Shown in pieces: positions 1 through 64,000 of a stretch of 64,000 nt of DNA (positions are counted from its first letter, which is position 1; the number at the start of each line of letters is the position of its first letter). Below the pieces are notes generated by a model. The model was not told the origin of the DNA and did no database searches. It saw only the letters and a program-made list of their open reading frames with translations. This DNA comes from Youhaiella tibetensis. Its GTDB lineage: Bacteria; Pseudomonadota; Alphaproteobacteria; Rhizobiales; Devosiaceae. The stretch is taken from the NCBI RefSeq assembly GCF_008000755.1, contig NZ_CP041690.1, positions 3,225,260 to 3,289,259 of the forward strand. The letters run 5' to 3'. The position numbers and the translations under genes were made by a program.

Positions 1-25
1 CTCCTATATCCCCGCCTGACAGCAC

Positions 26-129
26 GGTGTTCTCCCTCCCTTGCACCTTGTTGCTGTTTCCTCCCTCGAGAGGTTCTGCCTCTCGACCTCGTGGCTTCGC
101 TCTCCCCTCGAGCGGGGCCACTTTTTTTT
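26..129 (+). ncRNA. Degenerate cuckoo-type small RNA, unit A
   Basis: Noncoding. A short stem (GGTG 26-29 with CACC 44-47) presents a pyrimidine loop containing CTCCCTCCC. A second hairpin (CGAGAGG with CCTCTCG) follows at about 66-84, and a strong intrinsic terminator closes the unit at 91-129. The layout matches units B and C downstream, but the loop motif is not the exact CCTCCTCCC. The 5' end is uncertain and may lie before the window. Calling it a diverged member of the same sRNA array is inference. Confidence 0.45.
91..129 (+). terminator. Intrinsic terminator of sRNA unit A
   Basis: GTGGC at 91-95 pairs with GCCAC at 117-121, and CGCTC with GAGCG inside it. The two T residues between them pair with GG as wobble pairs, so the stem is 12 bp with a 7-nt loop. 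Eight T residues follow at 122-129. Confidence 0.85.
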
Positions 130-248
130 CGTGCCTACAAATTGTGCTGCCTACATTTTTGCCTGCATAGAATGCATGGCTGGCGTGCAGTTTGTCGCAT
201 TGCTGAACGGCGAGCGCGTAGGCATATTCACATTGTCGCTGAGACGCC

Positions 249-428
249 GGCCGTATCCTCCTCCCTCGGCCCGCAGATCGCGACACCGGGAAAGTGCCTT
301 ATCCTCCTCCCTAGGCACGGACCCACTGGCAGACGGCGTATCCTCCTCCCTCGCCTCTGCCTCCACTTTCGATTTCGGCTTCGGCCCAAGTCATAGGGCT
401 CCACTCCTCGAGTGGAGCCCCTTTTTTT
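249..428 (+). ncRNA. Cuckoo (CcsR-like) sRNA, unit B, three CCUCCUCCC hairpins
   Basis: Three successive hairpins each place exactly CCTCCTCCC in the loop: GGCCG/CGGCC (249-271, loop motif 257-265), GTGCCT/AGGCAC (294-318, motif 303-311), and GGCAGA-C-GGCG/CGCC-TCTGCC (328-361, motif 342-350). A perfect 10-bp terminator follows at 396-428. CUCCUCCC loops closed by an intrinsic terminator define the cuckoo RNA family of alphaproteobacteria, of which the Rhodobacter CcsR sRNAs are the best studied. The loop is an anti-Shine-Dalgarno sequence, so it could pair with ribosome binding sites of mRNAs. No open reading frame is supported here. The 5' end is a guess, and three hairpins could mean processing into more than one RNA. 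Confidence 0.78.
396..428 (+). terminator. Intrinsic terminator of sRNA unit B
   Basis: GGGCTCCACT (396-405) pairs perfectly with AGTGGAGCCC (411-420) around a 5-nt loop. A run of seven T follows at 422-428. Confidence 0.92.
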
Positions 429-510
429 GTTCACCAAAACGATTTGGGCAACCGGTTCACCAGCCCTCACTGCGCCAGATGCATGGCTGCACTGCCAGCT
501 TTGCGTTTGT

Positions 511-645
511 GCGAACCGCCCCGGGCGGGGATACTCCTCTCAACAACGGTTCGCGGCCACCTCCTCCCGGCCGCCGCCGTCTGGGTCCCGCGCAAGCGGA
601 CGCCCTTAAGGCCCTGCCCATCCCCTCGGGCGGGGCCTTTTTCTT
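511..645 (+). ncRNA. Cuckoo (CcsR-like) sRNA, unit C
   Basis: GCGAACCG (511-518) pairs with CGGTTCGC (547-554) around a loop holding the degenerate CTCCTCTC. The next stem, GCGGCC (553-558) with GGCCGC (569-574), exposes an exact CCTCCTCCC at 560-568. The two stems share bases 553-554, so they compete slightly or stack. A terminator follows at 610-645. Upstream, an ATGCATGGCTG block (near 479) also occurs before unit B (near 173), which suggests the units arose by duplication. Family assignment rests on the loop motif and terminator arrangement. The exact 5' end is unknown. Confidence 0.7.
610..645 (+). terminator. Intrinsic terminator of sRNA unit C
   Basis: GGCCCTGCCC (610-619) pairs with GGGCGGGGCC (628-637) with one wobble pair and an 8-nt loop. 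It is followed by TTTTTCTTT. Confidence 0.88.
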
Positions 646-745
646 TCCCCCCAGGCCGGTCGTTTCTGCCCCCACTAGGCAGAATTTGCCCATTCCTTGC
701 AAAACGCGAAACGCCAGGAAGCCCGGAAATCCGGGACTTTTCGGC

Positions 746-761
746 TGGCACGCTCCCTGCA
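746..761 (+). promoter_or_regulatory. Candidate sigma-54 (-24/-12) promoter
   Basis: TGGCACGCTCCCTGCA matches the RpoN consensus TGGCACG-N4-TTGCW at all but one position. The GG and GC dinucleotides are 12 bp apart, as required. It points at the gene starting at 801, giving a predicted transcript start near 773 and a short leader with a Shine-Dalgarno at about 790-795. No upstream activator site is evident. Confidence 0.55.
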
Positions 762-800
762 TCATGGAGTTGAGGACCACGCCCGCAGCCAGGAGGCACC

Positions 801-1928
801 ATGACCACGATCAGCGCCGCGCAGTATTCCAACTACTACCTACTCCTGGGCAGCACCGCCTCCGCCAGCAAGACCGCAGCGTCCTCCGGCAGCGCCGATA
901 CTGGCACCGGGTCCTCGTCGAACGGGGCGACCAACATCACGCTTTCCAGCGCCGCCCAGTCGGCCCTCTCCACCAAGGACCTGGCCACGGTCGTCGCCGA
1001 AACCCGCGAAGCGCTCACCAAGCTCCTCGATGACGCCAAGCTCACTTCGCCGCTCAAGGACGGTAAGCTGGCGCTGGACCTGTCGAGCCTTGATCGGCGC
1101 GCGCTCTACGCGGTCGCCTCCAATGCGGAGGGCAAGTTCACCGACGACGAGCGCTCCGCCGCCGCCATCGAGCTTTCGAACCGTCTCGATGCAGCGCTCG
1201 CCGGCCCCGCGGCCGTGGCCCGCGTCACCGGCGATCTCGCCAATCTCTACAAGGCCGCCACCGACTTCCTCGATGGCGCTTCGCCCGAGGAAAAGGCCAC
1301 CGACGCCTGGGCCAAGCAGAAGGCCGCCCTGCTCGAAGCCCAGAAGCAACTCACCGCAGATCCTCAGACCATGCCCGACGTGGCCGATGACCCGGTTGTC
1401 GACTATCTCAAGCGCGTCGAGAACGGCCAGGCCGGCCAGGTTCGCGATTTCGGCGATGTCGCCAAGGACGCCCGCGCCGCGCTCGACAAGCAATATGCCG
1501 ATGCCAAGGCCGCCGGGCAGGAGCTCGTCTTCTCCAAGCTGCGCAAGGTCGGCCAGCAGGTCGACTTCTCAAATTTCGACAGCCGCTCGCTCTCGGCCAT
1601 CGCGCTCAACAAGGATGATCAGTTCTCGGGCGAGGAGGTCAACGCCGCCAAGACCGAGATGCGCACCCGCTCCGGCCAGGCCCTGCTGGCCAGCTTCAAG
1701 AGTGCCTCGAACTCCGGCGACCCCACCGCTTTCGCCACCAATATCATCAGCGCCTTCGCCTCGCTCACTTCCGAGGAACGCCAGGCCGCCGGCTGGACCG
1801 ACAGCTTCTATGCCGCCGCCGTCTCCAACTACGAGAGTTCGCTAAAGCTCGCCGACATGTTCGCCCAGAGCTCGTCCGGCTCCGCCAACAACAGCGGCCT
1901 GAGCGGGTTGGCTTCGCTTCTCGGCTGA
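801..1928 (+). CDS. Unrecognised protein with an internal duplication
   Basis: 375 aa. The start is fixed by AGGAGG just before the ATG. I do not recognise the family. Residues 1-60 are rich in Ser, Ala and Gly and contain no signal peptide or membrane segment. The rest is mostly alpha-helical, charged and Ala-rich. Two regions, about 67-130 and 224-291, resemble each other: each has a D-x-R-x-L-x-A-x-A-x-N pattern followed by an acidic loop (GKFTDDE in the first, DQFSGEE in the second) that weakly resembles an EF-hand loop. This is a visible duplication; calcium binding is speculation. The gene stands alone behind a candidate sigma-54 promoter and converges on the aminotransferase gene. The absence of a secretion signal and the LSSAAQSAL stretch near residue 48 leave open a role linked to flagella or another export system, which is unproven. 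Confidence 0.8.
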   Translation: MTTISAAQYSNYYLLLGSTASASKTAASSGSADTGTGSSSNGATNITLSSAAQSALSTKDLATVVAETREALTKLLDDAKLTSPLKDGKLALDLSSLDRRALYAVASNAEGKFTDDERSAAAIELSNRLDAALAGPAAVARVTGDLANLYKAATDFLDGASPEEKATDAWAKQKAALLEAQKQLTADPQTMPDVADDPVVDYLKRVENGQAGQVRDFGDVAKDARAALDKQYADAKAAGQELVFSKLRKVGQQVDFSNFDSRSLSAIALNKDDQFSGEEVNAAKTEMRTRSGQALLASFKSASNSGDPTAFATNIISAFASLTSEERQAAGWTDSFYAAAVSNYESSLKLADMFAQSSSGSANNSGLSGLASLLG

Positions 1929-1962
1929 TCCCGGGAAGGTTGCGGGAGGAAGTCCCCCGCGC

Positions 1963-3258
<1,296 letters not shown>

Positions 3259-3699
3259 CTAGATGGCCACGCCCTGCCGGCGCCGCAGCGCCACGCCCTG
3301 GACGCGCCAGCCACCATCCTCGTTTTCGAGCTGGTAAAGCGCCTCGTAGATGAGCTGGTCCGGCCCCACGATTCGCACGATCTGCACCACGTGCGTCTCG
3401 TCCACCTGCTCGAACTCGCCGAAACTGTGCGAGACCGAGCGCACGATCGCGTCATAGCCCGAGGCCTCTATGGCCGCCACGAATGCGGCCGGATCCTTGA
3501 ACCGTGCCTGGAAGCCCGCGCCCGCCAGGCTGAGCGCCGTATCCCCGTCCCCGGCCCTGAAGGCCTCTATCTGTCCGGTGATCACCGCCTGCCAGGCCGC
3601 TTCCGGCTTGCCGTCATCCGCCGCCATGGCCGGCCAGGCGAGAAACACCAGCGCCATCAAGGTCATCGCGAAATTGACCGGTTTCATGAGCCGTCTCAT
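3259..3699 (-). CDS. DUF4864 exported protein
   Basis: 146 aa. A signal peptide runs from the start to AMAADD near residue 27, so the mature protein should be periplasmic. The remainder matches the DUF4864 pattern: a helical QAVITGQIEAFRAGD stretch, then an SVSHSFGEF region, then beta strands ending in GWRVQGVALRR. This is an NTF2/SnoaL-like fold of unknown function. The start at 3699 has GGAGGG 5 nt upstream; an ATG four codons further in is possible. It lies upstream of and on the same strand as aatA, with 93 bp between them, and need not be co-transcribed. Confidence 0.82.
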   Translation of the reverse strand: MRRLMKPVNFAMTLMALVFLAWPAMAADDGKPEAAWQAVITGQIEAFRAGDGDTALSLAGAGFQARFKDPAAFVAAIEASGYDAIVRSVSHSFGEFEQVDETHVVQIVRIVGPDQLIYEALYQLENEDGGWRVQGVALRRRQGVAI

Positions 3700-3832
3700 G
3701 GCACCCTCCCTGGGGTTGGCCCGCCACACTTACGCCCTCAAATGGTACCGGAGTTTCCACCTTCGACACAAATTGCGCCCGCATTCGCCATGCATTCAGG
3801 CACCGTTGTGTTGCGTACGGAAGCGCCGAACA

Positions 3833-4126
3833 TTGTCTATAACTACGCCGGCCACGCCGAAAAGTTTCAAAGTCTTCTATCTCCTTGCGCTCATCGCGGT
3901 TGCCTTGACCTCCGCTTTGGCCATCTACGCCAGCATCGCGCCTCAGAACGCCCTGGCCCTGACCCACGGTATCGATACCCGGGTCGCGGTCTTCATCGTT
4001 CCGCTCGGCCTGCTCATGCTGGCCACGATTGGAGAAGTCATCCGCGTTTCGCTGCGTGGCGCCATTCCGGGAGATGACCAGCTCCCGGCGCGGTCGCTGC
4101 GTTGGCAGGATGGCTCGGGGGCCTGA
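3833..4126 (+). CDS. Small two-TM membrane protein, TTG start
   Basis: 97 aa if translated from the TTG at 3833, which has GGAAG about 9 nt upstream. No in-frame ATG lies near the coding part. Hydrophobic segments span about residues 14-34 and 48-65, followed by a charged tail, so it is probably an inner-membrane protein with two helices. No family is recognised. It is divergent from the DUF4864 gene and is followed by a strong terminator at 4167-4193. The coding call rests on coherent membrane segments and codon use; the start is uncertain. Confidence 0.55.
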   Translation: MSITTPATPKSFKVFYLLALIAVALTSALAIYASIAPQNALALTHGIDTRVAVFIVPLGLLMLATIGEVIRVSLRGAIPGDDQLPARSLRWQDGSGA

Positions 4127-4166
4127 ACCTTTCCATCAGTCACTGTCTATCGTGACCTCCTTTCGG

Positions 4167-4193
4167 GGCCGGCCGTTGTGCCGGCCTTTTTTT
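4167..4193 (+). terminator. Intrinsic terminator after the two-TM gene
   Basis: GGCCGG (4167-4172) pairs with CCGGCC (4181-4186) around an 8-nt loop, followed by seven T. Confidence 0.88.
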
Positions 4194-4280
4194 GTCCGGG
4201 GCGCAATCCGACCTAGGGCGTATTGTTCGTTGGAACCAGGCGGTGCAGACTTCCATTCCTCTGGGAGAAGGGAGGCAGCT

Positions 4281-4718
4281 ATGCTCGTCGACAATATCCT
4301 TCAGTCCAAGGGAACGGTGGTCTACACCATTCCCTCCTACGCGCGGCTGGTTGAAGCCGTGGATATCCTCAATGCCAACAACATCGGCGCCGTGGTGGTC
4401 ACAGACCGCTCGGGCTCCGTCATCGGCATCCTTTCCGAACGCGATATCGTGCGCCAGCTGGGCGTCCACGGTCCCGATGCGCTGGAAATGGAAGTCGGCG
4501 ACTCCATGAGTTCGGCCGTCATCACCTGCACGCGCACCACCGATGTGGCCATGCTGGCCGAGCGCATGACCGAGTTCCGCATCCGGCACATCCCGGTGGT
4601 GGAGAACGGCAAACTTCTGGGCATCGTTTCGATCGGCGACGTCGTCAAGCGCAAGATCGAGGAGACCCAACAGGAAGCCGACGCCATGCGCGACTACATC
4701 TCCTCGGGCGTGGGCTGA
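4281..4718 (+). CDS. Tandem CBS-domain protein
   Basis: 145 aa, made almost entirely of two CBS motifs (a Bateman module). The first spans about residues 10-65 (GAVVVTDRSGSVIGILSERD) and the second about 78-130 (IRHIPVVENGKLLGIVSIGD). Such modules bind adenosine nucleotides and sense energy state; stand-alone ones have varied or unknown partners. It is cytoplasmic, with no other domain. GGAG and GGAGG sequences precede the ATG at 4281. An in-frame upstream extension would run through the 4167-4193 terminator and is rejected. Monocistronic by position. Confidence 0.88.
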   Translation: MLVDNILQSKGTVVYTIPSYARLVEAVDILNANNIGAVVVTDRSGSVIGILSERDIVRQLGVHGPDALEMEVGDSMSSAVITCTRTTDVAMLAERMTEFRIRHIPVVENGKLLGIVSIGDVVKRKIEETQQEADAMRDYISSGVG

Positions 4719-4923
4719 AAGCACCCGCTTTTCCCTGCCCTTCCAGCGCCGTAGCGGCCGGGCCGTACGGCGATAAGGTTGGCTCGCGCCCGCCGGTCCG
4801 GACCAACATTACCATCCCTACCAAGCTTTAATGCCACCGAAAGGCCAGTGAGAGCCTGCCTCGTCTACCTTGCCACTCGTTGACCTCCAAAGTCACTGAC
4901 GAGTCCCATGCAAGGAACCTCTC

Positions 4924-5610
4924 ATGCCTAAACTCCCCGCCCTTACCAAGACCGCTCTGGCCGTTGCCCTCGCCGGCACGCTCGGACTAGCCGCCGTGCC
5001 CGCAACCTACGCCCAGGATGCAAAGCCCGGCCACGCCCAGGCCAAGCAGCCCCAGCAGGAGTTGCAGCGTCCCGGCCAGTGGCGCAACCATCAGATGCGC
5101 GGCAATCCCGATCGCGGCAATGGCCGCGGCCTGATGGACATCATCGCTTCCCCGCGCGGCGCCGAGGCTCTCGAGATCGCCTTCGTGCGGCTGTCTCACC
5201 GCATCGAGCTGACCGACGCCCAGAAGCCCGCCTTCGATGACCTCAAGACCACCGCGCTCGACGCCCAGAAGACCTTCGCCGATGCTGCCAAGGCCGCGCG
5301 CGAGACCCTGACCCCAACCGCCGGCAGCACGCCCGACATGGTCGCCATGCTCAAGGCCCGCGTCGCCATCGACACGGCACGCCTGGAAGCCATGAACACC
5401 GTCATGCCCAAGCTCGAGACCTTCCTGAACGGCCTCAGCGACACCCAGAAGGCCTCCCTCATGCCCAAGCGCGACAATGTCGGCTGGCAGCGCGGCCCGG
5501 GCATGATGGGCGGCAAGAACGGCATGCACGGCCCGCGTGGCCAGATGCCGGCCCAGCCTGGCGCCATGCAGGCCCAGCCCGACGATACTCAGGCCAAGCC
5601 CACGACCTGA
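4924..5610 (+). CDS. LTXXQ-motif (Spy/CpxP-like) periplasmic protein
   Basis: 228 aa. A signal peptide ends near AATYAQDA (residues 1-29). The central helical part carries two LTXXQ-type motifs, ELTDAQKPAF near 96 and GLSDTQKASL near 172, the signature of the Spy/CpxP family of periplasmic chaperones that buffer envelope stress. The C-terminus is low-complexity, with repeated Gln-Pro, Met and Gly. AAGGA lies just before the ATG. It stands alone and is followed by a 12-bp hairpin at 5677-5708. The metal or protein ligand is unknown. Confidence 0.85.
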   Translation: MPKLPALTKTALAVALAGTLGLAAVPATYAQDAKPGHAQAKQPQQELQRPGQWRNHQMRGNPDRGNGRGLMDIIASPRGAEALEIAFVRLSHRIELTDAQKPAFDDLKTTALDAQKTFADAAKAARETLTPTAGSTPDMVAMLKARVAIDTARLEAMNTVMPKLETFLNGLSDTQKASLMPKRDNVGWQRGPGMMGGKNGMHGPRGQMPAQPGAMQAQPDDTQAKPTT

Positions 5611-5676
5611 TCCCCAAAGGAGACCGGCGGCCAATCATTGAGTCCCCCACTCGCCCGCCCCGCCGCCGCATCTCCC

Positions 5677-5708
5677 GAGAAACCCCGGTTGTCCCGCCGG
5701 GGTTTCTC
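5677..5708 (+). terminator. Hairpin terminator after the LTXXQ gene
   Basis: GAGAAACCCCGG (5677-5688) is perfectly complementary to CCGGGGTTTCTC (5697-5708) around an 8-nt loop, followed by TCCTTTTC. The stem is strong, the T-tract weak. Confidence 0.7.
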
Positions 5709-5801
5709 TCCTTTTCGGCGCCCCATCCTCCCGCTTGCCGGCCCTCGCGCAAACCGGTACTAACCGCTTCCTCAACGCTCTGCTGAAGCGAACCCATCCC
5801 G

Positions 5802-6698
5802 ATGCCGCGCCCGCTCGCCGTCCTGCTCCTGCTCATCACGACATTCCTGTGGGGCATGGCTTTCGTCGCCCAGAAATCCGCCATGGATTCGATGGGCCCG
5901 CTCACCTTCGCTGCGGCCCGCTTCGTGCTGGGAGGCCTGGCGATCCTGCCGCTGGCGCTCTGGGAATATTCGCGCCGCGCCCACGACATTTCCCGGCGCG
6001 ACTGGGGCCTCGTGCTGCTGCTGGCCGTTGCCTTCTTCATGGGCTCCTGGCTCCAGCAATGGGGCCTGACCATGACCACCGTCACCAATGGCGGCTTCCT
6101 CACCAGCCTTTATGTGATGTTCGTGCCCCTGATCGGCCTCATCGTCCTGCGCCACTGGCCCCACCCGATCGTCTGGATCTGCATGCCGATGGCGCTAATC
6201 GGGGTCTACTATCTCAACGGCGGCGGCCTCGACACCTTCAACGCCGGAGATGCCCTGGTGGTCTCCAGCGCCTTCTTCTGGGCCGTCCAGGTGCTCATGC
6301 TCGGCTTCGTCGCCAATCGCACCGGCCTGCCGATCTTCGTGTCGGCCATGTGCTTCATCTTCTCCGGCCTCGTTTCGACCGGCGGCGCCCTCGCCTTCGA
6401 GGCGCCCACCTGGTCCGGCCTTGCCGGCGGCTGGGTGCAGATCCTCTATGCCGGCCTGCTCTCCACCGCGGTCGCCTTCACCCTCCAGGCCGTGGGCCAG
6501 CGCCACGTGCCGGCGGCCAACGCTGCCATCATCCTGTCGGCCGAAAGCCTCTTCGCCGCGCTGGGTGGCTTCCTCATCCTCGGCGAGCGCCTGCCCGGTC
6601 TCGGCTATGCCGGCGCCGCCATGATCTTTGCCGCCATCGTCCTCGTCGAATCCGTTCCGGCCCTCAGACGTCGCGAACCGCTTGCACAAATGCCTTGA
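5802..6698 (+). CDS. DMT-family (EamA) transporter
   Basis: 298 aa, inner membrane. Ten hydrophobic segments are arranged as two EamA repeats of about 130 residues. The first begins with LLLLITTFLWGMAFVAQ, and the second contains the FTLQAVGQRHVPAANAA and ILSAESLFAALGGFLILGE signatures at about 225-265. The family exports metabolites or amino acids by exchange or proton coupling; the substrate cannot be read from sequence. It is followed after 49 bp by the response regulator gene on the same strand, so the two could share a transcript. It is unrelated in detail to the second DMT gene at 25479. Confidence 0.85.
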   Translation: MPRPLAVLLLLITTFLWGMAFVAQKSAMDSMGPLTFAAARFVLGGLAILPLALWEYSRRAHDISRRDWGLVLLLAVAFFMGSWLQQWGLTMTTVTNGGFLTSLYVMFVPLIGLIVLRHWPHPIVWICMPMALIGVYYLNGGGLDTFNAGDALVVSSAFFWAVQVLMLGFVANRTGLPIFVSAMCFIFSGLVSTGGALAFEAPTWSGLAGGWVQILYAGLLSTAVAFTLQAVGQRHVPAANAAIILSAESLFAALGGFLILGERLPGLGYAGAAMIFAAIVLVESVPALRRREPLAQMP

Positions 6699-6747
6699 GG
6701 CAATTCTCCCCCTTATCAAATCCGGCGCTGTGCGCTACCCAAGGAAC

Positions 6748-7461
6748 ATGAACACGCCGCATATCCTTGTGGTCGAAGACGACCGGCAAATCCGCGACCT
6801 GGTGGCCCAGTTCCTTGAGCTCAATGGTCTTCGTGTTTCCGTTGCCACGAATGGCAAGGAGATGGACAAGGCCCTCAAGGACCAGTCCATCAGCCTGATT
6901 GTTCTGGACCGCATGCTGCCCGGCGAGGATGGCCTGACCATCTGCCGCCGCCTGCGCGCCACCTCCGATATCCCCATCATCCTGCTCACCGCCCTCTCGG
7001 ACGACATCGAGCGCATCATCGGGCTCGAAATGGGCGCCGACGATTACCTGGGCAAGCCCTTCAACCCGCGTGAATTGCTGGCGCGCATCCGCGCCGTGCT
7101 GCGCCGCCGCACCAGCGAGCCCGTTGCCGCCAACCGCGCTCCGCGCGGCTACATGTTCGACGGCTGGCAGCTCGACACCCAGGCCCGGCGCCTGCACGAT
7201 CCTACCGGCGCGCGCATCACCCTCACCTCGGCCGAGTTCGACCTCCTGCAGGTCTTCTGCGAGCAGGCCGGGCGCGTCCTCGGCCGCGAGGAGATCATCG
7301 ACCTCACCCAGGGTCGCGAGAACGGTTCGTCCGGGCGCAGCGTCGACATTCTCGTCTCGCGCCTGCGCCAGAAGATCGAGAAGGACCCCCGCGACCCGGT
7401 GATGCTCCTCACCGTTCGCTCCTCCGGCTACAGCTTCGCCCCCGACGTCTACGAACTATGA
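6748..7461 (+). CDS. OmpR-family response regulator
   Basis: 237 aa. The receiver domain is at about 5-118, with the acidic pair E10/D11-D12, the phosphoacceptor Asp54 (IVLDRMLPGEDG) and the conserved Lys in LGKPFNPRE near 108. A winged-helix DNA-binding domain occupies about 140-232, ending in VRSSGYSF. AAGGAAC precedes the ATG at 6748; the in-frame upstream extension lies inside the DMT gene and is rejected. It overlaps the histidine kinase start by four bases (ATGA), so the pair is translationally coupled. OmpR-family regulators bind direct repeats about 10-11 bp apart, but nothing here shows which genes this one controls. Confidence 0.93.
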   Translation: MNTPHILVVEDDRQIRDLVAQFLELNGLRVSVATNGKEMDKALKDQSISLIVLDRMLPGEDGLTICRRLRATSDIPIILLTALSDDIERIIGLEMGADDYLGKPFNPRELLARIRAVLRRRTSEPVAANRAPRGYMFDGWQLDTQARRLHDPTGARITLTSAEFDLLQVFCEQAGRVLGREEIIDLTQGRENGSSGRSVDILVSRLRQKIEKDPRDPVMLLTVRSSGYSFAPDVYEL

Positions 7462-8774
7462 TCAAGGCTCTCCGATCGCTGTGGCCTAGCGGCATCTCGG
7501 GGCAGATCGTCCTGCTGTTGCTGGCCACGGTGGCATTGAGCCAGTTGATCGCCCTGGCGCTCGTCAACCTCTCCGATTCCCGCCATGACCCGGACGAGAA
7601 CCTGCGCATGCAGGCCCGCTCCATCGCGTCCATCGTTCGCCTGATCTCGGACGCCCCCGCCATAGACGAGCGGCAGGCCATCGTCGTCGCCGCCAATCGC
7701 TCCAATCCCGACATCAACCTGCGCATCATCTCCGGCCCCGGCGCCACAATGCCCGAGATCAGCCGCGAACCCGCGCCCGATTTCCTCACCCGCGATCTGG
7801 GGCCCGACATCATCGCCGTCACCGATCCGCGCGTCGGAAACGAGCCGCGCACCATCACCATCGCGCTGCCCGATGACATGTATCTGCGCGTCAATCTGCC
7901 GTTCAACAGCCCGACGCCGCCGCTGCTCAATCCGCGCACCAACACGCTGATCTTCGCCGCCATCGGCGCCCTGGCCCTCCTCATCTGGGCCACCCAGGTG
8001 CTCTCCTCGCGCCTGCGCAACTTCGCCCAGGCCGTGGCCGAGTATTCGCCGGACGGTGACCACGACGCCCTGCCCGAGACTGGTCCGCTCGAACTGCGCA
8101 CCGTCGCCATCGCCCTCAACCGCATGCGCGACCGCATCGATACCCTGGTCAAGAACCGCACCATGATGCTGACCGCCGTCGGCCACGACCTGCGCACTCC
8201 CGTCACGCGCATGCGCCTTCGTGCCGAGTTCATCGAAAACCCCGAGACCCGCGCCGCCATCCTGCGCGATCTCGAACAGATGACCGATATGATCGATGCC
8301 GTGCTCTCGCTCCTACGCGACCCCAGCGCCCTGCCCGCGCCCGAGCGCGTCGACCTGGCGTCTTTCCTTCAGGCCTTGGCCGACGACTTCACCGATACCG
8401 GCCGACCGGTCGACTATCGCGGCCCCGCCCATGTCACCGCCCGCATCCATGAGGATGCCTTGCGCCGCGCCGTCGCCAACCTCGTCGAGAACGCCCTCCA
8501 TTTCGGCACCCAGTGCCGCATCACCCTGCGCGCCCTGCCAGACCAGCCCTATGTCATCGAGGTCGACGACAACGGCCCCGGCATTCCCCCCGAGGAACGC
8601 GACCAGATGCTCCAGCCCTTCATGCGCGGCGACAGCTCGCGCAGCCAGGCTCACGAGGGATTCGGGCTGGGCCTCGCCATCGCCTCTGTCATCACCCGGG
8701 GTCACAGGGGCACGCTGACGCTGGGCGAGAGCGATCTGGGCGGACTACGGGTCACCATCACCCTGCCGCATTGA
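7458..8774 (+). CDS. Sensor histidine kinase (EnvZ-like)
   Basis: 438 aa, inner membrane. TM1 is at about 17-37 and TM2 at about 163-180, with a periplasmic sensor part of about 125 residues between them. A HAMP-like linker runs to about 235. HisKA contains the phospho-acceptor His243 in GHDLRTPVTR. The HATPase_c boxes are all visible: NLVENALHFG, DDNGPGIP and GFGLGLAIA near the C-terminus. It phosphorylates the regulator encoded just upstream, with which it overlaps by four bases. The signal sensed is unknown. Confidence 0.93.
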   Translation: MIKALRSLWPSGISGQIVLLLLATVALSQLIALALVNLSDSRHDPDENLRMQARSIASIVRLISDAPAIDERQAIVVAANRSNPDINLRIISGPGATMPEISREPAPDFLTRDLGPDIIAVTDPRVGNEPRTITIALPDDMYLRVNLPFNSPTPPLLNPRTNTLIFAAIGALALLIWATQVLSSRLRNFAQAVAEYSPDGDHDALPETGPLELRTVAIALNRMRDRIDTLVKNRTMMLTAVGHDLRTPVTRMRLRAEFIENPETRAAILRDLEQMTDMIDAVLSLLRDPSALPAPERVDLASFLQALADDFTDTGRPVDYRGPAHVTARIHEDALRRAVANLVENALHFGTQCRITLRALPDQPYVIEVDDNGPGIPPEERDQMLQPFMRGDSSRSQAHEGFGLGLAIASVITRGHRGTLTLGESDLGGLRVTITLPH

Positions 8775-9084
8775 TCCCGCTGGCCCTTGTGGCGCCTCGG
8801 CAAAATCTCTGCGCCGTCACATCCCCGTCACCGCCTCGTCACACAACACCAATAGCGTTGCCCTGTCCGAGCCAGCCCCCAACGGCGCGGACCGCCCGGC
8901 TCACCCCGCCCTATCTGTGAGCCCTGGCTTCCGGACGCGGCTGCCAACCCCGCGTTCTCATTCGCCGGCCAAGCCGGTCTTTAGGCCGCCCTCGCCCGGC
9001 GGTCTTTTTTTGTGCGCTTTCCGATTTTCCCGGTCGCGCCGTCCGATTGCGTGCGGCACAACGGGGCGATCACGGAAGGCGCCC
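8775..9084 (+). other. Gene-free gap between the histidine kinase and tdk
   Basis: 310 bp with no supported ORF. It contains one intrinsic terminator at 8984-9011 and little else. The promoter for tdk must lie in the last 70 bp or upstream; no convincing -35/-10 pair was seen. Confidence 0.6.
8984..9011 (+). terminator. Intrinsic terminator before tdk
   Basis: GGCCGCC (8984-8990) pairs with GGCGGTC (8998-9004), with one wobble pair and a 7-nt loop. Seven T follow at 9005-9011. Confidence 0.85.
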
Positions 9085-9690
9085 ATGGCCAAGCTCTACT
9101 TCTCCTACGCCGCGATGAACGCCGGCAAGTCGACGATCCTGCTCCAGGCGTCCTACAACTACCGCGAGCGCGGCATGAACACGATGCTGTTCACCTCCGC
9201 TCTCTACGCCGAGGATGGGGTCGGCCTCATCTCCTCGCGCCTTGGGGTCAGCAGCGAAGCCGAGCTCTATACGGGGGAAACCGACCTCTTCACCCGCATC
9301 GCCGCCCAGAATCGCGCCACCCCGATCAGTTGCGTTTTCGTGGACGAGGCCCAGTTCCTCACCGCCGACCAGGTCTGGCAACTCGCGCGTGTCGCCGACC
9401 GGCTCAGGATCCCCGTCATGTGCTTCGGGCTGCGCACCGATTTCCAGGGCAAGCTGTTCCCCGGCTCGTCCGAGCTCCTGGCCATCGCCGATGTTCTGCG
9501 CGAAGTGCGTACCATCTGCCATTGCGGCGCCAAGGCCACCATGGTGGTGCGACAAGACGCCGAGGGACATGCGCTGACCAGCGGCGAACAGGTCTCGATT
9601 GAGAAGACGGTCTATGTTTCCCTGTGCCGCCGCCATTGGGAAGAAGAAACCGGCCGATGGCCGCTACCGGGATCCACGCATGACCACTGA
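9085..9690 (+). CDS. tdk: Thymidine kinase, type II
   Basis: 201 aa, cytoplasmic. It phosphorylates thymidine to dTMP in nucleotide salvage. The N-terminus MAKLYFSYAAMNAGKST carries the P-loop (about 10-17) in the form typical of bacterial TK1-like enzymes. VFVDEAQFL near 88 holds the catalytic Glu and the Walker B Asp. The lasso and zinc site are represented by CHCGAKA near 147 and CRRHW near 186. Length agrees with the E. coli enzyme. GGAAGG lies upstream of the ATG at 9085; the longer reading frame from 8917 would cross the terminator. It overlaps the thioesterase gene by 11 bp. Confidence 0.95.
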   Translation: MAKLYFSYAAMNAGKSTILLQASYNYRERGMNTMLFTSALYAEDGVGLISSRLGVSSEAELYTGETDLFTRIAAQNRATPISCVFVDEAQFLTADQVWQLARVADRLRIPVMCFGLRTDFQGKLFPGSSELLAIADVLREVRTICHCGAKATMVVRQDAEGHALTSGEQVSIEKTVYVSLCRRHWEEETGRWPLPGSTHDH

Positions 9691-10078
9691 ACAATCGCCT
9701 GAGCCCCACGGGGCGCTCACCATTCGAACCCTTGCCATGCCGGCGGACACCAACGCGGCCGGAGACATCTTCGGCGGCTGGGTGCTCTCGCAGATGGACA
9801 TTGCCGGCGCCATCGCGGCGGTCGAGCGTGCCGGCGGCCGCGTCGTCACCGTCGCCGTCGAGGCCATGACCTTCATCGCCCCCGTCAAGGTTGGTGACGT
9901 GCTCGAGGTCTTCACCCGCGTCGAGCGCATCGGCACCAGTTCGATCACCATCGCCATGGAGGCCTGGGCCCGCCGCAACCGCATCGGCGGCCATGTCAAG
10001 GTGACCGACGGCAAGTTCGTCTACGTCGCCATGGGCGAAGACGGCCGCAAACGACAGATCCCCCCACCGGCCCAATAA
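9680..10078 (+). CDS. Acyl-CoA thioesterase, hotdog fold (YciA-like)
   Basis: 132 aa, cytoplasmic. Single hotdog domain. The catalytic helix region reads ADTNAAGDIFGGWVLSQMD near residues 22-40, with the Asp of the YciA/BACH type (NAAGDIFGG), and VTVAVEAMTF follows near 58. The family hydrolyses a range of acyl-CoAs. The start at 9680 lies inside the end of tdk, so the two are probably translated in a coupled way. The extended frame starting before 9680 is a shadow of tdk. Confidence 0.9.
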   Translation: MTTEQSPEPHGALTIRTLAMPADTNAAGDIFGGWVLSQMDIAGAIAAVERAGGRVVTVAVEAMTFIAPVKVGDVLEVFTRVERIGTSSITIAMEAWARRNRIGGHVKVTDGKFVYVAMGEDGRKRQIPPPAQ

Positions 10079-10113
10079 CCCGCGCTCCACCCATCTTCCC
10101 CAGCCCAATCCCT

Positions 10114-10136
10114 CCCCGGCGAAAGCCGGGGTCCAG
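10114..10136. repeat. Short palindromic intergenic repeat (CCCCGGC-GAAA-GCCGGGG)
   Basis: A 7-bp perfect stem closed by GAAA, followed by TCCAG, sits between the thioesterase and the convergent sigma-factor gene. A related GGCCGGGGTCCAG block recurs at 52220-52232. Without a T-tract it is a repeat first; it may also help stop both transcripts. Confidence 0.5.
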
Positions 10137-10188
10137 ATTCCGCCGCGCTCCGCAAGAAGACTGGAAGTGGATTGAACCCAGCCCTACC

Positions 10189-11388
10189 TCACCCGATCTC
10201 CCGCAACCTCTGCGCGAGGTACCGCCGCTCCCCCGCCTTCCCGCTCATCTCAAGCGCCCGCTCGATAGCCAGCTTCCCGGCCTGCCGCTCCCCGATCCGC
10301 AGCAGCATCTCGCCCCGCGCCAGGTGCATGGGCCCGTGCCCGGCCAACTGCGCCTCGACATCCGCCAATAGCTCCAGCCCGCGCGCCGCCCCGAACCCCT
10401 CCATCACCGCCACCGCCCGGTTGAGTCGCACGAACGGGGACGGCTGCACCGCCTCCAGCTGCGCATAGAGCCCCGCCACCACGCGCCAGTCCGCCGGCCG
10501 GTCCGCTCGCGCGTGTTCGGCCGCAATGGCCGCCTGCAGGTGATAGGGCCCGCAGAAGCCCTCGCCCTCGATCGCCTCGAGCATGGCGAGCCCCTCGGCG
10601 ATCTCGTCTCTCGCCCAGAGCTTGCGATCCTGGTCCGCCAGCCGCAGCACCATGCCGTTGGCATCGGCCCGCGCCGCCCGCCGCGCGTGTTGCAGCATCA
10701 TCAGCGCCAGCAAAGCCCGGGCCTCCCCGCTCCGTGGCGCCACGTCCACCATCGCCCGGCCCAGCCGCAGGGCCTGCTCGCAGAGGTCCTGCCGCACCAC
10801 CGCATCTTCCTCGCGCGGCGCGTAGCCCTCGGTGAAGATCAGGTAGATGACCGCCAGCGCCCCGGCGATCCGCTCGACCAGTTCCTCCCCTTCCGGTTCG
10901 CGGAACGGTATGCGCGCCGCCCGGATCTTGTCCTTGGCCCGCGTCAGACGCGCCGCCATCGTCGGCACGGGCACGAGAAAGAGGCGCGCGATGGTCTCGG
11001 TCGAAAGGCCCGCCACGGCCCGCAGCGTCAGCGCCACCTGCGCCTCGCGCGAGAGCGCCGGGTGGCAGCACATGAAGATCAGGCCAAGGCGCTCGTCGGG
11101 CAGCATGGCATCGTCCTCGTCCCGGGGTTCGGCGTCCAACCACGCCTGCCGGTGCCGGCGTTCACGCGCCGCTCGCCGCCGCAGCGTGTCCAATCCCTTG
11201 CGGCGGGCCGCCGTCATCAGCCAGCCCGCCGCATTTTCCGGTGGTCCCTGCACCCAGGCCCGGCTCGCAGCGGCGAATGCCTCCTGCAGCGCCTCCTCGG
11301 CCAGGTCCAGGTCGCCGAACTGCTTGGTCAGCAGCGCCAGCAACCGCGCCCAATGCGCGCGATAGGCCTCTGCCAGCGCCGCTTGCAT
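10189..11388 (-). CDS. ECF42-type RNA polymerase sigma factor
   Basis: 399 aa. An N-terminal sigma2/sigma4 pair (about 1-165) includes DLAEEALQEAFAAA, WLMTAARRKGLDTLRRR, and a sigma4 HTH near LSTETIARLFLVPVPTMAARLTRAK. It is fused to a C-terminal helical, TPR-like extension (DUF6596, about 180-399) containing YLIFTEGY and VRLNRAVAV. This architecture and a YCII/DGPF neighbour define the ECF42 group, which has no anti-sigma factor. The ATG at 11388 overlaps the stop of the upstream YCII gene (TGATG); a GTG one codon earlier is also possible. A second ECF42 gene is at 45471. Both loci have kGTCGA-N17-CGWC promoters. Confidence 0.9.
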   Translation of the reverse strand: MQAALAEAYRAHWARLLALLTKQFGDLDLAEEALQEAFAAASRAWVQGPPENAAGWLMTAARRKGLDTLRRRAARERRHRQAWLDAEPRDEDDAMLPDERLGLIFMCCHPALSREAQVALTLRAVAGLSTETIARLFLVPVPTMAARLTRAKDKIRAARIPFREPEGEELVERIAGALAVIYLIFTEGYAPREEDAVVRQDLCEQALRLGRAMVDVAPRSGEARALLALMMLQHARRAARADANGMVLRLADQDRKLWARDEIAEGLAMLEAIEGEGFCGPYHLQAAIAAEHARADRPADWRVVAGLYAQLEAVQPSPFVRLNRAVAVMEGFGAARGLELLADVEAQLAGHGPMHLARGEMLLRIGERQAGKLAIERALEMSGKAGERRYLAQRLREIG

Positions 11389-11729
11389 CACCCCTGATGC
11401 TCCACGACCGGTCGCACCTCGACCGTTCCGGGCAACATCTTGGCGTAGCCCAGCGCCTCGTCCAGGTTCGCCGCTTCGATCAGGTAGAAGCCGCCCAGGT
11501 GCTCGGTCACCTCCGCGTAGGGGCCGTCCGAAATAAGCGACTTGCCCCCTTCGTTGCGCACCGTCGTCGCGCTCGAAGAATGCGCCAGCTCCTCGCCCGC
11601 CACGAAGGCATTCTTCCGGGCCAGTTCCGCCCCGAGCTTTTCGTGCATGGCATACATCTGGCGCCGCTCTTCCTCGCTGGCGTTGACCCAGACACTCTCG
11701 TCACCAACCAGCAGCAATAGGTATTTCAT
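11388..11729 (-). CDS. YCII/DGPF-domain protein
   Basis: 113 aa, a single YCII-related (DGPF) domain. It starts MKYLLLLVGDESVW and carries DGPYAEVTEHLGGFYLIEA near residues 67-85, the local form of the DGPF motif. The family is widespread beside ECF42 sigma factors; its biochemical activity is not established, and the YciI-like fold is a ferredoxin-like barrel. The start at 11729 follows GAGGG. It is first in a two-gene unit with the sigma factor, whose start overlaps its stop. The promoter-like elements at 11780-11806 are 51 bp upstream. Confidence 0.9.
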   Translation of the reverse strand: MKYLLLLVGDESVWVNASEEERRQMYAMHEKLGAELARKNAFVAGEELAHSSSATTVRNEGGKSLISDGPYAEVTEHLGGFYLIEAANLDEALGYAKMLPGTVEVRPVVEHQG

Positions 11730-11779
11730 CTCTGTTTCCCTCGTCTCTTGAAGCGTCCCGTACCCGGGATCGCGCCTAT

Positions 11780-11806
11780 GACGCCGCCCGGCGCGCGGAT
11801 TCGACA
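11780..11806 (-). promoter_or_regulatory. ECF42-type promoter TGTCGA-N17-CGTC
   Basis: On the minus strand TGTCGA (plus 11801-11806) is followed after exactly 17 nt by CGTC (plus 11780-11783), 51 bp before the YCII start codon. TGTCGA at -35 and CGA/TC at -10 is the motif reported for ECF42 sigma factors. Three further matches with the same spacing precede the YCII genes at 44194, 44671 and 45111. Confidence 0.65.
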
Positions 11807-11824
11807 TCGGCTGCGAAATTTCTC

Positions 11825-11851
11825 GTTCATCGTCGTTCAGCAGCCGTTCAT
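11825..11851 (+). promoter_or_regulatory. Triple GTTCAG-type direct repeat upstream of 11963
   Basis: Half-sites GTTCAT (11825), GTTCAG (11835) and GTTCAT (11846) are spaced 10 and 11 bp apart on the same face of the helix, 111 bp before the start codon. The last two have the N5 spacing seen before the SH3-type genes at 13549, 15154 and 23386. Direct repeats with this period are typical of OmpR/PhoB-family regulator sites; the regulator is unknown. Confidence 0.45.
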
Positions 11852-11962
11852 CTAAGCCTGTCTAACTGCGCATCACGAGCGGAAAGCGGCGCGGAACCAA
11901 GCATCCTCGCGCCTCGTTCTGTTCCCGGCTAAACAACTGTCGAAAAAGACGAGGAGCGTCCA

Positions 11963-12640
11963 ATGAAACGTCAGACAGCCAAGCTTTTGCGCACCGCGCT
12001 GGCTGGCCTAGCGATCGCCGCGGCAGGCGTGTTCACGCTGCTGCCGTCGGTCGCTTCGGCGGCCCCGGCGACCGCCACCAGCAACGTCAACGTGCGGTCC
12101 ACCCCGGGTGGAGCCGTCGTGGGCGTCCTCGGTTCGGGCGAACGCGTCGACATGCAGCAATGCCAGGGATCCTGGTGCTATATCGAGGGCCGCAACCTCT
12201 CCGGCTGGGTTTCGTCCAACTACCTGTCCACCGGCCGTGGCGGCGGCGGTCCCCAGGTCATCGGGCCGGCCAATCCCAACCCGAATTTCGGCATTTCCGT
12301 CGGTCCCGGCGGCGTTTCCATCGGTATCGGCCAGCCGCCGGTCCGCCCGATCCCGCCCCGTCCCGGCCCGCGCCCGCCGGCGCCCCGTCCGAGCTTCGGC
12401 GAAGTCTGCTTCTACGAGAACCCGGGCATGCGCGGCCGCAGCTTCTGCGCTGAATCGGGCGACCGCATCGCCCAGCTCGGCCGCTGGGACTCCATGATCG
12501 GCTCGATCGAGAACAGCGATGGCCTGCAGGTTCGCGTCTGCACCCGTCCGAACTTCCGGGGCGATTGCCGCGTCTACACCACCGACGCCTTCAACCTGGG
12601 CCGCTTCGACGGTTCCATCTCCTCGATCCAGGTCTACTAA
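11963..12640 (+). CDS. Exported SH3b plus beta/gamma-crystallin-like protein
   Basis: 225 aa. Signal peptide to about residue 33 (SVASAAPA). A bacterial SH3 domain follows at about 35-90, with ATSNVNVRSTPGG, CQGSWCYIE and GWVSSNYL. A Gly/Pro-rich linker spans about 93-150. A C-terminal domain of about 75 residues (CFYENPGMRGRSFC, then VRVCTRPNFRGDCRVY) has paired cysteines and the F-Y-E-x-x-x-x-x-G spacing of beta/gamma-crystallin or peptidase-inhibitor I36 modules. It is therefore probably secreted or envelope-bound, with SH3b as a possible peptidoglycan binder. Its closest relative here is at 13549. GAGGAG precedes the ATG. It is followed by a terminator at 12668-12699. Confidence 0.87.
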   Translation: MKRQTAKLLRTALAGLAIAAAGVFTLLPSVASAAPATATSNVNVRSTPGGAVVGVLGSGERVDMQQCQGSWCYIEGRNLSGWVSSNYLSTGRGGGGPQVIGPANPNPNFGISVGPGGVSIGIGQPPVRPIPPRPGPRPPAPRPSFGEVCFYENPGMRGRSFCAESGDRIAQLGRWDSMIGSIENSDGLQVRVCTRPNFRGDCRVYTTDAFNLGRFDGSISSIQVY

Positions 12641-12667
12641 GGACCGGTTCGGATCGCACCCTTCCAG

Positions 12668-12699
12668 ACGCCGCGCGGCCCCCGCGCGGCGTTTTCGTT
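12668..12699 (+). terminator. Intrinsic terminator after the first SH3 gene
   Basis: ACGCCGCGCGG (12668-12678) pairs with CCGCGCGGCGT (12682-12692) around a 3-nt loop, followed by TTTCGTTT. Confidence 0.82.
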
Positions 12700-12780
12700 T
12701 GCCCCGCGTCCATTTCGCACTTGGAACCCCCGCCGCCGCGCGCTAGCCTCCCAACACATTGCTGGTTTGGAGCTTTTAGG

Positions 12781-13383
12781 ATGCATCGTCCCGACAGTCT
12801 GTCCCTGACCACCCTGGTGTCCGCCCTGCTGGGCATCATCCTCGCCCTCTTCTCGACCCAGGCCGCCCTTGCCGGCAAGGCCCACCTTTACGGGTCCAAC
12901 GCCTGGACCAACAATGCCGGCGCCCTGCTGAGCGGACCGGGCTCGCCCTATCATCAGGTCGGCAGTGTCGAGGGCGAGATCCGCGTGCTCGTCGATCGCT
13001 GCACCGGCCGCTGGTGCCAGATCAGGGCCGGCAGGCAAGCCGGCTGGTTCCCGCTCGACAGCCTCAATTTCGGCCTGCGTCCGGGCAGCCCGTGGAGCGG
13101 CCCGCGCCTCAACTACCCCTCCGGCGGCCCCGGCATGGTGTGCTTCTATTCCGGCGCCAACTTCTCGGGGGCCAGCTTCTGCTCCCCGCCCGGCACCTAC
13201 GTGCGCGACCTCGCCCTCCTCAATCGCGACAACCAGGTGCGCTCGGTGGAGGTCATCGGCAATACCTCGGCCATCATCTGCCGCGACTTCAAGATGACCA
13301 ACGGCTGCACGCGTATCATCGAGAGCAAGGGCCGGCTCCCCGAGGGCTTTGGCGGCGCCGTGTCCTCCTACCGCGTCTACTGA
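12781..13383 (+). CDS. Exported SH3-like plus crystallin-like protein
   Basis: 200 aa. A signal peptide runs to about AALAGKA (residue 33). The SH3-like part (about 34-90) is diverged, with VLVDRCTGRWCQIRAGRQAGWF in place of the usual SH3b core. The C-terminal module carries CFYSGANFSGASFC near 120 and CRDFKMTNGCTRI near 168, so it shares the two-domain layout of its neighbours. The start at 12781 has GGAGC upstream. Unlike most of its paralogues, no GTTCAG direct repeat was found before it. It ends in the same SSYRVY-type tail as the 13549 product. Confidence 0.85.
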   Translation: MHRPDSLSLTTLVSALLGIILALFSTQAALAGKAHLYGSNAWTNNAGALLSGPGSPYHQVGSVEGEIRVLVDRCTGRWCQIRAGRQAGWFPLDSLNFGLRPGSPWSGPRLNYPSGGPGMVCFYSGANFSGASFCSPPGTYVRDLALLNRDNQVRSVEVIGNTSAIICRDFKMTNGCTRIIESKGRLPEGFGGAVSSYRVY

Positions 13384-13392
13384 TTCCACCGC

Positions 13393-13425
13393 GCCGTCCG
13401 GCCCCGCCGGGCGGCTTCCCGTCTT
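13393..13425 (+). terminator. Intrinsic terminator after the second SH3 gene
   Basis: GCCGTCCGG (13393-13401) pairs with CCGGGCGGC (13407-13415) with one wobble pair and a 5-nt loop. TTCCCGTCTTTT follows. Confidence 0.65.
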
Positions 13426-13460
13426 TTCTGAACGAAATCGGCGGGTCTCCTAAACACCCC

Positions 13461-13477
13461 GTTCAGTGCCGGTTCAG
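13461..13477 (+). promoter_or_regulatory. GTTCAG-N5-GTTCAG direct repeat upstream of 13549
   Basis: GTTCAGTGCCGGTTCAG lies 71 bp before the start codon and is preceded by CCTAAACACC, a block also present before the repeat at 15065. An 11-bp period suggests binding of a dimeric winged-helix regulator on one face of the DNA. Confidence 0.55.
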
Positions 13478-13548
13478 CGGCGCGATGGTTTTTTCTGCCT
13501 CAGGAACGGCGACGCCTAAGTCGCTGCCGCAACAGAGGAAACACCATC

Positions 13549-14163
13549 ATGCTGAACAACAAGCTCACCATCGCGGCTGTCGCCGCTGTCGCCCTCGCCG
13601 GCTCCACCGCCGCTGCCCTTGCCGCTCCCGCCGTGGCCACCGGCAACGTCAACCTGCGCAACGCGCCTGGCGGCGCCAAGATCGGCGTGCTCTATGCCGG
13701 CGAGCAGGTGAACGTGAAGACCTGCCAGGGCTCCTGGTGCTTCGTGCAGCGCCCCGGCCCCGACGGCTGGGTGAGCAAGAACTATCTCGCCATCAAGCAG
13801 GGCAAGAAGCAGGTGCCATTCAATTTCGGCGTCACCATCGGCCCGGATGGCCCGCAGGTTTCGATCGGCGTCGGCAATGGCCAGTTCCCCTTCCCGCACC
13901 CGCCCGCCGCCGCGCCCCGCGCCTGCTTCTTCGAGCACATCAACTACGGCGGCGCCTCCTTCTGCGAAAACCTGGGCACCAGCGAAACCATCATCGATCC
14001 GGCCTGGAACGATCGCATCTCCTCGGTCAAGCTCTATGGCGGCGCCAAGGTCCGCGTCTGCCGCGACATCAACTTCGCCGGTGGCTGCTCGGTCTGGGTG
14101 AGTTCCAAGACCAATGTCGGCGGCGCCTGGAACGACGTGATCTCGTCCTACAAAGTCTACTGA
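13549..14163 (+). CDS. Exported SH3b plus beta/gamma-crystallin-like protein
   Basis: 204 aa. Signal peptide to about residue 26 (AALAAPAVA). The SH3b domain is at about 27-80 (GNVNLRNAPGG, CQGSWCFV, DGWVSKNYL), followed by a short linker. The C-terminal module carries CFFEHINYGGASFC near 125 and VRVCRDINFAGGCSVW near 168. It is closest in layout to the 11963 product. AGAGGAA precedes the ATG, and a GTTCAG direct repeat lies upstream. A palindromic terminator follows at 14190-14213. An envelope or extracellular role is likely; the ligand is unknown. Confidence 0.88.
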   Translation: MLNNKLTIAAVAAVALAGSTAAALAAPAVATGNVNLRNAPGGAKIGVLYAGEQVNVKTCQGSWCFVQRPGPDGWVSKNYLAIKQGKKQVPFNFGVTIGPDGPQVSIGVGNGQFPFPHPPAAAPRACFFEHINYGGASFCENLGTSETIIDPAWNDRISSVKLYGGAKVRVCRDINFAGGCSVWVSSKTNVGGAWNDVISSYKVY

Positions 14164-14189
14164 GCCCCCACATTTGTTCCCCCGCGAGC

Positions 14190-14213
14190 AACGCCGTCCC
14201 ATGGGACGGCGTT
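14190..14213. terminator. Long palindrome after the third SH3 gene
   Basis: AACGCCGTCCC ATGGGACGGCGTT is a perfect 24-bp palindrome (split here by one space for reading). It has no separate loop and only a weak T-rich tail (CTGCTTTTGG), so it is a plausible but not certain terminator. Confidence 0.55.
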
Positions 14214-14301
14214 CTGCTTTTGGCGGGCTCGACAGCGCACGCGCTTGCTGCCAACAATTTACGCGTAGCCAAGACGCAACAGCGTTACTACGGGGGGAAA
14301 C

Positions 14302-15033
14302 ATGTCCGACCACCTGCGTCCAGCCTATGCCAGGCCGACCCGGCTCTCGCGCTGGCTGATCTTCTTTCTTGTGCTGAACCTCCTCGCGGCAGCCGTCGCG
14401 GTGGTCACCGGCTTCCTCGCCCGCCTGCCTCTCGTCCAGCTCCGCCGCGGCAACGCCTCCGATGCCGTCATCTCCGCCGTGCTCGAAACCGAATTCCGCC
14501 ACAACCTCGTCAGCGCCATTCACGGCGTCCTCGGCATCGTGGTGGCAGTGCTGTTCCTCACCTGGGTCTACCGCGTCGCGTGCAACGCCCATGCGCTTGC
14601 CATCAAGCCGATGCGCTTCACCCCCGGCGCCGCCGTCGGCTGGTACTTCGCCCCCATCTTCAATCTCTTCCGCCCCTACCAGGCCATGTTCGAGATCTGG
14701 TCGGTGAGCGCAGACCCGGAAGCGCCCTATCGCAGGCGGCGCACCGACGCGCTGGCGCTCTGGTGGTTCCTGTGGCTGACCACCAACTTCATGTTCAGCG
14801 TCGCCATCGCCATCATGGTGTTCTCGCGCAAGGACGATATCGGCGGCCTGCTGGTCGGCAACGTCTTCCGCCTCGGCGGCGACGCGCTCTCCGTTCCCCT
14901 TGCCCTGGTCATCATGCGCATCGTCTCCCGCCTCAACCGGCTTCAAGCCGCCTACCGCGACCGCCAGCACAGTCACGCCCAGGAGCACGAGGCCGTTCCG
15001 CCGGCCGCCAATACCAACTTCGCCCGCGTCTGA
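14302..15033 (+). CDS. DUF4328 membrane protein
   Basis: 243 aa, inner membrane. Four or five hydrophobic segments are visible (about 18-40, 72-92, 152-175, 190-212). The block WVYRVACNAHAL followed by FTPGAAVGWYFAPIFNLFRPY near 93-130 is the DUF4328 signature. Function unknown. GGGGGGAAAC lies just before the ATG. It sits between two SH3-type genes but lacks their upstream repeat and their signal-peptide layout; co-regulation is therefore not supported. The C-terminal tail of about 30 residues is polar and probably cytoplasmic. Confidence 0.85.
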   Translation: MSDHLRPAYARPTRLSRWLIFFLVLNLLAAAVAVVTGFLARLPLVQLRRGNASDAVISAVLETEFRHNLVSAIHGVLGIVVAVLFLTWVYRVACNAHALAIKPMRFTPGAAVGWYFAPIFNLFRPYQAMFEIWSVSADPEAPYRRRRTDALALWWFLWLTTNFMFSVAIAIMVFSRKDDIGGLLVGNVFRLGGDALSVPLALVIMRIVSRLNRLQAAYRDRQHSHAQEHEAVPPAANTNFARV

Positions 15034-15064
15034 ACCCGGCGCCTGTCGCCGGCCTAAACACCGC

Positions 15065-15081
15065 ATTCAGGCCCGGTTCAG
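15065..15081 (+). promoter_or_regulatory. ATTCAG-N5-GTTCAG direct repeat upstream of 15154
   Basis: ATTCAGGCCCGGTTCAG lies 72 bp before the start codon, at nearly the same distance as the 13461 repeat from its gene. It is preceded by CCTAAACACC. The Shine-Dalgarno regions of the two genes also match (ACAGAGG). Confidence 0.55.
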
Positions 15082-15153
15082 CCGGCCCTTGGCAATCTCG
15101 TCCTCACAAACAGCGGCCCCGTAACCGCTGCCAGGGACACAGAGGTTACCATC

Positions 15154-15525
15154 ATGAACAAGCACTCGATCTCGACGATCCTCGCCGCTGCCGCCTTCGC
15201 GCTGACCTCGGCAGCCGCCTTCGCCGCCCCCGCCGTCGCTACCGGTACCGTCAAGGTTCGCGACGATGCCGGCAACTATGGCAACTGGGTCGACACCCTC
15301 CATGCCGGCGAGCACGTCAACGTCACCGGCTGCAATTACGGCTGGTGCTACATCAAGCATCCCGGCCCCGATGGCTGGGTCAAGCAGAGCCGTCTCGATT
15401 TCGATTACGGCTACGACGACGCCGAGATCGTGGCCGTGACCCCGGTCGAACCCAGCATCGGCTTCGGCATGAATTTCGGCCCGGGCGGCGACGTTTCCTT
15501 CGGCTTCGGTTTCGCCTCCTACTGA
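15154..15525 (+). CDS. Exported SH3b-domain protein
   Basis: 123 aa. A signal peptide runs to about residue 27 (AAFAAPAVA). One SH3b domain follows at about 28-82 (GTVKVRDDAGN, CNYGWCYIKH, DGWVKQSRLDF). The C-terminus is a short Gly/Phe-rich tail with no crystallin-like module. It is a short paralogue of the 13549 product, sharing its promoter architecture (direct repeat, ACAGAGG). A strong terminator follows at 15549-15583. Confidence 0.85.
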   Translation: MNKHSISTILAAAAFALTSAAAFAAPAVATGTVKVRDDAGNYGNWVDTLHAGEHVNVTGCNYGWCYIKHPGPDGWVKQSRLDFDYGYDDAEIVAVTPVEPSIGFGMNFGPGGDVSFGFGFASY

Positions 15526-15548
15526 GCCCGGTCGCCCGCCCCGGCAAA

Positions 15549-15583
15549 GCCACTCCCGCTGCCCCGGGAGTGGCTTTTCTTTT
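15549..15583 (+). terminator. Intrinsic terminator after the fourth SH3 gene
   Basis: GCCACTCCCG (15549-15558) pairs perfectly with CGGGAGTGGC (15565-15574) around a 6-nt loop, followed by TTTTCTTTT. Confidence 0.88.
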
Positions 15584-15681
15584 CTCCAAAATATTCTTCG
15601 TCCATTTGTCGATTACGGCGGGGCCGTCTCGTCGTGTCGGTATCAGGGCCAATTGCCCCGACCGAAAACGAGAGGACGAAA

Positions 15682-16557
15682 ATGCAGATCTCCGCCTTGG
15701 CCGCCGTCGCGGTCGCCGCCATGTTCGCCACGCCCGCCTTCGCCGAGGACCGCACCGGCACGCTGCCGGTCAACGGCCTGGAAATGTATTATGAGATCCA
15801 CGGCGAGGGAGAGCCGCTGGTCCTCATTCACGGCGCCTGGATGAATATCGACACCAACTGGGCCGCGCTCATGCCCACCCTCGCCATGGATCACAAGGTC
15901 ATTGCCCTGGAGATGCAGGGCCACGGCCGCACCACCGATCGCGACACTCCCATCACCTATGAAGGCATGGCCGATGACGTCGCGGCCGCGCTCGATGCCC
16001 TCCAGGTCGAGAAGGCCGACATTTTCGGCTATTCCATGGGCGCCGGCATCGCGCTGCAGCTTGTCATCCGCCATCCCGAAAAGGTCGAGCGGCTCATCGC
16101 AGCCTCGGGCGGCTATTCCACCGACGGTCTCGCTGAAGGTTACGACGCAATGGTCGCCACCATGACGCCGGAAATGTTCGTCGGCACCCCGCTCGAGAGC
16201 GAGTACAAACGCCTCTCGCCCACCCCCGACCATTTCCGCGATTTCGCCGTCAAGATGATCGCCTTCGAGGCCCCGTTCTCCTGGCCGGAATCCGACATCA
16301 AGGCCATCAAGGCGCCCACCCTCCTTATCGGTGGCGACGCCGATATCGTCACGCTCGAGCACCAGGCCTCGCTCTACCGGCTGCTCGGCGGCACCGAGAA
16401 TGGCGATATCAACGGCCTCTCCACCGCGCAGCTGCTCATCCTGCCGGGTACCAGCCATATCGGGGTCTTCTTCAACCCCCTCAACGTGGAGATCATGAAG
16501 CTGGCCGTCCCCGCTTTCCTTTCGGCCGAACTGCCGCCCAAGCCGCCCCAGTTCTAG
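15682..16557 (+). CDS. Exported alpha/beta hydrolase
   Basis: 291 aa. Signal peptide to about residue 22 (PAFAED). The alpha/beta-hydrolase fold is clear: oxyanion HGAW near 52, nucleophile Ser in GYSMGAG near 122, acidic residue in GGDADIVT near 222, and the catalytic His in GTSHIG near 262. The family cleaves esters and related bonds; the substrate is unknown, and export points to an extracellular or periplasmic one. The start at 15682 has GAGAGGA upstream, better than the in-frame GTG at 15634. Confidence 0.88.
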   Translation: MQISALAAVAVAAMFATPAFAEDRTGTLPVNGLEMYYEIHGEGEPLVLIHGAWMNIDTNWAALMPTLAMDHKVIALEMQGHGRTTDRDTPITYEGMADDVAAALDALQVEKADIFGYSMGAGIALQLVIRHPEKVERLIAASGGYSTDGLAEGYDAMVATMTPEMFVGTPLESEYKRLSPTPDHFRDFAVKMIAFEAPFSWPESDIKAIKAPTLLIGGDADIVTLEHQASLYRLLGGTENGDINGLSTAQLLILPGTSHIGVFFNPLNVEIMKLAVPAFLSAELPPKPPQF

Positions 16558-16685
16558 GCGAATCGAGGCGGGATGGGTTTAGCTCTTCCCGCCTCTCCGT
16601 GGCCGTCCGGAGCCGCAGTTCCGCAGGATTTGCCTGTTCACGCCATGCCATGAGTCTTTATGACTTGCAGCACGACGAGGCTCCC

Positions 16686-17537
16686 ATGCGCACCCAGGAT
16701 AGCTACAACGATCGCCTGAACCGGATGCTCGACTACGTTTACGCCCATCTGGAGGACGACCTGTCCTTCGATCGGCTGGCGGAAGTCGCCTGCCTTTCGC
16801 CCTATCACTGGAGCCGCATCTATTCGGCCATGCGGGGCGAAACGATCGTCGCCACTATCCGCAGGCTGCGGCTCCAGCGCGCCGCCGAGCGTCTCTCCAA
16901 CTCCGATCTCGACATCGAAGCCGTTGCGAAGCGCGCCGGATACGGATCCGCCGACACCTTCGGACGCGCCTTCAGGGAGGCATACGGCGCCAGCCCGGCG
17001 GCCTATCGGGCGGGCGGCTCGCACGCCGCCTTCAAGGCCGCCAACGCAGCGGGCGATGCCAATGCCTTCCCCGTGACCATCGAACACCTGCCCGAGCGGC
17101 GGTGCGCCGGCATCGATCATGCCGGTTCCTACATGGCCATCGACCATGCCATGGGCAGGCTCTTCGCCGAACTGGTCGCGCGCCAGGCCCTCCCCGCCGC
17201 GCCCGCGATGATCGGGGTCTTCTTCGACGATCCCGACCTCGGCCCCGAGGACGCGTTGCGCTCGCGGGCCTGCCTGCCGGTTGCCGGCTCGTTCTCGATC
17301 GATCCGCCGCTGGTTGAAACGGTCCTGCGCGGCGGCCCCTACGCGAAGCTGAGCTATACCGGCCCTTATGCCGACATGCGGGGCGCCTATCGCTGGCTCC
17401 TGGGTGTCTGGCTGCCCGCCTCCAGTCACGAACCCGCCGATGCGCCGATCTTTGAGGCCTACCTCAACGATCCCCGCCATGTGCCGCCGACCGAGCTGCG
17501 AACGGACATCCACCTCCCGCTCAAGTCCGCCCCATGA
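16686..17537 (+). CDS. AraC-family regulator with GyrI-like domain
   Basis: 283 aa. Two AraC helix-turn-helix motifs occupy about 8-110 (LSFDRLAEVACLSPYHWSRI and, in the second, AVAKRAGYGSADTFGRAF). They are followed by a GyrI-like small-molecule-binding domain (about 130-283) with VTIEHLPERRCAGIDHAG. This SoxS/Rob-like layout usually activates efflux or detoxification genes upon ligand binding. A GAGG lies 6 nt before the ATG at 16686, and an ATG at 16650 lacks a Shine-Dalgarno. Its stop overlaps the DUF1801 start (ATGA), so the two form an operon. Confidence 0.88.
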   Translation: MRTQDSYNDRLNRMLDYVYAHLEDDLSFDRLAEVACLSPYHWSRIYSAMRGETIVATIRRLRLQRAAERLSNSDLDIEAVAKRAGYGSADTFGRAFREAYGASPAAYRAGGSHAAFKAANAAGDANAFPVTIEHLPERRCAGIDHAGSYMAIDHAMGRLFAELVARQALPAAPAMIGVFFDDPDLGPEDALRSRACLPVAGSFSIDPPLVETVLRGGPYAKLSYTGPYADMRGAYRWLLGVWLPASSHEPADAPIFEAYLNDPRHVPPTELRTDIHLPLKSAP

Positions 17538-17941
17538 GCGCCCCGCCCGTTCCCGAGCCCGTTGCGCGGACCATTGCGCGCTACCCCGCGCCCGTTGCGA
17601 CGCGCCTGATGGAAATTCGCGCGCTCATCTTTGCCGTGGCCGCGCGGACCGAAGGCGTCGGCCCGCTCACCGAAGCCCTCAAATGGGGCGAACCGGCTTA
17701 CCTGACCGAAGCCAGCAGAAGCGGCACCACGATCCGGCTCGGCGCCACCCGGTCTTCTCCCGACGCCGCCGCCGTGCTGCTCAACTGCCGGACCAGCCTC
17801 GTGGAGTCATTCCGCGCCGGCTTCGCCGATGTCTTCGCCTTCGAGGGCAATCGCGCCGTCATCATGCCGATTGCGGGCCCGCTGCCGCAGGCGCCGCTGA
17901 TCCTGTGCCTGCGCGCCGCGCTGACCTATCGCCGACGCTGA
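17534..17941 (+). CDS. DUF1801-domain protein
   Basis: 135 aa, cytoplasmic. The core pattern matches DUF1801 (YdhG/YjbR-like fold): EALKWGEPAYL near 49-59, GTTIRLG near 66, and FRAGFADVFAFEG near 92-104. Function unknown; the domain often accompanies AraC or GyrI-type regulators. It is translationally coupled to the AraC gene by a 4-bp overlap. It faces the YrdB-like gene on the other strand, only 14 bp away. Confidence 0.85.
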   Translation: MSAPPVPEPVARTIARYPAPVATRLMEIRALIFAVAARTEGVGPLTEALKWGEPAYLTEASRSGTTIRLGATRSSPDAAAVLLNCRTSLVESFRAGFADVFAFEGNRAVIMPIAGPLPQAPLILCLRAALTYRRR

Positions 17942-17955
17942 CGGCGTCTCTTGTC

Positions 17956-18297
17956 CTAAGCCTGCCCCCAGGCATGCATCAGCACCAGGTTCGCGGCGGC
18001 GACCACGCCCAGCACCACCGCCCATTCCGTGCGGCCCGCCGCCTGAAGTGCCAGCACTGCCAGTGCGAACATCGCCACCTTGAAGACCGTCAGCCACGGC
18101 TCGCCCAGCCGCATGCCCGACTTCGGCGCCGCGAAGATGCCCCAGGCCGTCGCGGCCACGACCACCGCCACCACCGCGATCAGCCACTTGAGCCAGCCTG
18201 CCTGGTCGAGCCCAAGCGCCCACACCACGAAAGCCGCCAGCATCGCCAATTCCGCAACGAACGCCACCAGCAGGTTGCCCCCCTTCAAGATATCCAC
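17956..18297 (-). CDS. YrdB-family (DUF2568) membrane protein, GTG start
   Basis: 113 aa, inner membrane. Four hydrophobic segments are visible (about 8-28, 33-52, 62-82, 88-106). The N-terminal NLLVAFVAELAMLAAF and the APKSGMRLGEPW connection between helices two and three match YrdB/DUF2568. Function unknown. The GTG at 18297 is strongly preferred over upstream frames because AGGAGG lies 6 nt before it. Monocistronic by position, convergent with the DUF1801 gene. Confidence 0.82.
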   Translation of the reverse strand: MDILKGGNLLVAFVAELAMLAAFVVWALGLDQAGWLKWLIAVVAVVVAATAWGIFAAPKSGMRLGEPWLTVFKVAMFALAVLALQAAGRTEWAVVLGVVAAANLVLMHAWGQA

Positions 18298-18538
18298 GCC
18301 TAACCTCCTGTTTCCGTCACGCGCCACCCTGCCACGAACGCTCCGCGCTGCCTCTCCGCCAAGGTCGTATTTCCGACCTGCATTTGTGTTTGGAGGCTCG
18401 CGCCCCTGTTCCCTTTCCGTTCCTGGCATGCTAAGCAGGGGCAACCAATCACGCCACTACTGACATTACCTGTCACGAGCCCTATCTATCGTGGGAGCGT
18501 CGGAGGAAACTGCCTCCGCGCCAGCAGACGGATCGACC

Positions 18539-21175
<2,637 letters not shown>

Positions 21176-21966
21176 CCCCCGCGCCTTCTCCCCCTTGTGG
21201 GGGTGAAGAGCGGCTATCCCGACGAACGCCGGGCGCCAGCAGAACCGGGATAGAACTCAGCCCAACCGCGATCCCCGCCTTCATCCCTCATGGCGACGAA
21301 AACAAGCGTCCTTGCCCCCCACTTCACCTCTCCCCCTCGGGGAGAGGTCGGCCGCAGGCCGGGTGAGGGGCCGCCCCAACCACCGGCCCCAGGACCCAAA
21401 AGCCCTCCAGGCGCCAGCAGAACCGGGATAGAACTCAACCCGACCGCGAGCCACCGCCTTCATCTCCCCTGGCGACGAAAACAAGCGCCCTCGCCCCCAC
21501 TTCACCTCGCCCCCTCGGGGAGAGGTCGGCCGCAGGCCGGGTGAGGGGCCGCCCCAACCACCGGCCCCAGGACCCAAAAGCCCTCCAGGAGCCGGCAGAA
21601 CCGCGATAGAACTCAGCCCAACCGCGATCCCCGCCTTCATCTCACCTGGCGACGAAAACAAGCGCCCTCGCCCCCACTTCACCTCTCTCCCTCGGGGAGA
21701 GGTCGGCCGCAGGCCGGGTGAGGGGCCGCCCCAACCACCGGCCCCACGAACCCAAAAGCGCTCCCGCTGGCCTTCACCTCTTCCCTCCCCGTGTGAAGTG
21801 AAAAGCGTTTACCCCGGCAAACGCCAAGCCCCGCGGAGCCTTGCGAGCGATGCACACGCCGAGCCATGCCAGCCTCCGGCAGGACCGGGGAAACCCTCTG
21901 TCCCGATTGACCGGGAACCAATCCGTCTCTCAAATCCTGATTCCGATCCGCTCCAAGGAGGACGCC
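21176..21966 (+). other. Repeat-filled gene-free gap after uvrB
   Basis: 791 bp with no supported gene. It holds a CCCCCTTGTGGGGG palindrome just after uvrB (about 21190), three tandem 178-bp repeats (21233-21766), then about 200 bp of unique sequence leading to the SH3 gene at 21967. Long reading frames here are artefacts of GC-rich repeats. Confidence 0.75.
21233..21766. repeat. Three tandem 178-bp direct repeats
   Basis: Copies at 21233-21410, 21411-21588 and 21589-21766 (last boundary approximate). Each begins GCGCCAGCAGAACC or a near match. Each contains a CTCTCC...GGAGAG palindrome, then GTCGGCCGCAGGCCGGGTGAGGGGC, and ends near AAAAGCCCTCCAG (shown in parts; see positions). Copies differ by a small number of substitutions. 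This is a local expansion of one intergenic palindromic repeat unit and not a CRISPR array. Confidence 0.85.
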
Positions 21967-22320
21967 ATGCGCGCGCCGAAATCCCTGCCGCTCTTCGCCC
22001 TGGCCCTGCTGGCCCTGCCCCCGCTCGCGACGCCCGCCCTCGCCGCCGAACCGACCGCCCGCGCCACGGCCATCCTCAACGTCCGCACCGCCCCCGGCTG
22101 GACCGCCCCCGTCATGGGCACCCTCGCTAAGAACCAGCAAGTCACCCTCAAATACTGCACGCGCAACGGCGACTGGTGCCAACTCGGCAGTGCGCTAACG
22201 CCGGAACTGGCGGGTGGATGGGTAAGGGCCGGCTACCTAGTGGGAATGGCCGCGAAGTCCCGGGTCACGCCGTTCAGGTTTCTGGTGAATCCAGAGTGGG
22301 AGCAACCTCTGCCACGCTAG
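21967..22320 (+). CDS. Exported short SH3b-like protein
   Basis: 117 aa. Signal peptide to about residue 27 (PALAAEP). A single SH3b-type domain follows (about 28-92), with ATAILNVRTAPGW, KYCTRNGDWCQLG and GGWVRAGYLVG. The last 25 residues carry no recognised feature. It is a relative of the SH3-type cluster at 11963-15525 but lacks the upstream GTTCAG repeat. AAGGAGG lies 5 nt before the ATG. A basic, short C-terminus may indicate decay of a longer protein. Confidence 0.8.
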   Translation: MRAPKSLPLFALALLALPPLATPALAAEPTARATAILNVRTAPGWTAPVMGTLAKNQQVTLKYCTRNGDWCQLGSALTPELAGGWVRAGYLVGMAAKSRVTPFRFLVNPEWEQPLPR

Positions 22321-22415
22321 CGGAGTTGCAAGCGGCGGGAGTTCGTCGCTATTGCTGCTTATCCCCTCCCCCACAGCCCACCCCATACTTCCCCTCCACA
22401 CCAATGGAGGGTCCC

Positions 22416-22808
22416 ATGTCTGCCAACTTCACCAACCAGTTCTTCGCCCGCCTGCAAGCGGCGCGGAATCAGCTTCTGCAACTCGACTGGTGGAGCGAAA
22501 AGCTCCCGCCCGAGCAGGTCGTCGATCTCCACGACGTGGTGAGGGTCAACGACGTCCTGCTGCTGGCCAGGAAGCTGGTCTCGCGCGAAAGATCGGCGGC
22601 CTTCGTGCAGTTGCTTTCCCCTGATCGCCCCGTCACCGCGGGCGGCGTGCGCCTGGCGGTCAAGCTGGCGCATGGGACGATCAAAACCTTCGTGCAGCGC
22701 TACGGCCATTTCGATCGCGATGTGCAGGAATGGGTTCTCCCCGGCGAGCGCACCTATGTCGAAAAGCGCGCGGGCGAGGGTTTTGACGACGATTTCGACT
22801 GGCGCTGA
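22416..22808 (+). CDS. Unrecognised 130-aa protein
   Basis: 130 aa, no signal peptide or membrane segment, probably cytoplasmic. It is mostly helical with a conserved-looking centre (DVVRVNDVLLLARKL, then GTIKTFVQRYGHF) and an acidic C-terminus (GFDDDFDW). No family is recognised. The ATG at 22416 has GGAGGG 5 nt upstream, made in part by a preceding in-frame ATG at 22404 that lacks its own site. It follows the SH3 gene by 95 bp on the same strand. Confidence 0.68.
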   Translation: MSANFTNQFFARLQAARNQLLQLDWWSEKLPPEQVVDLHDVVRVNDVLLLARKLVSRERSAAFVQLLSPDRPVTAGGVRLAVKLAHGTIKTFVQRYGHFDRDVQEWVLPGERTYVEKRAGEGFDDDFDWR

Positions 22809-22974
22809 GCCGCACTTATCCCCGCGTTTGCCGCCCGCGCTAACATGGTCCCATCCCTCCGCAAGGCGCGGCACTGACGAGGTGTCGGCGGCCGGCGGGC
22901 GGATCGGGCGCCAAAAGCGTCCGATGCGTTCGCCGGGTTCTGGGAGACAGGTGGAGCGGGGGTCGCCCCGTTCC

Positions 22975-23108
22975 CGGCCTAAGTGTGACGTGACCGGCCC
23001 GGAGTGCGCTCGCGGGCAACTTGCGTGTACGGGTTTGTAGATCCCTGTCGCGCTGGGGCGAGGCGAGCCTCGCTACTACCAATATACAGATGAGGCAGAC
23101 CTCGCCCC
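22975..23108 (-). repeat. Dispersed intergenic element, copy A
   Basis: Its reverse complement matches 51838-51981. The last 66 bp of the pair (22975-23040 against 51916-51981) differ at two bases as read by eye. The rest keeps the outer inverted repeat GGGGCGAGG/CCTCGCCCC around a variable middle. It encodes nothing; it resembles a small non-autonomous (MITE- or REP-like) element. Confidence 0.75.
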
Positions 23109-23289
23109 GGCCCGTCTACCCGAAACCCGCAGCGCTCCGGCGCGTGCGGATTTCGGTGTTGCCTCACGTCCAGTTGAGGCGCCGGCGCGCATCCATGGCG
23201 TGCCGTCCACGTTCTCCCGAAGGCGCTTTTCTGGAGATCGCCATGCCTGCCATTGCCTTAAGGGTCGGGCCCTGGCACCTGAACCATCC

Positions 23290-23306
23290 GTTCAGCTTGC
23301 GTTCAG
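23290..23306 (+). promoter_or_regulatory. GTTCAG-N5-GTTCAG direct repeat upstream of 23386
   Basis: GTTCAGCTTGCGTTCAG lies 79 bp before the start codon, at a similar distance to those before the genes at 13549 (71 bp) and 15154 (72 bp). Confidence 0.55.
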
Positions 23307-23385
23307 GCGCCACGGCATCCAATGGCGGAAGGAAAGGGTTCTCCTTTCACCAGAAAACGAAACGAGCCTACCGAGGAGACGTCAA

Positions 23386-23850
23386 ATGTCTGCTTTGCGC
23401 ACCAAGATCCTGGCCGGTGGCCTTGCCGCCCTGGCGCTCGTCGCCACTGCCGGCGCGGCCCTCGCCGCCCCGGCCTATGCGACCAGCAATGTCAATGTCC
23501 GCTCCGGCCCCGGCACCGGCTATCGGAGCGTGGATGTCCTCACGCGCGGCCAGCCCGTCGATGTCCAGCAGTGCCGCGGCTCCTGGTGCTTCGTGTCCAA
23601 GCCTGGCCCCGATGGCTGGGTGTCGGCCAATTACCTCTCCTCCAGCGGCGGTTATTACCGTCCGCGTCCCCCGCGCCCGCCGGTCTACCCGATCCATCCG
23701 CGCCCGCCCTTCTACCCCGATCACGGCTGGGGTGGCCCCAATTGGGGTGGTCCGGGCTGGGGTCACCGCCCGCCGCCGCGCCCGCGTCCGAACCCCGGCG
23801 CCAGCTTCTGCATGAATGGCCCGAACGGCTATTTCTGCATGGGGAACTGA
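23386..23850 (+). CDS. Exported SH3b-domain protein with Pro/Gly-rich tail
   Basis: 154 aa. A signal peptide runs to about residue 28 (AALAAPA). The SH3b domain is at about 29-85 (ATSNVNVRSGPG, CRGSWCFVS, DGWVSANYLSS). The C-terminal half is Pro/Gly/Trp/His-rich and ends in a short Cys-containing stretch (ASFCMNGPNGYFCMGN). It resembles the 11963 product in its SH3b part but has a different tail. GAGGAG precedes the ATG at 23386. An upstream in-frame extension from 23200 would run through the regulatory repeat and is rejected. Convergent with the next gene, with 3 bp between stops. Confidence 0.87.
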   Translation: MSALRTKILAGGLAALALVATAGAALAAPAYATSNVNVRSGPGTGYRSVDVLTRGQPVDVQQCRGSWCFVSKPGPDGWVSANYLSSSGGYYRPRPPRPPVYPIHPRPPFYPDHGWGGPNWGGPGWGHRPPPRPRPNPGASFCMNGPNGYFCMGN

Positions 23851-23853
23851 GGT

Positions 23854-24294
23854 CTATTCGACCTTGAGCCGCTCGATGTCGATCCCCTTGGCCACAAGGG
23901 GGTCGCGCATCCTGCGGCTCCAGAATTCGTTGAGGCCGTAAATGGCGACCGCGCCCACGGCCAGCGAGATGCCGAAGCCGCGGAACCCGTCCTGGTTGGC
24001 GAACACCACCGCCGCCGCCAGGGCCACCGCGCCGATCGCCACCAGCGTCCAGGTCTTGCGCTCGCTTTCGATGCGCAGGTTCCGGGCGCTCGAGAGCAGC
24101 ACGTCGCGCAGCTCGGTGTCGCTCATCGAGTTGAGTTCAGGGTTGGCGCGCTCGCGCCGGATGGTCTCCATATAGGCTTCCACCCGCCGCTCGGTCAGCG
24201 CCTCGCGCTCGTTGGCGCTCCGCCCTCGCATCGCCATGCTGAACACCACGCCTACCGCAATCAGCACCAGCCCGATTTCGAGCAGAACACCCAT
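23854..24294 (-). CDS. Small membrane protein of unknown family
   Basis: 146 aa. It has an N-terminal hydrophobic segment (about 3-22), then a charged helical stretch with many Glu and Arg (about 25-78), then two membrane helices (about 82-102 and 106-124). The amphipathic middle (RRVEAYMETIRRERANPEL) suggests a coiled coil. No family is recognised. GAGAGGTGA precedes the ATG. It is the second gene on this strand after 24349-25236, with a gap of about 54 bp between them. Confidence 0.72.
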   Translation of the reverse strand: MGVLLEIGLVLIAVGVVFSMAMRGRSANEREALTERRVEAYMETIRRERANPELNSMSDTELRDVLLSSARNLRIESERKTWTLVAIGAVALAAAVVFANQDGFRGFGISLAVGAVAIYGLNEFWSRRMRDPLVAKGIDIERLKVE

Positions 24295-24348
24295 CGATCG
24301 TCACCTCTCGTTTCTTGAAGAAAGAAATGCCCCCTCGCCCGAACGGGT

Positions 24349-25236
24349 TCAAGGTGCGTTGCCGCGGCTCACGATGGCGTTCTGCCAGCCCACCGCCTGC
24401 CCATCATCCATCCGGCGGGCCCACATTTCGGAAATCGCATGGTCGTTGAGCTGCACCATGCCCATGATGGCGTCGTTCCTGCCGTTCCCGGTGATATCCC
24501 GGTCATCGAGGAAATAGAGGAACGGGGAACCATCTGTCACCGCCTCGGGCTGTTCGGGCCCGCGCCAGACATAGCCGTTGCCATCGGCACTGGCGATGTT
24601 GAGCGCCAGCGCCATCTCGGCGGCGACGAGCGCGCTCACCGCGTGCCCGCTGGCCGCCGTCCCGCTATAGGGCACGGTCCATCCGCTCGCCGGTGCCGCG
24701 ATCGGCTTCCAGGCAAAGCTCCCCTCGGTCGAGGATTTCGGCTGGAGGCATTCGGCGATGAGGCAATCGGTAGCCGCCGCCTCGTCGTTCGGAATCTCGC
24801 GGCGAATGGCATCGCGCAGCCCCGCCAGCTCGCCCTGACGCGGCTGGAAATCGAAGCGCCAGGCCACATGCGGCACGTCCTCGGTGCCCAGGTTGTAGCG
24901 ATCCACCTCGATGAACGACACCGTCCCCCCGCTCGTCTCGGTCGTCACCTGCCCATAGCGCAGCAGCGTCCGCGACCGCGCCAGCGGCGGCTCCATCGCG
25001 TCCACGAACAGCAGCGCCTTCTCGATCGGGCCCATTTGCCCGTCGGACGCGGCGAGCTTGGCCCGCGCATCGCTCTCGACCTTGCCGGCATCGAAATGCG
25101 TCCAGCCGGGACGATCGAGGAAGGTCGACAGCGTGAGGTCGAGCATGTTGTCTGCGGTCTGCGCCATGGCAGGCGGGGCGTTGCCCCCCATCGCCACGCC
25201 CAGGATGATGACACCGGCATACTTGAGGATACGCAT
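24349..25236 (-). CDS. Exported protein of unknown family
   Basis: 295 aa. A signal peptide runs to about residue 26 (APPAMAQTA). The mature part contains two Cys near the middle (DCLIAECLQPKSS), a Gly-Ser-Thr stretch, and an acidic loop near GNGRNDAIMG at the C-terminus that could bind a divalent ion. No family is recognised. The ATG at 25236 has AAAGG upstream; an ATG five codons earlier is possible. Divergent from the small membrane gene at 25310. Confidence 0.72.
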   Translation of the reverse strand: MRILKYAGVIILGVAMGGNAPPAMAQTADNMLDLTLSTFLDRPGWTHFDAGKVESDARAKLAASDGQMGPIEKALLFVDAMEPPLARSRTLLRYGQVTTETSGGTVSFIEVDRYNLGTEDVPHVAWRFDFQPRQGELAGLRDAIRREIPNDEAAATDCLIAECLQPKSSTEGSFAWKPIAAPASGWTVPYSGTAASGHAVSALVAAEMALALNIASADGNGYVWRGPEQPEAVTDGSPFLYFLDDRDITGNGRNDAIMGMVQLNDHAISEMWARRMDDGQAVGWQNAIVSRGNAP

Positions 25237-25309
25237 CGCAAGGCCTTTCATTTGCCTGACGCGCCGAGTGTGGCCACATTGCCCGATCTGTCAACGATGG
25301 CGAATCGCG

Positions 25310-25519
25310 ATGTATCTTTGGGCCAAGGCCTTTCTCAGACTCGGGCTGGTACTGCTCGCCATCGGTATCCTGCCTGCCGTAATCTTCGCCTACGCCTTCC
25401 CGCAGGCCGACCCGCTGATCCCGGCCCTGCTCTCGCTCACGGTGGCGCCTCTCGGCGCTTTCGTGCTGGCGGTATCGGTCATTCTTTTCCTGGTAGCGGT
25501 GTTTCGGCGCCGGCGCTGA
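25310..25519 (+). CDS. Small two-TM membrane protein
   Basis: 69 aa. Two hydrophobic helices (about 8-30 and 40-63) are followed by the basic end FRRRR, so the protein is probably anchored with its C-terminus inside. No family is recognised. The start at 25310 has no good Shine-Dalgarno. Its last 41 bp overlap the end of the convergent DMT gene. The membrane segments are coherent, but the gene remains tentative. Confidence 0.5.
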   Translation: MYLWAKAFLRLGLVLLAIGILPAVIFAYAFPQADPLIPALLSLTVAPLGAFVLAVSVILFLVAVFRRRR

Positions 25520-26417
25520 CCGAGCCCCTGAGCCGCTCGCGCGCCATCACCACCAGGCCCGCGGCCGCGATCACCGCCGCGCCGATCAGCGACACAGGGT
25601 CGATAAGGTGGCTGAAGATCACGTAGGAGAGGAAGATCGCCCAGGGGAGCGAGAAATAGCTGAACGGCTGCAACACGCTGGCCGGCGCCAGCGACAGCGC
25701 CTTGATCATCAGTCCGTGGGCCGCGCAGGTAGTGATCATCACCACGGCCACCATGGCCAGCCCGCGTCCATCCATCGGCGCCCAGTGAAAGACGCCCACG
25801 GCCGTCGTCATCACCAGTCCCACTACACCGGTATAGGCCATGCTGGTCGCGGTGGAATCGAGCTTGCCCACCTTGCGCGTCAAGACGATGTAGATGGCAT
25901 AGAACGAGCACGAGGCGATCGCGTAGACCACGCCCATGTCGAGCGGCAGCCCGCCCGGACGAACGATGATCATGGCGCCGAGGAACCCGACGACCACCGC
26001 GCCGAGCCGGAACGGCCCCACCTTCTCGCCGAGCAGCGGAATGGCAAAGAGCGTGACGAGCAACGGATAGACAAGGCTGATGGCCTGGAGTTCGGCCAGC
26101 GGTACCGTCTTGAGGGCAAGCGCGAAGAGCCAGATGTCGGCCACCAGCAGCACGCCGCGCAGAATCTGCCAGAGCGGCGCCCGCGACGCGAACGCCTGGC
26201 GCAGCGGCCCCTTCCTGACGACGAGGTAGAGCGAAAACGCCGCAAAACCCCAATAGCGCATCATGGCGATCTGGAATGGTGAGTAGTCCTGCACCAGCAG
26301 TTTGGAAAACGCATCCTGGATGCCGAACACCACCACCGATATCAACACCAGCGTGATCCCGGCGCTGACATTGTCGCCTGCCGCCGCGCCGCCCGTTCTC
26401 GCCGTTTCGCTACTCAT
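25479..26417 (-). CDS. DMT-family (EamA) transporter
   Basis: 312 aa, inner membrane. Ten hydrophobic segments form two EamA repeats: the first has VFGIQDAFSKLLVQDYSPFQIA near 27-50, and the second includes ITTCAAHGLMIKAL and VLQPFSYFSLPWAIFLSYVIF near 230-275. The layout resembles RhaT/SAM-carrier type DMT exporters of alphaproteobacteria. Substrate unknown. The start at 26417 is preferred over an extension through the terminator at 26456-26478. Its 3' end overlaps the tail of the small convergent gene. Confidence 0.85.
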   Translation of the reverse strand: MSSETARTGGAAAGDNVSAGITLVLISVVVFGIQDAFSKLLVQDYSPFQIAMMRYWGFAAFSLYLVVRKGPLRQAFASRAPLWQILRGVLLVADIWLFALALKTVPLAELQAISLVYPLLVTLFAIPLLGEKVGPFRLGAVVVGFLGAMIIVRPGGLPLDMGVVYAIASCSFYAIYIVLTRKVGKLDSTATSMAYTGVVGLVMTTAVGVFHWAPMDGRGLAMVAVVMITTCAAHGLMIKALSLAPASVLQPFSYFSLPWAIFLSYVIFSHLIDPVSLIGAAVIAAAGLVVMARERLRGSVSAGAETPLPGKE

Positions 26418-26455
26418 TGCAACAAACCCGCCTGGCCACGCGCCGGAACGAAATA

Positions 26456-26478
26456 CCCCGGGCCACTCCGGCCCGGGG
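26456..26478 (-). terminator. Hairpin terminator after the 26508 gene
   Basis: CCCCGGGCC (26456-26464) and GGCCCGGGG (26470-26478) form a 9-bp stem with a 5-nt loop. On the minus strand it is followed by TATTTCGTT. It lies between the stop of the 26508 gene and the start of the DMT gene. Confidence 0.6.
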
Positions 26479-26507
26479 CTTATCATGAAATGGAAAAACT
26501 GGAAGTC

Positions 26508-26834
26508 CTACTTGGCCGTTGCGTTCTTGATGGCGCCGGCAATCACCGTGAGCACGCCCCCGCCGATAAGGCTCGTGACGCCTTGACCGGCCAGCGCCCC
26601 GATATCCAGGCCCGCCGGGGCGCCGCCCGCCGCCGCGGCATCCGTCGCAGCGCCGACCAACGCATCCAACCCGGGAATGCGTCCCGCCAGCCAGGTCAGA
26701 ACCAGACCGCCGATGGCCCCGGCGATCGAGTTGCCGGTCGTGCCCAGACTCAAATTCTTGGCAACTCCGCCGACAACGTTGCCGCCGATGCCTCCACCGA
26801 GCAGCTGAACAATAATCGCTACAATTGCTTCCAT
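26508..26834 (-). CDS. Small Gly/Ala-rich membrane protein
   Basis: 108 aa. N-terminal MEAIVAIIVQLLGGGIGGNVVG, then KNLSLGTTGNSIAGAIGGLVL, and a second Gly-rich hydrophobic stretch at the C-terminus. The pattern resembles a family of short Gly-rich alphaproteobacterial proteins, some linked to phage or toxin-like membrane proteins, but I cannot name it. Two or three membrane-associated helices are likely. It is followed by a terminator at 26456-26478, so it is a separate transcript from the DMT gene. Confidence 0.7.
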   Translation of the reverse strand: MEAIVAIIVQLLGGGIGGNVVGGVAKNLSLGTTGNSIAGAIGGLVLTWLAGRIPGLDALVGAATDAAAAGGAPAGLDIGALAGQGVTSLIGGGVLTVIAGAIKNATAK

Positions 26835-27021
26835 TTTACGTCCCCAAGAGGTCCGAAATAACGGAGCCGCTCGGCCCCGCCTCGCACGGGAAGCTTAGCG
26901 ACAATGCCTGCGCCGAGGAAGAGCCTAAACAACTGGTAAATACCCAATAGTACCTGAGATTCTTTGGTTTTTGGCTTCCGCAACAACTGCTATCGTTCGC
27001 CACCGCAAACAGGGCTTGCAC

Positions 27022-28071
27022 ATGCGACTGCTTACTCTCGTCTTGCTCCTCCTTTCCATGACCGCTCCCGCCTTGGCGCAGGAGGAAGGCGCGCAGCGCG
27101 CCTTCAAGGACTGGATGACGGCGTGCCGCGACGATGGATACTGCTCCGCCTTCGCCCTCGCGAATCCTCGTGCCAACGGCACTGACGCCGACTATGTCCT
27201 GCGTGTCGGCCGCCATGCCGAGCGCAGCTACTGGGAAATTTCCTTCAAGACCGTGGCGACCATGGCTGACGAGTGGAACGACTTCACCGTCACGGTCGAT
27301 GGCGTTGCCCAGCCTTTCTCGGGCTTCGAGCAGATTGGGGCCTATGCCGAAGCCAACGACTTCTTCCTCCTCGGCGACGGGGCGCAGGCCGTGCTCGACC
27401 GCATGGTGCCCGGCAGTCAGGTCTCGATCGCGTTCAGCGACAGGGCCGAAGCCCCTCACACCGTGGCTTTCTCGCTGAGTGGTCTTGCAGCAGCCCTGAT
27501 CTGGATCGACGAACAGCAGAAGCGGCTCGGCTCCGAGCGTGTCGCCTCTGCCCCGCCTTACGGCCTCACGCCTGCCGGGTCGAGCCAATCCGAGCCCATC
27601 GAGATACCGGCCGCGCTGCTCGATCGCCTGCGCGCCGATCCGGAGTGCGAACCGCTCGAAACCCTGGCCAATGGCCGCGACTTCCAGGTTGGCAGGATCG
27701 ACGCTGAGCACACGCTTTACGTCCTCCCCTGCTGGAGCGGCGCCTACAATTTCGGCTCCAAGGTTTTCGTCATGTCAGGGTCAGAGGGAATAGAAGCGCA
27801 GTATTTCCCGGCCTTCTACCCGCACATGGGCATGGTCGCCTCCTCCTACCTGGTCAATGCCAGCTACGACGAGGCCACCCGCACCATGAACAGCTACGCC
27901 AAGTCCCGTGGTGCCGGGGATTGCGGCAGTTCAGGCACGTGGACCTGGACCGATTTCGGCTTCGCCCTGACAACGTTCAACTACCGCCAGTGCGAGGACG
28001 ACATCAGAGAGGACGGAGACCCAGGGGACTTCCCGCTCGTCTATGACGCGGCAACGATGAGCGGTAAGTAA
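27022..28071 (+). CDS. DUF1176 exported protein
   Basis: 349 aa. A signal peptide runs to about residue 19 (APALAQEE). The mature part follows the DUF1176 layout: FKDWMTACRDDGYCSAF near 27-45, the two-Cys VLPCWSGAYN near 235, and the C-terminal GDCGSSGTWTWTDFGFALT near 305-325. Function unknown; members are periplasmic. The start at 27022 (with a leading signal peptide) is preferred over an upstream in-frame ATG at 26971. Confidence 0.85.
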   Translation: MRLLTLVLLLLSMTAPALAQEEGAQRAFKDWMTACRDDGYCSAFALANPRANGTDADYVLRVGRHAERSYWEISFKTVATMADEWNDFTVTVDGVAQPFSGFEQIGAYAEANDFFLLGDGAQAVLDRMVPGSQVSIAFSDRAEAPHTVAFSLSGLAAALIWIDEQQKRLGSERVASAPPYGLTPAGSSQSEPIEIPAALLDRLRADPECEPLETLANGRDFQVGRIDAEHTLYVLPCWSGAYNFGSKVFVMSGSEGIEAQYFPAFYPHMGMVASSYLVNASYDEATRTMNSYAKSRGAGDCGSSGTWTWTDFGFALTTFNYRQCEDDIREDGDPGDFPLVYDAATMSGK

Positions 28072-28158
28072 TACTTACCCACGCTTCTCCTGAGCGTGCG
28101 ACATTGCCCGGCAGGGTCCTACCGGCCTATGGTCCGCGCAAAGTCAGCAAGCATTCTC

Positions 28159-28932
28159 ATGTCGAATCAAACCTCAAACCGCCGTGTAGCCCTCGTCACC
28201 GGCGCTGCCGATCGCATCGGGGCCACCCTGGCCAGGGCGCTCGCAGCCGACGGACACCAGGTGATCGTGCACTTCCGCTCCTCCCTGGCCGATGCCGAGG
28301 CGGTCGTGGCCTCCATTGTCGCGGATGGGGGAGTCGCGGCGGCCGTGCAGGCCGATCTCTGCGTGCGCTCGGAGCGCCGCGAGCTTATTTCGCGCGCCGC
28401 TTCGGTCTTCGGTCCGCTGACCGTCCTGATCAACAACGCCTCGCTCTTTGATCCCGACAGCATCAACGATCTTACCGAAGAGCTTTGGGACCGGCACATG
28501 GCGGTACACCTGGAGGCACCGGCCTTCCTGTCGCGTGACTTCGCCGCCCAGCTTCCCCAAGGCGTCGCGGGCAATATCGTCAACATCATCGACGAGCGCG
28601 TGCTTCACCTCTCGCCGGCCTATTTCAGCTATACGCTCTCCAAGGCCGCGCTGTGGGACATGACGCGCACCCTCGCCCAGTCGCTGGCGCCTGCTATCCG
28701 GGTCAATGCCATTGGCCCCGGTCCGATCCTCCCGCACAAGCGCCAGTCCGAGGAAGCCTTCGCCAGCTCGGTGGCGGCCTCCATCCTCGAACGCTCGGCC
28801 TCACCAGACGAAATTGCCGAGGCCGTACTGTTTCTGCTCAAATCGGCCGCGATTACCGGTCAAATGCTCGCGCTCGATGGGGGCAAGCATCTTGAATATC
28901 GGCCCTCGCGCGCCAAGACTCCTAGGGTCTAG
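28159..28932 (+). CDS. SDR-family reductase, FolM/pteridine-reductase-like
   Basis: 257 aa, cytoplasmic, Rossmann fold. The nucleotide-binding N-terminus reads RRVALVTGAADRIGATLA. The catalytic Tyr-Lys pair lies in YFSYTLSKAAL near 156-165. NNASLFDPD near 92 matches the pteridine-reductase group of SDRs, as does the GPGPILPHKRQSEEAF stretch near 190. A dihydromonapterin or dihydrofolate reductase role is likely; the exact substrate is inferred. The start at 28159 is chosen over an upstream in-frame ATG for its fit to the family N-terminus. Nine bases separate it from uvrC, and the two are probably co-transcribed. Confidence 0.85.
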   Translation: MSNQTSNRRVALVTGAADRIGATLARALAADGHQVIVHFRSSLADAEAVVASIVADGGVAAAVQADLCVRSERRELISRAASVFGPLTVLINNASLFDPDSINDLTEELWDRHMAVHLEAPAFLSRDFAAQLPQGVAGNIVNIIDERVLHLSPAYFSYTLSKAALWDMTRTLAQSLAPAIRVNAIGPGPILPHKRQSEEAFASSVAASILERSASPDEIAEAVLFLLKSAAITGQMLALDGGKHLEYRPSRAKTPRV

Positions 28933-28941
28933 AACCCGATC

Positions 28942-30825
28942 ATGAACGACGAACAACCCAAGCAAACCGGTCCCGAGGTCATCAAGGCCTTCGTCAAGAC
29001 CCTGCCTTCCGCGCCGGGCGTCTACCGCATGCTCGATACGGAAGGCGAAGTCATCTATGTGGGCAAGGCGCGCAGCCTCAAGTCGCGCGTGACCAACTAC
29101 ACGCGCCCCGAAGGCCTGCCCGTCCGCACCCAGCGGATGATTGCCGCCACCCACACTATGGAGTTCGTGCGCACCGAGACGGAAGCCGAGGCGCTTCTCC
29201 TCGAAGCCAACCTCATCAAGCGCCTGCGCCCCCGCTTCAACGTGGCGCTGCGTGACGACAAGAGTTTTCCGTACATTCTGATCGCCACCGATCACGAGGC
29301 GCCCGAGGTCTTGCTCCATCGCGGCACGCGCCGACGTCCGGGACATTATTTCGGCCCCTTTGCCTCGGCCGGCGCCGTGCGGCGCACCATCACGTCGCTG
29401 CAGAAGGCGTTCCTACTGCGCAATTGCTCGGCCAGCTTCTATGCGGCCCGCACCCGGCCCTGCCTGCAATTCCAGATCAAGCGCTGCTCGGCCCCCTGCA
29501 CGCGCGAAATCTCGCTGGCCGACTACGGGGTTCTCGTCGAAGAGGCCAAGGACTTCCTCGAGGGCAAGTCCAAGGCGGTGCAGTCTCGCCTGTCGAACGA
29601 AATGAACGCCGCGGCCGAGGCGCTCGATTTCGAGCGCGCTGCCTTGCTGCGCGATCGCCTGAGCGCCCTCGCCCTCATACAGAGCCAGGGCGACATCACG
29701 TCCAACAGCGTCGAGGAAGCCGACATCTTCGCCGTCGCCCAGGAGGCGGGCCAGTTCTGCGTCCAGGTCTTCTTTTTCCGTTCCTACCAGAACTGGGGCA
29801 ATCACGCCTTCCGGCCGCGCGCCGACGCCAGCCTGAGCGAAAGCGAAGTACTCGAGGCCTTCATCACCCAGTTCTACGATACCCGCACGCCGCCGCGCCT
29901 GGTGCTGACCAGCCACGAACCGGCCGAACGCGAACTGATCGAGGAAGCCCTCTCCACCCGCGCCGGTTCGCGTGTCTACATCCAGACGCCCCAGCGCGGC
30001 GAGAAGCGCGACCTGGTCAACTACGCCCTCAACAACGCGCGTGAGGCCCTCAGCCGCCAGCTCGCCGAAGGCGCGACACAGCGCACGCTCCTCGAGGGCG
30101 TGGCCGAACTCTTCGGGCTGGACGATGCCCCACGCCGCATCGAGGTTTACGACAACTCCCACATCTCGGGCACCAACGCTGTGGGCGGGATGATCGTGGC
30201 GGGCGAGGAAGGCTTCTCCAAGAAGCACTACCGCACGTTCAACATCAAATCCAAGGACATCGCTCCGGGCGACGACTTCGGGATGATGCGCGAGGTCCTG
30301 ACGCGGCGCTTCTCGCGCCTCGCCGCCGAGAGCGAGGAAGATGCAGAGGACGAGGCCACCGGCATGCCCGACTGGCCCGATGTCGTCTTCATCGACGGCG
30401 GCGCCGGCCAGCTCAATGCCGTGCGTGAAGTCATCGCCGGCCTTAATCTTCCCAAGGAAGTGACCTTCATCGGCATCGCCAAGGGCGAGGAACGTGATGC
30501 AGGGCGCGAAAAATTCCACATGGAAGGCCGCGAGCCCTTCATGCTGCCGCACCGCGACCCTGTCCTCTACTACGTCCAGCGCCTGCGCGACGAAGCCCAC
30601 CGCTTCGCCATCGGCACGCATCGCGCCCGGCGCAAGAAGGACGTGGTCAAGAATCCGCTCGACGAGATCGAAGGCATCGGCCCGACGCGAAAGCGCGCCC
30701 TCCTCAACCACTTCGGCTCCGCCAAGGCCGTCAGCCGCGCCGCCCTCGCCGACCTTGAGGCGATCCCCGGCATTTCGACCCAGATGGCTCAGACCATCTA
30801 CGACCACTTTAACCGGACCGAATGA
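28942..30825 (+). CDS. uvrC: Excinuclease ABC subunit C
   Basis: 627 aa. UvrC is the dual-incision nuclease of nucleotide excision repair. The GIY-YIG domain is at about 22-105 ([20 protein letters not shown]). A UVR motif near 218-252 includes [15 protein letters not shown], the C-terminal RNase H-like nuclease has [15 protein letters not shown] near 405-420, and tandem helix-hairpin-helix motifs near 575-620 have [13 protein letters not shown] and AIPGIS. It works with UvrB, encoded 7.8 kb upstream. The first gene of this pair is the SDR gene, 9 bp away. Confidence 0.97.
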
Positions 30826-30844
30826 GTTGCGAATGAGGCTCCCG

Positions 30845-30877
30845 CCTCCCTCCCTCCGTTGTGGGGAGGGAGGGAGG
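30845..30877. repeat. Palindromic CTCCC repeat after uvrC
   Basis: CCTCCCTCCCTCC (30845-30857) and GGAGGGAGGGAGG (30865-30877) form a 13-bp stem with a 7-nt loop. It belongs to the same family as repeats at 32237, 32287, 52298 and 52376. It may also act as a terminator for uvrC. Confidence 0.65.
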
Positions 30878-30960
30878 GGGTGGCAGCACGCTCGGAGCCT
30901 CGGCGCTCCGCCTTAACAAAACCTATTCCCTCTCCCGCCAACCCGCGCTATACAGCAGTC

Positions 30961-31044
30961 ATGAACCTCATCCGCCCGGTCGCCTATTTTTGGTACTTTA
31001 GCTATCCGATGCCGCTGGCGGACGGAGGGTCGCGCTTGGTCTAA
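30961..31044 (+). CDS. Aromatic-rich leader peptide upstream of aroG
   Basis: 27 aa: MNLIRPVAYFWYFSYP followed by MPLADGGSRLV. Residues 9-15 read Y-F-W-Y-F-S-Y, so six of seven codons specify aromatic amino acids. It precedes a DAHP synthase gene by 88 bp, with a terminator hairpin in between. Its 3' half contains GCTGGCGG (31014-31021), which is complementary to the 5' arm of that terminator (31076-31083). This is the layout of a transcription attenuator: ribosome stalling at the aromatic codons would favour the antiterminator. No strong Shine-Dalgarno is apparent. Confidence 0.72.
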   Translation: MNLIRPVAYFWYFSYPMPLADGGSRLV

Positions 31045-31083
31045 GTAGACGCAAAGCAAACGAGTTACCCGACAGCCGCCAGC
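31014..31083 (+). promoter_or_regulatory. Antiterminator of the aroG attenuator
   Basis: GCTGGCGG at 31014-31021, inside the leader-peptide coding region, pairs perfectly with CCGCCAGC at 31076-31083, the 5' arm of the terminator. The two structures are mutually exclusive. Confidence 0.6.
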
Positions 31084-31100
31084 TTCCTGGCGGCTTTTTT
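31075..31100 (+). terminator. Attenuator terminator before aroG
   Basis: GCCGCCAG (31075-31082) pairs with CTGGCGGC (31087-31094) around CTTC. Six T follow at 31095-31100, 33 bp before the aroG start. Confidence 0.88.
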
Positions 31101-31132
31101 GTCGCCGGGAGGTCCATCAAAGGAACCGACCG

Positions 31133-32206
31133 ATGTTGAAATCCACCGACGACCTGCGCATCAGGGAATTGCGCGAACTGAGCACTCCGGCAGAAGTGAT
31201 CCGGGAGTACCCGCGCACCGAAGGCGCCACCCGCACCGTCACGGGCTCGCGCCTCGCCCTTCACAATATCCTGGCCGGCCGCGACGACCGTCTCGCCGTC
31301 GTCATCGGCCCCTGCTCGATCCACGATCCGGAAGCCGCGCTCGACTATGCGGCGCGCCTGTGGGAACTGCGCCAGCGCCTGGCCGGCTCTCTCGAGATCG
31401 TCATGCGCGTCTACTTCGAGAAGCCCCGCACCACCGTTGGCTGGAAGGGCCTCATCAACGACCCCGATCTAGATGGCAGCTTCCAGATCGACAAGGGCCT
31501 GCGCCGCGCCCGCAACCTGCTGCTCGAGATCAACGACATGGGCCTCCCGGCCGGCTGTGAATTCCTCGACATGACCACCCCGCAGTATTTTGCCGACCTC
31601 GTCGCCTGGGGTGCCATCGGCGCGCGCACCACGGAAAGCCAGGTCCACCGAGAACTGGCCTCCGGGCTCTCCTGCCCGGTCGGCTTCAAGAACGGCACGG
31701 ACGGCAATGTCCGCATCGCCCTCGACGCGGTCAAATCCGCCACCCAGCCCCACCACTTCCTGGCCGTGACCAAGGATGGTCGTTCGGCCATCGCCACCAC
31801 CACCGGCAACGAGGACTGCCACATCATCCTGCGTGGCGGCAAGGCGACCAACTACGACGCCGCCAGCGTCGAAGCGGCGGCCGCGGAGTCGCTCAAGGCC
31901 GGCATCCGCCCGGCGATCATGATCGATGCGAGCCATGCCAACAGCTCCAAGAAGCCGGAGAACCAGCCGCTGGTCATGGAGGACGTCGCCCGCCAGCTCG
32001 AGGCTGGGGACAACCGGATCATGGGCGTGATGGTCGAGTCCAACCTCGTCGCCGGTCGCCAGGACCTCGTGCCCGGCAAGCCGCTGACCTACGGTCAATC
32101 GATCACCGACGGTTGCATCGATTGGGAAACGACCGTCACCGTGCTCGAACGCCTGGCCAAGGCCACCGAAACCCGCCGGCAGGTCAGCAAGCAGGAAGTG
32201 GCCTGA
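31133..32206 (+). CDS. aroG: 3-deoxy-7-phosphoheptulonate (DAHP) synthase, class I
   Basis: 357 aa, cytoplasmic. It condenses phosphoenolpyruvate with erythrose 4-phosphate in the first step of the shikimate pathway. The type I-alpha signature is complete: VVIGPCSIHD near 58-67 (metal-ligand Cys), RVYFEKPRTTVGWKGLINDP near 87-106, GARTTESQVHRELASGLS near 163-180, the catalytic Lys/Asn stretch VGFKNGTDG near 182-190, HANSSKKPENQ near 261-271, and the C-terminal SITDGCIDWE. Length matches E. coli AroG/F. AAGGA lies 8 nt before the ATG. Regulation probably involves the aromatic leader peptide upstream. Which amino acid controls the enzyme allosterically is not shown. Confidence 0.95.
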   Translation: MLKSTDDLRIRELRELSTPAEVIREYPRTEGATRTVTGSRLALHNILAGRDDRLAVVIGPCSIHDPEAALDYAARLWELRQRLAGSLEIVMRVYFEKPRTTVGWKGLINDPDLDGSFQIDKGLRRARNLLLEINDMGLPAGCEFLDMTTPQYFADLVAWGAIGARTTESQVHRELASGLSCPVGFKNGTDGNVRIALDAVKSATQPHHFLAVTKDGRSAIATTTGNEDCHIILRGGKATNYDAASVEAAAAESLKAGIRPAIMIDASHANSSKKPENQPLVMEDVARQLEAGDNRIMGVMVESNLVAGRQDLVPGKPLTYGQSITDGCIDWETTVTVLERLAKATETRRQVSKQEVA

Positions 32207-32236
32207 CGCAGGACATTTTCGGATCCCCACCCTTGT

Positions 32237-32256
32237 TCCCTCCCACGGGGGAGGGA
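32237..32256. repeat. Palindromic CTCCC repeat after aroG
   Basis: TCCCTCCC (32237-32244) and GGGAGGGA (32249-32256) form an 8-bp stem. Same family as 32287, 52298 and 52376. Confidence 0.55.
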
Positions 32257-32286
32257 GACATGCTGGCATGACCCAACCCCATCTCC

Positions 32287-32322
32287 TCCCTCCCCCTTGT
32301 GGGGAGGGATTGAGGGTGGGGC
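32287..32322. repeat. Palindromic CTCCC repeat before pgsA
   Basis: TCCCTCCCC (32287-32295) and GGGGAGGGA (32301-32309) form a 9-bp stem, followed by TTGAGGGTGGGG. The same unit with AACAAGGGTGGGG recurs at 52298. Confidence 0.6.
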
Positions 32323-32446
32323 AGGCCACGCGTCACCGGAGCAAGCTAAACCCCAACGCGCAATCCGGGACGAAGCACTTCCATCCGAGCTTCACACCCC
32401 CGATATCCGCTTGACCCGACGCAACAATCCCTGTTCCCTCGCGGCC

Positions 32447-33004
32447 ATGTCGAGCAATCTCACCTCCCTGCCAAACTTGCTGACCTACGGTCGCATCATC
32501 GCCATTCCGGTCATCGTCTACCTGACGATTTCCGGGTACCCGGACCTGCGCTGGGCCGCGTTCGTCCTCTATGTCGCGGCGGCCGTCAGCGACTTCTTCG
32601 ATGGTTATCTGGCGCGCAAGTGGAACCAGTCCTCAGCGCTCGGACGCATGCTCGATCCCATCGCCGACAAGCTCCTGATCGGCGCCCTGATCATCGCCTT
32701 CGCCTGGGACGGTACGCTGGGGCCATGGGACCTTATTCCGGCCATCGCCATCATGCTGCGTGAAATCTTCGTCTCGGGCCTGCGCGAATTCATGGGCGAC
32801 AAGGGCATCGTCGTGCACGTGACCAGGCTCGCCAAATGGAAGACCACTGCCCAGCTCATCGCCATCGGCGCGCTCCTGCTGGTGCCCCTCATTGCCGGCA
32901 TCGCTATCCCGGCCCAGATCCTGCTGTGGGTCGCCGGCATCCTCACCGTGTGGACCGGCTACGACTACTTCCGCGGCGCCTGGCCGACACTGAAAGGCAA
33001 TTGA
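32447..33004 (+). CDS. pgsA: CDP-diacylglycerol-glycerol-3-phosphate 3-phosphatidyltransferase
   Basis: 185 aa, inner membrane. It makes phosphatidylglycerol phosphate from CDP-diacylglycerol. The CDP-alcohol phosphotransferase motif D-x2-D-G-x2-A-R-x8-G-x3-D-x3-D is complete in SDFFDGYLARKWNQ...GRMLDPIADK (about 48-76). Several membrane helices surround it. Length agrees with the family. The start is the ATG at 32447; the in-frame upstream extension crosses the repeat at 32287. It begins a probable operon with moaD (2 bp gap) and moaE. Confidence 0.93.
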   Translation: MSSNLTSLPNLLTYGRIIAIPVIVYLTISGYPDLRWAAFVLYVAAAVSDFFDGYLARKWNQSSALGRMLDPIADKLLIGALIIAFAWDGTLGPWDLIPAIAIMLREIFVSGLREFMGDKGIVVHVTRLAKWKTTAQLIAIGALLLVPLIAGIAIPAQILLWVAGILTVWTGYDYFRGAWPTLKGN

Positions 33005-33006
33005 CC

Positions 33007-33258
33007 ATGAAGGTTCTCTATTTCGCCTGGCTGCGCGAGCGCCTCAACAAGGGCGAGGAAACCGTCACGCCGCCTGCCGAGGTCAAGACCGTAGGCGACC
33101 TCATTGCCTGGCTCGCCGCCAATGACGAAGCGGCCGACCTGGCCTTCGCCAACCGCAAGCTCATCAAGGCGGCGGTCAACGCCCGCATGGTCGACCACAA
33201 CGCGCCCATCGCCGCCAACGACACCGTCGCGCTCTTCCCTCCCATGACCGGCGGCTGA
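33007..33258 (+). CDS. moaD: Molybdopterin synthase small subunit MoaD
   Basis: 83 aa, ubiquitin-like fold. It carries the sulfur for molybdopterin synthesis as a C-terminal thiocarboxylate. The required C-terminal Gly-Gly (ALFPPMTGG) is present. The N-terminus MKVLYFAWLRERL matches the family. It lies 2 bp after pgsA and 2 bp before moaE, with which it forms the synthase. Confidence 0.95.
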   Translation: MKVLYFAWLRERLNKGEETVTPPAEVKTVGDLIAWLAANDEAADLAFANRKLIKAAVNARMVDHNAPIAANDTVALFPPMTGG

Positions 33259-33260
33259 CC

Positions 33261-33707
33261 ATGGCGGTTTCCATCCAGACCGAGCCGTTCGACCCCGGAG
33301 CGGAAACCAACGCCTTCCTGCTGGCCAACGCTGGCGCGGGAGCCGCCGTGACCTTCACCGGGCTCGTCCGCTCGCAGCCGGAAGATCCGATCGGCGCGTT
33401 GATACTCGAATGCTACCCCGAACTCGCCATCAACCAGGTCACGGCGATGATCGAGCAGGCCGTGGTGCGCTTTGGTCTCATCCGGGCGAAGGTCATCCAC
33501 CGCTATGGTACCCTTCGGCCCGGTGAACCAATCGTCCAGGTCATGGCGCTGGCCCCCCATCGCGAGGCCGCCTTCCAGGGCGCCGAATTCCTGATGGACT
33601 ACCTCAAGACCGACGCTCCGTTCTGGAAGCAGGAAGAAACGCCCGACGGCACACGCTGGGTGGATGCCAAGTCGCAGGACGACGCCGCCAAGGCGCGATG
33701 GGAGTGA
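33261..33707 (+). CDS. moaE: Molybdopterin synthase catalytic subunit MoaE
   Basis: 148 aa, cytoplasmic. It converts precursor Z (cPMP) to molybdopterin with MoaD. Family motifs are visible: AGAAVTFTGLVR near 27-38, CYPELAINQ near 52, IHRYGTLRPGEPIV near 78, and the C-terminal KTDAPFWKQEE (about 117-127) that carries the catalytic Lys. It is followed by the VOC gene after one base. Confidence 0.94.
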   Translation: MAVSIQTEPFDPGAETNAFLLANAGAGAAVTFTGLVRSQPEDPIGALILECYPELAINQVTAMIEQAVVRFGLIRAKVIHRYGTLRPGEPIVQVMALAPHREAAFQGAEFLMDYLKTDAPFWKQEETPDGTRWVDAKSQDDAAKARWE

Positions 33708-33708
33708 C

Positions 33709-34134
33709 ATGAACGAGACGTCCAGACCACCCTTCTCCCTTGTCGGGCTCGATCACGTGGTTCTGCTCGTCACCGACATGGAGATCGCCATGCGGTTTTA
33801 CCAGGAGGTCCTGGGCTGTCAGCCCGGCTTCTCATACCCACAGTTCGGCATGGAGCAGGTCTGGTGTGGCAACGCCCTCATCGTGCTCCAGGACTATACC
33901 AAGCCCGAGGGCAAGTGGGCTCGCCCGCCCGTCGAGGGCGGCCGCAATCTCGACCATGTCTGCATCGCGCTGAGCCCCTTCGATCACGACGCCATGCGGG
34001 CCCATCTCAAGGCGCACGACGTTGAAATCGTCGAGGAAGCCCTTCATGGCGGCGCCCGCGGCATGGGCAACTCGTTCTATGTGCTCGACCCGTTCGGCAA
34101 CAAGCTCGAACTGAAAGGGCCGCCGGTCTACTGA
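33709..34134 (+). CDS. VOC-family (glyoxalase-like) protein
   Basis: 141 aa. A single vicinal-oxygen-chelate fold. N-terminal LVGLDHVVLLVTDMEIAMRFY near 11-31 carries one His ligand, LDHVCIALSP near 82 another, and SFYVLDPFGNKLELK near 122-136 the usual VOC C-terminal motif with an acidic ligand. Substrate unknown; members include glyoxalases, dioxygenases and resistance proteins. It directly follows moaE (1 bp) and may be read through from the pgsA-moaD-moaE operon. Confidence 0.85.
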   Translation: MNETSRPPFSLVGLDHVVLLVTDMEIAMRFYQEVLGCQPGFSYPQFGMEQVWCGNALIVLQDYTKPEGKWARPPVEGGRNLDHVCIALSPFDHDAMRAHLKAHDVEIVEEALHGGARGMGNSFYVLDPFGNKLELKGPPVY

Positions 34135-34172
34135 CCGACGGCCCCCTCAAAACTCTTGGCTCGAGGCAGAAC

Positions 34173-35060
34173 TTATTCTGCCGCGGCCCGCTTGGGCTGC
34201 ACAGCGGCCGAATAGGCCGCGATCAGCGTGCGCGAGGCTTCGCCAGGCGTGAACTTGAAATCGCCGACCTCGGAAACCGGGGTCACCTCGGCCGCAGTTC
34301 CGGTGAGGAAGCACTCATCGAAATTCGCCAGTTCGTCCGGCATGATGTGCCGCTCGGTCACGGTGAAGCCGTTGGCCTTGGCCAGGCCGATCACGGTGCG
34401 GCGAGTAATGCCGTCAAGGAAGCAATCGGGCGTCGGCGTCGTGATTTCCTTGCCCTTGATAAAGAAGGCGTTCGCGCCGGTCGCCTCGGCGACGTAGCCG
34501 CGATAGTCCAGCATCAGGGCGTCGGCGTAACCGTCGGCCATCGCCGCGTCCTTGGAGAGGGTGCAGATCATGTAAAGACCGGCGGCCTTGGCCTTGTACG
34601 GAATGGTCTCCGGGCTCGGGCGCTTCCACTTGCTCCACTGTAGGCGGATGCCCTTGAGCTTCTCTTCCATAGAGAAATAGCTCGGCCAAACCCAGGCGGC
34701 GATCGCCAGATGCACGGTGTTCGGGCGACCGGGAACGCTCAGCTCTTCCGAACCGCGCCAGGCGACCGGGCGCATGTAGGCGTCCACCAGGTTGTTGGCT
34801 TCGAGCACCTTGCGGCAGGCCGCATCGATCTCATCGGCGCTATAGGGGATGTCGAAGTCCAGCGTCTTGCCCGAGGCGATCAGTCGATCGGTGTGCTCGC
34901 GCAGCTTGAACACTTCGCCGCCATAGGCGCGCTGGCCTTCGAACACGCAGCTTGCATAGTGCAGCCCGTGCGTCAGCACGTGAATCTTGGCTTCTTTCCA
35001 GGGCTTGAGTTCACCGTCGAACCAAATCCAGCCATCACGCTGGTCCATCGGCAACGCCAT
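34173..35060 (-). CDS. ilvE: Branched-chain amino acid aminotransferase
   Basis: 295 aa, PLP fold type IV. It transfers the amino group between Leu, Ile or Val and 2-oxoglutarate. The alpha-carboxylate and PLP regions are recognisable: HVLTHGLHYASCVFEGQRAY near 24-43, YMRPVAWRG near 96, YKAKAAG near 155 with the Schiff-base Lys, and RGYVAEATGANAFF near 185, then FLTGTAAEVTPV near 256-267. The start at 35060 has GGAG upstream; an extension of 13 codons is possible but lacks a site. It converges on the VOC gene and diverges from the MarR gene. Confidence 0.93.
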   Translation of the reverse strand: MALPMDQRDGWIWFDGELKPWKEAKIHVLTHGLHYASCVFEGQRAYGGEVFKLREHTDRLIASGKTLDFDIPYSADEIDAACRKVLEANNLVDAYMRPVAWRGSEELSVPGRPNTVHLAIAAWVWPSYFSMEEKLKGIRLQWSKWKRPSPETIPYKAKAAGLYMICTLSKDAAMADGYADALMLDYRGYVAEATGANAFFIKGKEITTPTPDCFLDGITRRTVIGLAKANGFTVTERHIMPDELANFDECFLTGTAAEVTPVSEVGDFKFTPGEASRTLIAAYSAAVQPKRAAAE

Positions 35061-35201
35061 TTCCAACTCCAAATCTCTTCCCATTCGCGGCCCTCGCATG
35101 GCCGCAAAATCCAGTTGTCCCGATCATGCATCAGCCCTAAGCCCTTGGCAAATTGGAACGGCTTTGGGATAAGAAACATTGGCGGAACTGATGGAGAAAC
35201 A

Positions 35202-35717
35202 ATGGCACCCGACAAAATAAATGTCAACAAGGCTGACATAAATTCGTCGGTAGCGGCCGCGGACCTGCCGCTTGATGTCATGGGCCTGTTTTTCTTCGCC
35301 TATCGGGACTTCGTCCGTGACGCCGATGCCCTCCTCGAGCGCCAGGGATTTGGCCGCGCCCACCATCGGGTGCTCTATTTCGTCAATCTCAAGCCCGGCC
35401 TTCCGGTCGCCACCATCCTGGACGTTCTCAAGATCACCAAACAAAGCCTCGCCCGGGTGCTGCGCCAGCTGATCGATAACGGCTATGTCGAGCAGCGCAC
35501 CGGCCCCTCCGATCGACGCCAGCGCCTACTTTACCCCACCGCAAAGGGGCGTGAATTCTTTGAAACACTTTCCGCGACCCAGGCCAGCCGCATCGAGGCG
35601 GCGCTCGCCCCTCTTCCGGCGGAGGCCCGGACGATGATCCTCAAGTTCTTCGTCGGCATGGTCGAAACCGGCGACCGGCCGCTGCTGACGCGCCTGCACC
35701 TGACGGACAGCCTCTAG
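35202..35717 (+). CDS. MarR-family transcriptional regulator
   Basis: 171 aa. A winged helix-turn-helix core at about 40-135 includes LLERQGFGRAHHRVLYFV, TILDVLKITKQSLARVLRQLIDNGYVEQ (recognition helix and wing start) and TGPSDRRQRLLYPTAKGREF (the wing with the Asp-Arg-Arg). Its divergent neighbour ilvE is 141 bp away, so regulation of that promoter is possible but not shown. The stop overlaps the end of the convergent GGDEF gene by four bases. Confidence 0.88.
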   Translation: MAPDKINVNKADINSSVAAADLPLDVMGLFFFAYRDFVRDADALLERQGFGRAHHRVLYFVNLKPGLPVATILDVLKITKQSLARVLRQLIDNGYVEQRTGPSDRRQRLLYPTAKGREFFETLSATQASRIEAALAPLPAEARTMILKFFVGMVETGDRPLLTRLHLTDSL

Positions 35718-37177
35718 CTCATTCGGCGGCGCGTGGGCTCGGCGTCGTAATAGTCCTTCTTGGACCGGTACATCTGCAGGTCGGCGCGCTTGATGGTTTC
35801 CTCGATCGGTTCTTCGGGAAACCGTGTCGCCCGCCCGACTGCCAAATTCAGCGGCAGGCCGGGATAGAACTGGTTGTTCAGCAACACGAGCTTTTCGAGA
35901 TTGGTCGCAACGGCCTCTGCGCCCTTTTCGTCGACGCCCGGCAGCAGCAGCGCAAACTCATCGCCCCCGATACGCGACGCGCACGCCGGCTTCTCGACGG
36001 CCTTGCCCAGCACCTCACCCGCCCGGCGCAGCAGGCCATCGCCCGCGGCATGCCCCCAGAGATCGTTCGCAGCCTTGAGCCCGTTCACATCCACCATGAT
36101 CACCGAAATCGGCATCACGGCCTTCCGGTCGATGCGGTTGAGCTCGTCCACGAAGAAGGAGCGGTTATAGAGCTTGGTCAGCACGTCGTGCTTGCCGAGG
36201 AATTCGAGATACGCCTCGGCCTTCTTGCGGGCAGTGATATCGGTGAGCGCCACCTGCACCAGCGACCAGTCGCCTTCATGGCCGGGCAGCACGGAGAACT
36301 GCAGCAGGACGTGGACCTCTTCGCCCGAGAGCGAATAGTTGATCACCTCGCGCCGCTGGAACAGCCTGCCATTCCACAGGTCGATCAACTGCTCGCGGAA
36401 ATGGGGCAGCATGTCGTCGCGGAAGATGCTGTCCTGATGCTTGAGAAGCTCGTCCTTGGTCTTGGCCCCGAAGAGGTCGAGCGTGGCCTGGTTGACGTCG
36501 AGCACGCGGATTTCGCTCATGCAGCGCTCGACGAACTCGGGATGCACGTCGGTGAACACCCGGAAATCGGTGATCCCCTGGAACCGCACGTCTTCGAGCA
36601 GCTGGCGAATGGCCGAAAAGTCCTCGACCCAGAGCGACACGGGCGAATGCGTGAACAGGCCTTCGGCATAGCGCGCGCTCAGCGCCAGGCTCCGGCGCGC
36701 CGTCTCGCGCTCGGTCACGTCCTCGATCGCGACCAGCACCCGGCTCCAGCTCTCTTCGTGCCCGGGCAGGATGCGGCCAGTCATCTGGATGTCGATGCGC
36801 CGACCGTTGAGGCTGTAGTTGACCGATACGTTGGCGAACTCGTGCCGACCTTCCCAGAGCTGGATCATCTCCTCGCCATGGGTCTCCATCATGTCGTCGC
36901 GGAATACAGCGCCGAGATTGTCGATCAGGTGTTCGAGGCTGCGCGATTCGAAGAGGCTGTGGGTCTTGCCGTTGACCGCCAGGATCTTGATCTTGTCGGC
37001 GCATTCGTGAACGCGGGAGGGATCGGCCTTGAACAACTCGCGCAGATCCGCGATGCCTGCGGCGCGCCATTGTTCGAACAAGGCCTTGAGTTCGCTATAG
37101 TCTTCCAACCAGAGGGAGACCGGGGCCAGCTCGAACATCGCCTGGGAGACATCAAAGGTCGTACTACTATCACTCAC
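35714..37177 (-). CDS. PAS-PAS-GGDEF protein (putative diguanylate cyclase)
   Basis: 487 aa, no membrane segment, so probably cytoplasmic. Two related PAS-type modules of about 145 residues repeat: PVSLWLEDYSELK near 16 and PVSLWVEDFSAIR near 171, each ending in a TERE/TARKKAE-type linker. A GGDEF domain follows at about 320-475, with the active site RIGGDEFALLLPG intact near 405. The inhibitory RxxD site five residues upstream is absent, so product feedback at the I-site is not expected. No EAL domain. GTG start at 37177 with GGAGG 5 nt upstream. The signals sensed by the PAS modules are unknown. Confidence 0.9.
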   Translation of the reverse strand: MSDSSTTFDVSQAMFELAPVSLWLEDYSELKALFEQWRAAGIADLRELFKADPSRVHECADKIKILAVNGKTHSLFESRSLEHLIDNLGAVFRDDMMETHGEEMIQLWEGRHEFANVSVNYSLNGRRIDIQMTGRILPGHEESWSRVLVAIEDVTERETARRSLALSARYAEGLFTHSPVSLWVEDFSAIRQLLEDVRFQGITDFRVFTDVHPEFVERCMSEIRVLDVNQATLDLFGAKTKDELLKHQDSIFRDDMLPHFREQLIDLWNGRLFQRREVINYSLSGEEVHVLLQFSVLPGHEGDWSLVQVALTDITARKKAEAYLEFLGKHDVLTKLYNRSFFVDELNRIDRKAVMPISVIMVDVNGLKAANDLWGHAAGDGLLRRAGEVLGKAVEKPACASRIGGDEFALLLPGVDEKGAEAVATNLEKLVLLNNQFYPGLPLNLAVGRATRFPEEPIEETIKRADLQMYRSKKDYYDAEPTRRRMS

Positions 37178-37263
37178 GTCGACCTCCCGGGCCGCCGAAT
37201 ATGCGCTGCTACCGAAGTCCCCACCTTTCCGGCATTATCATTGTGATCGGGTTAAATCCGGCG

Positions 37264-37602
37264 CTAAAGCAGCTTTTGGCCGTTTGGAACGCTGCGCTCC
37301 ATTGCCGCAAGCACGATAGCCCCATCCCCGTCTTCGAAACCAAGCGTAAGGACCTCGCTGCGCAGTGGACCGATTTGTCGTGGCGGAAAATTGACCACCG
37401 CCATGACCTGGCGCCCGACAAGTCCTTCGGGCGTGTAATGCGTCGTGATCTGCGCCGAGGATTTCTTGATGCCGATTTCCGGCCCGAAGTCGATGACGAG
37501 AATGATCGCCGGCTTGCGGGCCTCCGGGAACGGCCGCGCCTCGATGACAGTACCGCTGCGGATATCGACCTTGAGAAAATCCTCGTAAGTGATCTCAGCC
37601 AC
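37264..37602 (-). CDS. csaA: CsaA-like tRNA-binding-domain protein
   Basis: 112 aa. A single tRNA-binding (OB-fold, EMAP-like) domain: [14 protein letters not shown] near 8-21, then [18 protein letters not shown] near 36-53, and [11 protein letters not shown] near 69, as in CsaA and the C-terminus of MetRS. It binds tRNA or acts as a chaperone in some bacteria. The GTG at 37602 is 7 nt after GAGGAG, which favours it over a TTG two codons earlier. It overlaps the end of proC by 8 bp. Confidence 0.88.
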
Positions 37603-38416
37603 GGCCAAGCTCCTCGCTGCGCTTGCGCGCCGCGGTGACGGCGCGATCGAGCAGCGGTCCGAACCCTTCGGCGCCCATAAGCACTTCGAGCGCCGCCGCG
37701 GTCGTCCCCTTTGGCGAGGTCACGTTCTCGCGCAGCGTCCCGGCGGAAATAGTGGGCTCGGCCTCGAGCAGATAGGCAGCACCGATCACGGTCTGGCGCG
37801 CCAGCATCATCGCCTGCTCCTCGGGCAGCCCCTGCGCCACCCCGGCGGCGGCCAGCGCCTCGACGAGGTTGAAGACATAAGCCGGGCCCGAGCCGGAAAC
37901 GGCGGTGACAGCGTCCAGCGCGGTTTCATCGTCGAACCAGGTTACCTGCCCCGCCGCCTTGAGCAGCGCGTTGGCGGTCTGCCGGTCATCTGCACCGACA
38001 TCCGACCCCGCCACGGCGCCGGTCACACCCTTGCCGATCTGGGCGGGCGTATTGGGCATCGTACGCACGACCCGGTCAGTGCCGAGCCCTGTAGCGATCT
38101 GCGCAATCGAAATGCCCGCCGCAATCGAGACGACCAGCGTCTGCGCGCCGACGACCGGGCGCAATTGCGCCATCACTTCGCCGATGATCTGGGGCTTTAC
38201 GGCAAGCACCAGCACGGCGGGCGCGATGCCGCCGGCATTGGGCACCAGGCTGGCGCCGGTCTTTACCGCGAAGGTGATCGTATGCTCGCCCGGATTGGGA
38301 TCGACGAGCACCAGGTTTTTGGGCTCCAGGCCCGCGGCCAGCCAGCCGCGCGCCAGTGCCAAGCCCATCTTGCCGGCACCGGCAAGGACGACAGGACCGA
38401 TAGTTTGTAGACTCAC
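37595..38416 (-). CDS. proC: Pyrroline-5-carboxylate reductase
   Basis: 273 aa. It reduces pyrroline-5-carboxylate to proline with NAD(P)H. The Rossmann N-terminus has [18 protein letters not shown] near 9-26, the central [11 protein letters not shown] near 118-128 and the [17 protein letters not shown] stretch near 165-181 are the family signature, and the C-terminal [15 protein letters not shown] near 232-246 is also characteristic. GTG start at 38416, preceded by GGGGAA. It is the middle of a tightly overlapping unit: the ybjN gene ends 4 bp into it, and csaA begins in its last 8 bp. Confidence 0.95.
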
Positions 38417-38916
38417 GCTTCCCCGACTGTCTCGAACATGACGTGGCTCAAGGCCTCGGAAGCACTTTTACCTGCCCAGACGACGAACTGGAATGCCTGA
38501 TAGTAGAGGTCGCAGGAATCGGTCGCCGAGCGCAGCAGCGCTTCGCATTGCTGCGGCGAGACTTCCGCCCCGCCCGTGAGCAGGTGCGAGTTGCGGAAGA
38601 GCACGACCCCTTCCTTGCTCCAGATGTCGAAATGGCCGATCCAGAGCTGCTCATTGACCAGCGCGATCAACTGCTTGACCTCGCTGCGCCGTGCCTCGGG
38701 AACCTTCAGATCGAAGGCCGAAGCGATGTGCAACGACTCCAGATCCTCCATCCAGTTGAACGAAACGTGGTAGTCGCTCCACCCGCCCCGGACCGAAATA
38801 GAGATTTCGTCGGCGTCCTGGCGCTCGAAGTTCCAATCGTTGATTGCCGCGATGTGCTCGATGATATCGACCGGGTGGACTGTACGGTCCGGTTCGATCT
38901 GCAGCAGAAGAGACAT
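38413..38916 (-). CDS. YbjN-domain protein
   Basis: 167 aa, cytoplasmic. It matches the YbjN/DUF1790 layout with a DIIEHIAAINDWNFERQDADEIS N-terminal block (about 17-39), a DYHVSFNWMEDLESLHIASAFD core, and the VNEQLWIGHFDIW motif near 92-104. YbjN modules resemble type III secretion chaperones; function unknown, often a fitness or stress factor. The start at 38916 follows AGGA. First gene of the ybjN-proC-csaA unit, ending within the proC start (GTGA overlap). Confidence 0.87.
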   Translation of the reverse strand: MSLLLQIEPDRTVHPVDIIEHIAAINDWNFERQDADEISISVRGGWSDYHVSFNWMEDLESLHIASAFDLKVPEARRSEVKQLIALVNEQLWIGHFDIWSKEGVVLFRNSHLLTGGAEVSPQQCEALLRSATDSCDLYYQAFQFVVWAGKSASEALSHVMFETVGEA

Positions 38917-39251
38917 GGAAATTAGTCCTGCATTGGCAACGCGTGGATGGGCCGGCCGGCAAACACCCGGCGGGGTACGCAACTTACAAAATGAACTGCC
39001 GCACGCATGGAAAGCCTACGAATCGTCCTGTGATTTCAACCTACACTGCACGGTTGATTCCGGGCACTTTCAGCGGGCACCGAGACGGCTTTCTTCTGTG
39101 GATGATCAGACCGTTATTGTTAACAAGTTCTTAACGGGACCCGCTCGGACCCCAGTTATTCTGGCCTTTTTTGGCACATTTGAACGATAACAAATCGGTC
39201 TAGGCCGAACGGATCAGGGCCGCCCGGCCGTCGGAGGCAACGGGTGTCGCC
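38917..39251 (-). other. Gap holding a CtrA/CenR-type site
   Basis: 335 bp with no ORF I can support. It is AT-richer than its surroundings. It contains the box at 39120-39135 and, 35 bp further, a short CCAG-TTATT-CTGG hairpin with a six-T run, which could end a small transcript. Confidence 0.55.
39120..39135 (+). promoter_or_regulatory. CtrA/CenR-type box TTAA-N7-TTAAC
   Basis: TTAACAAGTTCTTAAC reads as TTAA-N7-TTAA (CtrA type) and as TTAAC-N6-TTAAC (CenR type). Both are cell-cycle or envelope regulators in alphaproteobacteria. It is about 200 bp upstream of the ybjN gene, which it might control. Confidence 0.5.
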
Positions 39252-39974
39252 CTAGAAGAGCCCTTCCGGCCCGCCCCAGCCGGTGGTCAGCGCTTCGCGC
39301 CAATGCGGGAAGCCGTTCTCTTCGGCGCGCCGCGCCGCCGCCTCGTGATCGTAACCCAGCACGCGCTGCGTCACCGACCATTTGCCATCGCGCTTTTCGA
39401 CGATGGCATAGCGTGCATCGGGCGAACCGTGGACGGTCTGCAGCCCGACGCTGCCCGGGTTGACCACCATGCGTCCGTCGCGCAGGCGCACCGAGCGTTC
39501 CAGATGCGTGTGGCCGCACAGGAGGACCGGATAGTCGAAGCCCTCGGCCTTCGCGGTCACGCTGGCTTCGTCGGGCAAGGTGGTGCTGCGGGCAGTCCAG
39601 AAGTTGTCGAGCCAGACGGCGTTATCGTCGCGCGGCGTGCCGTGGCAGAGAAACACCTCGCCCTCGACCACTCTCGTGGCCGGCAGGCTTTCCAGCCACA
39701 CCACGTGGCGCGGATCGAGCTGGGCGAGCGCGAAGCGATCGACCGCTCCGAGTTCGAAGACGCCAGTTTCGACCAGATAGCGATCATGGTTGCCGCGCAC
39801 GGTGGCCGCGTTCATCTCGAGCAGCAGGTCGCCCGTGCGGCGCGGATCGATCGGCCCGCTCAGCGTGTCGCCGAGATTGACCGTCGCGTCCACGCCCTGG
39901 CGCGCAATGTCCTCAAGCACAGCTTCGAGGGCGAAACTGTTGCCGTGAATGTCCGAGACGACCGCGAGCCGCAA
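39252..39974 (-). CDS. Metallophosphoesterase, TTG start
   Basis: 240 aa. The calcineurin-like metal-binding motifs appear in order: SDIHGNSFALE near 8, NLGDTLSGPIDP near 33, RGNHDRY near 60, and CGHTHLERSV plus NPGSVGLQ near 156-177. This is the YfcE/MJ0936-like group of small single-domain phosphodiesterases. Substrate unknown. The TTG at 39974 lies 3 bp after the ubiK stop, and the two are co-transcribed. No better start is visible. Confidence 0.87.
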   Translation of the reverse strand: MRLAVVSDIHGNSFALEAVLEDIARQGVDATVNLGDTLSGPIDPRRTGDLLLEMNAATVRGNHDRYLVETGVFELGAVDRFALAQLDPRHVVWLESLPATRVVEGEVFLCHGTPRDDNAVWLDNFWTARSTTLPDEASVTAKAEGFDYPVLLCGHTHLERSVRLRDGRMVVNPGSVGLQTVHGSPDARYAIVEKRDGKWSVTQRVLGYDHEAAARRAEENGFPHWREALTTGWGGPEGLF

Positions 39975-39977
39975 GGA

Positions 39978-40238
39978 CTAGTCGGCCTTCTTGCTGCGGG
40001 GAGCCGGCTTGAGATCGGCGAGTTCCTTGCGGAGCGCCGCGATTTCTTCGCTCTGCACCTGCACCAGTTCGCGCAGCGCATCGAAGTCCTCGCGCTTGAC
40101 CAGATCCATGTCGGCGATGAAGCGCTGGGCCTGGGCCTTCACCCCGGTCTCCACCTCGCGGCGCACGCCATCGGCAACGCCCGCCGCCTCGTTCATCAAT
40201 CGTCCGAGATCGTCGAAAATCCTGCTGCCCTGGTTCAT
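39978..40238 (-). CDS. ubiK: UbiK-family accessory factor (BMFP)
   Basis: 86 aa. Helical, with an amphipathic N-terminus (SRIFDDLGRLMNEAAGV) and a C-terminal coiled coil (REDFDALRELVQVQSEEIAALRKEL, shown here in its two halves by position 49-60 and 61-73). This is the membrane-fusogenic BMFP fold of UbiK/YqiC, an accessory to ubiquinone biosynthesis. It is divergent from lgt, as in many relatives, and shares a transcript with the phosphoesterase. Confidence 0.85.
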   Translation of the reverse strand: MNQGSRIFDDLGRLMNEAAGVADGVRREVETGVKAQAQRFIADMDLVKREDFDALRELVQVQSEEIAALRKELADLKPAPRSKKAD

Positions 40239-40360
40239 CGCCTATGTCCTTCAAGTGCTTGCCGACAAGCGGCAGTCGCCCCTATTTAGGCTGTCGCGAC
40301 CGGCTTGACCAGAGCAGGCATGGCCTGCATGGTCCAGCCAATCTCTGCGGGAGCCCCGAT

Positions 40361-41173
40361 TTGCCGTTTCCCAACATCGATCCGATCGCCTTCGCCATCG
40401 GCCCATTCGCCGTTCGCTGGTATGCGCTGGCCTACCTGGCGGGCGTCGCACTCGGCGTGCTCTACGGCATGTCCCTGCTCAAGCGCCGTTCGCTCTGGAA
40501 AGACAATTCGCCCCCGTTCCAGCCCGGCGAACTGATGGATTTCGCGTTCTGGGCCGTCATCGGCATCATCCTGGGCGGCCGCATCGGCTATGTGCTGTTC
40601 TACAACCTTTCCTATTACGCGGCGGACCCCGCCGAAGTGTTCGCGCTCTGGGACGGCGGCATGTCGTTTCACGGCGGCCTTATCGGCATCATGGTCGCCA
40701 TTGTGCTCTTCACCCGCTCGAAGGGCGGCAACCCGCTTTCCGGGCTCGACCTCGTCGCCGCGGTCGGCACCATCGGGCTCTTCCTCGGCCGCATCGCCAA
40801 CTTCATCAATGGCGAGCTCTTCGGCGCGCCGACGGACCTGCCCTGGGGCGTGGTCTTTCCCAATGGCGGGGACATTCCGCGTCATCCGAGCCAGCTCTAT
40901 GAAGCCGCGCTCGAAGGCATCGTGCTCTTTCTGGTCATCCGCTACGTCACCCACGTGGCCTATGGCCTGCGCCGTCCCGGCCTCGTCGCGGGCATTTTCG
41001 GCGTCGGCTATTCGCTTTCGCGCATTCTTGTCGAGTTCGTGCGGCTGCCCGATGTCCAGATCGGCTATCTCTATGGCGGCTGGCTGACCATGGGCCAGGT
41101 GCTCAGCCTGCCGACCCTGTTGGCCGGCATCGCAATGATCGTCTACGCGATGAGGCGTTCCAATGGCCGTTGA
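40361..41173 (+). CDS. lgt: Prolipoprotein diacylglyceryl transferase, TTG start
   Basis: 270 aa, inner membrane, seven or so helices. It transfers diacylglycerol from phosphatidylglycerol to the lipobox Cys of prolipoproteins. The family signature GRIANFINGELFG is at about 146-158, with HPSQLYEAALEG near 183 and the N-terminal RWYALAYLAG near 20. The TTG at 40361 follows GGGAG and gives the expected N-terminus. The upstream in-frame codons are in the gap. Its last 11 bp overlap the midA gene. Confidence 0.94.
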   Translation: MPFPNIDPIAFAIGPFAVRWYALAYLAGVALGVLYGMSLLKRRSLWKDNSPPFQPGELMDFAFWAVIGIILGGRIGYVLFYNLSYYAADPAEVFALWDGGMSFHGGLIGIMVAIVLFTRSKGGNPLSGLDLVAAVGTIGLFLGRIANFINGELFGAPTDLPWGVVFPNGGDIPRHPSQLYEAALEGIVLFLVIRYVTHVAYGLRRPGLVAGIFGVGYSLSRILVEFVRLPDVQIGYLYGGWLTMGQVLSLPTLLAGIAMIVYAMRRSNGR

Positions 41174-42242
41174 CCTGAGCCTGGGCGAACTGATCGACCT
41201 GCAGATCCGCACCAACGGGCCGATGTCGGTTGCCACCTACATGGGCCTGAGCCTGACCCATCCACGCCTCGGCTACTACAAGGGTGCCGATCCGCTCGGC
41301 GCCAAGGGCGACTTCATCACGGCGCCCGAGGTCAGCCAGATGTTCGGCGAGCTCGTCGGCTTCTTCCTCGTCAACCTCTGGCAGCAGATGAAAGAGCCGC
41401 GCTCGTTCACCCTGCTCGAACTGGGCCCCGGCCGCGGCACGCTCATGAGCGACGTCATGCGCGTCGCCCAGCGCGCCGAAGGTTTCGCCAATGCGGCCCA
41501 CCTGCAGCTTTTCGAGACCAACCCAGTCCTCAAGGCCGAGCAGGAAAAGCGCCTGGCGCAGTACCTGCCCTATTGGGCCGACGAAATCGGCGCCCTGAGC
41601 GACGATCCCCTGCTGGTCGTCGCCAACGAATTCTTCGATGCCCTGCCCATCCGCCAGTTCGTGCGCGGCGAGGACGCCTGGCACGAGCGCCAGATCGGCC
41701 TCCGCGACGGCAAGCGCGCCTTCGGCCTCTCACCCACGCCCATCCCCGCCGAGGTGCTGCCCGAGGAAGTGCGCGATGCCCCGCCCGGCTCGATCTACGA
41801 GGCCGGCATCGCTGCCGGCGAAGTGATGGCCACCCTCGCCGAGAAGATCGCCGCGCAGGGCGGAGCAATCCTGGCCATCGACTACGGTTATGGGCGCACC
41901 CAGACGGGCGAGACGCTCCAGGCCGTCGCCCGGCACGCCTATGCCGACCCGCTCGAAGCACCCGGCGAGGCAGACCTCTCCGCCCATGTCGATTTCGATG
42001 CGCTGGGCAAGGTCGCAACCAAGGCGGGGCTCGTCGTGCAGCCGCTGACGCCCCAGGGGCTTTTCCTCAAGCGCATCGGCATCGGGGAACGCGCCGCCGC
42101 GCTCGCCCGCGCCAACCCCGGCGAGATGGACGCCATCGAGGCGGCCCTAAAGCGCCTGATCGCGCCCGACCAGATGGGAGACCTCTTCAAGGTCTTCGTC
42201 GCGGCCAGCCCCGGCATCAGCCCGGTCGGGGTCGGCCGGTGA
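41163..42242 (+). CDS. MidA/NDUFAF7-family SAM-dependent methyltransferase
   Basis: 359 aa. The N-terminal GPMSVATYMGLSLTHPRLGYY and the SAM-binding LLELGPGRGTLMSDVMR near 80-96 mark the COG1565 family; VVANEFFDALPIRQF near 154-168 is also typical. The mitochondrial member dimethylates an Arg in complex I NDUFS2, so a bacterial counterpart may act on NuoD or another target. That target is inferred. It overlaps lgt by 11 bp and pgeF by 4 bp (GTGA), so lgt-midA-pgeF are translated as a unit. Confidence 0.92.
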   Translation: MAVDLSLGELIDLQIRTNGPMSVATYMGLSLTHPRLGYYKGADPLGAKGDFITAPEVSQMFGELVGFFLVNLWQQMKEPRSFTLLELGPGRGTLMSDVMRVAQRAEGFANAAHLQLFETNPVLKAEQEKRLAQYLPYWADEIGALSDDPLLVVANEFFDALPIRQFVRGEDAWHERQIGLRDGKRAFGLSPTPIPAEVLPEEVRDAPPGSIYEAGIAAGEVMATLAEKIAAQGGAILAIDYGYGRTQTGETLQAVARHAYADPLEAPGEADLSAHVDFDALGKVATKAGLVVQPLTPQGLFLKRIGIGERAAALARANPGEMDAIEAALKRLIAPDQMGDLFKVFVAASPGISPVGVGR

Positions 42243-43000
42243 CCGCGCCCTTCGAAACCAGCGCGGCGCTCGCCGCGCTTAGAGGCATCCGCCACGGCTT
42301 CTTCGGTCGGAACGGCGGTAGCTCGACCGGTGACTTCGCCTCGCTCAACGCCTCCGAGAATGGCGGCGACGATCTGGCCCTCGTGGCGGCCAATCGGGCC
42401 GCCATCCGCGAAGCCCTCGGGTTCGAGCGGCTGGCGACGCTGACCCAGACGCACTCGAACCGCGTGGTGACGCTGACCGGCGACCCCGATCTTCAAGCCC
42501 GCCCCGACGCCGACGCGCTCGTCACCGACCAGCGCGGGCTTCTTCTCGGCATTCTCACCGCCGACTGCACCCCGATTGCCTTCGCGGACGAAAAGGCCGG
42601 GGTCGTCGGCATCGCCCATGCCGGCTGGCAGGGCGCGGTGGACGGCATCGCCGAAAACACCATCGCCGCCATGGAGGCGCTCGGCGCCGACCGGAAGCGC
42701 ATCGTGGCCGCCATCGGCCCCACCATCTCCGGCCCCAATTATGAAGTGGGTCCGCAGTTTGCCGCCAACCTCCTCGCCCGCAACAGCGAAGCGGGCGTGC
42801 ATGTCTTTACCCCGCCGGGCGGCAAGGAGCATTTCGATCTCCCCGGCTTCGTCCGTGCACGGCTCTTGGCCGCCGGGGTCGAGGTCGATGCGGCCGGCCA
42901 ATGCACCTATGCCCACCCCGACCTATATTTCTCGCACCGCTATGCCACCCACCAGGGCACGAAGGCCGGGCGCCAGATGTCGGTGATAGGACTCTTCTAA
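42239..43000 (+). CDS. pgeF: Peptidoglycan editing factor PgeF (laccase-domain)
   Basis: 253 aa, cytoplasmic. Formerly called multicopper polyphenol oxidase (YfiH). The metal-binding residues are visible: THSNRVV near 79 (His), GILTADCTPIAF near 108 (Cys), and GIAHAGWQGAV near 124 (His). Members remove non-canonical serine from peptidoglycan precursors or act as adenosine phosphorylase. The GTG at 42239 overlaps the midA stop. Followed by a gap with a hairpin before prs. Confidence 0.92.
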   Translation: MTAPFETSAALAALRGIRHGFFGRNGGSSTGDFASLNASENGGDDLALVAANRAAIREALGFERLATLTQTHSNRVVTLTGDPDLQARPDADALVTDQRGLLLGILTADCTPIAFADEKAGVVGIAHAGWQGAVDGIAENTIAAMEALGADRKRIVAAIGPTISGPNYEVGPQFAANLLARNSEAGVHVFTPPGGKEHFDLPGFVRARLLAAGVEVDAAGQCTYAHPDLYFSHRYATHQGTKAGRQMSVIGLF

Positions 43001-43044
43001 CGATCATTGGTTCTGCGACTAACTGGGAAGTTGCGCGCGGTGAC

Positions 43045-43082
43045 GCCCCGCGCTAAGGGTGCCCGCGAGCGAGGCGCGGGGC
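43045..43082 (+). other. Long-stem hairpin in the prs 5' region
   Basis: GCCCCGCGC (43045-43053) pairs with GCGCGGGGC (43074-43082), closing a 20-nt loop. It ends 46 bp before prs and has no T-tract. It could be part of the 5' untranslated region or a weak terminator of pgeF. Confidence 0.4.
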
Positions 43083-43128
43083 TGCGGGAGTCCGGCGCCG
43101 AAGGCATCAAAAGCAACAGGGTGGCGCT

Positions 43129-44061
<933 letters not shown>

Positions 44062-44074
44062 TTTCGCGCGCGTT

Positions 44075-44108
44075 CCGGGGACGCCTTCCCGTCCCCGGCA
44101 ACTTTTTT
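44075..44108 (+). terminator. Intrinsic terminator of prs
   Basis: CCGGGGACG (44075-44083) pairs with CGTCCCCGG (44090-44098) around a 6-nt loop. CAAC and six T follow at 44103-44108. Confidence 0.85.
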
Positions 44109-44116
44109 CGCGCAAA

Positions 44117-44143
44117 AGTCGAAATCGTGTCTGCCTCCCCGTC
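44117..44143 (+). promoter_or_regulatory. ECF42-type promoter before 44194
   Basis: AGTCGA (44117-44122) and CGTC (44140-44143) are exactly 17 nt apart. The AAAT after the first box and AATGTA after the second recur before the next two genes. The first base departs from the published TGTCGA. Confidence 0.6.
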
Positions 44144-44193
44144 AATGTAGCATCGGGACACGGTGTTCCGGACAACACCATTGGAGATAGACG

Positions 44194-44550
44194 ATGCGAT
44201 TCATGTGCCTCATCCACTACGACGAAGCTGCGCTGGCACAGGCGACGCCTGAAGAAATGCAGCAGTTCGGGGCCGCCTGGGGCGCCTTCAACGAAGCGCT
44301 GGCCAAGGCAGGCAATCCGGGCGAACGCCTCCAGCCGAGCCGCGCCGCGACCACCGTCCGCGGCATCAAGGGCCGCACCGAGATCCTCGACGGCCCCTAT
44401 GCCGACACCAAGGAACAGTTCGCCGGCTATTTCATGCTCGATGTCGCCGACCTCGACGCAGCCATCGAGTTCGCCAAATCCTGCCCTGGCGTGCGCTACG
44501 GCTCGATCGAGATCCGCCCCTTCTGGCAGCCTCCGGCCGGGCAGGGCTGA
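44194..44550 (+). CDS. YCII/DGPF-domain protein
   Basis: 118 aa. Single DGPF domain, MRFMCLIHYDEAAL at the start and EILDGPYADTKEQFAGYFMLD near 64-84. It is the first of three such genes, each with its own kGTCGA-N17-CGWC-like promoter, ahead of the sigma factor at 45471. GGAGATAG precedes the ATG. Closest in sequence to the third gene (45111). Function unknown. Confidence 0.9.
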   Translation: MRFMCLIHYDEAALAQATPEEMQQFGAAWGAFNEALAKAGNPGERLQPSRAATTVRGIKGRTEILDGPYADTKEQFAGYFMLDVADLDAAIEFAKSCPGVRYGSIEIRPFWQPPAGQG

Positions 44551-44594
44551 CCCCTTCCAAACCCCGGCAGGCGCGGCGGGTTATTCCGCCCGCC

Positions 44595-44621
44595 TGTCGA
44601 AATCGGCCTCCCTCGCGCGAC
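44595..44621 (+). promoter_or_regulatory. ECF42-type promoter before 44671
   Basis: TGTCGA (44595-44600) and CGAC (44618-44621) are exactly 17 nt apart, 49 bp before the start codon. This is a full match to the reported ECF42 motif. Confidence 0.68.
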
Positions 44622-44670
44622 ATTGTCGTGACGGGCTATGGTGCCCGCGCCGATATGCGAGGAGAGACCG

Positions 44671-45021
44671 ATGAAATACCTGCTCATGCTCTATGCCGAC
44701 GAAGTCGCGGGCTCCAGGATCAGCCCCGAGGACATGCGCGGCTTCATGCAGACCATGCATGCCTACCAGGACGCCCTGACCAAGGCCGGCGCCTTCGTCG
44801 AAACCGCGCCCCTCACCCCCACCACGCAGGCCAAGACCCTCCACCTCGATAACGGCGAGTTGCAGGTGCACGACGGCCCCTACGCCGAGACCCGCGAGCA
44901 GTTCGGCGGCTACTACATCATCGAGGCGTCCAACATGGAAGAGGCGCTCCAATGGGCAGCCAAATGTCCGGCAGCGACCTGGGGCAAGATCGAAGTCCGC
45001 CAGCTCGCGAGTTTTTCCTAG
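44671..45021 (+). CDS. YCII/DGPF-domain protein
   Basis: 116 aa. MKYLLMLYADEVAG at the start; the DGPF site reads VHDGPYAETREQFGGYYIIEA near 66-86 (shown by position; 20 or fewer residues in each part). It differs from its neighbours in the central region (TTQAKTLHLDNGELQ). AGGAGAG lies upstream of the ATG. Second of the three-gene YCII array. Confidence 0.9.
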   Translation: MKYLLMLYADEVAGSRISPEDMRGFMQTMHAYQDALTKAGAFVETAPLTPTTQAKTLHLDNGELQVHDGPYAETREQFGGYYIIEASNMEEALQWAAKCPAATWGKIEVRQLASFS

Positions 45022-45035
45022 AATTTCGACGGCGC

Positions 45036-45062
45036 GGTCGAAATGGCCCCCACTGCCCCGAC
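45036..45062 (+). promoter_or_regulatory. ECF42-type promoter before 45111
   Basis: GGTCGA (45036-45041) and CGAC (45059-45062) are exactly 17 nt apart, 48 bp before the start codon. AAAT and ATTGTA flank the boxes as at the two upstream promoters. Confidence 0.62.
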
Positions 45063-45110
45063 ATTGTAACATCGGGGCACGGTGCTCCGGCCACTCAAGG
45101 GAATATCCAG

Positions 45111-45467
45111 ATGCGCTACATGCTGCTGATCCACCAGGACGAAAACATCTACAAGTCCAGCTCCCAGGCCAACGTTACCGCCATGTCGAGCGACTACGCC
45201 GCCTTCAACGAGGCCATGAGGAAGGCCGGCGTGCTGCTCTCGGGCGAGCGCCTGCAGTTCACCGACACCGCCGCGAGCGTGCGTGTCGCAGATGGGCGGA
45301 CCGAAGTGCTGGACGGCCCCTATGCCGACACCAAGGAACAGTTCGGCGGCTTCTACATGATCGAAGCACCCGACCTCGACCAGGCCGTGGCCTGGGCCGC
45401 CCGCTGCCCCGCCGCCCAGAACGGCACGGTGGAAGTCCGCCCGATCTGGGAACTGACGGGCAACTGA
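45111..45467 (+). CDS. YCII/DGPF-domain protein
   Basis: 118 aa. MRYMLLIHQDENIY at the start and EVLDGPYADTKEQFGGFYM near 64-82. AAGGGAA precedes the ATG. It is 3 bp upstream of the ECF42 sigma gene, so the two are co-transcribed; autoregulation of the sigma factor through the promoter at 45036 is expected. Confidence 0.9.
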   Translation: MRYMLLIHQDENIYKSSSQANVTAMSSDYAAFNEAMRKAGVLLSGERLQFTDTAASVRVADGRTEVLDGPYADTKEQFGGFYMIEAPDLDQAVAWAARCPAAQNGTVEVRPIWELTGN

Positions 45468-45470
45468 ACC

Positions 45471-46715
45471 ATGAACCAGATGGGCAACGAAGCGCGCCGC
45501 GCCGCCGAGCGCGTGGCACGCGAAAGCTATGGTCGCCTCGTTGCCTTTCTGGCAGCCCGCACGCGCGACGTCGCCGGCGCCGAAGATGCGTTGGCCGAAG
45601 CCTTCGCTACGGCCCTGCGCATGTGGCCGGAGGATGGCGTACCTTCCAACCCCGACGCCTGGCTGCTGACGGTGGCGCGGCGCCGCCAGACCGATGCCGT
45701 CCGCCGCCGCCAGACGCGCACGGCCGGCGAAACCCACCTCAAGCTCATCGCCGACGAGATCGAAGCCGCCATGGAAACGCCCGATGAGATACCCGACAGA
45801 CGCCTGGCGCTGATGTTCACCTGCGCCCACCCCGCCATCGAGCCCGGCATGCGGGCGCCGCTGATCCTCCAGACCATCCTCGGCCTCACCGCCCAGGACA
45901 TCGCTGCCGCCTTCCTCATTCCGCCAGCCACGATGGGCCAGCGCCTGGTGCGCGCCAAGACCCGGATCAAGGAAGCGGGAATTCCCTTCCGCGTGCCCGA
46001 TCGCGAAGAACTGCCCGGGCGGCTCGACGCGGTGCTCGAGGCGATCTACGCCGCCTATGCCAAGGGTTGGGGCGAGATCGGGGAGACCGGCTCGGCGCAA
46101 ATGGCCGAGGAGGCCATCTGGCTGGGCCAGCTCGTGGTCACGCTCATGCCCGAAGAGCCCGAAGCCAAGGGTATGCTGGCGCTGATGCTCTATACCGAAG
46201 CCCGCCGCCGGGCCCGACGCTCCCCGACCGGCGCCTATGTGCCGCTCGAGGAGCAGAACACCGCTCTCTGGGACGACTGGCAGATCGACCTCGCCGAAAA
46301 CCTCCTGCGCCAGGCCAATGCCGGCGGACCGAGCGGGCGCTACCAGATCGAAGCGGCAATCCAGTCCGCCCACGCCGCCCGCCGCCTGCGCGGCGCCCCG
46401 ACCTGGCCGGTGGTGATTTCGCTCTACGATCATCTGCTCAGCCTGACCGGCTCGCCCGTGGTGGCGCTCAACCGCGCCGTGGCGCGGGCCGAAGTGGAAG
46501 GCCCGATCGCCGCGCTGGAGGACATTGCGGCAATAGCCGCCGACAAGCGCATGGCCGACTACCAGCCCTATTGGGCCGCCCTCGGCCATCTCAACGCCCT
46601 TGCGGGCAATAGGGAGGCGGCGTTCGAGGCCTGGACGCTGGCGAGCGGCCTGTCGGCGGATCCGGCAGTGCGGCACTATCTCAATGACCGGATTGCCGCC
46701 CTGCGAAACGGGTGA
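45471..46715 (+). CDS. ECF42-type RNA polymerase sigma factor
   Basis: 414 aa. Sigma2 at about 10-75 (RDVAGAEDALAEAFATAL, then WLLTVARRRQTDAVRRR), sigma4 at about 115-165 (LGLTAQDIAAAFLIPPATMGQRLVRAK), and a long C-terminal helical extension (DUF6596) with AIYAAYAKGW and VVALNRAVARAEVEGP. This is the second ECF42 sigma in the window, about as diverged from the first (10189) as different subgroups. No anti-sigma gene is nearby, as expected for the group; activity may be controlled by the C-terminal extension. Confidence 0.91.
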   Translation: MNQMGNEARRAAERVARESYGRLVAFLAARTRDVAGAEDALAEAFATALRMWPEDGVPSNPDAWLLTVARRRQTDAVRRRQTRTAGETHLKLIADEIEAAMETPDEIPDRRLALMFTCAHPAIEPGMRAPLILQTILGLTAQDIAAAFLIPPATMGQRLVRAKTRIKEAGIPFRVPDREELPGRLDAVLEAIYAAYAKGWGEIGETGSAQMAEEAIWLGQLVVTLMPEEPEAKGMLALMLYTEARRRARRSPTGAYVPLEEQNTALWDDWQIDLAENLLRQANAGGPSGRYQIEAAIQSAHAARRLRGAPTWPVVISLYDHLLSLTGSPVVALNRAVARAEVEGPIAALEDIAAIAADKRMADYQPYWAALGHLNALAGNREAAFEAWTLASGLSADPAVRHYLNDRIAALRNG

Positions 46716-46930
46716 GATGGTTCGCCCAGGCGCCGCACGCCGCAAATCACGCCTCCCCGGATCAGGCCGGGGACGTGCAGCGAGTGCAGATCGTTCTCGC
46801 GCACCGCCTACTTGCCGATATCCCGGCTTTCCTCTATATCCCGCCGCCATGAAGCGCCTGTCACCCCTGGAGGATGGGCGCGTGTGCTATGAAGGTTCAT
46901 GGCGCACACCAACCCAGAATGGAACATTCC

Positions 46931-47551
46931 ATGGCTGATGCTACCGAGCTCAAGGCTCAGGCGCGGACCCGGGTGGGCAAGGGGGCCGCTCGTGCACTGC
47001 GTCGTGAGGGCCTTATCCCTGCAGTTATCTACGGCGACAAGAAGTCCCCCGAGGCGATCGCGATTTCCTACAAGGAAGCGATGAAGCGCATCTATGCCGG
47101 CGGCTTCCTCTCGCACGTCATCACGCTCGACGTCGATGGCACCAAGCACAAGGTGATCCCCAAGGATTACCAGCTCGACCCGGTCCGCGACTTCGCGCTC
47201 CACGTCGACTTCCTGCGCGTCGGTGCCAATGCCAAGCTGAACGTCCAGGTGCACGTCCGTTTCATCAACGAAGACGCTTCGCCCGGCCTCAAGCGTGGTG
47301 GTACGCTCAACATCTCGCACCACACGCTCGACCTGACCGTTGACGCCAACAACATTCCGGAAGAAGTCGTTGTCGACCTCACCGGCCTGGAAATCGGCGA
47401 CATCATCCACATCTCCTCGATCAAGCTCCCCAAGGGTGCTTCGGACCACAGCCATGAGCAGGACCTGACGATCGCCTCGATCGTTGCCCCGTCCGCCCTG
47501 CGCTCCGAGGAAGATGCCGCTCCGGCCGCTGAAGAAGCTGCCAAGGAGTAA
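46931..47551 (+). CDS. rplY: 50S ribosomal protein L25/general stress protein Ctc
   Basis: 206 aa. It binds 5S rRNA. The N-terminal L25 domain (about 1-95) has ARTRVGKGAARALRREGLIPAVIYG, split here at residue 20, followed by the C-terminal Ctc (TL5) beta domain (about 97-190) with HVRFINEDASPGLKRGG. The Glu/Ala-rich tail is typical. The start at 46931 gives the usual MADA-type N-terminus; the Shine-Dalgarno is weak. It precedes pth, the usual neighbour, with a hairpin in between. Confidence 0.95.
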   Translation: MADATELKAQARTRVGKGAARALRREGLIPAVIYGDKKSPEAIAISYKEAMKRIYAGGFLSHVITLDVDGTKHKVIPKDYQLDPVRDFALHVDFLRVGANAKLNVQVHVRFINEDASPGLKRGGTLNISHHTLDLTVDANNIPEEVVVDLTGLEIGDIIHISSIKLPKGASDHSHEQDLTIASIVAPSALRSEEDAAPAAEEAAKE

Positions 47552-47611
47552 GCCCGCCCGCGCTCCGGAAACCGCCAGCCGTTTTTCGGACGCGAACGTG
47601 CTAGAATAATC

Positions 47612-47637
47612 GAGGCGGCCCCAAGGGTCGCCTCTTT
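47612..47637 (+). terminator. Hairpin between rplY and pth
   Basis: GAGGCGGCC (47612-47620) pairs with GGTCGCCTC (47626-47634), with one wobble pair, followed by TTT. The T-tract is short, so it may only attenuate. Confidence 0.55.
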
Positions 47638-47653
47638 CATTTCGGAGACCGAA

Positions 47654-48394
47654 ATGCATCTTCTTGTCGGCCTGGGCAATCCGGGCGCGCAATATGAGAG
47701 AAATCGCCACAACATCGGCTTCCTGGCCGTGGACGAGATCGCGCGCCGGCACAATTTCGGGCCGTTCCGGCAGAAGTTCAACGGCCTCATCGCCGAGGGC
47801 ACGATCGAGGGCAACAAGGCCCTGATCCTCAAGCCGCAGACCTTCATGAACCGCTCGGGCGATTCGGTGGTTCAGGCGACCAAATTCTACAAGATCGCCC
47901 CCGAGGACGTGTCGGTGCTCTATGACGAACTCGACCTCGCTCCCGGCAAGGTCCGCGTCAAGATCGGCGGCGGCAGCGGCGGCCACAACGGCATCCGCTC
48001 CATCGATCCGCAGATCGGCCCCAATTACCGCCGCGTGCGGCTGGGCATCGGCCATCCCGGCTCCAAGGACGCGGTGATGCACTACGTCCTCGGCGACTTC
48101 GCCAAGGCCGACGCCGCCTGGCTCGATCCCCTGCTCGAGGCCATCGCCGACAGCGCCGGGCTGCTGGTGCGCAAGGACGACAACGGCTTCATGAACAAGC
48201 TGGCCATCGCCAACGGCAAGGGCGGGGAATCGGGCCCGCACTCGCCGGCGCGAAAAGCCCAGTCGGAAAAACCCGCGCCCAAGGCGCAGAGCCATATCCG
48301 CGCCGCCCGCCCCAAGCAGCCCTCGGCCAAGGTTCCCGAAACCGGACCGATGGCCGCCATGCTCAAGAAGCTGTTCGGCAAGGACGACGCCTGA
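47654..48394 (+). CDS. pth: Peptidyl-tRNA hydrolase
   Basis: 246 aa. It releases peptides from stalled peptidyl-tRNA. The N-terminus has [20 protein letters not shown] (about 4-23), with the catalytic His and the Asn next to it. [13 protein letters not shown] near 66-78 and [13 protein letters not shown] with [12 protein letters not shown] near 93-118 are family signatures. A Lys/Ala/Pro-rich tail of about 50 residues extends beyond the usual 190-200 aa. GGAGAC precedes the ATG. Confidence 0.95.
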
Positions 48395-48467
48395 CCCTTT
48401 CCTTCCCCGGATTGACATCATGCGCTATCCGCACGATGTCGGGGACTAAATTGTTTCGGAGACTTCC

Positions 48468-49565
48468 ATGGGACTGAAAATGGGCATTGTCGGTCTGCCC
48501 AATGTCGGCAAATCGACGCTCTTTAACGCCCTGACGCGCACCGCCGCGGCGCAGGCTGCGAATTTTCCGTTCTGCACCATCGAGCCCAATGTCGGCGAAG
48601 TGGCCATTCCCGATGCCCGGCTCGAGAAGCTGGCAGCGGTCGCCAAGTCGCAGCAGACCATTCCGGCCCGCATGAGCTTCGTGGACATCGCGGGCCTGGT
48701 GAAGGGCGCCAGCAAGGGCGAGGGCCTGGGCAACCAGTTCCTGGCCAACATCCGCGAGTGCGACGCCATCGCCTATGTGCTGCGCTGCTTCGAGGACGGC
48801 AACGTCATCCACGTCGCCAACAAGATCGACCCCATCGCCGACGCCGAAGTGGTCGAGACCGAGCTGATGCTCGCGGACCTGGAAAGCCTCGAGAAGCGCC
48901 TGCCGGGCCTCGAGAAGAAGGCCAAGGGCGGCGACAAGGAGGCCAAGCTCACCGTCGACCTCATCAACCGCTCGCTGGCCCTGCTGCGCGAGGGCAAGTC
49001 GGCGCGGCTGGTCGAGCGCTCTGCCGAGGAAGAGAAAGCTTTCACCGAGCTCCAGCTCCTCACCAGCAAGCCGGCGCTTTTCGTCTGCAACGTCGACGAA
49101 GGCTCGGCCGCCACCGGCAACGCCATGACCCAGCGCGTCGAGGACTACGCCAAGACGCACAATGCCGCCGTCATCATCATCTCGGCCGAGATCGAGAGCC
49201 AGCTCTCCCAGCTGCCCGATGCCGAGCAGCGGGAATACCTGGAATCGCTCGGCCTGGAAGAGCCCGGTCTCAACCGGCTCATCCGCGAGGCCTACGACCT
49301 CCTCGGCCTGCAGACCTATTTCACCGCCGGCCCCAAGGAAGCGCGCGCCTGGACCATCCACAAGGGCGACAAGGCCCCGCAGGCCGCCGGCGTCATCCAC
49401 TCGGACTTCGAGCGTGGCTTCATCCGCGCCCAGACCATCGCCTTCGACGACTACGTGACCCTGGGGGGGGAAGTGCCGGCCAAGGAAGCCGGCAAGGCGC
49501 GCGACGAAGGCAAGGAATATGTGGTCAAGGACGGCGACGTAATGCTGTTCAAGTTCAACACCTAA
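48468..49565 (+). CDS. ychF: Redox-regulated ATPase YchF
   Basis: 365 aa, OBG-family. The P-loop [14 protein letters not shown] is at about 8-21. The G3-equivalent [20 protein letters not shown] is near 66-85, and the altered G4 (NVDE rather than NKxD) that gives ATP preference is at about 206. A C-terminal TGS domain (about 280-364) includes [19 protein letters not shown]. Binds ribosomes and responds to oxidative stress. GGAGACTT precedes the ATG. The adjacent rplY-pth-ychF order is conserved in this group. Confidence 0.96.
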
Positions 49566-49622
49566 GCCTTTCCCTGCTTTTGGCGCATAGCGGAAATTCC
49601 CGCTGTGGCCGGCTCGAACCTT

Positions 49623-49649
49623 GAAATCGCCCCGGTTTGGGGCGATTTC
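49623..49649. terminator. Stem-loop after ychF
   Basis: GAAATCGCCCC (49623-49633) pairs perfectly with GGGGCGATTTC (49639-49649) around a 5-nt loop. The last pairs are A-T rich, and there is no extra T-tract on either side. Confidence 0.65.
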
Positions 49650-49700
49650 GCAGCCAAGCGCGAATGCGCGGCAAGGGAGGAGGACTGACGGAGACCAGAC

Positions 49701-49892
49701 ATGAACACCCAGTACAAGGGTTTTGACATCACCCTCACCTCCGGCGACCATTGGGCCGCCAGGATTACCCGGATCGCCACCGGCAAGGCATTCTCCCAGC
49801 AGCAGACGACCCCGCTCGAAGCCGGCGCCGACGCTGCCCTGGCCCGCGCCCGCAACCTGGTAGACGCGTTCCTCGCCCTCAACGGGCGCTGA
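49701..49892 (+). CDS. Unrecognised small protein
   Basis: 63 aa, no signal peptide or membrane segment. The sequence begins MNTQYKGFDITLTSGDHW, with a beta-rich N-terminal half and an Ala-rich helix at the end (LEAGADAALARARNLVDAFL). This could be a small DNA- or protein-binding fold. No family is recognised. GGAGACC lies 7 nt before the ATG. It stands alone after the ychF stem-loop. Confidence 0.65.
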   Translation: MNTQYKGFDITLTSGDHWAARITRIATGKAFSQQQTTPLEAGADAALARARNLVDAFLALNGR

Positions 49893-49967
49893 TCCCCCTC
49901 GCTTTTTGACCTGACCGCATCCCGATGCCGGGTGTATCATGCCCTCTCGCAAGACAGGGAGGGCATC

Positions 49968-50273
49968 ATGCATGCGTACAATGTCGTGCGTTTCCGGGTG
50001 AAACCGGGCATGGAACAGGCGTTCATCGACGGCCAGAGGGCCGACACGGCGCCGTTCCAGGGGTTTGAGGGCGGCGCCTTGATCAAGACGGGCGATCGCA
50101 CCTATTGCTTCATCGGGATATGGGAGAACTTCGAGCGCATCGTGGCGGCGCGTCCGGCCATGATCGGCATGCTCGACAAGGTTCGCTCCACGCTCGAGGA
50201 CCAGGGCAGCGGCCTGGGCCTGACCGACCCGGTGTCCGGTGAAGCGGTGATCGAGTACCCGCCCAGCGCCTGA
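49968..50273 (+). CDS. Small ABM-like protein of uncertain family
   Basis: 101 aa, cytoplasmic. MHAYNVVRFRVKPGMEQAF at the N-terminus and YCFIGIWENFERI near 46-58 fit the ferredoxin-like fold of antibiotic-biosynthesis-monooxygenase (ABM) and related small proteins, but the match is by pattern only. GGAGGG lies just before the ATG at 49968. Function unknown; no partner gene is evident. Confidence 0.65.
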   Translation: MHAYNVVRFRVKPGMEQAFIDGQRADTAPFQGFEGGALIKTGDRTYCFIGIWENFERIVAARPAMIGMLDKVRSTLEDQGSGLGLTDPVSGEAVIEYPPSA

Positions 50274-50329
50274 ACGGCGCTGAATCGGGGTTCGCATTCG
50301 CGTGGCGGGCGGCTATACCTCCCGGCATC

Positions 50330-50806
50330 ATGAATCCTGTCACCGCCAACAGACGGCATTTCGAGGACCTTGCGGAAGGCGAGGTGATCACGCTCGGCCA
50401 GGTCAACCTGACCCGCGACATGATCTTCACCTTCGCCCGCGAGTTCGATCCCCTGCCCTTCCATCTCGACGAGGCGGCGGCCAAGGCCTCGCTTCTCGGC
50501 GGCCTCGCCTCGAGCGGCTGGCAGACCGGCGCGCTGAGCCTGCGCATGCTTGTGGACAGCTTCCTCTCGACCATCGCGGCAGCGGGCGGCCTGGGCTTTT
50601 CCAACCTCAAGTGGCGCAAGCCCTTCATGGCCGGCGACACCATTTCGGGCACCGCCACGGTTTCGAAGCTGCACCGCTCCCACCACCACCCGCAATGGGG
50701 CGTGATGGAACTCATGCTCGATATCCGCAACCAGAAGGGCGAGCCGGTAATGACCATGCAACTTGCCAACCTGGTGGAACTGCGCAACCCCGAGGCGCCG
50801 CTGTGA
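50330..50806 (+). CDS. MaoC-family dehydratase (first of two)
   Basis: 158 aa. Hotdog fold of the R-hydratase/MaoC family. FEDLAEGEVITLGQVNLTRDMI is near 10-30 (read in two parts), and the active-site region FAREFDPLPFHLDEAAAKAS near 34-53 holds the catalytic Asp and His, with GGLASSGWQTGAL near 58. The family hydrates enoyl-CoA substrates. It overlaps the second MaoC gene (GTGA), so the two probably form a heteromer or a fused-fold pair. Confidence 0.88.
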   Translation: MNPVTANRRHFEDLAEGEVITLGQVNLTRDMIFTFAREFDPLPFHLDEAAAKASLLGGLASSGWQTGALSLRMLVDSFLSTIAAAGGLGFSNLKWRKPFMAGDTISGTATVSKLHRSHHHPQWGVMELMLDIRNQKGEPVMTMQLANLVELRNPEAPL

Positions 50807-51360
50807 CCCGCTGGTTCGAGGACATCACCATCGACGAGCCCTTCCCGCTCGGCGAGCACACCTTCACCGAAGAGGAGATCATCCGCTTCGGCAAGCTCTA
50901 CGATCCCCAATATTTCCACACCGATCCCGAAGCGGCCCGGCACAGCCATTTCGGCGGCCTGGTCGCCAGCGGCTGGCACACGGTTTCGGTCGGACACCGC
51001 AAAATGGTGGATGCCCTCTTCGCCGAGGAGGAGCGCCTGCGCGGCATGGGCCAGGAGCCGGGTGTTTCCGGCCCCTCTCCCGGCGTCAACAAGATGGCGT
51101 TCAAGGCCCCCGTCCGCCCCGGCGACACCGTGACCTATACCCTGGTCGTCACCGACAAGCGCGCCTCCAATTCCATTCCCGGCTGGGGCCTGCTGTTCAA
51201 CCACCTGACCGCGGTCAACCAGGACGGCGAACTCGTCTACGACGCCGAACTGGTGGGCTTCAACAAGTTGCGAGACTACCGGATGCCGCTGCGTCTCAAG
51301 CTCGCGATGGCGTTGACCCGCGTGCCCGGCTTGAACAAACTGCTGGCGCGCTCATCCTGA
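50803..51360 (+). CDS. MaoC-family dehydratase (second of two), GTG start
   Basis: 185 aa. A second MaoC-type hotdog protein. FEDITIDEPFPLGEHTFTEE is near 4-23, and the active-site stretch FGKLYDPQYFHTDPEAARHS near 28-47 keeps the Asp and His, with GGLVASGWHTVSV following. A VRPGDTVTYTLVV strand pair lies near 100. The C-terminal 30 residues are basic. GTG at 50803, overlapping the previous stop. Possible paralogue of its neighbour, retained as a pair. Confidence 0.88.
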   Translation: MTRWFEDITIDEPFPLGEHTFTEEEIIRFGKLYDPQYFHTDPEAARHSHFGGLVASGWHTVSVGHRKMVDALFAEEERLRGMGQEPGVSGPSPGVNKMAFKAPVRPGDTVTYTLVVTDKRASNSIPGWGLLFNHLTAVNQDGELVYDAELVGFNKLRDYRMPLRLKLAMALTRVPGLNKLLARSS

Positions 51361-51386
51361 GTCGCCTCAATCCGGAACCCGCTGCC

Positions 51387-51776
51387 TTGCGCCTCATCGC
51401 CCTCTCCGCTGCCTTCCTCACCGCCCTTTCGGGCAGCGCCTTCGCGCAGGTCTTCCAGGGCAACTGGTATTGCATGGCGGGCGACCAGAAGGCAGGCGTG
51501 CTCACCATCTACAATGGCTCGTACGGCTTCGCCTCGGCGGTCTATGGCGACAAGAGCTCAGGCGTGGGCGCCGTGCAGGGTTATTCGGATGGCGTCACCT
51601 TCACCGACGGCCCCCTAGTCACCGAACTGGGCATCCAGGTCGGCCGGCTGCTGGTGGGCGAAGGCGCCCCCTCGATGACCATCGAGAATGCCAACGCCAT
51701 CGTCATGGTCTGCACTACCCTCCAGAATTCCGGCCTCGTGGCTCCGCCCCAGGGCACTACCCCCGTCGCACAGTAG
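51387..51776 (+). CDS. Small exported protein of unknown family, TTG start
   Basis: 129 aa. A hydrophobic signal peptide runs to about residue 21 (SGSAFAQVF). The mature part is beta-rich with two Cys (NWYCMAGDQKAG and VMVCTTLQ) that could form a disulfide. No family is recognised. No in-frame ATG is near; the TTG at 51387 gives a good signal peptide but a weak Shine-Dalgarno. It follows the second MaoC gene by 26 bp. Confidence 0.62.
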   Translation: MRLIALSAAFLTALSGSAFAQVFQGNWYCMAGDQKAGVLTIYNGSYGFASAVYGDKSSGVGAVQGYSDGVTFTDGPLVTELGIQVGRLLVGEGAPSMTIENANAIVMVCTTLQNSGLVAPPQGTTPVAQ

Positions 51777-51837
51777 GCGCACCGACACGCCGGCTCGGAT
51801 CGCTCCGGTCGGTTGCGGGGTGGTTCATTGGCGGCTC

Positions 51838-51981
51838 GGGGCGAGGTTTGCCTCAAGTCTATGGATGCTAGCGGTAATGCGAGGCATCGCCTCGCCCCTT
51901 GAGCGTTTGGGGTTTCTACAAGCCCGTCCACGCAAGTTGCCCGCGAGCGCACTCCGGGCCGGTCACGTCACACTTAGGCCG
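51838..51981 (+). repeat. Dispersed intergenic element, copy B
   Basis: Related to the reverse complement of 22975-23108. It has the inverted repeat GGGGCGAGG (51838-51846) and CCTCGCCCC (51890-51898). The 66 bp at 51916-51981 are nearly identical to copy A (two differences seen). Confidence 0.75.
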
Positions 51982-52297
51982 TAAGCCCAGGCGCCCCCGG
52001 ACTTCCCCCAACTCCCAGATCCTGGCGGCAGGGCAAGGGACGCGTGAGCTCCTCACGTCCCCAGTCCTGACGCCAGCCGCCGCAGCACCGCGTACCGTGC
52101 CTCGCCGTTGGCGGAGGGATGGAGAAAGTATGCGGGAGGGGTGGTGTGCGGGGATAAGTTTTTTGGCGCTTTGTTGAGATTGGGGTGGCACGCGCTCTGT
52201 CCGCCGACTTCCCGGCGCAGGCCGGGGTCCAGTTGGGCTGGTGGGAGATCTCGGGGATACGTGAGCGCGCTTGGGGCGACGTATTAGCCAGCAGGTC

Positions 52298-52335
52298 TCC
52301 CTCCCCCTTTGTGGGGAGGGAACAAGGGTGGGGGT
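52298..52335. repeat. CTCCC palindromic repeat, direct copy
   Basis: TCCCTCCCC (52298-52306) and GGGGAGGGA (52313-52321), followed by ACAAGGGTGGGGG. Partner of the inverted copy at 52360-52398. Confidence 0.62.
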
Positions 52336-52359
52336 AAACTTCACCCTCGGTGTCTCTTG

Positions 52360-52398
52360 CCACCCCCACCCTCCATCCCTCCCCACAGGGGGGAGGGA
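52360..52398. repeat. CTCCC palindromic repeat, inverted copy
   Basis: CCACCCCCACCCTCCA (about 52360-52375) then TCCCTCCCC (52376-52384) and GGGGAGGGA (52390-52398). It is in the opposite orientation to 52298-52335; the pair could fold into a longer structure. Confidence 0.6.
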
Positions 52399-52503
52399 GG
52401 CGATGGGGTTGGGGCGGTGGGGGTGTCTTCCACCCGGACCACGTCACCCTTGACTCTCCTCACCTCATTCCATAACCTTTTCGTTATACACGGGAGAGGA
52501 GCC

Positions 52504-52983
52504 ATGGGAAAGTCAGTGGACGTGAGCTTGCCGTCGGACACCGAGCTTGCCGTGACGCGCGTATTCGAGGCGCCGGCGCGACTGGTGTTTGATTTTCATA
52601 CCAGGCCCGAACATGTGCGGCGCTGGTTGCTGGGGCCGCCGGGATGGAGCATGCCGGTTTGCGAGATCGACCTGCGGATTGGAGGCGGCTATCGCTATGT
52701 CTGGCGCAACGACGCCGATGGCACCCAGTTCGGGACCACGGGCACCTATAGGGAAATCGTCGAGCCGACGCGGATCGTCCATACCGAGAACATGGAAGGA
52801 TTCGAGGGCGAGAGCCTATGCACCCTCACCCTCCTCGAGGACGGCGCCATGACGACGCTGACCTATGTCTTCAGGTTCCAAAGCCGCGCGGCACGCGACG
52901 GCGCCATGAGCACCGGCATGACCGATGGCATGGGCCTGAGCTACGACCGGCTCGATGAGGCCATGGCCGAAGCCGTCCAGTAA
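52504..52983 (+). CDS. SRPBCC (AHSA1-like) domain protein
   Basis: 159 aa. A START/Bet v1-like fold of the AHSA1/CalC type: VTRVFEAPARLVFDFHTRPEHVRRW is near 17-41 (in two parts), followed by GGGYRYVWRND near 62 and GTYREIVEPTRIVHTENMEG near 80-99. Such proteins bind hydrophobic ligands. No ArsR-type regulator, often its partner, is next to it. GAGAGGAG precedes the ATG. Convergent with apt. Confidence 0.86.
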   Translation: MGKSVDVSLPSDTELAVTRVFEAPARLVFDFHTRPEHVRRWLLGPPGWSMPVCEIDLRIGGGYRYVWRNDADGTQFGTTGTYREIVEPTRIVHTENMEGFEGESLCTLTLLEDGAMTTLTYVFRFQSRAARDGAMSTGMTDGMGLSYDRLDEAMAEAVQ

Positions 52984-52992
52984 GAACCCGGA

Positions 52993-53526
52993 TCAGTGCC
53001 CGGCGAAGTCGATCAGCGCCTGGATCTGGACGCTCTCGGACCGCAGCTTGTCGGCGCCGCCCAGGTCGGGCAGGTCGATGACGAAGGCGGCGTGATCAGC
53101 CTGGGCGCCCGTGCGGCGCAGCAGGCCGATCGCCGCGATGGCGGTGCCGCCGGTGGCGATGAGGTCATCGACCAGCAGCACCTTGTGATGGCTGTTGAGC
53201 ACGTTGGCATGGATCTCGATGGTGTCCACGCCGTATTCGAGCACGTAGTTCTGCCCGATGGTTTCGCCCGGCAACTTGCCGCGCTTGCGGATCGGCACGA
53301 AGCCGACGCCCATTTCGATGGCCACCCCTGCCCCGAAGATGAAGCCGCGCGCCTCGATGCCGGCGACATGGGTGATGCCCAGGTCCGCATGCGCCTCGGA
53401 GATGCGCTTGACGCTTTCGCGGAAGCCCTGCGGGTCTTCGATGAGCGTGGTGATGTCCCGGAACAGGATGCCCTTCTTGGGATAGTCGGGAATCGTGCGG
53501 ACAAGCGACTTCAGGTCGAGGGACAT
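52993..53526 (-). CDS. apt: Adenine phosphoribosyltransferase
   Basis: 177 aa, cytoplasmic. It converts adenine and PRPP to AMP in purine salvage. The N-terminus IPDYPKKGILFRDITTL is near 12-28, the hood region has GIEARGFIFG near 56-65, and the PRPP motif VLLVDDLIATGGTAIAAIGL is near 117-136. Length fits the family. Reading upstream of the ATG at 53526 continues in frame but without support. It lies downstream of the mtnP gene in purine salvage context: MTA phosphorylase releases adenine, which Apt recovers. Confidence 0.95.
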   Translation of the reverse strand: MSLDLKSLVRTIPDYPKKGILFRDITTLIEDPQGFRESVKRISEAHADLGITHVAGIEARGFIFGAGVAIEMGVGFVPIRKRGKLPGETIGQNYVLEYGVDTIEIHANVLNSHHKVLLVDDLIATGGTAIAAIGLLRRTGAQADHAAFVIDLPDLGGADKLRSESVQIQALIDFAGH

Positions 53527-53563
53527 GCGTGATCTCGAAGACGGAGGACGAAAGGAGCGGAAG

Positions 53564-53758
53564 CTATTTGCCGGTAACGGACTGGCGGATCCGGCGCGTA
53601 AGGACGCCGGCATTGTAGGCGGCCGACAGCGTGGCGTTGATGGCCACTTCCTTGTTGCGCGGATTGAGGACGTGCGGAGCGGCCGCGCGGACCATGGGAT
53701 GCTGTGCAATGGTCGCGGCGACGCTGACGACCGTTACGGCAAGTCGAAGTGCCGACAT
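53564..53758 (-). CDS. Small protein between mtnP and apt
   Basis: 64 aa. N-terminal hydrophobic stretch (SALRLAVTVVSVAATIAQH) followed by a basic tail (RRIRQSVTGK). It may be a small membrane-associated protein. No family is recognised. GAAAGGA lies 6 nt before the ATG at 53758, which supports translation. It is between mtnP and apt on the same strand and probably co-transcribed. Confidence 0.58.
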   Translation of the reverse strand: MSALRLAVTVVSVAATIAQHPMVRAAAPHVLNPRNKEVAINATLSAAYNAGVLTRRIRQSVTGK

Positions 53759-53834
53759 GAGCGATCCTTTCGTTGCACTGGCATCTACCGGGCGAACATG
53801 CACAAAGCCGGCCCGCTAGGCAAGCGGCGCGCGG

Positions 53835-54716
53835 TCACTTTCCGTTCGCGTTGCCCAGCACCCGTCCCGCTACCGCATCGAGCCGCGACATGAGGCCCGA
53901 CGGCCGCGCCTCGGGCGCGGTCATGAAGGCATGATCGAGCGCGGTGCGCGCCGGATCGTCCTCGACCTGGCGCGGGAACCCGCGCGCGATGGCGCTGACC
54001 AGCGCCTGGGCCTTGTCGCGGTTGGCGTGAAGCGTGGCAACGACCGCCTGCACGTCCACCGCCTCGTGATGGGGGTGCCAGGCATCGTAGTCCGTGACCA
54101 TGGCGACCGTGGCATAGGGAAGCTCCGCCTCGCGGGCCAGCTTCGCCTCCGGCATGGCCGTCATGCCTATGATATCGGCCTTGAGGGTGCGGTACATCTC
54201 GCTCTCGGCCCGGGTGGAGAACTGCGGGCCCTCGATCACCACCAGCGTGCCGCCATCGGAAAGGGCGACGCCCGCCTCCCCGGCCGCCTTCGCCACGAGC
54301 GCGCGCAGGCGCGCCGAGACCGGTTCGGCAAAACCGACATGGCCGACGATGCCGCCACCGAAAAAGCTCGCCGGGCGCGCATGGGTGCGGTCGATATACT
54401 GGTCGGGCAGCACGAATGTGCCCGGCGCCAGGTGCTCGCGCAGCGACCCCACCGCCGAGATGCTGATGAGGTCGGTGACCCCGGCGCGCTTGAGCACGTC
54501 GATATTGGCGCGGAAATTGAGTTCGTTCGGCGCCAGGCGATGGCCGCGGCCGTGGCGCGGCAGGAACCGGAGCTTGAGCCCCTGGAATTCGGCGAAGAGG
54601 ATGGCATCCGAGGGTTGGCCCCACGGACTTTCGATGGGCAACCAGCGGGGGTTTTCGAGGCCGGGAATGTCGTACACGCCCGAACCGCCGATGATGCCGA
54701 GAACTGCTTCTGTCAT
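53835..54716 (-). CDS. mtnP: 5'-methylthioadenosine phosphorylase
   Basis: 293 aa, cytoplasmic. It cleaves methylthioadenosine to adenine and methylthioribose 1-phosphate. PNP/MTAP family 2 signature: LGIIGGSGVYDIPGL near 6-20, FLPRHGRGHRLAPNELNFRAN near 50-70 (read in parts), and VVIEGPQFSTRAESEMYR near 165-182, then IIGMTAMPEAKLAREAELPY near 187-206. Length matches. GGAGG lies 5 nt before the ATG. Upstream it is separated from petC by a terminator at 54832-54861. Together with apt it forms an adenine-salvage pair. Confidence 0.94.
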   Translation of the reverse strand: MTEAVLGIIGGSGVYDIPGLENPRWLPIESPWGQPSDAILFAEFQGLKLRFLPRHGRGHRLAPNELNFRANIDVLKRAGVTDLISISAVGSLREHLAPGTFVLPDQYIDRTHARPASFFGGGIVGHVGFAEPVSARLRALVAKAAGEAGVALSDGGTLVVIEGPQFSTRAESEMYRTLKADIIGMTAMPEAKLAREAELPYATVAMVTDYDAWHPHHEAVDVQAVVATLHANRDKAQALVSAIARGFPRQVEDDPARTALDHAFMTAPEARPSGLMSRLDAVAGRVLGNANGK

Positions 54717-54831
54717 AGATGCCTCCAGAGTGCATGGAGCCCCGGTACGGGGCAGCAGGGCGCGGCCGGCAGGGGTTGCCGCGCAACCCGGACCGGTGAT
54801 GAGAGAGGCGCCCCTGGGACCCCTAAGAAGC

Positions 54832-54861
54832 AAAAAAGCAAAGGGCCCCTGAGGGCCCTTT
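54832..54861 (-). terminator. Intrinsic terminator of the petABC operon
   Basis: AAAGGGCCC (54840-54848) and GGGCCCTTT (54853-54861) form a 9-bp stem with a CTGA loop. On the minus strand it is followed by TGC and six T (plus 54832-54837). It ends transcription of petABC before mtnP. Confidence 0.88.
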
Positions 54862-54938
54862 GTAAGGTCTTTGCATGACAGCCGGAAGGCTTGAACGACC
54901 AGGCGCGAGGGGCCTGGGGAAAACTTGTTTCCGTTCGC

Positions 54939-55784
54939 CTAGTGCTCGATGCCCTGCCAGATGCGGCGCTTGGTGAAATACATCAGCCCGGCGAACAGCA
55001 GCAGGAAGAGGATGACGCGGAAACCGGTCTCCTTGCGCGACACCATGTGCGGATCGGCCATCCAGAACAGGAACGCCGCCACGTCTTCCGAATACTGTTC
55101 GACCGTCTGCGGCACCGCTTCCTGTCCTTCGGCGGCGACATAGGCGACGCGACCATCGGTCAGCGGCGGAGCCATGCCGATCGAGTGACCCGGGAAGATG
55201 GCATTGTAATGCTTGCCCTCGGGCACCTCGGCGCCGGCCGGCGGCGGATCCTGGTAGCCGTTGAGAAGGGCGTGGATATAGTCCGCGCCGCCTTCCTGGT
55301 AGGCCGTGAAGTAGTTGAACACCCAGGTCGGGAACGGGTCGGTCACGCCGCGCGCCTTGGCGAGCACGGACATGTCCGGCGGCAGGGCGCCGCCATTGGC
55401 GTCACGGGCCTGCTGCTCGGTATCGAATGGGGCCGGCCAGCGGTCGGCGGGAACCGCCGCGCGCTTGCCGCCGGACGCATCCGGGTCGTTCACTTCGTAC
55501 TGTGCGGCCAGAGCCTTGACCTGGGCCTCCGAGAACTGCGGGCCGCCCTCTTCGGTGAGATTGCGGAAGGCCAGCAGGTTCGCCGAGTGGCAGCTCGAGC
55601 ACACCTCGCGGAACACCTGGAAACCACGCTGGAGCTGGTTGCGGTCGTAGGTGCCGAAGACACCCGAGAACGACCAGGGCATACGCTCGATATGCGGGGT
55701 CTCGTGCTCCTGCGCGATGGCCGGGGCCGTCACCAGGGCGGCGGCCATGGCCAGGGCAGCGAAAATGGTCTTGGTATTGATCAT
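54939..55784 (-). CDS. petC: Cytochrome c1 of the bc1 complex
   Basis: 281 aa. A signal peptide runs to about residue 24 (APAIAQEH). The single heme-binding CSSCH is at about 61-65, the Met ligand region follows near 200 (PLTDGRVAY), and a C-terminal transmembrane helix (about 250-270, FRVILFLLLFAGLMYFTKRR) anchors it in the membrane. It passes electrons from the Rieske protein to soluble or bound cytochrome c. It is a separate polypeptide, not fused to cytochrome b as in fbcH genes. Last gene of petABC. Confidence 0.95.
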   Translation of the reverse strand: MINTKTIFAALAMAAALVTAPAIAQEHETPHIERMPWSFSGVFGTYDRNQLQRGFQVFREVCSSCHSANLLAFRNLTEEGGPQFSEAQVKALAAQYEVNDPDASGGKRAAVPADRWPAPFDTEQQARDANGGALPPDMSVLAKARGVTDPFPTWVFNYFTAYQEGGADYIHALLNGYQDPPPAGAEVPEGKHYNAIFPGHSIGMAPPLTDGRVAYVAAEGQEAVPQTVEQYSEDVAAFLFWMADPHMVSRKETGFRVILFLLLFAGLMYFTKRRIWQGIEH

Positions 55785-55802
55785 TTGCTTATCGCCCCGC
55801 GG

Positions 55803-57056
55803 TCACGAATGAGCCTTGCCGAGCACGCTCTGCGAGATGCTCACCGGCAGCGGCCGGGGCGTCTCGATGCGGGCGAGCACCGGAAGGATGATCAGGAAGT
55901 AGATGAAGTAGTAGGCCGTGCTGGCCTTGGCCAGGTAGTTCATGATCGCGATCGAGGGATCCTGCGCACCCAGGTACATCAGGAGCAGGAAGTTGAGCAC
56001 GAACAGCGCATAGAACCAGCGGAACATCGGGCGGAAATTGCCCGAACGCACCGGCGAGCGATCCAGCCACGGCAGGACGAACAGGATGAGCATGGAAGCG
56101 CCCATCACGATCACGCCACCGAGCTTGGAGTCGATGAACAGCACGTTGAAGTCGATGGCGCGCAGCATCGTGTAGAACGGCAGCAGGTACCATTCGGGAA
56201 CGATGTGGCTCGGCGTCACCTGGCTGTTGGCCATGATGTAGTTGTCGGGGTGGTTGAGGATATCCGGCGCGAAGAACACGAACCAGGCGAACGGGATCAG
56301 GAACACCACGACGGCATAGAGGTCCTTCATCGTGAAGTACGGATGGAAGGGCAGCGTATCGCGCTTGTCCTTGACCTCGACGCCGACCGGGTTGTTGTTA
56401 CCCGGCACGTGCAGCGCCCAGATGTGCAGCACGACCACGGCCGCGATGATGAACGGCAGCAGGTAGTGCAGCGAGAAGAAGCGGTTGAGCGTCGGGTTAT
56501 CGACCGCGAAGCCGCCGCGCAGCAGTTCCATGATGGAATTGCCCACGATCGGGATCGCCGAGAAGATGTTGGTGATAACCGTGGCGCCCCAGAAGCTCAT
56601 CTGGCCCCAGGGAAGCACGTAGCCCATGAAGGCGGTGGCCATCATGAGGACGAAGATGATGACGCCCAGCATCCACAGCACTTCGCGCGGGGCCTTGTAG
56701 GAGCCGAAGTAGAGGCCGCGGAAGATGTGGACGTAGACGGCGAAGAAGAACATCGAGGCGCCCACCGCGTGCGCGCCCTGGATGATGCGGCCGCCGTTGA
56801 CGTCGCGGCGGATGTGCTCGACCGAATTGAAGGCCAGCGCCACGTTGGGCGTGTAGTGCATCGCCAGGATCACGCCGGTGACGATCTGCGCCACGAGCAT
56901 GAACACGAGGATGGCGCCGAAGGTCCACCAGTAGTTGAGGTTCTTCGGGGTCGGGAAATCCATCAGGTGTTCCTTGGAAAACCTGATGATCGGCAGGCGC
57001 TCGTCGAGCCAGCGCTCAAACCCGTTCGTAGGGTTGTAAGTCGAATGTTCGGACAT
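55803..57056 (-). CDS. petB: Cytochrome b of the bc1 complex
   Basis: 417 aa, eight membrane helices, inner membrane. It binds the two b hemes and holds the Qo and Qi quinone sites. The heme His pairs lie in [10 protein letters not shown] and [11 protein letters not shown] (about 88-122) and near 185-205 ([20 protein letters not shown]). The Qo-site PEWY is near 280. The ATG at 57056 follows GGGGG. Co-transcribed with petA and petC. Confidence 0.96.
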
Positions 57057-57070
57057 CGGACGGCCCCCTA

Positions 57071-57601
57071 TCAACCGATTTGAATCTTGGTGTCGCTGAG
57101 AAACTGGTAGGGCGGAACCACCAGGTTCTTGGGCGCAGGGCCCTTACGGATGCGGCCGGCGGTATCGTAGACCGAACCGTGGCACGGGCAGAACCAGCCG
57201 TCATACTCGCCGCTCTCGCCCACCGGGATGCAGCCCAGGTGCGTACAATTGGCGATCATGACCAGCCACTGCTCGTGGCCCGGCTTGGTGCGCTGCTCGT
57301 CGGTTTCCGGATCCTTGAGCTCGGAGAGCGGGACGGCCTGGGCCTCCTGGATCTCCTTGGGCGTGCGATGGCGGATGAAGACCGGCAGGCCGCGCCACTT
57401 GACGGTGACCGACTGGCCTTCGGCAATCGGCGTCAGGTCGTATTCGGCCGAAGCCAGTGCCAGCACCGACGCATCGGGATTCATCTGGTTGATGAGCGGC
57501 CAGGCGACGCCGGCCACGGCGACCGCGCCTACGGCACCGGTCGCGACGTACAGGAAATCCCGTCGCGTCGGCTCGGTTTGAGTTTGTGTATTGCTTGCCA
57601 C
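57071..57601 (-). CDS. petA: Ubiquinol-cytochrome c reductase iron-sulfur (Rieske) subunit
   Basis: 176 aa. A twin-arginine motif [20 protein letters not shown] near 12-31 directs export by Tat and forms the N-terminal membrane anchor. The Rieske cluster ligands are CTHLGC near 124-129 and CPCHGS near 145-150. It takes an electron from ubiquinol at the Qo site. The GTG at 57601 has GGGGAC 6 nt before it and gives the usual N-terminus; another GTG five codons earlier is possible. First gene of petABC, divergent from trmL. Confidence 0.95.
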
Positions 57602-57964
57602 GGTTTGTCCCCGCACTAACTGAGCTTGCTGCTTCCCGCGCGGACCCGGAAGTCGGGAGCAGGAATGACGATTTGCCGCACGGAACCGGCGGCAGAAATC
57701 CGGGCTCTTTTTGCACTGTCACAAGCGCTTGTCCAGCCCGCGCGGCGCCCATCCAGCAACGATGCGACACTATACCCAGTTTCCCGCGGGTTTTACGCGG
57801 TTTGCCGGGGCTTAGACACCGGCTTGCCGGGTGCGACAACGCATTCCGGAAATGCCCTGCCTTATTTGGCGTAGATTATATGTGACATAGACAACACATA
57901 GGGTTTGCACGCCCGGTCCTGCGCGCTTAAACCGCACCCGGACACGATCACAATCAAGCCAGCC
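57602..57964 (+). other. Divergent promoter region between petA and trmL
   Basis: 363 bp without a supported gene. It must hold the petABC and trmL promoters. The only symmetric element seen is TATGTG-N10-CACATA (57879-57900). No FNR or RegA-like box was identified. Confidence 0.6.
57879..57900. promoter_or_regulatory. Inverted repeat TATGTG-N10-CACATA
   Basis: Perfect 6-bp inverted repeat with a 10-nt spacer, 65 bp upstream of the trmL start and about 280 bp from petA. It could be an operator for a helix-turn-helix dimer. Confidence 0.35.
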
Positions 57965-58435
57965 ATGACGGTCGACCTAGCGCTCTATCAACCCGACATC
58001 GCCCAGAACACGGGCACCCTGCTCCGCCTGGGCGCCTGCCTGGGCGTGGTCGTGCACGTGATCCATCCGACCGGCTTCCCGTTCTCGCGCCAGTCCCTGC
58101 GGCGCGCCGGGCTCGACTATCTCGATCACGTCGAGTTCATCGAGCACGTTAGTTTTACCGCTTTCGACGCCTGGCGGCGCGAGGCGGGGCGGCGCCTGGT
58201 GCTGCTCACCACCAAGGCTAGCGATTCCACCTATCGAGCCGCCTACGCCGAAAACGACATCCTGATGACCGGCCGCGAAAGCGCCGGAGTGCCCGACGCG
58301 GTGGCCCAGGCCGCCGACCTGCGGGTGCGCATCCCCATGCGACAAGATATGCGCTCGCTCAACGTCGCAATTGCTGCAACGCTCGTGCTAGGGGAGGCAC
58401 TGAGACAGACCGGACAATTCGAGACGCTCGCATGA
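57965..58435 (+). CDS. trmL: tRNA (cytidine(34)-2'-O)-methyltransferase
   Basis: 156 aa, SPOUT fold. It methylates the wobble nucleotide of tRNA-Leu isoacceptors. The N-terminus [21 protein letters not shown] is near 5-25 (read in parts), with the knot motifs [17 protein letters not shown] near 79-95 and [11 protein letters not shown] plus [19 protein letters not shown] near 101-145. Length fits TrmL. The ATG at 57965 gives the typical start. Stop overlaps hemF start (ATGA). Confidence 0.94.
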
Positions 58436-59301
58436 CACTTCCCCTCGATATCGACACCAAGAAAGCCAAGGCCAGCGCGTGGTTCCGCGAACTGCGCAAC
58501 GCCATCGTGGCCGAACTCGAATCCCTTGAGGATTCCGTGCAGGGCCCGCACGCCGACCGTGCGCCCGGCCGCTTCGTCATCGAGCCCTGGGACCGGCCTG
58601 CCGGTGGCGGCGGCGAAATGTCGATGCTGCACGGCCGCGTCTTCGAAAAGGCGGGGGTCCATATCTCCACGGTCTCCGGCCAGTTCTCGGAAGACTTCGC
58701 CAAGCAGATGCCGGGCACCGATCGCGGCGCCGAATTCTGGGCCTCGGGCATCTCGCTCATCATCCACCCCTGGAACCCCAATGTTCCGGCGGTACACATG
58801 AATACCCGCATGATCGTGACCGGTGAGCTCTGGTTCGGCGGCGGCGCCGACCTTACCCCGGTCCTCGACCGCCGGCGCACCCAGGAAGACCCCGACACCG
58901 TCGACTTCCACGCCGCCATGAAGGGGGCCTGCCTCGAGAACGGGGTGGATTACGACGCTTATAAGAAATGGTGCGACGAGTACTTCTATCTCGCCCATCG
59001 CAAGGAGCCGCGCGGCATCGGCGGCATCTTCTACGACCACCACAATTCGGGCGACTGGGACCGCGACTTCGCCTTCACCCAATCGGTGGGCCGCGCCTTC
59101 AAGCAGGTGTACGTCGAACTTGTCCGCCGCAACTTCGAGACGCCCTGGACCGACGAGGACCGCAACGAGCAGCTCGTGCGCCGCGGGCGCTATGTCGAAT
59201 TCAACCTGCTCTACGACCGCGGCACGACCTTCGGCCTCAAAACGGGGGGAAACGTCAATTCCATCCTCTCCTCGATGCCGCCTGAGGTACGCTGGCCGTA
59301 G
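58432..59301 (+). CDS. hemF: Oxygen-dependent coproporphyrinogen III oxidase
   Basis: 289 aa, cytoplasmic. It decarboxylates coproporphyrinogen III to protoporphyrinogen IX using O2, a late step of heme synthesis. Family motifs: [20 protein letters not shown] near 55-74, HMNTRMIV near 122, [12 protein letters not shown] near 134 with substrate contacts, and [19 protein letters not shown] near 202-220. Length is typical. Four-base overlap with trmL. Heme supply fits its location beside bc1 genes, though they are on the other strand. Confidence 0.96.
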
Positions 59302-59315
59302 CCCAAGGAGCATAG

Positions 59316-60473
59316 ATGCCGGTAACGGACATCCAGATCGCCGGGTACCGTTCGATCCGGAAGATCCGGTTCCCGGTGCGCCAATTGTCGGTTCTTGTCG
59401 GCGGTAACGGCGTCGGCAAGACCAATCTCTACCGCGCCCTCGAACTGCTCCACGCGGCTGCCCTGGGCACCTTCGCCGAGGAAATCGCGCGCGAGGGCGG
59501 ATTGGCATCGGTGATGTGGGCCGGCGAGCGCCGGGTTACCGACAAGCCGGTGCTGACCCTCTCGGCGACCTTCGAGGACATAACGGGCGGCGGCTACGCC
59601 CCCAACCTGAGCATCACCACCGGCTTCGCCCCGAGCTACGGGCTCGAAACCGGCTTTCCCCAACCCACCGCGGCGGCTTTTCCCGAAGAAGCGCAGATCA
59701 AGAGCGAAATGCTCTCGATGAAGGCGGGCAACCGCACCGTCTCCCTCCTCGAGCGTCGCGACTCGGTAGCCTGGGCCCGGGACACCGACGGGCGCCGCGT
59801 GCAGGCCGCCGAGGGGCTCCTCGCCAGCGAGACGGCGCTATCGGCCCTGCGCGGCGGCTTTCCCGAAGTGGATGCGGTGCGCGAAGCGCTCTCGTCCTGG
59901 CGCTTCTACCACGCCTTCCGCACCGATGCGGCCTCTCCGCTGCGCCGGCCGGGCCTGGCGACCACCGCTCCCACGCTCAATGCCGATGGCTCCAACCTGG
60001 CGGCGGTCTTCGCCACCATCCGCCATATCCGCGAGGACACCACCGACCTCGATGAGGCCATCGACCAGGCCTTTCCCGGCGCCGCGCTCGAGGTGCCGGT
60101 GCCCGACAAGACCTCGAGCTTCTCGCTGGTATTCCCCGAATTCCGGCACCGCCCCTTCGGCGCGGCCGAGCTCTCGGATGGCACTTTGCACTTCCTGGCG
60201 CTCATGGGGGCGCTCCTCTCCTATCGCCTGCCGCCCTTCATCGCCCTCAACGAACCCGAGAACAGCCTGCACCCGAGCCTGCTGCCGGCCCTCGCCCGGG
60301 TCATCGCCAAGGCCGCGACGCGCACCCAGGTCTGGGTCGTGACCCATTCGCGCGAACTGGCGGATTCGCTGGCGTCCGAGACCGGCGTGCTGCCCCGCCA
60401 GGTCATCCGCAAGGACGGCGGCACCTGGCTTGCAGGACTCAACGATCTGGGATTCTTCCCGGACGAGGACTGA
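59316..60473 (+). CDS. AAA-family ATPase (RecF/SMC-like)
   Basis: 385 aa, no membrane segment. N-terminal ADPase core: TDIQIAGYRSIRKIRF near 3-18, Walker A LVGGNGVGKTNLYRALELL near 26-44. The C-terminal half has a signature-like LSDGTLHFLALMG near 285, and Walker B FIALNEPENSLHPSLLPALA near 308-327, then WVVTHSRELADSL near 341-353. This is the AAA_21/DUF2813 layout related to RecF and OLD ATPases, without a TOPRIM nuclease. No nuclease or toxin partner lies beside it. It follows hemF by 14 bp with AAGGAG upstream. Function unknown. Confidence 0.88.
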   Translation: MPVTDIQIAGYRSIRKIRFPVRQLSVLVGGNGVGKTNLYRALELLHAAALGTFAEEIAREGGLASVMWAGERRVTDKPVLTLSATFEDITGGGYAPNLSITTGFAPSYGLETGFPQPTAAAFPEEAQIKSEMLSMKAGNRTVSLLERRDSVAWARDTDGRRVQAAEGLLASETALSALRGGFPEVDAVREALSSWRFYHAFRTDAASPLRRPGLATTAPTLNADGSNLAAVFATIRHIREDTTDLDEAIDQAFPGAALEVPVPDKTSSFSLVFPEFRHRPFGAAELSDGTLHFLALMGALLSYRLPPFIALNEPENSLHPSLLPALARVIAKAATRTQVWVVTHSRELADSLASETGVLPRQVIRKDGGTWLAGLNDLGFFPDED

Positions 60474-60535
60474 GCCAGACCGGAACTCATCGCCGCCTCT
60501 GCCGTTTCCCCAAGGCAAAGACCTAGGAGGAAGCC

Positions 60536-60718
60536 ATGAAGCGCTTTGATTGTGGGACTTTGGTTCCCGGTTGCACCTACCACACCGAGGCCGACAGTGA
60601 GGCCGAGATCGTGCGTCGCGAGATCGAGCACCTGCGCTCGGCCCATGGCGAAACCGAAATCCGTCCCGAGATGGTCGAACACATCAAGGACCGTATCGTG
60701 GAAGTGGTGCCCCACTAG
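60536..60718 (+). CDS. DUF1059 small protein
   Basis: 60 aa. KRFDCGTLVPGCTYHTEADS near 2-21 has the two Cys and the His of DUF1059, whose fold is small and possibly metal-binding. The rest is a helical tail ending EVVPH. AGGAGGAAG lies upstream of the ATG, so it is well translated. Ends 4 bp into the convergent cca gene. Function unknown. Confidence 0.86.
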   Translation: MKRFDCGTLVPGCTYHTEADSEAEIVRREIEHLRSAHGETEIRPEMVEHIKDRIVEVVPH

Positions 60719-61911
60719 CCCCGGACGGAAGCCAGCAGCGCGTCGCGATCGAGGGTGAACCCGCTCTCGATCCAGAGGCGCTCGAGCCGGGTGAGTTCAA
60801 TTCCCAGCGCCTTGCCGGGGAGCATGCCCTTACGCAGGAGATCCGCTCCCGAGAGCGGAAACTTCGGCACGACCAGCGCATTGAGCCGCTGCCGGTTCTC
60901 GGCCACTTCCTCGCCGTCGCGATGCCCAAGCGCCGCCGCGACCGCCACCGCATCCTCGACATGACGCGGATAGCGATAGGCCGCTTCCTGGAGTGCACCC
61001 AGGTTGATCAGCCCCGCCGCCTTGAGCGTTGCCTCGGCCTGCGCAACGAGATCGTTGGAGAGACGCCAGCGATCCTGGATCGCCTGCGGATCGCTCCCCT
61101 GCATGATGATCGCCAACCGCCCGGTCCGCGCCGGAAAGGGCGACAGCGCCTCATAAGCCGCCAGTTGGCCCGGCTTGGCCTGGGGCAGTTCGAGCACGCC
61201 GACCCGCGTCATCTCCTCGAGCGTGCGCGCGACCTTTGCCAGCGCCAGCATGCGCGTGATCTCGGTGCCCACCCGCTCGGCCGAAAGCCGGGACAGCGTC
61301 CCGGCGGCGCGGCGGCAGGCCTCGAGCCCTTCCGGGTCGAAATGCTGCCGGCCGTGGCTGGCCGAGAAGCGGAAGAAACGGTAGACGCGCAGCCGGTCCT
61401 CGGCGATGCGCCTCTCCGGATCGCCGATGAAGCGGATGCGGGCCTCGAGGCAATCGCCCAGCCCGTCCAGCGGGTCGAACAGCGTGCCGTTCGCCGCGCA
61501 GTAAAGCGCGTTGAGGGTAAAGTCACGCCGCTCGGCGTCGTGGCGCCAGTCGGTTCCGAAACGCACCACGGCATGGCGCCCGTCCGTCTCGACGTCCTCG
61601 CGTAACGTGGTGACCTCGGCAAGGTGATGCCCCGCCTTGAGGGTGACCGTGCCATGCTCGATTCCGGTGGGATAGGACGCGATGCCCGCAGCCTTGGCCC
61701 GGCGGATGACCTCGTCGGGCGTCAGCTCCGTGGCCAGGTCGATGTCGGTGCTGGTGCGGCCATGCCCCATGAGCGTGTCGCGCACCACCCCGCCCACGGC
61801 GCGGGTGCGCCCGTGGTGCCCATCGAGCGCCACCAGGATGCGTTGCAGTTCCGGCTCGGCCAGCCATGGCGCGTTTCGCAGCCTGGCGCGCGCCTCTTCC
61901 TGGCTCACCAT
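60715..61911 (-). CDS. cca: CCA tRNA nucleotidyltransferase/poly(A) polymerase family
   Basis: 398 aa. Adds or repairs the 3' CCA end of tRNA. The class II nucleotidyltransferase signature GGVVRDTLMGHGRTSTDIDLA is near 40-60 (in parts), with the two catalytic Asp in DIDL. RRDFTLNALY near 125-134, then RFIGDPERRIAEDRLRVYRFFRFSA near 162-186 (in parts) are the neck and body signatures. No HD domain is evident. It overlaps the Nudix gene by 7 bp and its 3' end overlaps the DUF1059 gene by 4 bp on the opposite strand. Confidence 0.93.
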   Translation of the reverse strand: MVSQEEARARLRNAPWLAEPELQRILVALDGHHGRTRAVGGVVRDTLMGHGRTSTDIDLATELTPDEVIRRAKAAGIASYPTGIEHGTVTLKAGHHLAEVTTLREDVETDGRHAVVRFGTDWRHDAERRDFTLNALYCAANGTLFDPLDGLGDCLEARIRFIGDPERRIAEDRLRVYRFFRFSASHGRQHFDPEGLEACRRAAGTLSRLSAERVGTEITRMLALAKVARTLEEMTRVGVLELPQAKPGQLAAYEALSPFPARTGRLAIIMQGSDPQAIQDRWRLSNDLVAQAEATLKAAGLINLGALQEAAYRYPRHVEDAVAVAAALGHRDGEEVAENRQRLNALVVPKFPLSGADLLRKGMLPGKALGIELTRLERLWIESGFTLDRDALLASVRG

Positions 61912-62534
61912 TGCGTTTCCCCAGCTAGCGCCAGGTTGCGGAACCGGCGGGTAAGGTTGGCGGTGATGCCCCAGATGCGATGGCCATCGTGCTCGATCTG
62001 GACCGTCGCATGCTCCTGCCCGTTGCGGCGCACCCGAAACGTGCCATAGGCGGCCTCGGTCGCCAGCTTGGCCAGCGGCACCTCGAACAGCGAATCCACT
62101 TCACTCGGATTGGGGACGAAGAGGCCGGACGGCACGACTTCAGCCACAACCGGTGTGATGAGGTAGTTGGTGCCGGTATAGTAATGGGGCATGAACCCCA
62201 GGATGCGGGCATCCCGCGCCTGCATCCCCACTTCCTCGAAGGCCTCGCGCAGGGCGGCCTCGGCCGGCCCCGCATCGGTAGGGTCGATCTTGCCGCCCGG
62301 AAAGGCCACCTGCCCCGAATGGGCGCGCAGGTCCGGCGAGCGCTCGGTATAGAGCACCGTAAGCCCTTCGGGCCTGTGAATGAGGGAGATGAGCACGGCC
62401 GCCGCCACGGGCGGGCGATCGGGCGGAAACTCGGGCTGCCAGTCGGGGAGGAAGGCGGCGCCTTCCTCGAGGACTTCGGGTTCCTTGAGTAGCCGCTGGC
62501 CGATCCGGGCTATTCTCTCGTCGTCGGCCAGCAC
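61905..62534 (-). CDS. CoA pyrophosphatase (Nudix)
   Basis: 209 aa. The Nudix box is GGKIDPTDAGPAEAALREAF plus EEVG near 85-108 (in parts), and the CoA-specific VLYTERSPDLRAHSGQVAFP block precedes it (about 64-84). It hydrolyses CoA or CoA esters to 3',5'-ADP and phosphopantetheine. GTG start at 62534 with AGGAG 6 nt upstream. Translation is coupled to cca by the 7-bp overlap. A typical pair in this order, with the GNAT gene just upstream. Confidence 0.92.
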   Translation of the reverse strand: MLADDERIARIGQRLLKEPEVLEEGAAFLPDWQPEFPPDRPPVAAAVLISLIHRPEGLTVLYTERSPDLRAHSGQVAFPGGKIDPTDAGPAEAALREAFEEVGMQARDARILGFMPHYYTGTNYLITPVVAEVVPSGLFVPNPSEVDSLFEVPLAKLATEAAYGTFRVRRNGQEHATVQIEHDGHRIWGITANLTRRFRNLALAGETQW

Positions 62535-62543
62535 CCTGTACTC

Positions 62544-63101
62544 CTAAGCCTGCCTGCGCGCTCCGAACGCTGCGATCGGGCCCTTGAGTCGGACCGAGAG
62601 CGTCGGGTCCGCAGAGTGCAGGAGGACGCGCTTGGGATCAACCGGGCCGGGCCATTGCACATTGCCCTCCGGCATCTGCACATAGCCGAGCGGACCGTAG
62701 TAATCATAGTCGCCGACCAGGATCACGAAGCTGCCCTTGCCGCGCTCGAGCGCGATGCGGCTGACCTCGCGCGCCAGGAGCTTACCGGCGCCGCGCTTGC
62801 GGAACGCCGGATGCGTGGCCAGCGGCCCGAGCATGTAGCCATCGATCCCGCCAATGCTGATCGGGGTCATCCAGACCGAGCCGCAGGGGGTGCCATCGAC
62901 TTCGGCGATGAGGCTCAGGGTCGGATCGATCGGGAACCGCTCGCGGACGCGGAACGCCGTGCGCGCAAACCGGCCGGGACCGAAGGCGGTAGCCTGCAGT
63001 TCCTCGACGAAGGCATCATCGGCGGAAGTGGCGAAACGAACGGTGGGCGCGCCCATCTGGAGCGGCGCAGCCTGAGCGGCGGAGAGGGAAGGAGCGATCA
63101 T
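62544..63101 (-). CDS. GNAT-family N-acetyltransferase
   Basis: 185 aa. The GNAT acetyl-CoA motif A is recognisable in LATHPAFRKRGAGKLLAREV near 93-112, with a preceding strand ending in GYMLGP and a following VILVGDYDYYGPLGYVQMP near 124-142. The fold is the usual single GNAT domain. Substrate unknown. The ATG at 63101 lacks a clear Shine-Dalgarno; an upstream TTG at 63146 or the inner ATG at about codon 16 are alternatives. It is the first of three genes (GNAT, Nudix, cca). Confidence 0.85.
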   Translation of the reverse strand: MIAPSLSAAQAAPLQMGAPTVRFATSADDAFVEELQATAFGPGRFARTAFRVRERFPIDPTLSLIAEVDGTPCGSVWMTPISIGGIDGYMLGPLATHPAFRKRGAGKLLAREVSRIALERGKGSFVILVGDYDYYGPLGYVQMPEGNVQWPGPVDPKRVLLHSADPTLSVRLKGPIAAFGARRQA

Positions 63102-63379
63102 GGTGACGTGTCCAAAAGTGCGAGAAGGACTGTTGCGGCTGCTCAAATGCAGCCACTTGCTGACCGATTACGGTCGTCGGGTCACCTGAAAGACATTCTC
63201 CATCCTAGACGCCTCCTGACGCCTGAAAATCGCATTAGCACCATGGTGGGCCTCGCGCAAACGAAAGTCGGGACCAAGCCCAAGTTTTTCAAGACAGTGT
63301 GTCCTGAATTTTGCGCCTAGTAGGAAAGTGCCCAAATAGGGTCTTAGGATGACGCAAACCGAACGGAAAGGGATCGATC

Positions 63380-64000
63380 TTGGGACTTTTGATTGACGGA
63401 CAATGGTCGAGCCAATGGTACGACACCAAACAGACCGGCGGCTCTTTCGAACGGGCGGCCTCCGCCTTCCGCAACTGGGTGACAGCCGACGGCAGCGCCG
63501 GGCCCTCCGGCGAGGGCGGCTTCAAGGCTGAAGCTGGCCGCTACCACCTCTATGTTTCGCTCGCCTGCCCCTGGGCGCACCGGGCCATCATCTTCCGCAA
63601 GCTCAAGGGGCTGGAGGACCTGATCTCGATGTCGGTCGTCTCCCCCAGGATGCCCGACGAAACCGGCTGGGCCTTCACCGAGGAAATGGGATCGACTGAC
63701 GACCCCGTGAACGGAGCCGAATATCTCTGGGAGGTCTATGCCAAGGCCAAGCCCGACTATAGCGGCCGCGTCACCGTGCCGGTGCTCTGGGATAAGCAGC
63801 GCGACACCATCGTCAACAACGAGAGCTCGGAAATCATCCGCATGTTCAACTCGGCCTTCGACGGGCTGACGGGAAACACGCTCGACTTCTACCCCGAGCC
63901 GCTGCGCGAGAAGATCGACGCCATCAATGCCCGCGTCTACGCCGAGATCAACAATGGCGTCTATCGCGCCGGTTTCGCCACCCGCCAGGAAGTCTATGAA
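63380..64000 (+). CDS. Glutathionyl-hydroquinone reductase (partial, cut by the window end)
   Basis: 207 codons are present and no stop is reached. MGLLIDGQWSSQWYDTKQTG at the start and YVSLACPWAHRAIIFRKL near 58-75 match the Xi-class GST YqjG/ECM4 family. The catalytic Cys is in ACPWAHR, and the SSEIIRMFNSAF region near 152-163 is characteristic. It reduces glutathionyl-hydroquinones. The TTG at 63380 has AAAGGGA upstream. Full-length relatives are about 315-330 aa, so about one third is missing at the window edge. Confidence 0.9.
   Translation, partial: MGLLIDGQWSSQWYDTKQTGGSFERAASAFRNWVTADGSAGPSGEGGFKAEAGRYHLYVSLACPWAHRAIIFRKLKGLEDLISMSVVSPRMPDETGWAFTEEMGSTDDPVNGAEYLWEVYAKAKPDYSGRVTVPVLWDKQRDTIVNNESSEIIRMFNSAFDGLTGNTLDFYPEPLREKIDAINARVYAEINNGVYRAGFATRQEVYE

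Follow-up and report, generated by a model that had tools for sequence, protein, structure and literature searches.

The commitment of carbon to the aromatic amino acids, all of them, is made by DAHP synthase, whose genes in E. coli are under the TyrR and TrpR repressors, with feedback inhibition in addition. How might the class I 3-deoxy-7-phosphoheptulonate (DAHP) synthase gene aroG of Youhaiella tibetensis (Devosiaceae) be controlled? The gene lies within the 64,000 nt of DNA that we have analysed, here called the window (GCF_008000755.1, NZ_CP041690.1 3,225,260-3,289,259, forward strand). It is preceded by a short ORF and a terminator, which an initial annotation of the sequence had read as a classical leader-peptide attenuator. 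Comparison with other loci supports that reading: the ORF is conserved in alpha-, beta- and gammaproteobacteria together with both alternative pairings, which covary. We regard it as highly probable from these comparisons that the aroG leader works by ribosome-mediated transcription attenuation, as trpL and pheL do, and controls the class I DAHP synthase gene.

Anatomy of the leader

The elements of the locus are collected in Table 1. The leader ORF has 27 codons, with Y-F-W-Y-F-S-Y at codons 9-15 exactly as annotated. The terminator placed at 31075-31100 is likewise present, but its stem begins at 31074, one base earlier than had been claimed. It is formed by the hairpin AGCCGCCAG-CTTC-CTGGCGGCT (31074-31095) with a T-run to 31100, and has a calculated folding energy of -16.7 kcal/mol. 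The proposed pairing of GCTGGCGG at 31014-31021 with the 5′ arm of the terminator is borne out both by covariation and by its exact complement CCGCCAGC at 31076-31083, which lies inside and slightly beyond that arm. Folded as a single sequence, the leader is not of unusual stability (z -1.4). In the minimum-energy fold, region 4 is able in the antiterminated state to pair with GTCGCCGGG directly 3′ to it (31087-31110).

The product of the downstream gene scores 526 bits against TIGR00034, where the cutoff is 173, in agreement with its annotation as class I DAHP synthase. GC-rich, near-palindromic repeats (CCCTCCCTCCGTTGTGGGGAGGGA and similar) occupy the intergenic DNA flanking aroG, at 30840-30880 and around 32230-32320. 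The pattern occurs nowhere else in the window and resembles a dispersed repeat.

Table 1. Elements of the aroG leader region of Y. tibetensis, numbered from the first nucleotide of the window
Feature	Position	Strand	Basis and remarks
Putative -10 element, TATACA	30949..30954	+	Sequence; placement kept in alphaproteobacterial relatives; ends 6 nt 5′ of the leader ATG
Leader-peptide ORF	30961..31044	+	Sequence; ATG 30961, TAA 31042-31044, 27 codons, product MNLIRPVAYFWYFSYPMPLADGGSRLV; counterparts in Devosiaceae and other orders
Region 1, TCCGCC; pairing partner GGCGGA in region 2 (protector hairpin)	30971..30976	+	Sequence, folding; local hairpin -16.0 kcal/mol
Regulatory codons Tyr-Phe-Trp-Tyr-Phe-Ser-Tyr (codons 9-15)	30985..31005	+	Sequence; codon columns of 111 aligned relatives
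Region 2, GCTGGCGG, 5′ half of the antiterminator, within the ORF	31014..31021	+	Pairs with region 3; covariation; nucleotides kept across differing reading frames
Region 3, CCGCCAGC, common to the antiterminator and the terminator 5′ arm	31076..31083	+	Exact complement of GCTGGCGG; covariation, folding
Intrinsic terminator (regions 3 and 4)	31074..31100	+	9-bp stem, 4-nt loop, T-run; covariation, folding
Probable Shine-Dalgarno sequence of aroG, AAAGGA	31119..31124	+	Sequence
aroG, class I DAHP synthase, presumed regulated gene	31133..32206	+	TIGR00034; sole class I copy in the genome

Promoter and start of the leader transcript

The predicted promoter falls just outside the interval first annotated (30961-31100). 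It has a good -10 element and a weak -35, because of which it matches only 7/12 consensus bases. The -10 element is placed for a transcript beginning at the leader ATG or directly beside it. The alphaproteobacterial set as a whole has a GTGACA-N17-CTATAT-type promoter spaced for a transcription start at this ATG, and its best promoter matches average 8.2/12 consensus bases, compared with 4.7 in shuffled sequences. A C immediately precedes the ATG in 95% of these sequences, and no Shine-Dalgarno-like sequence precedes the leader ORF at 112 alphaproteobacterial loci. The alphaproteobacterial leader ORF thus appears to be leaderless. There is a precedent in Sinorhizobium meliloti, where the trpL transcript begins with its ATG (PMC7298713).

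Distribution and genetic context

How widely is the leader distributed? We sampled the regions upstream of class I DAHP synthase genes at 80 loci from named genomes and at 100 Devosiaceae loci, with the window and its closest relative among the latter. The initial annotation had suggested looking in relatives for conservation of the leader and its pairing, and this was found: an aromatic leader ORF followed by a terminator is present at 100/100 Devosiaceae loci (99 by scripted search and one by eye), and at 157 loci in all. In Bradyrhizobium, Mesorhizobium, Xanthomonadales and Burkholderiales, too, class I DAHP synthase genes are preceded by this element. Examples of the leader peptides are MITVATSYFWYFSYDSSLAAGGSRSI in Bradyrhizobium, MIHLTATYWYFSSSLAAGGLRSI in Mesorhizobium, MILTSTRYYFWFYGYPMPLAEVGARS in Dyella, MNANRSFYFWYYGFPMPLAEEGVRSP in Xanthomonas and MSAKFYFYFFWHLRPLADREGESYTG in Caballeronia. 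One genus of Devosiaceae (g6; L003, L089, L090 and related loci) has GCTGGCAGCC as region 2, which pairs with the terminator over a shorter length, and a second Trp codon (SRWQP) 3′ of the aromatic run.

A covariance model (R1) was built on 56 of the collected sequences. It matches at full length 62/81 named-genome loci, the window being counted, on some of which it had itself been trained; loci at which no full-length match was found include those of Enterobacterales, Vibrionales, Rhodocyclales, Ferrovum and Methylotenera. Because of this overlap in training, two genome surveys (142 and 299 genomes) provide a fairer test. Of 142 genomes of Alphaproteobacteria, an even draw of roughly one from each family, four encode class I DAHP synthase, and strong leader matches (E <1e-17) were found in the identical four. 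Every strong match was directly 5′ of the class I gene, and the weaker R1 matches were mostly to the terminator only. Among 299 genomes of Pseudomonadota there were 36 R1 matches past 1e-6, of which 34 lay directly 5′ of class I DAHP synthase. The other two precede pheS and contain the known leader peptide of the pheST attenuator, providing an unplanned positive control (E 4e-8 and 3e-7 at L259 and L260, from two genomes belonging to a single family, probably Enterobacteriaceae). That R1 recognises the pheM leader suggests that the two attenuators have a common layout of aromatic run, region 2 and terminator.

In the Y. tibetensis genome the aroG leader is the single full-length strong match to R1. 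A second copy of the leader was considered and rejected, since the next-best matches are to the terminator only (26 bits). Class II DAHP synthase is encoded in 118/119 good Devosiaceae genomes and class I in 92/119. We found no conserved aromatic leader at 20 class II loci searched at full length on both strands, where dense ORFs were few, nor any aromatic leader at the class II gene of Y. tibetensis itself. With no comparable leader found at these class II loci, the attenuated enzyme of the Devosiaceae would be the class I isoenzyme, which is the additional one. In the alphaproteobacterial survey the class I gene is rare (4/142) and each time accompanied by the leader, as if the two were moving as a unit; in a protein tree most of the alphaproteobacterial class I enzymes fall in one group.

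Taken at the level of sequence, these comparisons establish the ORF with its aromatic codons, the terminator, a covarying antiterminator and an association exclusively with class I DAHP synthase.

Covariation of the alternative pairings

Covariation was evaluated in a 56-sequence alignment with 500 shuffles and with slid controls. In the terminator 92.8% of pairs are kept, with both sides changed in 35 cells; in the antiterminator (regions 2:3) 85.4% are kept, with 15 cells changed on both sides. For each structure 0/500 shuffles reach the observed score, and the slid controls lie clearly below it. Moreover, a region 2 matches the terminator arm of its own locus more closely than arms taken from elsewhere (permutation p <1/5000, with relatedness between loci not removed). 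As telling examples, region 2 and terminator arm are GAGGCGGT/ACCGCCTC at L027 and GCCGGCGGT/ACCGCCGGC at L058, compared with the usual CTGGCGGT/ACCGCCAG.

Region 2 stays GGCGG while the reading frame through it and the resulting peptide differ (PLAD, LPAE, RRRT, PKAV). As the nucleotides are kept despite the changes of frame, region 2 appears to be selected as RNA. The protector hairpin of regions 1:2 (TCCGCC/GGCGGA in the window) is found in several clades; its support as a conserved feature is only moderate, with p<0.05 in 27% of relatives.

Codons of the aromatic run

In 111 leaders aligned at the Trp codon, position -1 is Phe or Tyr, +1 Tyr or Phe and +2 mostly Phe. Phe and Tyr codons undergo synonymous exchange with a strong excess of those ending in U: column +2 contains TTT 91 times and TTC twice, and the corresponding counts in seven CDSs around the locus are TTC 82 and TTT 14. 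Conservation at the level of codons with synonymous variation supports translation of the leader ORF, and on these comparisons the Phe, Tyr and Trp codons are evidently selected as codons.

Across 142 distinct leaders the mean content is 2.7 Phe, 2.4 Tyr and 1.0 Trp, with all three residues present in 88%. Phe occurs in all the leaders compared and Tyr in 99%; Trp is missing from 11%, mainly betaproteobacterial. If only those codons are considered that would leave region 2 free beneath a stalled ribosome, all three residues are represented in 73% of leaders, and Phe with Tyr in 92%.

A model for attenuation

Translation of the leader, stalling of the ribosome, the effect on transcription and the choice of relevant amino acids among the three we infer from this organization, as follows. 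Transcription would probably begin at the leader ATG or directly beside it, with translation of the leader following without delay. A lack of charged Tyr-, Phe- or Trp-tRNA would cause the ribosome to stall on codons 9-11 and cover region 1. Region 2 would then be free to pair with region 3 as the antiterminator, and transcription would continue into aroG. When all three tRNAs are charged the ribosome would pass region 2 to reach the stop codon, whereupon regions 3:4 could pair and transcription would end around 31100.

We have modelled these states by folding with an approximate 32-nt ribosome footprint masked. With the A site at codons 9-11 the antiterminator is about equal to the terminator or slightly favoured over it, the difference being only ~1 kcal/mol; the antiterminator is also transcribed before the terminator. 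At codons 12-13 the exposed region 1 shifts the balance toward termination, at codons 14-26 region 2 is covered by the ribosome, and a ribosome at the stop codon gives the terminator an advantage of 7 kcal/mol. On this modelling the window would sense best at codons 9-11 (Y, F, W). Region 2 is separated by 20 nt from the stop codon 3′ of it, a distance that is also the median in relatives, so a ribosome at the stop cannot mask region 2 itself. Termination must consequently make use of timing, of refolding of regions 1:2, or of a ribosome located in the loop. We would propose that the 1:2 hairpin refolds once the ribosome has passed, a solution for which support is only moderate.

Alternative readings

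Could the ORF have arisen by chance ahead of an ordinary terminator of uvrC? The uvrC gene is on the same strand and ends 135 nt upstream, yet no other of the 462 short ATG ORFs in the window has, like the leader, >4 aromatic residues per seven, and 20 shuffled windows contain no ORF with six aromatics per seven. Conservation and covariation over three classes, with different genes upstream, refute a chance origin, which we regard as extremely improbable. A further alternative is a function in trans. The terminated leader RNA, the peptide or both might act mainly in the manner of rnTrpL/peTrpL of S. meliloti, with control of aroG being secondary. The apparently leaderless ORF of the alphaproteobacteria resembles S. 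meliloti trpL in that respect (PMC7298713), termination would free an RNA of ~140 nt, and the residues beside the aromatic run (FSYP) are conserved among alphaproteobacteria. Against this, class I DAHP synthase always adjoins the element, and towards its C terminus the peptide shifts frame freely while region 2 of the RNA stays. We therefore consider it very unlikely that action in trans is the principal role. By analogy with S. meliloti trpL, a leaderless terminated RNA or its peptide may nevertheless act in trans as well as in attenuation. Identity with the published Burkholderia sRNA BcKCsr7 (RF02884; a weak match of 14.8 bits) was also discarded, as the Burkholderia aroG leader (L048) has no match and those in the Y. 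tibetensis genome lie elsewhere.

Given an attenuator, which amino acids would it sense? The initial annotation took the mixture of codons to imply a response to all three charged tRNAs (Tyr, Phe and Trp), and the codons are consistent with this. We consider it nearly as likely as not that the leader is a three-input sensor for which shortage of Tyr, Phe or Trp alone would suffice, since the correctly spaced codons 9, 10 and 11 are one of each; in this reading the switch and its class I gene would have been inherited as a cassette in alpha-, beta- and gammaproteobacteria. Codon content alone is no proof of sensing, since in Corynebacterium glutamicum Tyr is reported to be ineffective though it is present in the leader. 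The attenuator could effectively sense only one or two amino acids, such as Phe, or Phe and Tyr, the remainder being passengers. The absence of Trp from some leaders, set beside the near-universal Phe and Tyr, makes this a possibility to be taken seriously. It fits less well with the alphaproteobacterial leaders having the core motif, which all keep their single Trp codon, with the position of the Trp codon, which in 80% of all leaders is such that a ribosome stalled there leaves region 2 free, or with the window, whose three best-placed codons specify Tyr, Phe and Trp once each.

Relation to known attenuators

The nearest precedent for the aroG leader is aroR-aroF of C. glutamicum (Neshat et al. 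2014), an attenuator before a DAHP synthase gene with a Phe-Tyr-Phe leader, in which Phe acts and Tyr availability is reported to be without effect (PMC4046766, PMC11802643). It shares with the aroG leader an aromatic leader peptide, a DAHP synthase gene and ribosome-mediated attenuation, but it is actinobacterial and contains only Phe-Tyr-Phe, with no Trp run. The initial annotation could name no described leader of this kind at a class I DAHP synthase gene, a remark to be corrected in view of aroR-aroF, although for the proteobacteria we too found none in the open literature searched. The trpL leader of S. meliloti and other alphaproteobacteria is also an attenuator of an aromatic pathway with a leaderless ORF at the first base of the transcript (PMC7298713), but it has consecutive Trp codons only, controls trpE(G) and has been shown to act in trans too.

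The pheL-pheA leader of E. coli (Phe_leader, RF01859) is a classical Phe attenuator of an aromatic biosynthesis gene; the gene and codons are different, and RF01859 has no match in the window. The pheM-pheST attenuator of the Enterobacteriaceae is known from experiment (Springer et al. 1985). Like the aroG leader it consists of a leader peptide and then a terminator, and is recognised by R1, but it controls phenylalanyl-tRNA synthetase, has mostly Phe and no Trp, and is half the length. No amino-acid leader family of Rfam (RF01859, Trp_leader RF00513 and others), riboswitch or T-box family matches the window or 20 related loci, the leader families being judged at their gathering scores.

In a review of proteobacterial regulons, attenuation among aromatic genes is named for trp and pheA only (PMC5343134), and the main text of a survey of premature terminators makes no mention of aroG or aroF (PMC2965389). 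We found no description of a proteobacterial aroG attenuator in the open literature; Vitreschak 2004, Panina 2001, Lopatovskaya 2010, Neshat 2014 and the attenuator database of Merino may list some of these sites. The kind of mechanism is a textbook one, and its widely conserved proteobacterial aroG version does not seem to be catalogued. The leader is compact and has an RNA model, and would fill a gap in Rfam and in the annotation of small proteins.

Unlike E. coli, a wide range of alpha-, beta- and gammaproteobacteria seems to sense directly whether the three aromatic tRNAs are charged. If this is true, RNA would do in one half of the Proteobacteria what repressors do in the other, and the Devosiaceae would have put only their second, class I isoenzyme under the attenuator, leaving the class II enzyme outside it.
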